A DNA stretch of 39,445 bases, taken from the NCBI GenBank assembly GCA_903824675.1, contig CAIJXV010000037.1, positions 1 through 39,445 of the forward strand. The letters run 5' to 3'. A program made the translations under genes and the position numbers. Under the pieces are notes generated by a model. The model was not told the DNA's origin, ran no database searches, and saw nothing but the letters and a program-made list of their open reading frames with translations. The number at the start of each line of letters is the position of its first letter. Position 1 is the stretch's first letter. This document shows positions 1 to 39,445 of this stretch, piece by piece. Source of the stretch: an uncultured bacterium. Its GTDB lineage: Bacteria > Verrucomicrobiota > Kiritimatiellia > CAIKKV01 > CAIJXV01.

Positions 1-45
1 CATCCGCAGAACATATTCCTTCGTTGCTTCTTTACTCATTTTCAT
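1..45 (-). CDS. Start of a probable IS transposase (integrase-like), truncated by window edge
   Basis: An open frame starts with ATG at 45 on the minus strand and runs off the window after 15 codons, MKMSKEATKEYVLRM. This Lys/Glu-rich opening resembles the N-termini of integrase-catalytic-domain transposases that begin with a 'MSKEATKEYL.R.R.RY' type segment; that match is from memory and rests on few residues. The DNA upstream of the start, 46-145, carries a repeated palindromic motif, as expected for transposase binding sites near an insertion-sequence end. No catalytic residues are visible because the gene continues to the left. It could instead be an unrelated small protein. Confidence 0.4.
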   Translation of the reverse strand, partial: MKMSKEATKEYVLRM

Positions 46-57
46 GCCCCATTGTCT

Positions 58-145
58 TCAGTGTCATGATTGTGACGCAATACCTATTCTCAGCCTTTTT
101 CCCATTCCCTGTTTCGGTGTCATTAATTGTGAGTCAATGCGGAAG
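58..145. repeat. Two copies of a palindrome-containing motif, ATTG-N5-CAAT
   Basis: ATTGTGACGCAAT at 69-81 and ATTGTGAGTCAAT at 126-138 are imperfect 13-base palindromes, 57 bases apart. Each is preceded by TGTCAT and sits in a longer direct repeat of about 25 bases (TTCRGTGTCAT then ATTGTGA). They lie between the minus-strand transposase-like start at 45 and the plus-strand gene at 208. They may be transposase binding sites at an insertion-sequence end, or operators for a regulator of either gene. Confidence 0.5.
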
Positions 146-207
146 GTCAAATCTTTTACTGAAAACACTTTCCCGCCGGATCCTTTCCGTGCTAATTTTA
201 TTCATTC

Positions 208-1359
208 ATGAAATATGACCGCAAGCCGTGTCCATCATCTCCGGGGATGCCTGTTTTACAAGGTCGACCTCTGTCCGGTAATGCTCCGTCTCCGAAACGA
301 GCCGCCAGGCTTTCTCACTACCTGTTCCTGGGCCGGGGCGATTACCTATTGAGCGATGTGCCGCTCGATCGGATTGATCCGAAATGGCGCCGGGCGGCGG
401 AAGTCAGTGCCGATCCTGCGGACTGGAGCTTCTCCTGGAACCTGGATGCGTGGCGCCGGAAACTGGATGCGCTAAAGAGTCTGGGGGCAGAACGCCTCTA
501 TTTAGTGATGAATGGATTTGAATTGCCGTATCCCAGCCGCAAACATCCCCAACTGGTCGAACCGGACCACGTCAATGTCACGCATGAGTTTCTGCAGTCG
601 GCGCTCGATCATGCCGCCCGCATTGGGCTGGAAGTCGTGGCCGGTTTTTCCACCACCGGTCATTGCGACCGGGCGTTGCAGGTGTACCCGGACCTGGCGG
701 GGGTGCACGCGGACGGTCAACGCTGGAAATGCGCCATGTGCCACAATCATCCACAGGCACAACTGTTTGTTTTCGATGTGCTGGATGAAGTGCTGGATCG
801 CTATCAGGGCTTCTCGGGGGTCTTCCTGCATCCCCCCGAAGTCGGCGAATACTGCCATTGCATCCACTGCGCAAAAACCTATCGCTCGGAGACCGGCCGC
901 GACTTGGCGGAGCAGGACGAAGCGGGACGAATGTCCTGGTTCTGGCAAACGGGTATGACATTCCTTTCCTCCTTGTATGACCGGATACGGGCGCGTAATG
1001 CGCATTTGGATTTATATTCCTGTACTATTCCCGGGGTATGGCGGCGGCATTTTGACGCCATTGCGCCGTTACTCCCCCCGGATATCAAGCTGATCCACTG
1101 GCGTTACGGCCGGTTCGACGATGCGGCCCGGAATCAACTCGGTTCAGACCTTCGGCTTTTCACTGCCCATGGGCACCGGGTCAGTTTCGCCAATTCTGTG
1201 ATCTTTGCCTGTTCATCGATGACGGATGCCGAATTGCGCGAGAATAATCGTGTGGTAAACCGGTTTGTTCAAGGATTCGGGGTGGATGAGATCGTGTACT
1301 TTGTGGGACCAGTATGGAAACAGGAACGGATTGCCGCCGGTAGTGTGAGTCCCGAATAA
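208..1359 (+). CDS. GH-like TIM-barrel protein with a Cys/His cluster, function unknown
   Basis: The 383-residue product has the run of a glycoside-hydrolase-type barrel. Segments such as LKSLGAERLYLVMNGFELP, a mid-protein HPPEVGEYCHCIHC cluster and VDEIVYFVGPVW near the end recall the non-catalytic or divergent sugar-hydrolase barrels (DUF4838 or GH20/GH42-like), which often carry a C-x-C-x2-C motif after a strand. I cannot assign catalytic acids. There is no signal peptide, and the first 35 or so residues look unlike the rest. The ATG at 208 has no Shine-Dalgarno sequence and follows an in-frame stop at 193, so the true start may lie further in, for example the ATG at 247. The gene may also have lost its 5' end to the neighbouring mobile element. 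It is probably cytoplasmic as it stands. The next gene, trmL, follows after 43 bases on the same strand. Confidence 0.65.
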   Translation: MKYDRKPCPSSPGMPVLQGRPLSGNAPSPKRAARLSHYLFLGRGDYLLSDVPLDRIDPKWRRAAEVSADPADWSFSWNLDAWRRKLDALKSLGAERLYLVMNGFELPYPSRKHPQLVEPDHVNVTHEFLQSALDHAARIGLEVVAGFSTTGHCDRALQVYPDLAGVHADGQRWKCAMCHNHPQAQLFVFDVLDEVLDRYQGFSGVFLHPPEVGEYCHCIHCAKTYRSETGRDLAEQDEAGRMSWFWQTGMTFLSSLYDRIRARNAHLDLYSCTIPGVWRRHFDAIAPLLPPDIKLIHWRYGRFDDAARNQLGSDLRLFTAHGHRVSFANSVIFACSSMTDAELRENNRVVNRFVQGFGVDEIVYFVGPVWKQERIAAGSVSPE

Positions 1360-1402
1360 TATTAATTGACCTTCGGGCTCATCCGGTTTAAGAGAATCTG
1401 TC

Positions 1403-1936
1403 ATGACAACGTCGCTCCATACCCGTCGCACGGATTTGCCTTTCCACTGGCCGGAACCCGGCTTCGACATCGCCTTGGTCGAACCTGAAATCCCCCCCAA
1501 CACCGGCAATATCGGACGACTCTGTCTTGCCACCGGAACCCGACTCCATTTAGTCGGCCCCCTCGGTTTTCGCCTGAGTGAATCCGCTCTGCGTCGCGCC
1601 GGCCTCGATTACTGGAAAGATGTGGAAGTGATTCAACATCCCACTTTCGCCGCCTTTGAACAGACCGTCCCCATGTCGCGCTGTCATTTCTTTAGCACCG
1701 GCGGGATTCGCCGGTATGACCAGATTCAATACCAGCCAGGCGATATCCTCGTATTCGGCAGTGAATCACGCGGTCTCGATGAGGCCATTCTGACGCGTTA
1801 TGCCCCGCAAGTCGCCGGCATCCCCATGAAACCAGGTCCCGTTCGCTCACTCAACCTCGCCACCTCGGCCGGAATTGTCCTCTATGAAGCCCTGCGCCAA
1901 GGGGATGGTTCAATCCGCAAGAATCTCACCCAGTAA
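1403..1936 (+). CDS. trmL: tRNA (cytidine(34)-2'-O)-methyltransferase TrmL
   Basis: This SPOUT-fold methyltransferase 2'-O-methylates the wobble base of certain leucine tRNAs with S-adenosylmethionine. The 177-residue product shows the family signature VEPEIPPNTGNIGRLC near residues 30-45, a central LVGPLGFRLSESALRRAGLDYW segment, and the knot motifs LVFGSESRGLDEAI and PVRSLNLATSAGIVLYE that bind the cofactor. It is about 20 residues longer than the usual 155-160 because of an N-terminal extension before FDIALVEP. The ATG at 1403 is kept for lack of a better start. Its last 27 bases overlap the 3' end of the convergent hisC. It is the only household gene on the plus strand in this part of the window and probably has its own promoter or is read from the gene at 208. 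Confidence 0.9.
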   Translation: MTTSLHTRRTDLPFHWPEPGFDIALVEPEIPPNTGNIGRLCLATGTRLHLVGPLGFRLSESALRRAGLDYWKDVEVIQHPTFAAFEQTVPMSRCHFFSTGGIRRYDQIQYQPGDILVFGSESRGLDEAILTRYAPQVAGIPMKPGPVRSLNLATSAGIVLYEALRQGDGSIRKNLTQ

Positions 1937-2956
1937 CACCAATAACCGGTCAATTTCCCCATCCGTCCCAACGGTAATCCGCAAATAATCGCCCGTGCGA
2001 GGTCCGGGGAAATAACGCACCAACACGCCTTTCGTCCGGAGCGCTTCAAAAACCGTCTTGGCCGCCTGCCGGGGCGGACGCGCCCATACAAAATTAGCTT
2101 GGGACGGCGTCACGTCAAAACCCAGCCGCTGAAGTCCCGCCGCCAGACGTTCACGCGTGGCGTGGATGCGACTGACATTTTTTCGCAAAGTCTCCTGGTC
2201 CTCCAGCGCCGCCTGTGCAATCCGCTGGGTTAACAGATCGACGTTATAGGAATCCTTGATCTTGAACAGGGCGGCAATCAATGCTCGGTCTCCCACCACA
2301 TAACCCAAACGCAATCCCGCCAACGAATACGCCTTGGAAAGGGTTCTTAAAACCAGGACGTTCGGCAGACTCAAGGCCAGATCCAGACAATGCCCCTCTG
2401 AAAAATCGACGTAGGCCTCGTCAATCAGCACCACCCCCGGAAATTGGCGGCAAAATTCAGCCACCTGATCCCGCGGATAGCAGACGCCCGTCGGCGCATT
2501 GGGTTGGGTCAAAAAGAATAAAGCCGCTGAAATCGTCGGCCGAACCCAACCGAAATCCGCCGGCAACTCGACAAAGTCAAAAGGCACCTTCCGAATTTCG
2601 GCCAAAATCGGATACAATGAATAGGAGGGATTGAACGAAGCCATCCGTTGGTCGTCTTCCACAAACGCCCGGGTGCAAAGCGCCAGAACTTCATCCGACC
2701 CATTCCCGGCAAATACCTGGTCCACCGCACATCCATGCAAGGCCGCGATCTGAGCCCGCAAGGCCTGGGTAACCGGATCCGGGTATCGTCGCAAATCAAC
2801 GGGATCCAGCGTACGAAGAATCTCCGCTACCCGAGGCGATGGCGCGTAGGGATTTTCATTGGTGTTCAGCTTGATCAGGCCGGGAATTTTCGGCTGCTCG
2901 CCGGGAGTATAGCCCGTCATCGTCTCAATGGAAGCGCGAATGCGTGTATTTTTCAT
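1910..2956 (-). CDS. hisC: Histidinol-phosphate aminotransferase HisC
   Basis: HisC is a PLP enzyme that converts imidazole-acetol phosphate and glutamate to histidinol phosphate. The 348-residue protein is of family length. It shows KLNTNENPY near the N-terminus, AGNGSDE at 83-89, NAPTG at 153-157, the cofactor-contacting Asp at 179 (LIDEAYVDF), the Schiff-base Lys at 208 in RTLSKAYSLAGLRLGY, and a C-terminal arginine motif YLRITVGT. I start it at the ATG at 2956, which overlaps the hisD stop as ATGA and gives the expected MKNTRIRAS opening; an open frame continues upstream only inside hisD. It is the last gene of the long minus-strand block, and its end overlaps the convergent trmL by 27 bases. 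Confidence 0.95.
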   Translation of the reverse strand: MKNTRIRASIETMTGYTPGEQPKIPGLIKLNTNENPYAPSPRVAEILRTLDPVDLRRYPDPVTQALRAQIAALHGCAVDQVFAGNGSDEVLALCTRAFVEDDQRMASFNPSYSLYPILAEIRKVPFDFVELPADFGWVRPTISAALFFLTQPNAPTGVCYPRDQVAEFCRQFPGVVLIDEAYVDFSEGHCLDLALSLPNVLVLRTLSKAYSLAGLRLGYVVGDRALIAALFKIKDSYNVDLLTQRIAQAALEDQETLRKNVSRIHATRERLAAGLQRLGFDVTPSQANFVWARPPRQAAKTVFEALRTKGVLVRYFPGPRTGDYLRITVGTDGEIDRLLVLLGEILAD

Positions 2957-4254
2957 GGGGTGCGAAACCGAATCCGGGCCGACTGACCATGTCCATCCAA
3001 TCCTTCCACCCGGGCAAAAGCCTCGATCACCGGGAGGGTTTCCTGCAAATCGGCCCGGGTATAGGCCATGAAACTGGTCCGCCGCCGAAACTCGTCCACC
3101 GTCAAACCCGAAAACATCGTCGCGGTGCCCCCGGTCGGAAGAACATGGCTGGGTCCGGCAACAAAATCCCCAACCGCTTCCGGAGTCCACATTCCGACAA
3201 ATACCGCTCCTGCCGCCCGGACTTTGCGCAACCAGTTGCGGGGTTCACGGACCATGATCTCCAAGTGTTCCGGTGCAAACTGGTTGCAGAGTTCCATTCC
3301 TTCATCCAGCGTATTGACAACCACCAGAAGGGTTCCCCGTTCCAAACCCTTTAAAATCAGCTCGCGCCGACTCAACTTTTCCAATTGGCGGAATATTTCA
3401 GTGCGAACGGCCGTGGCCAACGTATTGGAATTGGTAACCAACAGAGATTTCTCATGACCGGTCCCATGCTCGGCCTGAGACAACAGATCGGCGGCCACAC
3501 ATTCCGGGAGCGCTGTGTCGTCGGCCAGAATCGCGATTTCGCTCGGACCGGCAACGAGATCCAGCGCGACCTCCCCATAAACCAGGCGCTTGGCAGCCGT
3601 AACATATGTCCCCCCGGGGCCGACAATTTTCTGCACCTTGCGCACGGTAGCCGTCCCATAGGCCATCAGGCCGATGGCCTGAATGCCCCCCACCCGGTAA
3701 ACCTCGGTCGCCCCCGCCAACTCCAGCGCAAACAAAAGGTAGGGATTGATCTGTCCATTTCGATCTGCCGGCGTACAAACCACAATTTCTTGAACGCCGG
3801 CCGTCTTGGCCAGAGTTACGGTCATCAACACGGTGGACACCAGCGGAGCCGTCCCCCCGGGAACATACACGCCCACCCGATCCAACGGGGAGAATTGCTC
3901 CCCCAAAGTCCCGCCCTTGGGACTAAAGGTGGTCCAGTCCTTTTTCATGCCGGCCTTGGCAAAAGCCGCAATCCGCTTGTGGGACTCACGCGCAGCGGCC
4001 TTGAAATCGGGATCGACGATCTCACGCGCCGAAGCCAGATCCGCAGTGGGCACCATCAGCTCGTTTAACTTGAGGGTCGCACCATCGAATTGGGTGATAT
4101 ATTTCAGCACCGCGGCATCGCCGTTGAGACGAATGTCCTCCAGAACCTGACGGGCGGTATTTTCTGCCGTCGAATCGAAAGCCGGCCGTTTGAGTTGCGC
4201 CACCACCGCCGGCGCCGGTTGCCCCGGAGCCCACTTGACAATTTTGATTTCCAT
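2953..4254 (-). CDS. hisD: Histidinol dehydrogenase HisD
   Basis: HisD is a zinc enzyme that oxidises L-histidinol to histidine in two NAD+-dependent steps, the end of the pathway that HisC serves. The 433 residues match family length. Visible signatures are GVYVPGGTAPL at 128-138, the LVAGPSEIAILAD stretch at 233-245, zinc-ligand region SQAEHG at 259-264, the catalytic Glu-His pair 329-330 in NQFAPEHLEIM, and GPSHVLPTGGTA further on. I chose the ATG at 4254 because AAGGAG lies 8 bases upstream. A GTG at 4263 in the same frame overlaps the preceding stop as GTGA and is the alternative. It is translationally coupled to hisC by a 4-base overlap. Confidence 0.95.
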   Translation of the reverse strand: MEIKIVKWAPGQPAPAVVAQLKRPAFDSTAENTARQVLEDIRLNGDAAVLKYITQFDGATLKLNELMVPTADLASAREIVDPDFKAAARESHKRIAAFAKAGMKKDWTTFSPKGGTLGEQFSPLDRVGVYVPGGTAPLVSTVLMTVTLAKTAGVQEIVVCTPADRNGQINPYLLFALELAGATEVYRVGGIQAIGLMAYGTATVRKVQKIVGPGGTYVTAAKRLVYGEVALDLVAGPSEIAILADDTALPECVAADLLSQAEHGTGHEKSLLVTNSNTLATAVRTEIFRQLEKLSRRELILKGLERGTLLVVVNTLDEGMELCNQFAPEHLEIMVREPRNWLRKVRAAGAVFVGMWTPEAVGDFVAGPSHVLPTGGTATMFSGLTVDEFRRRTSFMAYTRADLQETLPVIEAFARVEGLDGHGQSARIRFRTP

Positions 4255-4259
4255 TCGGT

Positions 4260-5027
4260 TCACTCCTTATCCACAGCCATCGACGAGCCCGGCGGCTCCA
4301 TCCCCGCCACCGACACTCGAACCCGCCCCGACATCCCCGTGCGCCCTGGAGGCGCCCGCAGGGTCATTAATGCGCGAACAACGGCCCGGTCGATCTCCGC
4401 ACGGCCAGACGGACTCTCCAAAAATACATGGTCAACCCATCCGCCGGGAGCCAAATCAACCCAAACCGTAAGCGACACCGGCTTGGTTCCCAATCGAAGC
4501 GAAACGGAATCGATCACAGGAACCGACACCCAGTCCACTCCCCGAAGCTCATCCATCCAATCATAGTCGAGGGGTGCCCGACCGCGGACGGACGACGGAG
4601 CAAAAACCGGCGGATCCACGGGAACGGGTACATACCGCACCGGCGCAGGTCGTCCGCTAACGGCCCATTCTAACGCCGGCCCAAACCGATCGGCAAGATC
4701 CTGTTTCTGATCGCCCCCCAGCTCCACCGGCAAAGGAGGAGGCGTCAAAAAGGCCTGAAACCGGGAATCCTCCCGTTGCGCCGCCCCATCAAACCCGATC
4801 CGATTGGGTAATCCGATCGGCACGGAGGACCAGGTCACCCCCATCGCACCTGCGGTTCGCGGAGTATACCGAACGATCAACTCCGATCTGACCAAAGGAG
4901 CCTGCCGGACCGGAATCGCGCTCCGCCAGAATCCCCACAGACCAAAACAGCCCACGACCGTGATCATGGCGGAGTAGATCACGTTCCGCAAGGAAATAGG
5001 CTTTACATAGGATTCATTCAGCCGCAT
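4260..5027 (-). CDS. TonB-like energy transducer protein
   Basis: The 255-residue product has a short basic N-terminus, one membrane segment near residues 17-36, a long Pro-rich periplasmic linker, and a C-terminal segment DHVFLESPSGRAEIDRAVVRAL that resembles the TonB C-terminal fold (a conserved 'SSG...LD.AAL.A' pattern). It directly follows exbB and exbD, the proton-driven motor that such proteins couple to outer-membrane receptors. I start at the ATG at 5027, with GGGAGG 7 bases upstream; an ATG at 5042 that overlaps the exbD stop is the alternative. The C-terminal domain is divergent, with no clear YP motif at its start, so the partner receptor cannot be predicted. It could also act in envelope maintenance like TolA. 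Confidence 0.7.
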   Translation of the reverse strand: MRLNESYVKPISLRNVIYSAMITVVGCFGLWGFWRSAIPVRQAPLVRSELIVRYTPRTAGAMGVTWSSVPIGLPNRIGFDGAAQREDSRFQAFLTPPPLPVELGGDQKQDLADRFGPALEWAVSGRPAPVRYVPVPVDPPVFAPSSVRGRAPLDYDWMDELRGVDWVSVPVIDSVSLRLGTKPVSLTVWVDLAPGGWVDHVFLESPSGRAEIDRAVVRALMTLRAPPGRTGMSGRVRVSVAGMEPPGSSMAVDKE

Positions 5028-5041
5028 CAACGGGCCTCCCA

Positions 5042-5533
5042 TCAACGCGCGGGCAGCGTGGCCACGGTCACCTCACTAAAACCCGCCTGCCCCGCCAAAT
5101 CGAACAATTGCACCACGGTTCCATGCTGAATCTGCCGGTCGGCTTCGATGACCAGGGGGGCATCGGGCCGCTGATGCACCGCCCGCCCCAAATGCTCGGT
5201 CAATCGTTCAATGGCACCGGTTGCGGAAAGGGCAAATCGCTCGTCGTTGAAAAAAACCACCTCGCGCCGCCCTCCTTTACCCGGTTCGTCCTGAACCATG
5301 ACGACCAGATTATGGCCATAGGGCGATCCCCCGGTAAAAGGCGCTGCGGGTAACTCAACCCGAACTCCGGGTTGCAATACATAGGGTGCTGAAAAATAAG
5401 CATACATGCCAAGCAGTAACACCACATTCACCCAGGGAGCCGCCCCGACCATCCCCCGGCTGAGGCGATTGTCCGGTCGATACCCGCGAAATCCGGGCAC
5501 CGACCAACGGGTTGTTCGATTCTGAGCCGTCAT
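5042..5533 (-). CDS. exbD: ExbD/TolR-family biopolymer transport protein
   Basis: ExbD is the single-pass partner of ExbB in the inner-membrane motor that uses the proton gradient to drive TonB. The 163 residues show a basic N-terminus of about 30, one membrane helix VNVVLLLGMYAYF, and a periplasmic domain ending in PLVIEADRQIQHGTVVQLFDLAGQAGF, which matches the family 'v.i.aD......v..v.d.....G' pattern. The helix lacks the aspartate (as in 'PLIDVVL') that most ExbD proteins use for proton transfer: the equivalent segment reads PWVNVVLLLG, so Asn replaces Asp. The ATG at 5533 overlaps the exbB stop as ATGA. Confidence 0.85.
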   Translation of the reverse strand: MTAQNRTTRWSVPGFRGYRPDNRLSRGMVGAAPWVNVVLLLGMYAYFSAPYVLQPGVRVELPAAPFTGGSPYGHNLVVMVQDEPGKGGRREVVFFNDERFALSATGAIERLTEHLGRAVHQRPDAPLVIEADRQIQHGTVVQLFDLAGQAGFSEVTVATLPAR

Positions 5534-6171
5534 GGTTTCTGCCCTTCCTCGGGAGATCCGCCGGTCCGGGAACCGCCCAGAAACCCTAAAATCTCAGAAG
5601 CCGCGTGCTCCATGTCCAACACGATTTTCTCAACCCGGGTGAGCAGGAAATTGAAGGCGACATAGCAGGGGATGGCCACGGTCAATCCGGCGGCTGTCGA
5701 AACCAACGCCTCCATCATGCCCCGCGCGATATCCGCCGATTGGACCAGCGGCGCCTGCTGCTGCACCACCAGCGTGGCCCGAATCAAACCCAGCACGGTC
5801 CCTAAAAGTCCCATCAACGGCGCCACCTGCGCCACGGTGGCCATGACCGACAATCGCCGCTCCATACGCGAAGTTTCCGTGCGGCCCGCCTGATTCACCG
5901 CCTCCCGCATCGCATCCAGTCCCGCCTCCCGATTGACGATCGCCGTGCGAACAATGTAGGCGACGGGCCCCGGGGTCTCATCGCAGATCGTCACCGCCTC
6001 GGCGGTATTCCCCCGGGCGAGATTATTGCAGATACCCCGCAGAAAATCCTCCGACTTGATCCGCGCCCGATGCAAATGCAAAACCCGTTCCAGGAAAACG
6101 GCCAACGCCACCAAGCCCGAAATCAGAATCAGGATCACCATCGGGCCGCCTTGTTTCAGCAATGCAAACAT
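5530..6171 (-). CDS. exbB: ExbB/TolQ/MotA-family proton channel protein
   Basis: This is the three-helix inner-membrane subunit of the TonB-driving motor. The 213-residue product has a first helix (GGPMVILILISGLVALAVFLE), a long cytoplasmic stretch with RMERRLSVMATVAQVAPLMGLLGTVLGLI, and a final helix around LVSTAAGLTVAIPCYVAFNFL; the last two are the family hallmarks. The start is the ATG at 6171, with AAGGAGG 6 bases upstream; an upstream in-frame start at 6198 lies inside the preceding gene and is less likely. The gap to the TPR gene is 11 bases and the junction to exbD is a 4-base overlap, so the three are made together. Confidence 0.93.
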   Translation of the reverse strand: MFALLKQGGPMVILILISGLVALAVFLERVLHLHRARIKSEDFLRGICNNLARGNTAEAVTICDETPGPVAYIVRTAIVNREAGLDAMREAVNQAGRTETSRMERRLSVMATVAQVAPLMGLLGTVLGLIRATLVVQQQAPLVQSADIARGMMEALVSTAAGLTVAIPCYVAFNFLLTRVEKIVLDMEHAASEILGFLGGSRTGGSPEEGQKP

Positions 6172-6182
6172 GAAGTACCTCC

Positions 6183-8744
6183 TTAAAATAATCCCCAAAA
6201 TTCAGCGCGGATCTTGTCAATCCGTGCCTGCGCGTCAGCCGCCGCCGGCACTCCCGCATCCACAACCCGCTGTAACACCCGTACCGCCCGGCGTCGATTA
6301 TCCTGGGCCTCCAGGATATCCGCCACGGCAAACGCTGCGCGTGTGAACCAGACAGCCGCCGGCGAGTCGGGCGACAATCGGCCGGCCGGATCTTCAAGAA
6401 ACCGGACGACAACCCGCGTATAATAGTGCTCCAACGCTTCGTCGGTCCGCGCCATTTTTTCCAGGCATCGACCGATCTTGTACTCTGCCTGGAAACGCAA
6501 ATCCGCCGGGACACCGGTCCCCCCCAATACATTGCGATAGGAGGTCATGGCTTCCGTATAACGGCGGGAATCCTCAGCTCCAAGGGTGAATTGACAATCC
6601 CCCTTGCGCATCCAGGCTGCCGGGATCAACCGGTGATTGGGATGTCGGGTCAGGATCTCGTCGAACAACAAGATGGCATTGGCGACGTCGCCCAACTCCG
6701 TCATCGCATCTCCCTGGTAATAGCGCGCGTCCGCCAGTTTCTGGCTTTTGGGGTAATTTTTCGCCAAACGTCCAAAATGCTCCACCGCCCGCAGGTATTC
6801 CTTGCGATTCAGCGCGGCCCGGCCGGCCCATAACAACGCCTGATCCGCGATCGAGGATTGCGGAAATTTCCGGACCAATTCAAGAAATTGCGTTTCGGCT
6901 TCCGGATAGAACTGGTGGTTATAATGATACTCGCCCAACCAAAATAGAACATCCGGGGTCCACTCCGAATTCGGATACTGCTCCACGAAGGTCCGACAAA
7001 CTCCCAGCGCTTCCTCCTCCCGACCCATCATGTAAAGACACCAGCCGCGCATGAAATTAGCCTGTTCCACAAATGCACTGGTTTTGAACCGTGCGAGAAG
7101 ATCCTGAAAATCCCGGAGCGCGGCATCGAACCACACCATCCGATACAAAAGAATTCCCCGCCGTTGCAGGATCCGCGCGGTCAATTGCCCGTTCGTATAC
7201 GTTTGCAACGCCCGCGTGTACCCCTCCAATGCCTCAGCTGGAAAATTATGGTCCTCGTGGCATTCCGCCCAACGCAGAGCGGCCCGTTCCGCGTAAGGCG
7301 AAGCCGGATATTGATCCAACACCTCGCGAAACCACCGAACCCCCTCATTAAATTGACTGGCCCGAATCAGGCTTTCCCCCGCCTGCAACAGCGCCTGGGG
7401 GCCCAGTTCCGTCGCCGGGTACTCCGTCGGGGCCTTGAGATAGGATTCAGCCGCCTTGATATATTGCCCGCTCGCAAACCACGCATCGCCCATCCGGCAT
7501 AGAATTTGAGCCCGTTCGGCCGGGTCATCCAACAAGGCCAGGGCTCGGGTGTACGCGCCCGCCGATTCTGCGTAACGCCCGCCTTTGAACAACACCTGCC
7601 CCTTGCCCGCTGCGGCTTCCGCCTGACCCGCCCGATTCGTGAACGTCTCCAGGTAATTTTGATATTCAGCAGCCGCCCGATCGATCAGTCCGGTCTCGGC
7701 ATACGATCGGGCAATCTCCAACTGAAGCCGACTGGCCAACGGCGTATCGATCTCCCCCGCAATCACTTTTCGCAAAAGGGTCACCCCTTCGTCAATCCGC
7801 CCCATGCGAATCAGGATGCGACCGCGCACAAGCTGCCCCCGCTGTTTAAGATTGTGATTCTGTGTCAACTCCAGACCGCGATCCGCCGAGGCCAGCGCAG
7901 CTTCATCATGCCCCTGCGCACTGTTCAAATCCGCCAAGGCAAAACAAGCCTCGGCCCGTCGGTCGGGACGAACCGTTTTGTCTGCCGATAGCGTGTCCAG
8001 TGCATTCCAAGCCTTGTCGAATTTTTTCTCCCGAATCAGAATTTGCGCCAGGGCCAGACGGGCTTCCTGCCCTGAATCACTATCCGGTGCCTGGCTGATC
8101 AATGTTTCCAAAGGTTTTCGGGCGCCGGCCCAATCGCCCCCTTCCAAAAGGGCCCGGGACCAGTCGAGGAGATTCGCCGGCCCCTCCGGCGTATCACCGG
8201 ATTCGCGGGCAAACAGGGCAAACAGGGCCAGCGCTTCTTCCTTGCGGCCCAGTTTGGCCAGACACCAGGCGCGCAACCGCCTGGCCCGGGAAGCATATCC
8301 GGCCGTGGACTCGTATTTCGCCTGAAAAACATCAAGGGCCGACAATGCGCCATCATAGCGGCCCAACCCATACAATCCCATGGCATGCCAGAATAATAAG
8401 GCCCCTTCCATCGACCCTGGATGACGGCGATACCCTTCCAGGTCGATCATCTCTTGAAATTTTTCCTGCCCGTTCAGGGCCCTCATCAAAATCAAGGTCG
8501 CCTCTGCGGACAGATCCGTCGTCGGGGCCTCGGTCGCCAGCACCGCACGGGCCTGTCGTTCCGCCACCCGGTAAAGGCCATCCTCCATCGCCGCCGAGGC
8601 CGCGGTCAGGGATGAAGGCGTCTGGGCCGCTAACGGTCCGGCCCATAGGACGACTACCGCTAACAGGCCCGTCAGGCTCCCGTTAAAAATCAGGTTTAGG
8701 AATCGTTCCCGGCCCCGGTCTGATATTGAATTCCGGTCGCTCAT
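6183..8744 (-). CDS. Large secreted TPR-repeat protein
   Basis: The 853-residue protein starts with a basic stretch and a hydrophobic segment (LTGLLAVVVLWAGPLAAQ) ending at an AxA-type signal-peptidase site, so it is probably periplasmic. The rest is almost entirely tetratricopeptide-like helical pairs, with repeated A...Y..aL..fP.S..A..AL...G patterns, for example FPQSSIADQALLWAGRAAL and YPKSQKLADARYYQGDAM. Such YbgF/CpoB- or BamD-like repeats act as protein-docking scaffolds. Its place directly before exbB, exbD and the TonB-like gene suggests a structural role with that envelope system, as is common for Tol-Pal-associated TPR proteins. The partner is unknown. The ATG at 8744 is preferred to a TTG at 8750. 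uvrA ends 7 bases upstream. Confidence 0.85.
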   Translation of the reverse strand: MSDRNSISDRGRERFLNLIFNGSLTGLLAVVVLWAGPLAAQTPSSLTAASAAMEDGLYRVAERQARAVLATEAPTTDLSAEATLILMRALNGQEKFQEMIDLEGYRRHPGSMEGALLFWHAMGLYGLGRYDGALSALDVFQAKYESTAGYASRARRLRAWCLAKLGRKEEALALFALFARESGDTPEGPANLLDWSRALLEGGDWAGARKPLETLISQAPDSDSGQEARLALAQILIREKKFDKAWNALDTLSADKTVRPDRRAEACFALADLNSAQGHDEAALASADRGLELTQNHNLKQRGQLVRGRILIRMGRIDEGVTLLRKVIAGEIDTPLASRLQLEIARSYAETGLIDRAAAEYQNYLETFTNRAGQAEAAAGKGQVLFKGGRYAESAGAYTRALALLDDPAERAQILCRMGDAWFASGQYIKAAESYLKAPTEYPATELGPQALLQAGESLIRASQFNEGVRWFREVLDQYPASPYAERAALRWAECHEDHNFPAEALEGYTRALQTYTNGQLTARILQRRGILLYRMVWFDAALRDFQDLLARFKTSAFVEQANFMRGWCLYMMGREEEALGVCRTFVEQYPNSEWTPDVLFWLGEYHYNHQFYPEAETQFLELVRKFPQSSIADQALLWAGRAALNRKEYLRAVEHFGRLAKNYPKSQKLADARYYQGDAMTELGDVANAILLFDEILTRHPNHRLIPAAWMRKGDCQFTLGAEDSRRYTEAMTSYRNVLGGTGVPADLRFQAEYKIGRCLEKMARTDEALEHYYTRVVVRFLEDPAGRLSPDSPAAVWFTRAAFAVADILEAQDNRRRAVRVLQRVVDAGVPAAADAQARIDKIRAEFWGLF

Positions 8745-8751
8745 CGTCAAC

Positions 8752-11601
8752 TCATCGCCTTTCCAAAATCGGCTTCAACGCCTGTCCGGTAAAGGAAGCC
8801 GGCGTGTTCGCCACCTCTTCCGGAGTTCCGGCAGCCACCAAATAGCCCCCCCCCGCGCCACCTTCGGGACCCAAGTCGACAATATAATCGGCCCGCTTGA
8901 TGACGTCGAGATTATGTTCGATGACCAGCACGGTGTTGCCGCTCTCCCGCAATCGTTCCAATACCCGCATCAGGTGGGCTACATCGGCAAAATGCAGACC
9001 GGTGGTGGGCTCGTCCAACACATACAGGGTTCGGCCAGTTGCCTGTCGGCTCAATTCGGTCGCCAGTTTCACCCGTTGAGCCTCGCCGCCCGATAACGTG
9101 GTCGCCGACTGACCTAATTGAACATAGCCCAACCCGACTTCGGAAAGGGTCTGTAATTTACGGGCCAACCGTGGGATATTCCGAAACAGCTCCAGTCCTT
9201 CGTCCACGGTCCGATTCAATATGTCGGCGATGGAATGGCCTTTGAAGTGAATGGCCAGTGTTTCGGGATTGTAGCGTAGCCCCCGACACGCCTCGCAAGG
9301 CACATACACATCGGGCAAAAAATGCATCTCGAGCCGGATGACGCCATCCCCTTTGCAGGTCTCGCACCGCCCGCCCTTCACATTGAAACTGAACCGGCCG
9401 GGGCCGTATCCACGGACTTTCGCTTCAGGCAGTCCCGTGAACAGATCCCGAATATAGGTAAAGGCGCCGGTATAGGTCGCCGGATTGCTCCGCGGCGTCC
9501 GCCCGATCGGGGATTGGTCGATCACGATCACCTTGTCGATGTGCTCAACCCCCTCCAGCGCCCGGTGACGTCCGGGCGTGTCGCGTGCGCCCATCAGACG
9601 ACGCGCCAGCGCCCGCTGCAGGATATCGTCGACGAGCGTGCTCTTGCCGCTCCCCGACACACCCGTGACACAGATCAGTAAACCCAACGGCAGGGTGACA
9701 TCGATGTTTTTGAGATTGTTCTCGGACGCCCCCAGGATTTTCAAGCAGGGCCCGCGCGCCGATTTGCGCTTCCGGGGAATTTCAATTTCAACTTCTCTCC
9801 GCAAGTACCGGGCCGTCACCGAATCCGGAGACTGGAGCAGCTCCGGAACGGTCCCTGCAAACATCACCCGTCCCCCGTGCCGCCCGGCGCCGGGACCGAG
9901 GTCGACCACGTAGTCGGCGGACCGGATGGTCTCTTCGTCGTGTTCGACCACCACCACGGTGTTGCCCAAGTCACGCAAGCCTTGAAGCGTCCGGATCAGG
10001 CGGGCATTATCCCGGTGATGCAATCCAATACTCGGTTCATCCAACACATACAAGACCCCGACCAGCCGTGACCCGATTTGCGTCGCCAACCGAATCCGCT
10101 GGGCTTCCCCACCCGACAATGTCCCGCTCTCCCGATCCAATGTCAGGTAATTCAATCCGACGTCCACCAGGAACCCGAGCCGTTCACGGATTTCCTTGAT
10201 GACCAGGGCCACCATCTGCCGTTCAATCGTCGTCAGGGGCAGGGAACTGAAAAACTGTGCGGCATCGCCAGCCGAGAGGGCCGTCACCTGGTGAATGCCC
10301 AAACCGTTAACCGTACAGGCCAGCGAAACCGGCTTCAGCCGTGATCCGCCACACGCCTTGCAGGGTTTACGGGTCATGTAGGACCTCAGCCGTTCCTGGG
10401 TGAACTGGCTGTCGGTCTCCTCGTATCGACGGGCAAGATTGGGCAAAATGCCTTCGAACGGTTTGGCATACTGGCGGCGCGCGCCTCCCCGCCAATAGCC
10501 GATGTTCACCGGTTCATCGCCGGAACCGTGCAGTAGAATGTCGCGAATCCGTTCAGGCAATTCCTTGAAGGGCGTATCCAGACTAAATTCATAATGACGG
10601 GCCAGCGCCCGAAGCAGGCTCTTATAATAGAGGATCAATCGCCGTCCGCCTCGCCGCCAGGCCGGAATCGCCCCCTCTTCGATGGACAAGGACGGATCCG
10701 GCACCACCAGGTTTTCATCGAACTCCATCCGGCTCCCCAACCCCGCACAGGCCGAACAGGCCCCATAGGGGTTGTTGAAGGAAAAATGACGGGCGGTCAA
10801 CTTTTCAAAACTCAAACCGCAAACGGCACAGGCATTCTTCTCGGAAAACAGGGTCTCGACCTCGTTCCCCTTCCCGTCCGAGTGCAGGGCCAGCAGGCGC
10901 CCTTCCCCTTCCCGCAAAGCCAGCTCAACCGAATCGGCCAGGCGGGAACGAATCTCGCCATCCAACGTCAGGCGGTCCACCACGATGTCAACCGAATGGG
11001 CCTTGCGTTTGTCCAGACGCGGCAACTCGTCCAATTCCACCATCACACCATCCAGACGCACCCGCAAAAATCCCTTCTTGCGGATCGCTTCGAAGACCGC
11101 CTCGTGTTGTCCCTTTTTACCGGAAATCGCCGGGGCCAGCAAAACCAAGCGAGACTGGGACGGGAACTTCAGAATTTGATCGGTGATCTGAGCCGCGCTC
11201 TGGGGTTCGACCGACCGACCGCATTGGGGACAATGCGGTTTGCCGATGGCCGCATAGAGCAGGCGCAGATAATCGTGAATCTCGGTGGTTGTGGCGACAA
11301 TCGAACGCGGATTGGAACCGGCGGTCCGCTGTTCTATGGCAATCGCAGGGGACAACCCGTCAATCCGGTCCACGTCCGGTTTCTGCATTTGATCGAGGAA
11401 CTGACGGGCATACGCCGAAAAGCTCTCGACATACCGGCGCTGGCCTTCAGCAAAAAGGGTATCGAACGCCAGCGATGATTTGCCCGATCCACTCAACCCG
11501 GTGATCACACAGAGCGAATTTCGCGGCAAATGCACGGTCACATTCTGGAGATTGTGTTCCCGGGCGCCGGCGATGAGAATCCCGTCTTCAGCGCTTTTCA
11601 T
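8752..11601 (-). CDS. uvrA: Excinuclease ABC subunit A, UvrA
   Basis: UvrA is the damage-recognition ATPase of nucleotide excision repair; a UvrA dimer loads UvrB at lesions. The 949 residues match the family (about 940). Both ATPase modules are complete: Walker A GLSGSGKSSLAFDT near the start and GVSGSGKSTLVDDIL in the second half, and the signature plus Walker B runs LSGGEAQRIRLATQIGS..LDEPSIGLHHRDN and LSGGEAQRVKLATELSR..LDEPTTGLHFADV. Zinc modules CAVCGLSF...CSACAGLG and CETCKGDG...CEACRGLRY are intact. The start at 11601 gives the usual short lead before I.I.GAREHNL. It sits 40 bases after tyrS and almost abuts the TPR gene. No LexA-type operator is apparent upstream, so control is likely through the operon. 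Confidence 0.97.
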   Translation of the reverse strand: MKSAEDGILIAGAREHNLQNVTVHLPRNSLCVITGLSGSGKSSLAFDTLFAEGQRRYVESFSAYARQFLDQMQKPDVDRIDGLSPAIAIEQRTAGSNPRSIVATTTEIHDYLRLLYAAIGKPHCPQCGRSVEPQSAAQITDQILKFPSQSRLVLLAPAISGKKGQHEAVFEAIRKKGFLRVRLDGVMVELDELPRLDKRKAHSVDIVVDRLTLDGEIRSRLADSVELALREGEGRLLALHSDGKGNEVETLFSEKNACAVCGLSFEKLTARHFSFNNPYGACSACAGLGSRMEFDENLVVPDPSLSIEEGAIPAWRRGGRRLILYYKSLLRALARHYEFSLDTPFKELPERIRDILLHGSGDEPVNIGYWRGGARRQYAKPFEGILPNLARRYEETDSQFTQERLRSYMTRKPCKACGGSRLKPVSLACTVNGLGIHQVTALSAGDAAQFFSSLPLTTIERQMVALVIKEIRERLGFLVDVGLNYLTLDRESGTLSGGEAQRIRLATQIGSRLVGVLYVLDEPSIGLHHRDNARLIRTLQGLRDLGNTVVVVEHDEETIRSADYVVDLGPGAGRHGGRVMFAGTVPELLQSPDSVTARYLRREVEIEIPRKRKSARGPCLKILGASENNLKNIDVTLPLGLLICVTGVSGSGKSTLVDDILQRALARRLMGARDTPGRHRALEGVEHIDKVIVIDQSPIGRTPRSNPATYTGAFTYIRDLFTGLPEAKVRGYGPGRFSFNVKGGRCETCKGDGVIRLEMHFLPDVYVPCEACRGLRYNPETLAIHFKGHSIADILNRTVDEGLELFRNIPRLARKLQTLSEVGLGYVQLGQSATTLSGGEAQRVKLATELSRQATGRTLYVLDEPTTGLHFADVAHLMRVLERLRESGNTVLVIEHNLDVIKRADYIVDLGPEGGAGGGYLVAAGTPEEVANTPASFTGQALKPILERR

Positions 11602-11641
11602 GGATCTTTCCCGACACCGCCCGGCCGGTGCCGCCCGGGCT

Positions 11642-12910
11642 TTAGCCGATTTTAACCAACCGATAGGATTTCCGGCCGGACCGCAACACCAGCATGCGTC
11701 CCCCGATCACCTGATCGGCGGTGGCGGGTATCAGCGGATCAGCCACTTTGACATTATTGACATAAAAACCGCCATTGGCCGCCAGCCGACGAACCTCGCC
11801 TTTACTGGTACAGAGTCCGGCGGCAACCGCCAAATCGGCCAGGGGGACGCCCAAAACCCGGTCTTGCGGCAGAACGGCGGAGGGCACATTGGCAAAAATC
11901 CCTTCCAGATCGTCAGCCGTCAGGTCCCCAAATGACCCGCCGAAAAGCACTTCGCTGGCAGCCAGCGCCTTGCGTAACCCGGCCTCGCCATGAACGGTAC
12001 GGGTGATCGTTTCCGCCAACCGGTGCTGTGCCACGCGCTTTTCCGGCTCGGTCCGCATCGATGCTTCCAAAGCCTGCAACTCTTCCTCCGGCAGGAAGGT
12101 AAACACCCGCAGGAGTCGCAACACATCGCCATCCTCGGTCCGCAGGAAAAACTGGTAAAAGTCATAACAGGAGGTTCGGCGTTCATCGAGATAGATTGAA
12201 TTGCCGGCGCTCTTGCCGAATTTTTTACCCGAGCTATCACATAAAATCGGAAAGGTCAGGCCGTAGGCCTCTTCACTGCGCAAGCGACGGATCAACTCGG
12301 TCCCCGCCGTAATGTTACCCCATTGATCGGATCCGCCGATCTGAATCCGACAGCCATAGGTATCCCGGAGATGGAGAAAGTCGTAGGCTTGCAGGAGTTG
12401 GTAGCTGAATTCACAGAAACTCATGCCGAACTCGCCTTCGAGCCGTGCCTTGACGCTCTCCTTATCGAGCATCGCCCCCACCCGGAAATATTTGCCGACA
12501 TCCCGCAAAAAACCGATGAAGGAGAATTCTTTCATCCAGTCATTATTATTGACCAACCGGGCCGGGGCGATTTTCGAATCGAAATCGAGGAAGCGCGACA
12601 GGTTTTCCCGAATCCCCTCGACGTTCCGTTCCACATCTTCGGCGCTGAGCAGATTGCGTTCCGCCGATTTTCCCGAAGGATCCCCGATGAGTCCCGTCGC
12701 CCCCCCCACCAGGGCGATCACCGGATGGCCGCACCGCTGAAAATGAGCCAACCCCATGATCGTCACAAAATTGCCGACCTGGAGACTGCTCGACGTCGGA
12801 TCAAATCCGGCGTAAACCGGCGTGGGTTGCTCGACCACCCGGACCAAGTCCGGACTGGTTATGTCCTGAAACAAACCCCGCGCCTTTAAAATGTCGACCA
12901 CGTTCGGCAT
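11642..12910 (-). CDS. tyrS: Tyrosyl-tRNA synthetase TyrS
   Basis: TyrRS charges tRNA-Tyr with tyrosine. The 422-residue class I enzyme shows FDPTSSSLQVGNF at 36-48 (the HIGH-motif site), VGGATGLIGDPSGKSAERNLL at 68-88, the tyrosine pocket GGSDQWGNITAG at 192-203, KFGKS at 230-234 in place of KMSKS, and a C-terminal S4 RNA-binding domain (LADLAVAAGLCTSKGEVRRL onward). The HIGH motif reads Q-V-G-N, so both histidines are replaced; an Asn at the second site is known in some TyrRS, while Gln at the first is less usual. The ATG at 12910 gives a normal N-terminus; the open frame upstream runs across the terminator hairpin and is not coding. AAGGA lies 10 bases upstream. Confidence 0.96.
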   Translation of the reverse strand: MPNVVDILKARGLFQDITSPDLVRVVEQPTPVYAGFDPTSSSLQVGNFVTIMGLAHFQRCGHPVIALVGGATGLIGDPSGKSAERNLLSAEDVERNVEGIRENLSRFLDFDSKIAPARLVNNNDWMKEFSFIGFLRDVGKYFRVGAMLDKESVKARLEGEFGMSFCEFSYQLLQAYDFLHLRDTYGCRIQIGGSDQWGNITAGTELIRRLRSEEAYGLTFPILCDSSGKKFGKSAGNSIYLDERRTSCYDFYQFFLRTEDGDVLRLLRVFTFLPEEELQALEASMRTEPEKRVAQHRLAETITRTVHGEAGLRKALAASEVLFGGSFGDLTADDLEGIFANVPSAVLPQDRVLGVPLADLAVAAGLCTSKGEVRRLAANGGFYVNNVKVADPLIPATADQVIGGRMLVLRSGRKSYRLVKIG

Positions 12911-12928
12911 AAATAATCTGTCCTTATG

Positions 12929-12964
12929 AAAAAAACGAGGCGCACCGTCCGACGGTGCGCCTCG
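12929..12964 (-). terminator. Intrinsic terminator or attenuator between rpsA and tyrS
   Basis: On the minus strand a perfect 13-base-pair stem (arms 12952-12964 and 12936-12948) with a 3-base loop is followed by seven T (12935-12929). This is a textbook Rho-independent terminator for rpsA. It ends only 18 bases before the tyrS start codon and 3 bases before the tyrS Shine-Dalgarno region (12921-12925), leaving no room for a promoter. Confidence 0.93.
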
Positions 12965-13004
12965 CCAATCCGATCCGCGGGTCGCCCCGCGGTAAACACC
13001 GTCC

Positions 13005-14786
13005 TTATTCCTTGTCCTTGCTCTTCCGGGCGCCCGGATGCCAGTCTTCTTCCTTCTGCTCGCTGGCCCCGAAGGCCGCATCGAACGCACCGGCCAGGTC
13101 GACCAGGTCTTCGCCCGGACGCAACCCCTCGAGCATCTCGTCCTTCACGACGAAATCCTCATCGGCCACATTGGCCGCCTTGATGCTCAAGCCGATCTTG
13201 CGCTCAACCGGGTCGATCCGAACCACCCGGGCCGAAACGTCCTGACCCACCTTGAGCACGTCGCGCACCTTTTCAACCCGATCATCGCTGATCTGCGAAA
13301 TGTGCACCAACCCGTCAACGCCTTCGCCCATGTCGATGAACGCGCCGAACGAAGCCAGCTTGGTCACCTTGCCCTGCACCAACTGACCCACCTTGTACCG
13401 CGCGGCAATCGAGGACCACGGATCTTCCTGCGCCTGCTTGAGACCCAGGCTGATGCGCTGATTCTCAGGCGACACTTCCAGCACAACCGCCTCGACATCG
13501 TCGCTCTTCTTGAGCACTTCCGAAGGATGGTTGATCTTGCGAGTCCAGGACATATCCGAAACGTGAATCATCCCGTCAATGCCCTCTTCCAACTCCACAA
13601 AGGCGCCGTACGAGGTGAAATTGCGCACTTTACCGTGCACCCGGGCACCAATCGGATACCGTTCGCGCACGCCATCCCAAGGATTCTCCTCGGTCTGCCG
13701 CATGCCCAACGCGATCTTCTGATCGGCCTTGTTGATGGTCAGCACCACCACGTCGACTTCCTGTCCGACGGTCAGCACATCCGACGCACGGGCGATCCGC
13801 TTGGTCCACGAAATCTCCGAAACGTGGACGAGCCCTTCAACGCCCTGCTCCAATTCGACAAAGGCGCCATAGGGAACCAGATTGACCACCTTGCCGCGTA
13901 ACCGACTGCCCACGGGGAACTTCGACTCGATGTTGTCCCAGGGATTCGGGGTGCGCTGTTTCAACCCGAGCGAAACGCGTTCCTTCTCGGTGTTGATGTC
14001 CAGAATGACCACTTCGATCGGCTGGCCCGATGCCACCATCTCGGACGGATGGTTGATCCGGCCCCAGCTCATATCGGTGATGTGCAGCAATCCGTCCAAC
14101 CCGTCCAGATCGACGAATACGCCGAAATCGGTGATGTTCTTGATCGTGCCCTTGCGAATCTGACCCACCTTGAGCTCGGACAGCAGTTCGCGTTTCTTGT
14201 CGCGGCGACGCTCTTCGAGCAATTCGCGACGGGACAGGACGATGTTGTGCCGTTCCGGATTGATCTTGAGAATCTTGAACTCATACATGTTGCCCACGAA
14301 ACCATCCGGATCGTGAACAGGCGAAATATCGATCTGCGAACCGGGCAGGAAAGCTTCAACCCCTGCCACGTCCACAATCAGGCCGCCTTTGACGCGGGCC
14401 GTAACGCGACCCATGGTCGTGCCGCCTTCTTTGAAGGACTCGAGGACATTGTCCCATTTCTGCTTCTGCTCGGCCTTGCGCTTGCTCAGGACGACCATGC
14501 CATCGTCATCCTCGGCGCCTTCGAGCAGGACGCTGAACACATCGCCCGGCTTCACGGCGGTCATATCCCCGAATTCCTGAGCGGAGATGACGCCTTCAGA
14601 CTTGTAGCCGATATCCATCAGGATTTCACTGCTACGGACTTCCAGGACCTTGCCTTGGACAATCGAACCTTCGACGAAATCCCGCAGGGTTTCGTCATAC
14701 ATGCGGGACGCTGCCTCGCGTTCGGCCTCCGTCATTTCGACATGGGCCACGCCACTACGCCCCGCGCGCTTCTTCTGTTTTTGCAT
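13005..14786 (-). CDS. rpsA: 30S ribosomal protein S1
   Basis: S1 binds mRNA at the ribosome and helps unfold and position it for initiation. The 593-residue protein carries six S1 OB-fold repeats, starting near residues 37, 121, 207, 292, 379 and 466. The last four share the strong RNA-binding pattern G..v.G.V.....yGAFVeLe.gveGLVHvSe.sW. The first two are the divergent ribosome-binding type. An acidic and basic C-terminal tail of about 60 residues follows. The ATG at 14786 lacks a Shine-Dalgarno sequence; that is usual for rpsA, whose initiation region is often structured and autoregulated by S1. It opens the minus-strand block and is followed by a strong terminator. Confidence 0.95.
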   Translation of the reverse strand: MQKQKKRAGRSGVAHVEMTEAEREAASRMYDETLRDFVEGSIVQGKVLEVRSSEILMDIGYKSEGVISAQEFGDMTAVKPGDVFSVLLEGAEDDDGMVVLSKRKAEQKQKWDNVLESFKEGGTTMGRVTARVKGGLIVDVAGVEAFLPGSQIDISPVHDPDGFVGNMYEFKILKINPERHNIVLSRRELLEERRRDKKRELLSELKVGQIRKGTIKNITDFGVFVDLDGLDGLLHITDMSWGRINHPSEMVASGQPIEVVILDINTEKERVSLGLKQRTPNPWDNIESKFPVGSRLRGKVVNLVPYGAFVELEQGVEGLVHVSEISWTKRIARASDVLTVGQEVDVVVLTINKADQKIALGMRQTEENPWDGVRERYPIGARVHGKVRNFTSYGAFVELEEGIDGMIHVSDMSWTRKINHPSEVLKKSDDVEAVVLEVSPENQRISLGLKQAQEDPWSSIAARYKVGQLVQGKVTKLASFGAFIDMGEGVDGLVHISQISDDRVEKVRDVLKVGQDVSARVVRIDPVERKIGLSIKAANVADEDFVVKDEMLEGLRPGEDLVDLAGAFDAAFGASEQKEEDWHPGARKSKDKE

Positions 14787-14834
14787 TTGTTTTGGGTTGA
14801 TGGGGTTATTGAGTTGTATCCACTTCCGGACACC

Positions 14835-14886
14835 GTCACTCGACAGGCCGGAATTCAGAACCGGATTCTGTCACTCGACAGGCCGG
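14835..14886. repeat. Direct repeat in the rpsA leader
   Basis: A 17-base sequence, GTCACTCGACAGGCCGG, occurs at 14835-14851 and again at 14870-14886, a 35-base period, just upstream of rpsA. The spacer holds a short inverted repeat (CAGAA...TTCTG). If transcribed it lies in the 5' leader of the rpsA mRNA, within 100 bases of the start codon. I see no clear promoter with both boxes in this stretch. Confidence 0.6.
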
Positions 14887-15026
14887 TCCCATTCAAAGAG
14901 ACCTGTTAATGTGACAAAATATCCCTGTCCGTGCAAGTCTTTTTCGGTACAAACCCAAGATTTGGGCGAATCTGCAATTCGGTGCACAGAAACCGCTTAA
15001 AGGGCGTTTACACCAACCGTTTTCAA

Positions 15027-15381
15027 TCGATGTAGGCCCGCCCTGTGGCGAGCGTCTGGAGAGGGAGCGGGCTGGATCCGCGCCGGGCACAGAGGCCCGG
15101 CCTACAACATCATGAGATCCCTCGACTTCGCCTGCCTTGAGGATGTCGAATTTCACTCGATGTCGGCCTGCCCTCTGTGGCAGGCGTCTGGTGATAGAGG
15201 GGATTGGATTAGCGGACGCCGGGCACAGAGGCCCGGCCTACAACATCATGAGATCCCTCGACTTCGCCTGCCCTGAGGATGTCGAATTTCACTCGATGTC
15301 GGCCTGCCCTCTGTGGCAGGCGTCTGGTGATAGAGGGGATTGGATCAGCGGACGCCGGGCGCAGAGGTTCGGCCTACAACA
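15027..15381. repeat. Tandem array of a palindromic intergenic element, 2.6 units
   Basis: Units start at 15027, 15157 and 15293 (periods 130 and 136; the third is cut short at about 15381). Each unit is a long hairpin whose arms begin TGTAGGC or TGTCGGC and end GGCCTACA (15031-15106 in the first unit), then a spacer of about 47 bases with a second, smaller hairpin (TCGAC...GTCGA). Units 2 and 3 are nearly identical; unit 1 differs more in the hairpin loop. Nothing in 14787-15475 looks protein-coding. A small hairpin, GCCCCA-CC-TGGGGC, near 15405 lies downstream of the 1242-residue gene but has no T run. Confidence 0.85.
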
Positions 15382-15475
15382 ACGGGGAATCGGGGTGCGG
15401 GGGAAGCCCCACCTGGGGCGGTTTATCAAGGAAATAGCCGAATTTGTACCGAATCGCAGATGTGCCCACACGATT

Positions 15476-18400
15476 CTACCGCTTCTCAACCGTGATCCGA
15501 TAGAATATCTGGTCGATTCCCGGTAGCATATCCGTGTGCACGTTCATCGGGGGAGAGGCGGGGATATTGCTCGCGATGGACTCAAAGCCAGGCGAAACGA
15601 GGTTGGTGGCCCGATCCACCCCGTAGATCCGATTGGATGCGCTTGGCCAGGCGATCACGAAAGAGGAGTTATCCGGGCGGGGTAAATTGGTAATGGCCAG
15701 AAAGGATGCGTGATTCGTAGGGTCGGTGCCGGCAATCTGCTCCTGCCAGGCGGGCACTCCGTCCCGATCGCTATCGTTGGTTTCAGCGGCACTAAAGTCA
15801 GACCCGTCATTGGTCAGCCCATAGTAGGCCAGCCACCATTCGGGAGTTTGGTTAGCGGCCAGCACCTCGGCAAACACAGCCATAAGACCGTGAGCCTGAT
15901 TCATGGTCAGGGGAAGCGGGTTGCTCACGGAATTGAGGGTGCCGGTCCAGCTCACGAAACGGTAATAGTTGCTCGGCAACGCGGTGACAACGGCGCTCGC
16001 ATTACGATCCACCCAATCGCTATGAGGGATCACCTCCCCCATCCCGCTCTGGGAAACATCCATCCAGTATTGGGTCTTCCACTGCCACGTCAGGATCGCG
16101 GCATTGGTCAGGGTCATCACCAGGCGGTTGGTCTCGCCGCTCAAGGGTTCGTTGCCGGTCAGGGCCCAACCGGTGCACACATACTGCGTCCAACCGCGGG
16201 TGTCGGGCGAGGTGACCGAGTTGGTGATAACGGTCTTGTAGAGATTCAGGGACGCACCCGATGGCGGAGTCGGCACTCCCCAGTCCGAGTTCACCTGTAG
16301 GCCGCAGGGATCATGGCCCACCAGGGTCAGAACAGCCGATGAGCGGGTTTCAGCCAGCCCCCCTGTCGGAGAATTCCATACGGTCAAGAGCACCGTTTTA
16401 TTCCCGGCCAGGCGCTCGTTGAGGAGTGGAACCACAAAAGAGTTGGTTGTGGAACCGCCCGCCAGCACGACCGTCCCGCTAATGGCCGTGTAATCGACTC
16501 CGTCCACGGCGGTGCCGTTGCGGGCAGTATAATGGGCGATTATATCGCTTTGCCCGCCGACCGTCCGCAGAATCGTCACCCGGGCCGGGTTGGCGTCCGC
16601 CGGAACCTGGTATTGGTCCGCCGTGAATCGCACGGGCGGCCCATTGGTGTTCAGCGGCAGGGTCAGGATGTCGGTCCAGTCCAACGGGAGTTGGACGCGG
16701 ATCCGGTCGCTCAAAAAGGTAAACGGCAGGTTGGTTCCCAGTTCGGAACTGTAGACGGAGGCAATATTGGCGTTCGTCGGATTCGGGGAACGGATGTCCA
16801 GCACGAGGTTGGAGATGGCGTGATAGGTGTAATTCGCCAGCACCAGCGCATTGCCGTTGGTGCCGGCCAGCAAGTTGGCTTCCACCACCGGGGCGCTGGA
16901 TTTAACCACCGGATCGATCCCGGCCTCCTGCAACGGTCGGGCGATAATCTGCCTCGGATTGGACGGCCACACCTCCGCCAGGGTCGTCGCCTGAAAATTC
17001 GCCTGCCGCCCATACGCCAGCATGGGCATGAAGCCGACGGCCACGACCCGACCCGAGTCACAGTTCACCACGACACCCGCAGGGGTTCCATCGGCAAACG
17101 TGGCAAAGGGGGCCGGCACGTCAGACCGCAGGGTGAGACGGGCGCCAATCGCCGGCAACGAAAAGGATCCGGTCCCCAGATTCAGAGTGACCGTCGTCAG
17201 CGGGGAAAGGCTGGACAAGTCGCGACGTTCGATAAACACACCGGACTGCACCACGATATTCAATGCCGCATTCGCCGGCCACAGATTGGCCGCAAAAGGC
17301 GGCACGTAGGGTTCGTAGAACTCATCGCGAGTCGCCGCTCCGGCGGAGAGATAAAGTACCCCACCCGCACGCACCCAGGCGTCGATGGCTGCCGACGCCG
17401 CGCGGCTGACACACCAGTCATGCACGTACAGCACGTCATATCCGCTCAAGCGCCCGGAGACCACGGCGTCCTCGGAAAGATAGTCCGGCTGAACGCTCAA
17501 ATGGCGGAGCGCATGCCAGGACAGGCGCTTCTCGGAAAAAGCGGACGGGGAATCCACATTCCACAGATCGTGGCTGACCGAATAGAGGATCGCCACCCGG
17601 TCGCTAACGGTTTTGGCCGGATACAGAATGTTTTCGGTGGCCACCAGCGCCCGGGAGGTTTTGGCGATGCCGAAATACATGCTCTTCAAATCTGACCAGT
17701 AATTCTCCGTGCCGATATAAGTGGGACTAAAGGTCCAATAATAGAGGGTCTTCGAACCTTGTCCGATATTCGAGTAGGCCTTCAGGCGAAGATACTTATC
17801 GTCGCTCGGGGTGATGAGCCCCATGAGATTGCCCGGGGTGCCGAGCATCGCCGAGCGCATGATCGCGCTCATCCACCCGAAGGTCTGCCCCCCGCTGGCG
17901 GTATAATAATAACCATACATGTGGTTAAGGCCCAGCCAGTCTTCGGCGGCCAATGTTGTGACCGATTGCTGGGATCCCAACTCGAACTGATCGAGGTTAC
18001 GGTTCGCCATTCCCAGCCAGGGCGCCCCCCAAAAATACAGAAAGGAGTGATCGCTCACAAGCGTCTCCGTCTCCATCCCCGGCAGAGACCCCTGGATCAG
18101 ATCGGTATTGTGGCGAAATTGGCGGGCCGACCACCACTGTGCGAATTTGCTCGACCAGTAGTGAAGCCGGCGCGTCGGCAGATCCGCCGTGCGCGAGAGA
18201 TAGCCGGTCGCCAATACATTGGTCTCCAGGACCGCCTGGTCCACGGGAGTCGGCAGATCGCTATCGCTCACGCCTTTTGCCACGAGATAATCCCGGAACC
18301 AGCCATCCCGCTTGGCGGCGGCGATCGAGCTGAAGCTGAGGGTCTTGACTTCATCGGAGAGGGTGTAAATCGGCATGTTCTGATACTGCCACTGTCCGAT

Positions 18401-19204
18401 TTCTGTCGCCAGAGCCGATTTCAATGTCGAGTTAGTGAAAGTGGTCCACTGCGCCGTCGCAATGTCCGGATCGGTGAAAATGTTCTGCATAGTATTGAAG
18501 GTGACCATGCCATTATCGCGAATGAAAGAGGTCGTCGTTCCGCCGGTCGCCTTGATCCCGAGTTGCCGAAGCGTTTGCAATGCGGAATTGGCCAGGTAGG
18601 GTTCATACAGGCCGTACAAGGTGGAGATCAGCCGAAAGCGGGACGGAATCGCAGCGTTGGTGAAGGTGGCCTCTTGTGCCCACGCCAACTGGCGATCCGC
18701 CATCTGCCGACCGGTCTCGAATTCACTCGCATACGTGGCCAGCGGGTTCGGAACGAGGTAATAGATCTGGTTCGTTACGCTGGTTTCGGTGAAATCGATT
18801 TTCACAGCCGTATCGGTTGCGGCGTTTGCCAGTTGGACTCGGATCAGTAAGGGCCCGAGCCCCTTGCCGGTGGATGAATCCGTCACGGTTAACCGCATGG
18901 ACGGCCACTCGGCAAGCCCCCCGGAGAGATTTTGCCGACCCGGCCAGGTCCAACCGCTGAGATCCTTCCAATCGGTCCACGTGCCGGCGGTGACAGTCCA
19001 ATTGGTCGAGGGCAAGTACCAGTTACCGCTGCTGGCCCCGTTGTGAACATGCCCATAGGTGGTGATTTTATAGGAGCCGCTGGCGGGAGTCAGGATATTG
19101 CAACGAATGAAGATGGCGGCGGAATAGGCCGAAAGGGATGAGCAAGCGATGATCGCACACATCGTTATGAACAGCTTCAGGAACTGAGTTTTTAGGTGTT
19201 TCAT
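15476..19204 (-). CDS. Giant secreted mosaic protein with GH42-like, Calx-beta and repeat domains
   Basis: The 1242-residue product starts with a signal peptide (LFITMCAIIACSSLSAYSAA). Residues of roughly 130-520 resemble a glycoside-hydrolase-like barrel without catalytic residues I can name. Near 545-720 is a glutamine-amidotransferase-like fold as in GH42 trimerisation domains (VAILYSVSHDLW, then DVLYVHDW and AWVRAGGVLYLSAGAA). A Calx-beta domain follows near 865-960 (TARNGTAVDGVDYTAISGTV), then an InlB-B-like repeat (YYRFVSWTGTLNSVSNPL...MAVFAE), a DSDRDGVPAWQE type 3 segment, and a beta-rich end. It is probably an exported polysaccharide-active or adhesive protein. No sorting tag is visible. 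It stands alone between two repeat arrays, and its start ATG at 19204 has only a weak Shine-Dalgarno sequence. Confidence 0.8.
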   Translation of the reverse strand: MKHLKTQFLKLFITMCAIIACSSLSAYSAAIFIRCNILTPASGSYKITTYGHVHNGASSGNWYLPSTNWTVTAGTWTDWKDLSGWTWPGRQNLSGGLAEWPSMRLTVTDSSTGKGLGPLLIRVQLANAATDTAVKIDFTETSVTNQIYYLVPNPLATYASEFETGRQMADRQLAWAQEATFTNAAIPSRFRLISTLYGLYEPYLANSALQTLRQLGIKATGGTTTSFIRDNGMVTFNTMQNIFTDPDIATAQWTTFTNSTLKSALATEIGQWQYQNMPIYTLSDEVKTLSFSSIAAAKRDGWFRDYLVAKGVSDSDLPTPVDQAVLETNVLATGYLSRTADLPTRRLHYWSSKFAQWWSARQFRHNTDLIQGSLPGMETETLVSDHSFLYFWGAPWLGMANRNLDQFELGSQQSVTTLAAEDWLGLNHMYGYYYTASGGQTFGWMSAIMRSAMLGTPGNLMGLITPSDDKYLRLKAYSNIGQGSKTLYYWTFSPTYIGTENYWSDLKSMYFGIAKTSRALVATENILYPAKTVSDRVAILYSVSHDLWNVDSPSAFSEKRLSWHALRHLSVQPDYLSEDAVVSGRLSGYDVLYVHDWCVSRAASAAIDAWVRAGGVLYLSAGAATRDEFYEPYVPPFAANLWPANAALNIVVQSGVFIERRDLSSLSPLTTVTLNLGTGSFSLPAIGARLTLRSDVPAPFATFADGTPAGVVVNCDSGRVVAVGFMPMLAYGRQANFQATTLAEVWPSNPRQIIARPLQEAGIDPVVKSSAPVVEANLLAGTNGNALVLANYTYHAISNLVLDIRSPNPTNANIASVYSSELGTNLPFTFLSDRIRVQLPLDWTDILTLPLNTNGPPVRFTADQYQVPADANPARVTILRTVGGQSDIIAHYTARNGTAVDGVDYTAISGTVVLAGGSTTNSFVVPLLNERLAGNKTVLLTVWNSPTGGLAETRSSAVLTLVGHDPCGLQVNSDWGVPTPPSGASLNLYKTVITNSVTSPDTRGWTQYVCTGWALTGNEPLSGETNRLVMTLTNAAILTWQWKTQYWMDVSQSGMGEVIPHSDWVDRNASAVVTALPSNYYRFVSWTGTLNSVSNPLPLTMNQAHGLMAVFAEVLAANQTPEWWLAYYGLTNDGSDFSAAETNDSDRDGVPAWQEQIAGTDPTNHASFLAITNLPRPDNSSFVIAWPSASNRIYGVDRATNLVSPGFESIASNIPASPPMNVHTDMLPGIDQIFYRITVEKR

Positions 19205-19415
19205 CGTGCTGCTTAATCGCTGTTTTCAGCTCAAGAGCGTACCCGAACAGGGCGCTAAACACAAGCACACGGATTCATTCGGGCGTCTCCTGCCTTAACC
19301 GCGTTCTATGAACGCATCCTTGGCTTTTCTTTCCCGCGGCCACCCTTCGACACGGCCCTTCGCTCAGGACAGGCTGGCCGCAGCTACAACAGATTCCTTC
19401 TCTTCATCATCTGGT

Positions 19416-19672
19416 GTTGTGGGGGCGGACGCCGGCCGCCCATCTCCCGGTATACCAGGTTCAATTATCCCCTAACGGCGGGGACCGCCGAGTCCATACA
19501 AGCAGGCGAAGCCCGTCGCTTCGGTAAATCGCCGCATAGATTACGGGCTAACAACCTGGTCCCTAATTCCGGAAAAGAACGGCGCTCTCACGCGCCTACT
19601 ACCAACAACGCTCGCCCCCGTTCGTAGTAGCGCCGTATGAGGCGCGTTTTTCCGTTGGGCTGTCATCCAAAT
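19416..19672. repeat. 257-base structured repeat, copy A
   Basis: This copy is near-identical to 19739-19995 (exact 323-base offset, a handful of substitutions). The left half closes with CCAGGTT/AACCTGG at 19455-19461 and 19553-19559 and an inner TTAGCCC/GGGCTAA stem, weakened here by a T at one position, and holds hairpins CGGCGG-GGA-CCGCCG and CGAAGC-CCGTC-GCTTCG. The right half, 19578-19648, folds as a cloverleaf: outer AACG/CGTT, arm GGCGC/GCGCC (19581-19596), central CTACTAC/GTAGTAG stem, arm GCGCC/GGCGC (19630-19645). No protein is supported in 19205-20106; 19336-19397 resembles another degraded palindromic element. Confidence 0.88.
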
Positions 19673-19738
19673 AAATAACTATTTTGGAGTCGGCATGCCG
19701 ATTCCCCGAACTGTCTGATTCAATCGTTTTTCTAATCT

Positions 19739-19995
19739 GTTGTGGGGGTGGACGCCGGCCGCCCATCTCCCGGTATGCCAGGTTCAATTAGCCCCTAACG
19801 GCGGGGACCGCCGAGTCCATACAAGCAGGCGAAGCCCGTCGCTTCGGCAAAACGCCGCACAGATTACGGGCTAACAACCTGGTCCCTAATTCCGCAAAAG
19901 AACGGCGCTCTCACGCGCCTACTACCAACAACGCTCGCCCCCGTTCGTAGTAGCGCCGTATGAGGCGCGTTTTTCCGTTGGGCTGTCATCCAAAT
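19739..19995. repeat. 257-base structured repeat, copy B
   Basis: Second copy of the element, with the same cloverleaf half at 19901-19971 and an intact TTAGCCC/GGGCTAA stem. The 66 bases between the copies are unique. It ends 20 bases before the -35 box of the promoter for the gene at 20107, so it is the immediate upstream neighbour of that promoter. Confidence 0.88.
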
Positions 19996-20015
19996 CAATT
20001 TCAAAGACATCCATC

Positions 20016-20044
20016 TTGACAAAAACAGGCCTAATCTGTATTTT
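20016..20044 (+). promoter_or_regulatory. Sigma70-type promoter for the aminotransferase-dtd genes
   Basis: TTGACA at 20016-20021, a 17-base spacer, and TATTTT at 20039-20044 make a strong vegetative promoter. Transcription would start near 20051, giving a leader of about 55 bases before the ATG at 20107. Confidence 0.8.
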
Positions 20045-20106
20045 TCCAAGCACTTCGGCGGTGATCACCCGCTGATAATTCCAGCTGAATCAAAGGAGTC
20101 CCGTCC

Positions 20107-21405
20107 ATGCCGCATATCAATGCATTGGCTGAAGCGCTCAACCGCGAACTATCCGCCGCTCCCGCCCTTCTCGATCTATTCTCCCGGCGCGGGAAGGCCA
20201 TCTACTTCCCCTCCAAGGGAATTCTGGGGCAAAGCGCAGAAGCCAAAGGCGCCCGCATCAATGCCACCATTGGCACCGCCTTCGAGGAGGATGGATCCCC
20301 TCTCGCGCTCGAATGCCTGGAAGAAACCCTCAATCTGCCCTCTCAATCCTTCCTCTATGCCCCCAGCTTCGGCATGCCGAAATTACGCGACGAATGGGCG
20401 AAACGGATGACGGTCAAAAATCCCGGACTCTGTGGAAAACCGTTTAGCAAGCCCGTCGTCACCGCCGCCCTGACGCATGGTCTCTCCGTCGCGGGATATC
20501 TCTTCCTCGATGAGGGAGATGAAGTCATCCTGGCCGATCTCTTCTGGGATAACTACGAACTGGTCCTCGCCGAAGCCTATGGCGCCAAACTCAAATTTCA
20601 CAATACGTTTCTCCGCGGGGGGTACGATGTCGAGGCCTTGCGCGCCACGCTCGCGACCGGTCCCGTCGGTAAAAAAGTGGTTCTGCTCAATTTCCCCAAC
20701 AATCCCACCGGGTATACGGTAACCGAACGCGAAGCCGAGGCGATCTGTCGCGTCCTGGCGGAATCAGCCCAGGCGGGCAACCGGCTCGTGGTCATCATCG
20801 ATGACGCCTATTTTGGGCTGGTCTACGAAGCCGGCATCATTCGCGAATCCCTTTTCAGCCGCCTGGCCGACCTCCATCCCAACCTGCTTGCGGTCAAATT
20901 GGATGGACCGACTAAAGAAGATTATGTCTGGGGATTCCGGGTTGGCTTCATCACCTTCGCTTGCCAAGGGGTGACGCCCGCCCAGCTTACGGCCCTTGAG
21001 AACAAGGCTGCCGGTGCCGTACGGGGCTCGATTTCCAATGCGCCCAGTATTTCCCAGGAAATCCTGTTGAAGGGATATACCCACCCCGAGTACTCGAATC
21101 AAAAGATCCGAAAATTCGACATCCTCCAAAAACGGTATCTGAAAATTCGAGACCTCCTCGCCACGCATCCCGAGTATGCCCAGTCATTCACCGCCCTGCC
21201 GTTCAACTCCGGATATTTCATGTGCGTCAAACCCGTGGGCGTTGAGGCCGAAGCCGTGCGCCGTGAATTGCTGGCCCATCACGGGACCGGCGTCATCGTC
21301 CTTTCCGGCTTGATCCGGCTCGCTTTTTCGTCGGTCCCCCTTGACGCCCTCGAAACGCTATTTGCCAATGTCCACACGGCGATCCAATCTTTGAAGAAAA
21401 CTTGA
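20107..21405 (+). CDS. Fold-type I PLP aminotransferase, substrate unknown
   Basis: The 432 residues have the class I/II aminotransferase layout: FLYAPSFGMPKLRDEWA at 82-98, NNPTG at 198-202, the cofactor Asp and Tyr in IDDAYFGL at 231-238, a Schiff-base Lys at 270 in LDGPTKEDYVWGFRVGF, with the substrate-side Arg at 278, and a C-terminal region LIRLAFSSV that supplies the carboxylate-binding Arg. AAAGGAG lies 8 bases before the ATG. The stop overlaps the TTG start of dtd, so the two are translationally coupled. The substrate cannot be told from sequence; the DDAYFGL and GFRVGF details set it apart from typical aspartate or aromatic enzymes. A role in amino-acid salvage or in D-amino-acid handling with dtd is only a guess. 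Confidence 0.88.
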   Translation: MPHINALAEALNRELSAAPALLDLFSRRGKAIYFPSKGILGQSAEAKGARINATIGTAFEEDGSPLALECLEETLNLPSQSFLYAPSFGMPKLRDEWAKRMTVKNPGLCGKPFSKPVVTAALTHGLSVAGYLFLDEGDEVILADLFWDNYELVLAEAYGAKLKFHNTFLRGGYDVEALRATLATGPVGKKVVLLNFPNNPTGYTVTEREAEAICRVLAESAQAGNRLVVIIDDAYFGLVYEAGIIRESLFSRLADLHPNLLAVKLDGPTKEDYVWGFRVGFITFACQGVTPAQLTALENKAAGAVRGSISNAPSISQEILLKGYTHPEYSNQKIRKFDILQKRYLKIRDLLATHPEYAQSFTALPFNSGYFMCVKPVGVEAEAVRRELLAHHGTGVIVLSGLIRLAFSSVPLDALETLFANVHTAIQSLKKT

Positions 21406-21845
21406 AAGCGCTTATTCAGCGGGTTTCCGAGGCTTCGGTCACCGTAGACAACACGATCGTCGGCCAGATCCAGCGCGGGTACGTGGTCTTCCTCGGCGTA
21501 ACGCATTCCGATACGGACGGCGAAGCCGCTACGCTCGCCGCCCGAACCCTCGCCCTGCGGATTTTCCCGGACGAGCAAGACCGCATGAACCGGTCGATCA
21601 TCGACATCGGCGGGGCCATCCTGGTCGTCTCCCAATTCACGCTCTATGCCGACACCCGTAAAGGTAACCGGCCCAGTTTCATCGATGCCGCGCCACCGGA
21701 TCAAGCCTCCGCGCTCTACGAGCGGTATGTCGAACAACTCCGCCGGGCCCTCGGTCCCGAACATGTCGCGACCGGAACATTCCGCGCCCGGATGCAGGTG
21801 GCCCTGGTCAATGACGGCCCGGTCACGATCGAACTTTGTGCATAA
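21402..21845 (+). CDS. dtd: D-aminoacyl-tRNA deacylase Dtd
   Basis: Dtd hydrolyses D-amino acids, and mischarged glycine, from tRNA. The 147-residue product is of family length, starts with KALIQRVSEASVTVD, and holds both active-site motifs: SQFTL at 77-81 and NDGPVT at 137-142 (the NxPxT loop). The segment before the second motif reads GTFRARMQV, where most members have a small FGA; this is a modest change. The start is a TTG at 21402 that overlaps the aminotransferase stop as TTGA; no ATG fits the family N-terminus. It is read from the promoter at 20016. Confidence 0.95.
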   Translation: MKALIQRVSEASVTVDNTIVGQIQRGYVVFLGVTHSDTDGEAATLAARTLALRIFPDEQDRMNRSIIDIGGAILVVSQFTLYADTRKGNRPSFIDAAPPDQASALYERYVEQLRRALGPEHVATGTFRARMQVALVNDGPVTIELCA

Positions 21846-21930
21846 TTTCGTATGGTCGCCATCCTAAAATAGGGTATTATGGAGTTTGTTTAGGTTCGCT
21901 CGTTCTTTTCGTCAATCTGTGGAGTCTGCA

Positions 21931-23634
21931 ATGAAAATCTCCTATCGCGGAATCTGGCGCTATACCTGGCAGATGCTCGCGCTGCTGGTCATCGCCTCGG
22001 TTGCCGTTCATTCCACCGTCTCGTTCCTCGAAGATCAAATCGCCAATCCTGCGGCGGACGGACGAATCCTCCCTTTCGGCCCCCTCTGGGTTTTCTGGGC
22101 CATGGTGGTCGGGTTTATGTTCCTCGTTGGCGGTCTGTCGCTTTGGACCCTTCAATTCGCGACCGAAAGCGAGAGTCTGCGGCGGGTTGGCAATCTGGTC
22201 GACGCCATGAAAATGATCAAGGACGCCCTGGTCAGTCTGGACGCCAAGGGACATATTACCGGGTCCAATCCCACTGCGGCAACTCTCGCGCTCACCCCCC
22301 CTCGAAAAGGGGTCCTTTTGCGCGAAGTCTTCCCCTGCCTGTCGGAAGAGGATCTCACCCTGCTCCTCGATCCTCAGGAACCCAATGAGGTGGAACGCCT
22401 CCTCATCAAGGACAATGCCTCGCGGACCCTTCGCTTCCGCTCCCAGCCCTCCGATGGAATGACCATTCTTCTGATCAGCGATGTCACCCAGATGCTGGTG
22501 CGGGAAAAACGTCGACAGCAATTGGCGCGCTGGCAATTGATCGGCCGGATCGCCCGTGGAATTGCCCATGATTTCAATAACCTCCTCTGCGTAATCTCCA
22601 GTCATGTTTCGCTCTTGTCGCGCATGCGTTCCGCTCCGCCGGAAATACATGAATCGCTTCAGGCCATCCGGCAGGAATCCAACCTGGGGGCCATCCTGGC
22701 CGCCAAACTGATCAACCTGAGCAGTCTTGCGGCGGAGGGACAACCCACCCTTCAACCGGGCGAACATATCCGCCAAGCCGCCAAGCTACTCACCCCCAGC
22801 CTGCCCCTGGGATGGACAATCAACACCCAAATTGCACCGGATCTCCCGCCTATCGCCCTGTCTGGAGAGCAGTTGGAGCAGGTCACCTTAAACCTCGGAC
22901 TCCTCGTGGCCGATGCCATGGATAAACCCGGAGCTTTGTGGATCACCATCGCCCGGCCGGGGACCGATCATCTCACCAACATCGGCGATCAATATGCCGC
23001 CGTTTTGCTTGTTTCCGCCGATGCCACCTCCTCCGGCCTCACGTCAATCGCCCGTCCCTCTGCGGAATACGATGAAAATGAAGGCATGGTCCAATCGGTA
23101 GTGCAATCCATTCTCGAAAACGCCGGCGGCGCACTCCATGTTCTAAAAGGAAATGAGGGTTCGCGAATTTATCGCTCTGCCATCCCTTTTGGTGCCGCCC
23201 GTCGATCCCCTGATAGCCGGGATAATCTTGACCAATGCCGCAATCTGCTCGCTGGACGAAAAGTCCTCTCCGCCGGTTCTCCATCCCATCACCTTCACGT
23301 CAACCCCTTGTTGACGGCCATGGGTGCACAGGTCATCCAGGATCCCGACATGGTCTCCGTCCTCGGCCACATCGAAACGGAAACCCAACTCGACGTTTTA
23401 CTGATCGAGCAGGATTTTCTCGGCCCCCAGGCAGAGGGACTGTTACGGGCGATCGGAAAATTATGCCCGCGGGCGGGAATTGTTGTTTTGGGCGAGCCAC
23501 CCGATCATCCCCTGACACACACCATCCCACAACTTCTTTACGCCAACCCCGACCTCCCTCCGACACAATTGGGCAAGGTACTCGTCGCCGCCCAAGACCG
23601 GGCAACATCGCACGCACTCCCATCCGCATCATGA
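21931..23634 (+). CDS. Degenerate hybrid histidine kinase (membrane-bound)
   Basis: The 567-residue protein has two membrane helices (about 11-33 and 52-76), a PAS-like segment (90-190) and a HisKA dimerisation helix IGRIARGIAHDFNNLL with the phosphoacceptor His at 213. The ATPase domain is worn down: the N-box reads QVTLNLGLLVADAM (317-330), with Leu 325 where the catalytic Asn of NARDAM should be; the G1 box is D-A-T-S-S-G; and no GLGL is present. A C-terminal receiver-like region lacks the acidic pair and has Glu in DVLLIEQDFLG where the phospho-Asp would lie. It may therefore act as a scaffold or signal modulator. GGAG lies 6 bases before the ATG at 21931. The stop overlaps the HAD start as ATGA. 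No dedicated DNA-binding response regulator is nearby. Confidence 0.82.
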   Translation: MKISYRGIWRYTWQMLALLVIASVAVHSTVSFLEDQIANPAADGRILPFGPLWVFWAMVVGFMFLVGGLSLWTLQFATESESLRRVGNLVDAMKMIKDALVSLDAKGHITGSNPTAATLALTPPRKGVLLREVFPCLSEEDLTLLLDPQEPNEVERLLIKDNASRTLRFRSQPSDGMTILLISDVTQMLVREKRRQQLARWQLIGRIARGIAHDFNNLLCVISSHVSLLSRMRSAPPEIHESLQAIRQESNLGAILAAKLINLSSLAAEGQPTLQPGEHIRQAAKLLTPSLPLGWTINTQIAPDLPPIALSGEQLEQVTLNLGLLVADAMDKPGALWITIARPGTDHLTNIGDQYAAVLLVSADATSSGLTSIARPSAEYDENEGMVQSVVQSILENAGGALHVLKGNEGSRIYRSAIPFGAARRSPDSRDNLDQCRNLLAGRKVLSAGSPSHHLHVNPLLTAMGAQVIQDPDMVSVLGHIETETQLDVLLIEQDFLGPQAEGLLRAIGKLCPRAGIVVLGEPPDHPLTHTIPQLLYANPDLPPTQLGKVLVAAQDRATSHALPSAS

Positions 23635-24293
23635 AACAACCCCCTGTCCGCTATTTGATCTGGGATTGGAATGGGACCTTGCTCGACGATGTATCCGCCT
23701 GTGTGGCCGCTCTGAACGTGCTGCTTTATCGCAAACGGTTGCCCCGAATTCAACTTCCCCGCTATCGCGCCGTCTTCGGATTCCCCGTCCGCAACTATTA
23801 TGAAACACTGGGATTCCAATTAACGGCCGAAGAATGGCGGCAAACGGCTGCCGATTATCACCGCATCTACGCCCGGACCGCCGCCACCGCCCCCCTGCGG
23901 GCCGGCATTCGAAACACCTTGCGGCAACTCGACCACCAGGGCATCCCCTCGGCCGTCCTTTCCGCCTCGGAAATCGGCATTCTCAGGATCATGATTGCTG
24001 CGCGGAATTTGGAAGGGCGCTTCGCACAAATTGCCGGTCTCCCCAATCGCTTCGCCCACTCCAAACTGGACGCCGGCCGCGCCCTGTTAAAAAAACTTCC
24101 CGTCCCTCCGGAGGAAATGCTGCTGATCGGGGATACCGACCATGATTACGAAGTCGCCTGCGAACTTCACTGCCGATGTATCCTGCTGACCGGCGGGCAC
24201 CAATCCCGGGCTCGACTACGCGCCTGCGGCTGTCCTGTCATTGCGGATGTCCGCCGTCTTCCTGCGCTCCTGGGGCTCCCGCGTTCATCTTGA
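23631..24293 (+). CDS. HAD-family hydrolase, phosphoglycolate-phosphatase-like
   Basis: The 220-residue protein is a HAD-superfamily phosphatase with a helical cap. Motif I is WDWNGTLLDD at 11-20, with the nucleophile Asp followed two residues later by Asn instead of the usual acid-base Asp. Motif II is VLSASE, motif III the Lys in SKLDAGRALL, and motif IV GDTDHDYEVA. The WDWNGT form defines a recurring HAD subfamily whose substrate I do not know; phosphoglycolate or a sugar phosphate are possible. It shares ATGA with the kinase gene upstream, and is likely co-translated with it. Confidence 0.82.
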   Translation: MKQPPVRYLIWDWNGTLLDDVSACVAALNVLLYRKRLPRIQLPRYRAVFGFPVRNYYETLGFQLTAEEWRQTAADYHRIYARTAATAPLRAGIRNTLRQLDHQGIPSAVLSASEIGILRIMIAARNLEGRFAQIAGLPNRFAHSKLDAGRALLKKLPVPPEEMLLIGDTDHDYEVACELHCRCILLTGGHQSRARLRACGCPVIADVRRLPALLGLPRSS

Positions 24294-24388
24294 GAGATTC
24301 GGGTCCATGGACAACGACCTGTTTTTAGTCGCACAAATAAAGATTTAAGGTAGGATAAAAGCCCTTGTCCAACCCGGAGACCTCATAG

Positions 24389-24919
24389 ATGGACCTCTTC
24401 ACGGCTATCGAACAACGCCATTGTTATCGTGGTGGATTCACCCCCGACCTCATTCCGCGGGATCACCTGCGCCAGATCGTCCAAGCCGGACTCCAGGCCC
24501 CGTCGGGGTGTAATGCCCAAACCACCACCTTTGTGATCGTCGACGATCCGGCCCGGCTCGCCGAAATTGCCGCGATCCTGGACCGCAAACCGGTCCGCGA
24601 AGCACGAGCGCTCATCGTGTGTATAGCCGAGCACCGGCCGGTTTATAACGGGTTGTCCTTTGCCGTGGAAGATTGCGCGGCAGCCGTGGAAAACATTCTC
24701 CTGGCCCTCACCGGCCTGGGTTACGCCTCGGTGTGGCTCGATGGCGTGCTCCGGGTAAATGACCACGCCCGAAAAATCAGAAAAATCCTGGGGGTTCCGG
24801 AAACCCGGGAAGTGCGTATTCTCCTTCCGGTGGGGCGGCCCTCCGAACCGGTGACCGCCAGAGAAAAACTTCCTTTTGAGAAACGGGCCTGGTTCAATCA
24901 ATATGAAAACCTCACCTGA
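24389..24919 (+). CDS. Nitroreductase-family FMN oxidoreductase
   Basis: The 176-residue product has the N-terminal RHCYRGGFTPDLIPRDHLRQIVQAGLQAPSGCNAQ signature region with the FMN-phosphate contacts (Arg 10, Arg 14, Ser/Gly/Cys 39-41) and a C-terminal LLPVGRPSEP segment. Members reduce nitro compounds, quinones or flavins with NAD(P)H; the substrate is unknown. GGAG is 9 bases before the ATG. The C-terminal codons overlap a small membrane protein start by 17 bases. An interesting CAGLQAPSGCN pattern, with Cys instead of the usual Asn-Gln-Gln order, is mild divergence. Confidence 0.9.
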   Translation: MDLFTAIEQRHCYRGGFTPDLIPRDHLRQIVQAGLQAPSGCNAQTTTFVIVDDPARLAEIAAILDRKPVREARALIVCIAEHRPVYNGLSFAVEDCAAAVENILLALTGLGYASVWLDGVLRVNDHARKIRKILGVPETREVRILLPVGRPSEPVTAREKLPFEKRAWFNQYENLT

Positions 24920-25217
24920 TCAAAAGCCGAGCCTTCCAACCGGGGGCACAGACGTCGCCGCATCACGTCGAGCCCTGCTATGGGGAGCCGGGCCTGCCCT
25001 CGCCTGCGGGTTCTGGATTTATGCCCTCGGGCCTCGCCTTTTCGATCTTTCCCTGGGTTGGGCTGGCATCCGCACCCTGCTCCTGGTGGCCTGCTGTAGT
25101 GTTCTTCAATTCGGGTGTGCGGCCCTGCCGCAGCCGGTTATACGCAAGGTGCTGGGAAGCATCGGATGGTTGGCGGCGGCCGCCGCCCTGGTCTTTCTCA
25201 TCATCGCCCGTTATTAA
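24903..25217 (+). CDS. Small integral membrane protein, unknown function
   Basis: The 104-residue product has a polar first 25 residues and then three hydrophobic stretches (ALLWGAGPALACGFWIYAL, IRTLLLVACCSVLQFGCAALP, IGWLAAAAALVFLIIARY), so three membrane helices are likely. I do not recognise the family. The ATG at 24903 lies inside the nitroreductase gene, with a 17-base overlap, which points to translational coupling; an upstream in-frame start at 24876 would extend it by nine residues. Its end faces the convergent FGGY kinase with a 29-base gap and no clear terminator hairpin. Confidence 0.65.
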   Translation: MKTSPDQKPSLPTGGTDVAASRRALLWGAGPALACGFWIYALGPRLFDLSLGWAGIRTLLLVACCSVLQFGCAALPQPVIRKVLGSIGWLAAAAALVFLIIARY

Positions 25218-25246
25218 TCCGGAATGTCGCGGCCTCAAAAGTTCTT

Positions 25247-26722
25247 CTATTTCCCCACGCCGTGAACCTTTTTTCCACAGAGCGCCCGATAGCGCGCATA
25301 GGCTTCATCATAGGCAGCTCGCCGGGCCGGATCAGGCGTGAAAACCGCCCGTTTCCGGTATAGCTGTTCGCTCGCTTCGGCCAGCCGCACAAAGGAGCCC
25401 CACCCGACCGCCGCCAGCATGGCCGCGCCCAAAACGGCCGATTCGGTTACTTCCGGTTGTTCAATGCTCAACCCGGTAACATCCGCTTTGATCTGCAGCC
25501 ACAGGGCGCTTTTCGCTCCCCCCCCGATCGAACGCACGGTCGTCAGCGCGATTCCCTGCGCCTGCATATGTTCAATATTTTCCCGCAGGGAAAACGCCAG
25601 GGCCTCCAGAATCGAACGATATAACTCAGCCCGCCCGTGGCGCAGGGTTAATCCGGAAAAAATCCCGCGCACCGCGGGATCCGGATTCGGCGAGACCGCG
25701 CCATCAAAATGGGGGATCATCGACACGCCCCGCGCACCGGGAGGAATCCCCGCCGCCTCGGCATCCAGTTCCTTCAAACTCAACCCGCACCCGAAATTAT
25801 CCCTGAACCAATTCAACACCAAGCCCGCGGTTTTGGAATAGGCCATTACAAAGGACATACCGGGAATCGGAAAACAGCCGCCAAACAGGCCGTCCGGCAG
25901 GGGCTGCGGAAGCCGCTCTACCAAGGTCACCCCCGCCAGGCAAGTCCCGGTGGTTTCCGACAAAATGCCCGGCCGACAATTCCCCGCGCCCAACGCGCCC
26001 GCATATTGATCGTTCGTTCCGCTGACCAATACACACCGCGAAGGCAAACCCCATTCGCGGGCGACCGATTCACGAACCACTCCAATTTTCTGCCCCGACG
26101 GCACCACTCGCGCAAACTGGTCACGGCGGAAGCCCGCCAGTTTCAGCGCTTCGATTGAAAAGTCGCCCGTCGATATCAACAGAACACCGGTCGATTCGGC
26201 CGTGTTGTAATCGGTCACCGCCTCGCCCGTCAGTCGATAGACCAGATATTCAGGAAGCAACAGAATGCGCCGGGCCCGGGCCATCAGCCCCGGATCCCTC
26301 TCCCGCCACCAAACGGCTTTGGATACGGAAGCCAGGGTGTTGATCGAGGGGCGGGCAGAGGAAGGCAACTGTTCAAAAAGGACCGCCAGCCGCGCCGCCT
26401 GATCCGCCGCGCGGCTATCATACCACATCACCGCCCGATGCAAGGGACGATCGGCCTCATCCAAAGCCACATAGGTCTGGCCCTGGGAGGAGATCGAGAG
26501 CGCGACCGTTTCCACCCCTGGCGCGGCGGCCAAAGCCGTCCGGGCCGATTCCAGCGCCGCGGCATAGATCGTTTCAATCGGGATTTCCGCATGACCATCC
26601 GGCGACACCTCGGGGGCATAAGTCTTTTGCCCGAAACCGAGGAGCCGCCCGTGAATATCGAACAGACCGGCCTTGGCGCCGGTCCCGCCCAAATCCACTC
26701 CCATGAAAGCCTGACAGGACAT
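25247..26722 (-). CDS. FGGY-family carbohydrate kinase
   Basis: The 491-residue protein phosphorylates a sugar or polyol with ATP. Family features: MGVDLGGTGAKAGLFD near the start (ATP site), QGQTYVALDEADRPLHRAVMWYDSRA (substrate region), VSGTNDQYAGALGAGN and SETTGTCLAG in the middle (phosphate 2 motif), SIGGGAKSALWLQIKADVTG near 400, and the C-terminal VLGAAMLAAVGWG. Overall it is closest in look to xylulokinases, but the substrate is not fixed by sequence. The ATG at 26722 is chosen because the aldolase stop is 4 bases upstream and the family N-terminus fits; the frame runs on upstream into the aldolase gene without coding. It ends the DeoR-led operon. Confidence 0.92.
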   Translation of the reverse strand: MSCQAFMGVDLGGTGAKAGLFDIHGRLLGFGQKTYAPEVSPDGHAEIPIETIYAAALESARTALAAAPGVETVALSISSQGQTYVALDEADRPLHRAVMWYDSRAADQAARLAVLFEQLPSSARPSINTLASVSKAVWWRERDPGLMARARRILLLPEYLVYRLTGEAVTDYNTAESTGVLLISTGDFSIEALKLAGFRRDQFARVVPSGQKIGVVRESVAREWGLPSRCVLVSGTNDQYAGALGAGNCRPGILSETTGTCLAGVTLVERLPQPLPDGLFGGCFPIPGMSFVMAYSKTAGLVLNWFRDNFGCGLSLKELDAEAAGIPPGARGVSMIPHFDGAVSPNPDPAVRGIFSGLTLRHGRAELYRSILEALAFSLRENIEHMQAQGIALTTVRSIGGGAKSALWLQIKADVTGLSIEQPEVTESAVLGAAMLAAVGWGSFVRLAEASEQLYRKRAVFTPDPARRAAYDEAYARYRALCGKKVHGVGK

Positions 26723-26726
26723 GGTC

Positions 26727-27548
26727 TTATTTCGCCGGCAAATCGCGCAGTTTATATTTCCGCACGGCGGCCGCCGGGGCCAATCCGCGTTTGACCACAT
26801 CGCACAGGGCCCGTTGGAATGCAGGCGGATCGGCCACCTGGATGGCATTGCGACCAAAAACCACGCCGCCCGCACCGCCCTTAACCTCGTCCGCCGCCAA
26901 TTTCAAGGCCTCCAACTGGGTGGGTGTCCGCGCGGCGCCGAGTCCGAGAACCGGAACCGGACAGCTCTGGGTAACCGCCTTGAAATCACAGGTGTAGAAC
27001 GTCTTGATCAGATCCGCGCCGAGTTCAGCGATAATCCGGGAACAGGCATACACCTTGGAATGCAACTCTTCGGGTGTCAGGGTTTCGGGAACGGCCGGAT
27101 AGTATTCGCCGATCACGGGCATGCCGAGCTGGTGGGCTTCATCGCACAATTCACGAAAAACGCGCACATTGGCCGCATCGTTCGCTTCACTGCCGGTTTC
27201 AAGGGTCAGCGAAATCAGGGCCACATCAGCGCCATAGCGCAGGGCTTCCGCCGGGCGAAAAGCCGGGACGGTCACCGCCTGCCGGTAATCCCATTGATAG
27301 CAATACACCGTGCTCCAATTCAAACGCACCACCGCCATCGGCGCGCCCTTGTAATTGAAGGCCGCCCGACAATGCGGCAACATCGCCGGCGACAGCAGAA
27401 CACCGTCCACACAGGCATCGATTTTCGCCGCTGTCTTTGCCAGATCGATCATTCCGGGGATGGGCCCATCAAACTCGCAATGATCCATCGCTACAATCAC
27501 CGCCCGTTCATTCCGATTAAACAATCGTTGCCATCTTACGTTTTCCAT
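26727..27548 (-). CDS. Class I (DeoC/FbaB/LacD-type) aldolase
   Basis: The 273-residue TIM barrel has IVAMDHCEFDGP at the start, a Schiff-base Lys at 182 in ELGADLIKTFYT and a phosphate-site run VLGLGAARTPTQ...GGAGGVVFGRNAIQ, all as in class I aldolases of the FbaB/LsrF/YihT group. Such enzymes cleave ketose phosphates by Schiff-base chemistry. It directly precedes the FGGY kinase, with a 4-base gap, so a phosphorylated ketose made by that kinase is the natural substrate. AAGGA lies about 8 bases before the ATG at 27548. Its products and chain length are unknown. Confidence 0.88.
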   Translation of the reverse strand: MENVRWQRLFNRNERAVIVAMDHCEFDGPIPGMIDLAKTAAKIDACVDGVLLSPAMLPHCRAAFNYKGAPMAVVRLNWSTVYCYQWDYRQAVTVPAFRPAEALRYGADVALISLTLETGSEANDAANVRVFRELCDEAHQLGMPVIGEYYPAVPETLTPEELHSKVYACSRIIAELGADLIKTFYTCDFKAVTQSCPVPVLGLGAARTPTQLEALKLAADEVKGGAGGVVFGRNAIQVADPPAFQRALCDVVKRGLAPAAAVRKYKLRDLPAK

Positions 27549-27572
27549 AACTCATCCTTTCCTGATTTTCCA

Positions 27573-28715
27573 TTAAACCGCAACTACCTTTGACTGGGCA
27601 TGCGACTCCAAAGCCGCGGTGAACAACCGGTGACTCCACCGGGCTTCCTCCGGGGTGGCGCACCCGGCAAACCGTGAAAGGGGTTTACCGGTATCCAGTT
27701 CCTGAAGAAAGGCGGCCCACATCTGCAGGATCGCATCCGAAAACCCGAACTCAAAAATACCACCGGTAATCGACTTAAAGGCCGTGTCGTAACCCATGTC
27801 AATCTGTTGCCAGATCTGTTCCCCTCCCCGGTAGTCGAGAACCTGCAAGAGTTTGGGGTTTTTGGTCGAAAACCGCGCGGAGGTCTGAGTGCCGAGGATT
27901 TCCAGCGACCAGGTATCCTTTTCGCCCGGCGCAATGCGCTGGGTTTTGAAGGTCAGGGGAAAGGCGTCGCCCGATCCGGCGTCAAGCCCTTCGCACAAAA
28001 GCGTGGCATTATCCCACGTTTTGCAGGGCACCCGCCCGCCCTTGCCATCGGGCCGTTCCTTGATGACATCGGAGAGGATGGCCCTCACATTCCGGGGAAA
28101 CCAACCGGCCCGGAACGGCACATGGCAGACATGCATCCCCAAGTCCCCCATGCAGCCATAGGCGCCATTGAATTCGATCATCCGCTTCCAATTGATCGGC
28201 TTGGTGGGGTCCAGATCGCTGGAATGCAGGAAATAACTGTTCACTTCCAGAATCCGTCCAAAGGCGCCTTTTTCAATCAGTCCACCGAGCCGTTGAACCG
28301 CCGGGTAGAATGGAAACTCCGAGGAACAGCGCACAAACACCTTGGGGTGCGCGGCGCATTCGGCCAGAATCGCCGCGTTGGCGGCGGCATCGATCCCGAA
28401 GGGTTTTTCCCCCAGCAGATGCTTCCCGGCGCGAATGATATCCGTGTACAAGGCGGCGTGCAGGTTATGAGGCACGGCGCAATACACCGCCTCCACTCCC
28501 GGATCGGCCAGCAGTTCCCGGTAATCACCGGTGGTCTTACGCACCGAGGAAAAGTTGTCCCGGTACCAGGTGAGAATCGCCGGATTGGTATCGCAAACAG
28601 CCACGATTTCAGGCCGGACACCCATGTCTGTCAAATGCGCCCAACGGGCGGCAGCACTGGCGAATTCGCGGCCCATCAAGCCGGCGCCGATGATTCCAAA
28701 ACGTACGGTGCGCAT
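27573..28715 (-). CDS. Gfo/Idh/MocA-family NAD(P)-dependent dehydrogenase
   Basis: The 380-residue protein has the Rossmann motif GIIGAGLMG at 7-15, AVCDTNP at 39-45 (cofactor specificity loop), and the family EKP triad at 103-105 in LLGEKPFGID, followed by the catalytic-type HxxD region DLGMHVCHVPFRAG. Members oxidise or reduce sugars, inositols and amino-cyclitols. AAGGAGG lies 4 bases before the ATG at 28715. It lies 9 bases after the aminotransferase and 24 bases before the aldolase, so it belongs to one transcript. The pairing with a class III aminotransferase suggests a keto-polyol and amino-polyol substrate pair. Confidence 0.93.
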   Translation of the reverse strand: MRTVRFGIIGAGLMGREFASAAARWAHLTDMGVRPEIVAVCDTNPAILTWYRDNFSSVRKTTGDYRELLADPGVEAVYCAVPHNLHAALYTDIIRAGKHLLGEKPFGIDAAANAAILAECAAHPKVFVRCSSEFPFYPAVQRLGGLIEKGAFGRILEVNSYFLHSSDLDPTKPINWKRMIEFNGAYGCMGDLGMHVCHVPFRAGWFPRNVRAILSDVIKERPDGKGGRVPCKTWDNATLLCEGLDAGSGDAFPLTFKTQRIAPGEKDTWSLEILGTQTSARFSTKNPKLLQVLDYRGGEQIWQQIDMGYDTAFKSITGGIFEFGFSDAILQMWAAFLQELDTGKPLSRFAGCATPEEARWSHRLFTAALESHAQSKVVAV

Positions 28716-28724
28716 GCCGCCTCC

Positions 28725-30098
28725 TTATTGACAACCCAGTTCGCGGGCGGTTTCCCCAATCGCTTCGTCGATCATGTCCAATCCCTTGAGAAGGGCATCC
28801 TCATCCATGACGATCGGGGGACTCATCCGCAGAATGTGTCCGGCGGGAATCCAGGCCAACCCCTTGCGGAAGGCCTTTTGGTAAACCATTTTACCGGCTT
28901 CCGGGAAGGGTGTTTTGGCGGTCCGATCCTTGACCAGTTCGATCCCCATCAGGCAACCCTTGGCGCGCACATCTCCGACCATCCGGTGGCTAGCCTTCAT
29001 TTTTTCCATGCGTTTCTGGGCCACCTCGCCCAAACGGCGGGCATGCGCCAGCAGACCCTCTTCCTCGATCACTTCGATACTCGCCAGTGCCGCAGCGCAG
29101 GCCATCGGGTTCCCGCCGTAACTGCTCGACGCCGAAATCGACTCGAAGGATTCCATGTAGGGCTCCCGCACCGCCACGCACGTCACCGGGAACCCATTGC
29201 CGAACCCTTTACCCAAGGTCACGACGTCCGGCACCACATCCCAATTGGACATGCAAAGCCATTGGCCGGTACGCCCCCAACTGGTCAGAACTTCGTCCGC
29301 CATCAACAGGATCTTGCGGTCGGTACAGAACTTCCGCAGTTTCGGGAAGAAATCATCCGGGGGCATCACCGACCCACCCCACCCCTGAATCGGTTCGAGA
29401 ACAAAGGCCGCCACATTGTGAACCGTCGCCTTGTCGAGATACTCGTCGTAGAATTTAAGGTATTGGTCGGTGTCAATGCTCCCATCCGCCTTCGTCCATA
29501 TCGGCCGGTAGCAATCGGGCCGCGGCACCATATGCATACCCGGCGCGCGCACGGCCCCATAGACGGGGGACCGGATATGACCCAGCGATACACTGCCGTA
29601 GGTCTTGCCGTGATAATCATAGAAACAGGAAATCAATTCGTGCTGATGGGTGGCCGCCCGGCAGACGCGCATTCCCGCCTCAACCGCCGTGGTCCCGGAA
29701 TCGTACAATTGATACCCCTTGAGATCGCCCGGCAGGGTCTGCGCCAATTTCTCCATCAGTTGCGTTTTGATCGGGGTCGTAAAATCGTGCGCATTCATCA
29801 ACTGACCAGCCGCCTTCTGCACCGCCTCGGTGACCTTGGGATGACAGTGGCCCAGGGTGGTCACATAAATGCCGGAGGAAAAATCCAGATATTCATTGCC
29901 ATCCACATCCTTCAACACACATCCATGCCCGGATTCGAACGCGACCGGGAACAGCTTGACCTGTTCGCTCAGCCCTTTGAAGTTTTTGGTGCAACGGGCA
30001 TGCAACGCTTTCGATTTCGGACCAGGAACTTCACTGGTCACGATTTTGGGAATGGCTTTCAAATCAACCCGCGCCCAATTTGTTTTCCGGGAATTCAT
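28725..30098 (-). CDS. Class III (GabT-like) PLP aminotransferase
   Basis: The 457-residue protein has the class III layout: YLDFSSGIYVTTLGHCHPKV at 70-89, the phosphate-binding DSGTTAVEAGMR at 133-144, the pyridine-nitrogen Asp at 268 in LLMADEVLTSWGRTG, and the Schiff-base Lys at 297 in VTLGKGFGNGFPV. Members transfer an omega-amino group, as in GABA, ornithine and amino-sugar metabolism. The N-terminal 30 residues are a non-conserved extension. The ATG at 30098 overlaps the DeoR stop as ATGA, and GAGGTG lies a few bases upstream. It is the first enzyme of the operon. Confidence 0.93.
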   Translation of the reverse strand: MNSRKTNWARVDLKAIPKIVTSEVPGPKSKALHARCTKNFKGLSEQVKLFPVAFESGHGCVLKDVDGNEYLDFSSGIYVTTLGHCHPKVTEAVQKAAGQLMNAHDFTTPIKTQLMEKLAQTLPGDLKGYQLYDSGTTAVEAGMRVCRAATHQHELISCFYDYHGKTYGSVSLGHIRSPVYGAVRAPGMHMVPRPDCYRPIWTKADGSIDTDQYLKFYDEYLDKATVHNVAAFVLEPIQGWGGSVMPPDDFFPKLRKFCTDRKILLMADEVLTSWGRTGQWLCMSNWDVVPDVVTLGKGFGNGFPVTCVAVREPYMESFESISASSSYGGNPMACAAALASIEVIEEEGLLAHARRLGEVAQKRMEKMKASHRMVGDVRAKGCLMGIELVKDRTAKTPFPEAGKMVYQKAFRKGLAWIPAGHILRMSPPIVMDEDALLKGLDMIDEAIGETARELGCQ

Positions 30099-30868
30099 CT
30101 TTTCACCTCTTTGATGGTTGTCATTTTGCGGAACTGTTTCCGAATCTCCCCCCCCCTCCCGGAGGTGGTAATCCAGAGATCGAAATCGGTCAGGCTCCCA
30201 TAGGCCGCATTGCCGGGAGCTCCAATTTTAGTGTGGTCGGCCAGCAGCACCTTGCGTCGCCCGCGACGCAACATGATCTGGGTGGTCCGGGCCACCTCGG
30301 CATCGAGCGTCAGGCATTGTCCGGATGGATTGATGGCATCCGCGCCCAGAAAAACCAGATCGAACTCCAGATTTTCAAGGACCCGCTCGGTTAATTGGCC
30401 GCCCAGGAAATGGCCATCTTCCTGATAGCGACCGCCGAGGATATACAGGGCAATCCGGGGGAACCGGCACAATTCGCCGATCATGGCAATGGAATTGGTA
30501 TAGACGTTCAACGGGGCCCGGTCGCCCAAATGGGCCGCCAAGTGGAACGTCGTGGATCCGTCATTGATCAATAAAGTGGCCCCGGGCATGATCGTACGAG
30601 CGGCCTCGCGCCCGATGGCCCGCTTGAGTTCGAAATTATGGGCGACCCGCTGATGATAGGCGGTCTCCAAAACCGCCCGGCCGGCCTGAATACACCCGCC
30701 ATGCGTGCGCAAAATCGCGCCACTGGCCTCCAGCGCCGCCAGATCCCGGCGGATGGTCAGCGAGCCAACCTTTAAAACGACGGCGAGTTCCTCCACGCGC
30801 CATTCGCGCTGAGTTGCGCGCAGGCGGCTGAGGATGCTCTCCTGTCGTAATTGGGTTTTCCGATTCAT
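30095..30868 (-). CDS. DeoR/GlpR-family transcriptional regulator
   Basis: The 257-residue product has the DeoR N-terminal helix-turn-helix (WRVEELAVVLKVGSLTIRRDLAALEASG near 23-50) and the C-terminal phospho-sugar sensing domain with LLINDGSTTFHLA and DLVFLGADAIN. These regulators usually repress a sugar operon until bound by a phosphorylated intermediate. AGGAG lies 4 bases before the ATG at 30868. As the first gene of the minus-strand operon it probably controls itself and the four enzyme genes. Palindromic sites in the 350-base divergent region are candidate operators. Divergently, hypF begins at 31219. Confidence 0.94.
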   Translation of the reverse strand: MNRKTQLRQESILSRLRATQREWRVEELAVVLKVGSLTIRRDLAALEASGAILRTHGGCIQAGRAVLETAYHQRVAHNFELKRAIGREAARTIMPGATLLINDGSTTFHLAAHLGDRAPLNVYTNSIAMIGELCRFPRIALYILGGRYQEDGHFLGGQLTERVLENLEFDLVFLGADAINPSGQCLTLDAEVARTTQIMLRRGRRKVLLADHTKIGAPGNAAYGSLTDFDLWITTSGRGGEIRKQFRKMTTIKEVKR

Positions 30869-30914
30869 CGCTCTCCTGATAAAACCAATCAGAATTGTTG
30901 TACGTTATGACCAT

Positions 30915-30968
30915 TCATGAAACTTGGCAAGCTCTTTTTAAGCGCGCCGGTTTTCTTGTCGTTTTCAT
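30915..30968 (-). CDS. Possible 17-residue leader peptide upstream of the DeoR gene
   Basis: A short frame reads MKTTRKPARLKRACQVS and ends 46 bases before the DeoR start. It has a strong AAGGAG 7 bases upstream of its ATG (a second ATG directly before it is also possible), far better than chance. It is basic and has no obvious regulatory amino-acid run. It may be a leader peptide or simply a chance frame. Confidence 0.25.
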   Translation of the reverse strand: MKTTRKPARLKRACQVS

Positions 30969-31055
30969 CATCCCTCTCCTTTTAATTGTGACAGGGCGAT
31001 TCATCACGCCCCCGCGTCATGCCCCCTTTCATAGCCAGTATTCAATCACAATAAC

Positions 31056-31093
31056 ATGACAATAGCTCGGGATCGCAATGACAAGTTTGTCAT
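31056..31093. promoter_or_regulatory. Inverted-repeat operator candidate between DeoR gene and hypF
   Basis: The 16-base palindrome ATGACAAGTTTGTCAT lies at 31078-31093 (7-base arms, 2-base centre) and a further half-site ATGACAA at 31056-31062. The 350-base region also holds TTAATTGTGA at 30982-30991, shared with 123-132. It separates the DeoR operon from hypF. No convincing -35/-10 pair is visible for either side. Confidence 0.5.
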
Positions 31094-31218
31094 GAGATCG
31101 ATCAAACGATTTCGGTGATTATCCTTGCCCGTCAGACGCTGAGCGATCATCCCACGAGACGTCATCGGTCGATAAAAAGCCAAGTGCGCATCCGCATCCA
31201 GTGTGTTAGGATGGCTGA

Positions 31219-33528
31219 ATGGTCAGACGAACTTATCACATTCGGGGCATTGTTCAGGGTGTCGGGTTCCGCCCGACGCTCCACCGGCTGGCCCGATCTG
31301 CGGGGTTGGGCGGTTCGATTCAAAATCGACCCGGCTTGGTCTGGCTCGTCCTCGAAGGCCCCCCCGGAAAAATCGACACCTTCCTGAAAGAGCTTCCCCA
31401 CCGTCTCCCCCCCCAGGCGCGCATGGATTCTCTCTCGCTCCAATCCGAAGCCCCTCTTCTTCGGGCCTCCCCCACGCCCTTTCAGATTCTCACCAGCGCC
31501 GCCTCCGAAGAAATCGGCGCCGTCCTCCCTCCCGATGCCGCCCTTTGCCCCGCCTGTCGTAATGAGTTGCTCGATCCGGCCAACCGCCGGTTTGGTTATG
31601 CCTTCATTACCTGTGCGGACTGTGGCCCCCGTTACACGCTCATTCATTCCGCTCCTTACGATCGGGAACGCACCACGATGTCCTCCTTTCCCCTGTGTCC
31701 GGAGTGTCAGCGGGAATACACCGATCCAGCCAACCGCCGCTTCCATGCCGAATCGATTGCCTGCCCGGTTTGCGGGCCACAGTTGACCCTGGCCGATACG
31801 GAGGGCCACCCCATCCCCAAGCCTCCCATCGCTTCTATTCGCGCAGCGCTCGCGGCCGGCCAGATCGTCGCACTTAAAGGGATCGGCGGGTTTCATCTGG
31901 CCGTCGACGCCGGAAATCGCACCGCGATTCAAACCCTCCGCCACCGCAAAAACAGACCCGACAAACCTTTGGCTGTGATGGCCAACAATCTGGACACCAT
32001 CCGTCATTTCTGTGTTGTTCCCCCGGGGGCCGGCGATTTGCTTGAATCGCCGCAAGCGCCCATTGTCATCCTGGATCTGCTTCCCGATGCCGCCGAGCGG
32101 GGATTGCCAATCGACCTGATTTCACCCGACACATCCACCCTCGGCGTCTTCCTCCCCACCTCCCCCCTCCATCATCTCCTTTTCCAGCCTTTGCCCGGCG
32201 ATCCCACTCCCCCGTTCACGCTGCTGGTCATGACCAGCGGAAATCGGGGCGGGGAACCGATCTGTATCACCGAAGCGGAAGCCGTCGAGCGGTTGAACGG
32301 AATCGCCGATCTGTTTCTTTTCCACAATCGCCCCATCAACCTGCGCAATGATGATTCCATCTGCGTCATCCGTCGGGGCCAACCCCAAGTCTGGCGACGA
32401 GCGCGTGGCTATGCCCCCGTGCCGTTCATGCTTGCCCATTCCTCCGATACCTGCGTACTCGCTCTGGGCGCCGAAATCAAAAATACCCTCGCGCTCCGAT
32501 TCGATGATTGCGTCGTCCTGTCCCCTCACATCGGTGATCTGGAAACCCCTGAAGCACTGGATAGCCTCGAGCAAACCGCACGGGCCCTGCCGGCTTTTTT
32601 CAAACGAATGCCCGGCCAGATCGCCGTGGATGCCCATCCGGATTTCCATTCCACCCGCCTGGGCGTGCGACTGGGACGCGAATGGGATATCCCGGTGCGT
32701 CCCGTCCAACACCACTATGCCCACGCCCTGGCCTGTTTACAGGAACAGGGCCGATCTGAAGGATTGGCGCTGGTTCTGGACGGAACCGGCTGGGGACCCG
32801 ACCAAACCATATGGGGGGCGGAACTTTTAGATGTTTCACCCGGCGGATTTCGCCGCTGGGCCACTTTTGAGCCCTCCCCCCTCCCCGGCGGTGACGCCGC
32901 CGTCCGCCATCCTCTCCGCCAACTCATCGCCCGCCGCTTTGCCGCCGGGCTCGACGCCAAAATCGATCGCCAACTCACCCCGCATTCCACCCCCGACGCC
33001 GTAGCTGTCTGGCAATCCCAATGCCAATCCGGTACGGTCTGCCCCCGATCGCGTTCGGCAGGCCGACTTTTCGATGCGGTGGCGGCCTTGCTGGGACTGG
33101 CTCCGGACCCCATTACCTATGAGGGCCAGGCGGCCATCCGCCTCGAAGCGGCGGCGCGACGCGTCCCGCCTCCCTCCGCTGCACCCCGTTGGTTTACCGC
33201 CCGCCAGGAAAAAGGACTCCTGATTCTCGATTGGGCCCCGCTCTTTCAAGATCTTTCCGATTTACAAAAGATCCGGCGTACCCCTGAAATAATTGCCGCC
33301 CAGTTTCATGTTGCCGTGGCCGAAGCCTGCCTCTTTATGATACAATTTGCCCTCGAATATTCGAACCACCGGGAGGTGGCGTTGAGTGGAGGCGTATTCA
33401 TGAACCAACTATTGACGAACCGGGTGGTCGGTAGCCTTGAAACATCAGGTATCCACCCCCTGCTACACCGTCAGACTCCACCCAACGACGGATGTATTGC
33501 CCTGGGCCAGACCCTGGCGGAAGGATGA
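31219..33528 (+). CDS. hypF: Carbamoyltransferase HypF
   Basis: HypF turns carbamoyl phosphate into a carbamoyl adenylate and passes the carbamoyl group to the C-terminal Cys of HypE, the source of CN ligands on the NiFe site. The 769 residues show an N-terminal acylphosphatase domain (RGIVQGVGFRPTLHRLA), four CxxC zinc motifs between residues 109 and 186, a YrdC-like region (GIGGFHLAVDA and KNRPDKPLAVM), and a Kae1-like C-terminal domain with HHYAHALAC, LDGTGWGPDQTIWGAE and LSGGVFMNQLL. AGGA lies 7 bases before the ATG. It begins the hyp operon and ends 1 base before hypC. Confidence 0.97.
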   Translation: MVRRTYHIRGIVQGVGFRPTLHRLARSAGLGGSIQNRPGLVWLVLEGPPGKIDTFLKELPHRLPPQARMDSLSLQSEAPLLRASPTPFQILTSAASEEIGAVLPPDAALCPACRNELLDPANRRFGYAFITCADCGPRYTLIHSAPYDRERTTMSSFPLCPECQREYTDPANRRFHAESIACPVCGPQLTLADTEGHPIPKPPIASIRAALAAGQIVALKGIGGFHLAVDAGNRTAIQTLRHRKNRPDKPLAVMANNLDTIRHFCVVPPGAGDLLESPQAPIVILDLLPDAAERGLPIDLISPDTSTLGVFLPTSPLHHLLFQPLPGDPTPPFTLLVMTSGNRGGEPICITEAEAVERLNGIADLFLFHNRPINLRNDDSICVIRRGQPQVWRRARGYAPVPFMLAHSSDTCVLALGAEIKNTLALRFDDCVVLSPHIGDLETPEALDSLEQTARALPAFFKRMPGQIAVDAHPDFHSTRLGVRLGREWDIPVRPVQHHYAHALACLQEQGRSEGLALVLDGTGWGPDQTIWGAELLDVSPGGFRRWATFEPSPLPGGDAAVRHPLRQLIARRFAAGLDAKIDRQLTPHSTPDAVAVWQSQCQSGTVCPRSRSAGRLFDAVAALLGLAPDPITYEGQAAIRLEAAARRVPPPSAAPRWFTARQEKGLLILDWAPLFQDLSDLQKIRRTPEIIAAQFHVAVAEACLFMIQFALEYSNHREVALSGGVFMNQLLTNRVVGSLETSGIHPLLHRQTPPNDGCIALGQTLAEG

Positions 33529-33529
33529 T

Positions 33530-33790
33530 ATGTGCCTTGCGATCCCCATGCTGCTCATTGAAGTCAAACCCAATGGAACCGGTATCGTCGAATTGAATGG
33601 TCTCCAGCAGGAGGTTAATTTGGGCTTGGTCGAAGATGCCCGACCCGGCCGGTACGTGATCGTTCACGCCGGGTTCGCCATCGAAACGCTGGATGAAGTC
33701 CAGGCCCGCGAACTGATCGATCTCTTCGCTCAACTGGCCGCGCAAATACCCAACCCGCCCACTTCTGAACGGACCGGACAACCCGCATGA
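33530..33790 (+). CDS. hypC: Hydrogenase maturation chaperone HypC
   Basis: HypC (HupF family) carries the Fe(CN)2CO group with HypD and delivers it to the large hydrogenase subunit. The 86-residue protein starts with MCLAIPM, where Cys 2 is the essential residue, and has the family VEDARPGRYVIVHAGFAIETLDEVQA block. I start at the ATG at 33530 with AAGGA 4-5 bases upstream; a longer in-frame extension lies within hypF and is not coding. It overlaps hypD by ATGA. Confidence 0.96.
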   Translation: MCLAIPMLLIEVKPNGTGIVELNGLQQEVNLGLVEDARPGRYVIVHAGFAIETLDEVQARELIDLFAQLAAQIPNPPTSERTGQPA

Positions 33791-34932
33791 ACAATTGGAT
33801 TGATCCTTTCCGTAATCCCGCCGTCGCCGATGTTTTGGCGGGACGCATCGGCGATCTCGGCCGGCAACTGGCGGTCCGGAGGCCCGGCCCGATCCGAATC
33901 ATGGAAGTCTGCGGCAGTCACACCATGTCCATCGCCCGCTACGGTTTGCGCGATCTCCTGCCACCCCAGGTCGATCTGGTCAGTGGCCCCGGATGTCCCG
34001 TTTGCGTCACCGACACCGGCTACTTGGATACCGCCATTTGCCTGGCCCGGCAGGGCGTGATCATCGCCACCTTCGGCGATATGCTCAATGTGCCCGGTTC
34101 CGACACCACGCTGGGTCGCGTCCGCTCTGAGGGAGCCCGGATCGAGGTGTGTTACTCCCCATCCGAAGCCCTTGCCCATGCCCGACAGAATCCCGGCCGG
34201 GAAGTGGTTTTCCTGGCCATCGGATTCGAAACCACCATCGGTCCCGTCATCAGTTTAATCGATCCCGCCCGTACGGAAGGTCTTAAGAACCTTTCCCTCC
34301 TGGTGGCCTTCAAACGCATTCCGCCCGCACTCGCCCTCCTGCGAGCCGACCCTGAGCTGGCCATCGATGCCTTCCTTTGTCCGGCCCATGTGAGCGCCAT
34401 TATCGGCGCCCATGCTTATGATTTTCTGACCGGACCGAAGGGCATCCCCTGTGTCATTGCCGGATTCGAACCGCTGGACATCCTGATCGGCATCGACCAT
34501 ATCCTGCAGCAGAAAATGAAAGGCGAGGCCCGGGTCGAGAATCTCTACAATCGGGTGGTCAGAGAAAATGGTAATCTCCGCGCGCAGGCGTTGATCGACC
34601 GGATTCTAGAACCTGTTTCCACACCTTGGCGCGGACTGGGAATTTTGCCGGATAGCGGACTGGCGTTGCGCCCGGACTATGCGGATTTCGATGCCCCCCG
34701 CAAACTGGGCGTCCCGCTCAAGACCGGCGTCCCGCCCACCGCCTGCCGCTGTGGGGATGTCATCAAGGGAAAGTTGCATCCTCCGGAATGCCCTCTTTTC
34801 GGACTGGCCTGCAACCCCGATCACCCGGTGGGTCCCTGCATGGTCAGTGCCGAAGGATCCTGTGCAGCTGCCTTTAAATACGCACGCTTGGCGCTATCTC
34901 CTTCCAACTGCGTAGTACATCAACCAGACTGA
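33787..34932 (+). CDS. hypD: Hydrogenase maturation Fe-S protein HypD
   Basis: HypD is the Fe4S4 scaffold on which HypC builds the Fe(CN)2CO group. The 381 residues show MEVCGSHTMSI at 39-49, LVSGPGCPVCVT at 64-75, FATFGD-like and GFETTIGP segments, and a C-terminal cysteine set ACRCGDVIKGKLHPPECPLFG and CNPDHPVGPCMVSAEGSC. These match the conserved iron-sulfur and catalytic cysteines. The ATG shares ATGA with hypC. It is followed by a 230-base gap with a long inverted repeat before hypE, which breaks the otherwise tight spacing. Confidence 0.97.
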   Translation: MNNWIDPFRNPAVADVLAGRIGDLGRQLAVRRPGPIRIMEVCGSHTMSIARYGLRDLLPPQVDLVSGPGCPVCVTDTGYLDTAICLARQGVIIATFGDMLNVPGSDTTLGRVRSEGARIEVCYSPSEALAHARQNPGREVVFLAIGFETTIGPVISLIDPARTEGLKNLSLLVAFKRIPPALALLRADPELAIDAFLCPAHVSAIIGAHAYDFLTGPKGIPCVIAGFEPLDILIGIDHILQQKMKGEARVENLYNRVVRENGNLRAQALIDRILEPVSTPWRGLGILPDSGLALRPDYADFDAPRKLGVPLKTGVPPTACRCGDVIKGKLHPPECPLFGLACNPDHPVGPCMVSAEGSCAAAFKYARLALSPSNCVVHQPD

Positions 34933-34989
34933 TAGGGAATAGGTTATGCTGAACCGGTGTTCTTTCTTTGACGGCGGCTTTTCGCTCCT

Positions 34990-35098
34990 CCCTCCCCCCG
35001 GCGCGGGGGAGGGCCTGGGGAGAGGGGGACCAGTCGAAACGAGACACGGATTTCCATCGATCCCCCTCACCCTACCCTCCCCCGCGCCGGGGGGAGGG
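34990..35098. repeat. Long inverted repeat between hypD and hypE
   Basis: Arms at 34990-35028 and 35062-35098 pair over most of their length: CCCTCCCCCCGGCGCGGGGG on the left matches its complement on the right, with a few mismatches in the outer part. The 33-base loop is unique. Such a C/G-rich palindrome resembles widespread mobile palindromic elements of bacteria. It contains no gene; it would form a very stable hairpin in hyp mRNA. Confidence 0.9.
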
Positions 35099-35162
35099 AA
35101 AAGCCCTCACCTCTTCCGAAACGATAAAAAACAAAAAGATTACCACAGATCGTAAGGATCGT

Positions 35163-36164
35163 ATGGAAACTATTCAGTTGGCACATGGAGGCGGGGGATA
35201 CCTGACCCATGAATTGATTCGCGCGGAAATTCTTTCCCGTTTTGGCAATGGACCGTTGGCCCATCTCCCCGATGGCGCCACGCTTCCCAATCCCGGCGGG
35301 ACCCTGATTTTCACCACCGACAGTTTTGTCGTCCAACCCCTCTTTTTTCCCGGAGGCGACATCGGCGAATTGGCGGTCTATGGAACGGCCAACGATATTG
35401 CCGTCTGTGGCGGACGCCCCCTGTGGTTATCGCTGGCGATGATCTTGGAAGAAGGCCTGCCACTCGCCACCCTGCGCCGGGTCCTCGACTCCATTCAACG
35501 CGCCACCACCCGGTGCGACATCACCATCGTCACGGGTGACACCAAGGTGGTCCCAAAGGGTCAATGCGACGGTCTTTACCTCAATACCGCCGGTATCGGT
35601 GTACGCCGTCCCGGATTTCAACCCGGGGTCAATACCCTGCGCACCGGAGATGTTATTCTGGTTAGCGGAACGTTGGGCGATCATGGCGCGGCGGTCCTCG
35701 CGGCCCGCGGACAGGTTCCCCTGCTCAATGGCCCCCGCAGTGATACGGGCCCCGTGCAGAATCTCGTCGAATCCATCGGCACCCATGCCCCCCATATCCG
35801 CTTCATGCGGGATCCGACCCGGGGCGGCCTCGCCGCCGTTCTCAATGAAATCGTCGAAGGTCTGCCACTGGGCATTCGTATGGAGGAAGCCGCCCTGCCA
35901 CTGACTCCTGAGGTCAGGGCGGTGGCCGAGCTCATGGGGCTGGATCCCCTGCATTTGCCCTCGGAGGGGCGAATCGTCGCCGTTTGCGCACCGGAGGCTG
36001 CAGACGCCATCCTCGCCTCCTGGCGAACCCTGCCGGAAGGCCGGGATGCCTGCCGGATCGGTCAGGTTACCGGGGATGCCGGCCGGGTAATTTTGATGAC
36101 CCTCGCCGGGGGGAAACGACTGGTGGATCAACCCCGCGGAGAATTATTACCCCGGATTTGCTGA
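35163..36164 (+). CDS. hypE: Hydrogenase maturation protein HypE
   Basis: HypE dehydrates the carbamoyl group attached to its C-terminal Cys to a thiocyanate, giving CN to the HypC-HypD complex. The 333-residue protein has the AIR-synthase-like fold: HGGGGYLTHELI near the start, DIAVCGGRPLWLSLAMILEEG, TGDTKVVPKGQCDGLY and DPTRGGLAAVLNEI, and ends in PRIC, whose Cys is the acceptor. AAGGA precedes the ATG at 35163 by 4 bases; the longer frame upstream would run through the palindrome and is not real. It lies 27 bases before hypA. Confidence 0.97.
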   Translation: METIQLAHGGGGYLTHELIRAEILSRFGNGPLAHLPDGATLPNPGGTLIFTTDSFVVQPLFFPGGDIGELAVYGTANDIAVCGGRPLWLSLAMILEEGLPLATLRRVLDSIQRATTRCDITIVTGDTKVVPKGQCDGLYLNTAGIGVRRPGFQPGVNTLRTGDVILVSGTLGDHGAAVLAARGQVPLLNGPRSDTGPVQNLVESIGTHAPHIRFMRDPTRGGLAAVLNEIVEGLPLGIRMEEAALPLTPEVRAVAELMGLDPLHLPSEGRIVAVCAPEAADAILASWRTLPEGRDACRIGQVTGDAGRVILMTLAGGKRLVDQPRGELLPRIC

Positions 36165-36191
36165 GTCCGGGAAACTTTCTGTAAGGCCCTT

Positions 36192-36539
36192 ATGCACGAA
36201 CTCTCCATTGCACAGGCGCTCGTTGACCAGGTTCAAAAGATTGCGAAGGAATCCAACTCCGGAAAAGTTATCCGAATCACCCTGCGGATTGGAAAACTCG
36301 CCGGAGTCGACCCGGAAGCCCTGTCGTTCGCTTTTCCCATCGCCGCCGAGGGCACCTGCTTACACAGCACCCTCATCGAAGTCATTTCGGTTGAACCGGA
36401 GTTGCGCTGTCGCGCCTGCGGGAAATCCGTCGAAACAGAGTTTGTTTTAGCCTGTGTGCATTGCGGTTCCAAAGATCTCGATCTCAAGCAGGGCAGGGAA
36501 TTGATGATCGAGTCCGTGGAGATGGAAGATCTTTCGTAG
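36192..36539 (+). CDS. hypA: Hydrogenase nickel-insertion protein HypA
   Basis: HypA brings Ni to the hydrogenase large subunit. The 115 residues begin with MHELSIAQ, where His 2 and the N-terminus form the nickel site, and carry a zinc module CRACGKS...CVHCGS in the second half. GAG-type spacing is loose, with TAAGG about 5 bases before the ATG. It is the last hyp gene; hypB, the usual GTPase partner, is not in this window. It converges on the radical SAM gene after 28 bases with no clear terminator. Confidence 0.96.
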   Translation: MHELSIAQALVDQVQKIAKESNSGKVIRITLRIGKLAGVDPEALSFAFPIAAEGTCLHSTLIEVISVEPELRCRACGKSVETEFVLACVHCGSKDLDLKQGRELMIESVEMEDLS

Positions 36540-36567
36540 CCATTCCGGAGATTGGACGGGGTGGACC

Positions 36568-37563
36568 CTAGTTTGATGAAACGGCCCGAGTCGGCGGAAT
36601 AAGGGCGGCATTCCAGATCGCTCGACCGGCGCGGTGTTCCACCTCTATCCGTCCGACGGACTGTAAAAGTTCTAATTCAGACCTGACGATCGCTGAATCC
36701 AGACCCAGTCCCTGGGCAATCTCCTCCACCGTGGAGGGATGCCGTTGGACCAATCCAAAGATTTGTTCCCGACACCCTTCACCCGACAAAGGTCCAGCCC
36801 CCTTCCCCTCATTCCGGCCAGGCACACCGAGGGTCGCGACCGGCACGCCGGCACACACTACCTCGCACGGTTCAAAAAGATGCGCCCGATCCGCCAGGAT
36901 ATCCGCCTCCACCGCGCCCACGGCCGAATCCGTCGGGGATCGGACAACCGTGTTGAGTTGAATCTGGTTCGGCGCGAAGGTCCGTACGAAGTCCGCAATC
37001 CGGGCCACTTGGTCCGGCTGATCATTGATGCCCCGGGCCAGAAACACTTCAACCCATAAGGTTCCGACATATTCCTGGCGAAACGTGCGGATGCCCTCTG
37101 CGATCGACGCCAGACGAAGGGCCGAATGGGGCCTGTTCAGCCGCCGAAAGGAATCTTCATCCCAGGCGCTAAACGAAACCTTGACCACATCAGCCGCCTG
37201 TGCTGCCAGACGAACCTCAGGCAAATAAAAAAGAGAACCGTTGCTGAGGAGGGCCGTGTGAACTCCCGATGCCGCCGGGACCGCCCGCAGGATATCACCA
37301 AATCGGGAATGCAGGGTGGGTTCACCGGCACCCGACAGGGTTAAATAATCGGCCCGGCCGCCGGAAGCGCACCAGGCCGATAATTCCGCGATCACCTCAG
37401 CGGTCGGCACATATTCCCGGCGTTCAAGAGTCAACCCGGTCGTGGCCCCCACCTGACAAAACCCACAGTCGAAACTGCAGGTTTTGAAGGGGACCAAATC
37501 GATCCCGAGCGACCAACCCAGACGCCGGGACTTGACTGGACCGAATAGAAAGCGGGGTGCCAA
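36568..37563 (-). CDS. Radical SAM protein, COG0731 (TYW1-like) family
   Basis: The 331-residue protein has FGPVKSRRLGWSLGIDLVPFKTCSFDCGFC near 6-35, with the CxxxCxxC iron-sulfur motif, then LSGAGEPTLHS (SAM site) and ISAWDE-like VSFSAWDEDSF. The opening FGPV.SRRLG.SLGID is the mark of the COG0731 group, related in part to tRNA wybutosine enzymes, but bacterial members are of unproven function. A C-terminal winged-helix region (about 268-320) follows. The start is TTG at 37563, as the family N-terminus begins here and no ATG fits. It is 8 bases after a ferredoxin gene, which may supply electrons. It ends facing hypA. Confidence 0.88.
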   Translation of the reverse strand: MAPRFLFGPVKSRRLGWSLGIDLVPFKTCSFDCGFCQVGATTGLTLERREYVPTAEVIAELSAWCASGGRADYLTLSGAGEPTLHSRFGDILRAVPAASGVHTALLSNGSLFYLPEVRLAAQAADVVKVSFSAWDEDSFRRLNRPHSALRLASIAEGIRTFRQEYVGTLWVEVFLARGINDQPDQVARIADFVRTFAPNQIQLNTVVRSPTDSAVGAVEADILADRAHLFEPCEVVCAGVPVATLGVPGRNEGKGAGPLSGEGCREQIFGLVQRHPSTVEEIAQGLGLDSAIVRSELELLQSVGRIEVEHRAGRAIWNAALIPPTRAVSSN

Positions 37564-37571
37564 AGCGTCTC

Positions 37572-37742
37572 TTATTTCTGCGAAATCGCCTCAACCGGGC
37601 ATTCGCCGGCGCACAAACCACAATCGACACATTTATCCGCATCGATGACATATTGGTCCGTGCCTTCGGAAATGGCTTCTTGGGGACAGACTTCAGCGCA
37701 ACTGCCGCATTTGGTGCATTTATCCGAGATATCGTAGGCCAT
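37572..37742 (-). CDS. 2[4Fe-4S] ferredoxin
   Basis: This 56-residue product has two CxxCxxCxxxCP clusters, CTKCGSCAEVCP near 9-20 and CVDCGLCAGECP near 39-50, the clostridial type that carries two 4Fe-4S clusters and one-electron transfer at low potential. AAGGA lies 7 bases before the ATG at 37742. It lies between the metallophosphoesterase (42-base gap) and the radical SAM gene (8-base gap), so it probably reduces the radical SAM cluster or another enzyme. Confidence 0.96.
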   Translation of the reverse strand: MAYDISDKCTKCGSCAEVCPQEAISEGTDQYVIDADKCVDCGLCAGECPVEAISQK

Positions 37743-37784
37743 GGTATTATCCTTTCCGTAGGGTTTATTGTTGTTTTTGGAGCG

Positions 37785-38507
37785 TCACATCCCGAGCGCC
37801 AGGCGTTGTGCCAGTCGCTCGGGGAGACCGGCATCCAAAATCTTTTGTTGCGTCAGCGTAAAATCATATTCGACCCGACGGAAGACCACCTCATGGGCCT
37901 CCTGGTCATAAATCACATAGGAGGCGCGGGGATCGCCATCCCGGGGCTGGCCTACGCTTCCGCAGTTGATGAAATACTTTTTACCGAGAATGATCTTGAT
38001 CACCCCGGGTTCCACCCGCCGCACCCCGCCCGATTTTTCAAATACGGCGGGATGATGGGTATGGCCATGAAAACACACGGTGGTGGACTGGTAATTGAAA
38101 TTGGATTCGGCCTCGAGTTCGTCGAACACATAACCCCATTTATCGGGCATATCCAAGGTGCTGTGGACCAGGGCAAAACCGCTCACCAGCCGGACCAATC
38201 GCAGACTTTTCAAAAAGGCAATATCCCCATCGGCCAAACGGGAACGGGTCCAGTCAACCACATTGGCCGCGAGGGGATGAAAATCGTTAAGCGATATGGA
38301 GTGGGAACAATAGTGATCGTGGTTGCCGCACACACACACCGTGTTGAGTTGGCGAATCAAGGCCAGACATTCAGAGGGGTTGGCGTTGTAGCCGACGATA
38401 TCCCCTACGCAGGCATACGACTGGACCTCGTTCTGCCGGGCATCTTTCAGCACGGCATTCAAGGCTTCCAGATTCCCGTGGATATCGCCCAACACGGCAA
38501 ATTTCAT
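37785..38507 (-). CDS. Metallophosphoesterase (calcineurin-like, YfcE/MJ0936-type)
   Basis: The 240-residue product has all metal motifs: GDIHGN at 7-12, VGDIVGYN at 34-41, GNHDHY at 61-66, and CFHGHTHHP near 145. This two-metal fold hydrolyses phosphodiesters or phosphomonoesters; substrate is unknown. It sits 12 bases after ispD and is followed by the ferredoxin, so it is part of that operon. The Shine-Dalgarno is weak, and translation may rely on coupling with ispD. Confidence 0.93.
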   Translation of the reverse strand: MKFAVLGDIHGNLEALNAVLKDARQNEVQSYACVGDIVGYNANPSECLALIRQLNTVCVCGNHDHYCSHSISLNDFHPLAANVVDWTRSRLADGDIAFLKSLRLVRLVSGFALVHSTLDMPDKWGYVFDELEAESNFNYQSTTVCFHGHTHHPAVFEKSGGVRRVEPGVIKIILGKKYFINCGSVGQPRDGDPRASYVIYDQEAHEVVFRRVEYDFTLTQQKILDAGLPERLAQRLALGM

Positions 38508-38519
38508 GATCGGCCCGGT

Positions 38520-39197
38520 TTATAGCCCCAATAACAAGGCGGCGGATTTTAAATCATCCGGAATGGTGATCTTCAAATTGGACCAGCTCGAGGCCACCAG
38601 ATGAACCTCTTCACCGGCCAGCTCCAGGGCCGAAGACTCGTCGGTCACCGTCGCCTTGGCTTTGGCTACTTTGCGGTACGCCGCAACCAGCAATTCGTGT
38701 TTGAAAGTCTGCGGCGTCTGCACCGCCCACAGCTTGGTCCGGTCCACGGTGCGCTTCACCACCGAACCCCGATCGACTTCCTTGATCGTGTCCATGATCT
38801 TAACCGCCGCCACACCGGAACCAAATTTGCGGGCCGAGGCCAGCGTCTCGGTAATCAAAGCGGGCGTCACACAGGGCCGGGCACCATCATGAACGGCAAC
38901 CAGATCGACTTCATCGCCCAGCTCTGCCAACCCTTTCAAGACCGAATCCTGACGTTGGGTCCCCCCGGGAATCACCTTTTTCAGCTTGTGACATCCAAAA
39001 ATCTTGGCCAGCGCCTGAGCCGTTTCGACTTGTTCTTTCCGCACCACCAGGATGATGCCATGGATATCTTCACAAGCCTGGAAGGCGGCCAGGGAATAGG
39101 CAAGAACCGGCTTGCTCCCCAGGTTCAAAAAGGCCTTGTCGACATTGGGCCCAATGCGCTCGCTCTTACCTGCGGCGACAATAATGGCATAATTCAT
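38520..39197 (-). CDS. ispD: 2-C-methyl-D-erythritol 4-phosphate cytidylyltransferase IspD
   Basis: IspD joins CTP to methylerythritol 4-phosphate in the MEP route to isoprenoids. The 225 residues show IIVAAGKSERIG near the start (CTP site, Lys in AAGKSER), VHDGARPCV in the middle, SGVAAVKIMDTIKEV, WAVQTPQTF and TDESSALE, all family hallmarks. I start at the ATG at 39197 with GGAGG 8 bases upstream; the longer frame extends only into the promoter. It is the first gene of a four-gene operon. Confidence 0.97.
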   Translation of the reverse strand: MNYAIIVAAGKSERIGPNVDKAFLNLGSKPVLAYSLAAFQACEDIHGIILVVRKEQVETAQALAKIFGCHKLKKVIPGGTQRQDSVLKGLAELGDEVDLVAVHDGARPCVTPALITETLASARKFGSGVAAVKIMDTIKEVDRGSVVKRTVDRTKLWAVQTPQTFKHELLVAAYRKVAKAKATVTDESSALELAGEEVHLVASSWSNLKITIPDDLKSAALLLGL

Positions 39198-39261
39198 GAA
39201 ATGGTCCTCCGGCGGATTAAAAACCAACTCTCCGCCAATAGCCTTCCATTGGCAACAGTTC

Positions 39262-39290
39262 AATATATACCAACCGGGGCAGGATGTCAA
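39262..39290 (-). promoter_or_regulatory. Sigma70-type promoter for the ispD operon
   Basis: On the minus strand TTGACA (39290-39285), a 17-base spacer and TATATT (39267-39262) form a near-consensus promoter. Transcription starts about 7 bases further, near 39255, giving a leader of about 58 bases before the ispD ATG at 39197. Confidence 0.85.
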
Positions 39291-39445
39291 AACAATCCAA
39301 TTCTTTGTCGTGGAGCTTTCAAAAGCGGAATTCTTGGAGCGAGCAAAAGCGGACAGTTGGCCCTCCTCAGGGAGGGCGGTTTGAGAACAGGACCACCGGA
39401 CGTTTCTCCTTGTCCGGTCGTTCCTTGAGGATTGAGACTGCGCCG
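39291..39445. other. Right-edge stretch with short repeats and hairpins, no gene assigned
   Basis: AAAAGCGGA occurs twice (39322 and 39345 area), a 7-base hairpin GCCCTCC/GGAGGGC lies at 39360-39377, and ACCGGAC/GTCCGGT forms another hairpin near 39394-39417. A frame on the minus strand with many Pro and Arg codons is open here but has no start or family look. It may be the edge of another repeat or mobile element. Confidence 0.4.

Follow-up and report, generated by a model that had tools for sequence, protein, structure and literature searches.

The systems closest to the repeats described here are the REPs that carry a GTAG tag. In the searchable text of Di Nocera et al (2013; PMC3733652), GTAG REPs are described as inward-facing TT dimers with a 2-nt gap and a 3-nt tail (GTAG-1-like) and 5-bp stems, as heterodimers with differing stems and as clusters, and they are reported from the PVC superphylum including Verrucomicrobia and Planctomycetes. 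According to published work (PMC8266576), the transposase RAYT/TnpA-REP binds REP hairpins as single strands, makes use of their GTAG tag and cuts the DNA close to the hairpin.

The DNA analysed here, a stretch of 39,445 nucleotides from an uncultured bacterium of the class Kiritimatiellia (the window), contains a direct repeat at 19415-19676 and 19738-19999. The two copies of this 262-bp unit, which show eight differences (97% identity), are arranged head-to-tail at a spacing of 323 bp start-to-start, and both sit in the 902-bp gap between divergent genes for a Calx-beta domain protein and an aminotransferase. An earlier note on this DNA had reported near-identical copies 323 bases apart, which is confirmed, and had given the repeat a length of 257 bases, which must be corrected to 262; the stems that it quoted, including the GGCGC..GCGCC and GCGCC..GGCGC hairpins, are all present and correctly placed.

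15476..19204, minus strand: Calx-beta domain protein, neighbouring gene, transcribed away from the repeats
19415..19676, plus strand: 262-bp repeat unit, copy 1 (repeat comparison)
19415..19449, plus strand: short GC-rich palindrome TGTTGTGGGGGCGGACGCCGGCCGCCC, copy 1, also on contigs C51, C61, C91 and C108
19455..19559, plus strand: 105-bp CCAGGTT/AACCTGG hairpin block, copy 1 (repeat search and folding)
19738..19999, plus strand: 262-bp repeat unit, copy 2, 97% identical (repeat comparison)
19738..19772, plus strand: GC-rich palindrome TGTTGTGGGGGCGGACGCCGGCCGCCC, copy 2 (repeat comparison)
19778..19882, plus strand: 105-bp CCAGGTT/AACCTGG hairpin block, copy 2 (repeat search)
20107..21405, plus strand: class I/II aminotransferase, neighbouring gene, transcribed away from the repeats

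The 3′ half of each unit, which folds as a cloverleaf, is very probably a REPIN, that is, a non-autonomous inverted doublet of GTAG REPs, with its spread best explained by a RAYT/TnpA-REP and with the 262-bp unit as a local mosaic duplication. The doublets and their component REPs are located as follows.

19575..19650, plus strand: REPIN copy 1, inward-facing GTAG REP doublet (sequence-only model)
19578..19602, minus strand: REP A of copy 1, GTAGTA-GGCGC-GTGAGA-GCGCC-GTT when read on this strand
19624..19650, plus strand: REP B of copy 1, GTAGTA-GCGCC-GTATGA-GGCGC-GTT
19898..19973, plus strand: REPIN copy 2 (sequence-only model)
19901..19925, minus strand: REP A of copy 2
19947..19973, plus strand: REP B of copy 2

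Read on its own strand, each REP consists of GTTnGTAGTA, a 5-bp stem, a 6-nt GnnnGA loop, the closing stem and GTT. A hairpin with an unpaired GTAG at its foot, as expected of REPs of 20-40 bp, is thus present in both halves as GTAGTA with GCGCC/GGCGC. The two REPs are inverted with the GTAG tags inward (tail-to-tail), CTACTAC lying at 19596 and 19919 and GTAGTAG at 19624 and 19947, and their stems are mirrored, with GGCGC/GCGCC in one REP and GCGCC/GGCGC in the other. Because the inverted tags face inward, the three-arm fold of the earlier note resolves into two REP hairpins together with pairing between the tags (TACTAC/GTAGTA). Across the copies the GTAGTA tag, the hairpin and the GTT tail are conserved, with a variable spacer, and the hairpin arms are paired in 97-99% of cells for 32 distinct copies from the same genome. 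The conserved features of the REPIN lie where RAYT substrates need them.

To judge from the searchable text of PMC3733652, the REPs of the window resemble the GTAG-1/2 REPs in their short hairpin, the unpaired GTAG at its foot, the 2-nt gap and the 3-nt tail, and the family is like the GTAG REPs in being extragenic and in occurring as singlets, dimers and clusters, whereas the doublet of the window differs from what that text describes in being a fixed heterodimer of GCGCC/GGCGC and GGCGC/GCGCC hairpins. As in the REPINs of Pseudomonas fluorescens (Bertels and Rainey, 2011; PMC3116915), the inverted REP pair is the dispersed unit and is linked to RAYTs in relatives, but the family is small, with approximately 40 doublets, and no cognate RAYT was found in the assembly. 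The tags of the window also face inward, in contrast to the P. fluorescens dimers, which are given as HH with the tags outside in the searchable text of PMC3733652. The REPs share with the E. coli REP/BIME sequences recognised by TnpA-REP (PDB 4er8; PMC8266576) a GTAG tag joined to a hairpin and a reading on one strand; the stems of the E. coli REPs are longer and bulged, whereas those here are perfect and 5 bp long. The pattern GTTnGTAGTA-GCGCC-GnnnGA-GGCGC-GTT had no literal match in the relevant searchable literature text, a scope that does not extend to the consensus figure of PMC3733652. The family is new in sequence and its kind was already described in 2011-2013, so that the statement that this was not a recognised element is right about the exact sequence and wrong about the type.

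The distribution of the repeat was followed in its own assembly (4.24 Mb in 124 contigs, 96% complete). A DNA search with the 262-bp unit found only two full-length copies, both at this locus, and many further matches to its 3′ part (about 160-240 of the query). A sequence-only model was then built from 24 copies, with no base pairs included so that structure could not bias the search. This gave 65 matches at E<1e-3, of which 62 remain as places once three reverse-strand shadows are removed; approximately 39 are complete doublets and the remainder halves. Copies are present in both orientations. The halves include singlets of the B type that stand alone on C52 and C116, and head-to-tail tandem arrays occur on C67, C5, C18 and C72, the contigs C5 and C18 ending inside such arrays. 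Placement is mostly extragenic: 19 of the 24 copies checked have no overlap with a predicted ORF of at least 100 aa, the other five overlap mostly at the ORF end, and several copies start within 50 bp of the end of an ORF. In an exact-pattern scan of 85k genomes the single match, in Bryobacterales, is about what chance would give for 20 fixed bases.

Some copies carry additional sequence. In L009 and L024 (L073) another hairpin, CCCTTCGTAnCCTTGGCGnAGnAGGG, interrupts the REP A loop and resembles a REP-in-REP insertion. The sequence GGCTGTCATCC is found 3′ of the REPIN at approximately 19655-19668 in the window and in L003, L005, L014, L018, L020 and L029, and in some copies it runs on into CGAGCGnAGTCGAGG, another dispersed repeat of the genome.

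The remainder of the 262-bp unit behaves differently from the REPIN. Its opening 35 bp, TGTTGTGGGGGCGGACGCCGGCCGCCC, is a second small palindrome dispersed in the genome. The 105-bp block that follows, with CCAGGTT at 19455 and 19778 and AACCTGG at 19553 and 19876, has no further copy in the genome beyond the two in tandem, and when 288 genomes of the class were searched, the only match was one of 24 bp. The presence of two near-identical copies with all parts in the same order could indicate that the entire 257/262-bp unit is one compound mobile element, as could the occurrence of the GC-rich palindrome approximately 60 bp ahead of a REPIN on C61. This is extremely improbable, however, given that the full unit exists at one locus only, head-to-tail, with no unlinked full-length copies in the genome, and that the 105-bp block is neither repeated elsewhere in it nor matched in the rest of the class beyond those 24 bp. 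The CCAGGTT/AACCTGG half is confined to the two tandem copies and follows the second dispersed palindrome. The 262-bp unit is therefore no compound transposon but a mosaic, duplicated locally in tandem, in which that palindrome is joined to a hairpin block unique to this locus and to a single REPIN. The suggestion in the earlier note of a REPIN-like element accordingly applies to the 3′ cloverleaf half, with its dispersed inverted GTAG REPs and relatives that flank RAYT genes, and not to the whole repeat. Likewise, the recent spread that it read from the high identity applies to the local duplication alone; beyond this locus just the 3′ half is dispersed.

The same model picked up families of this layout elsewhere in the class, above all in G158, with at least 16 copies, and in G027, with 10 matches. 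In G106 a gene matching the Pfam Y1 transposase is embedded in arrays of doublets of this layout. The protein from G106 was used as a query and revealed a clear subgroup, with at least 39% identity, in many genomes of the class. These RAYT proteins match, and are homologous to, E. coli TnpA-REP, the structure of which is solved (PDB 4er8), and score 74-79 bits against the NCBIfam model for the REP-associated tyrosine transposase (NF047646), for which the cut-off is 80. Around 30 of the RAYT genes there are 108 sites with GTAGT and a hairpin, as against 2.8 in shuffles; the REPs lie near 17 of the 30 loci and cluster on both sides of the genes. In a test independent of the hairpin, 105 GTTnGTAGT sites were counted around the 30 genes where approximately three are expected, and 83 of the 105 are followed by a hairpin of at least 5 bp (1.6 expected). 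Seventeen different self-complementary stems occur at the RAYT-linked sites, among them CCGCC/GGCGG, CAGCC/GGCTG, CCGGC/GCCGG and GCGCC/GGCGC, and these differing stems after GTTnGTAGT constitute cross-genome covariation at one position. Complete REPINs are found directly upstream of a RAYT gene in G158 (C183; GCCC..GGGC-ACACTAC-AAACGG...CCGTTCGTAGTG-GCGCC-GTGA-GGCGC-TT) and at the 3′ end of a RAYT gene in G027. The G158 REP, GTTCGTAGTG-GCGCC-GTGA-GGCGC, differs from REP B of the window mainly in its shorter loop. GTTnGTAGT with a hairpin around this RAYT subgroup provides a sequence-level definition of REP/RAYT pairs across the whole class, and the 17 linked stems would make the specificity of transposase for hairpin testable.

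The family of the window thus combines the observed architecture, copy number, extragenic placement in arrays and singlets, RAYT linkage of relatives with the same architecture and stems that covary across genomes. As these include the recognisable requirements of a RAYT substrate, the spread of the family is best attributed to an enzyme of this kind, and what had appeared to be an unknown element in the window is now explained. A RAYT/TnpA-REP, an HUH tyrosine single-strand transposase, would recognise the REP in its folded form by the GTAG tag and the hairpin, and would then cut and rejoin the REP DNA; it is in this way that the REPIN would have been mobilised. A small, dispersed, palindromic sequence might also be a MITE of the classical type, which has terminal inverted repeats and depends on a DDE transposase for its movement. 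In G158 an inverted repeat of 19 bp (CAGCAATTCTAAATTTGGC and variants) does enclose the REPIN in almost every one of the 16 copies (L157-L172). This reading is nevertheless highly improbable: the flanks in the genome of the window show inverted repeats only to the extent that mismatched copies do (mean score 14.2 versus 13.7), halves exist on their own, and the enzyme linked to the relatives is an HUH tyrosine transposase and not a DDE enzyme.

The arms of the 19-bp repeat in G158 tend to co-vary. It is conceivable, if rather unlikely, that larger palindromes carry the REPINs of the class, on the pattern seen in G158, and that the 262-bp mosaic is a stalled local version of this arrangement. 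Nested palindromes would then be amplified in trans by one RAYT system, as fixed heterodimers whose mirrored stems prevent the formation of one long hairpin and so keep the REPs folded separately.

The folding of the repeat was also considered for the possibility that the cloverleaf is a transcript, belonging to a family of structured non-coding RNAs or RNA regulatory elements. The two halves were folded separately with RNA parameters, and DNA parameters were also run. With the RNA parameters the REPIN part is more stable than shuffles on both strands (z of −3.3 on the plus and −4.2 on the minus strand), as is the CCAGGTT part (z of −3.4 and −2.6); the whole 262 bp folded in one piece is unremarkable against shuffles (z of −1.2 and −1.8). 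Such stability on both strands is compatible with an RNA, and the GnnnGA loops, together with GTGA, GTAA and GCAA in the relatives, are GNRA-like. Against this, it is the minus strand that gives the better fold, the element is found in either orientation and also as isolated halves, RAYT genes have clusters of the relatives on either side, and the GTAG tag and the tail are conserved outside the hairpin stems. No match to Rfam reached the gathering score, the best below it being CRISPR-DR28 (E of 0.32, central block), which was taken as chance, and no tRNA or tmRNA was found. A structured RNA is therefore very unlikely, and the strand-asymmetric tag and the RAYT linkage explain the hairpins as single-strand DNA substrates of a transposase.

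Covariance of the stems, which the earlier note had proposed as a check, is uninformative within the genome: in 32 copies whose columns hardly vary, one pair has changed on both sides, approximately the shuffle level on most measures, and as the stem columns are near-invariant this neither supports nor refutes the fold. It is across the RAYT loci of the class that the stems vary with pairing maintained. The complementary loops of the two hairpins (TCnnnC/GnnnGA) are 85% paired and show the top covariation among slides, but as only two of six pairs have changed on both sides, no pairing between the loops is claimed. An integron attC site was considered for the CTAAC motifs and was dropped, as matching R′′/R′ boxes were absent by eye.

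The assembly, which is 96% complete, yielded no RAYT of the subgroup that is flanked by REPs; a cognate RAYT is usual, not required, for a REPIN. It was either lost or lies in an assembly gap, and the copies may now be orphans. The only RAYT in the genome is a distant one on C117 (110-757, with 218-652 within), the protein of which scores 82 bits against the NF047646 cut-off of 80. No GTAG REPs of the REPIN type were found near the Y1 transposases on C1 and C27. The motifs GGGACAGGTTAATAG and TAACCTGTCCC occur near two Y1 transposases of 330-345 aa and after some REP singlets (L031, L032, L064 and L067). On either side of the RAYT on C117 (L147, C117:1-1100) the palindromes GTGCGGGACTACAGTCCCGC, GCGCAGTGTACTGCGC and GCGGCAGTGAACAGCCGC alternate, and with them this RAYT apparently forms a second REP system.
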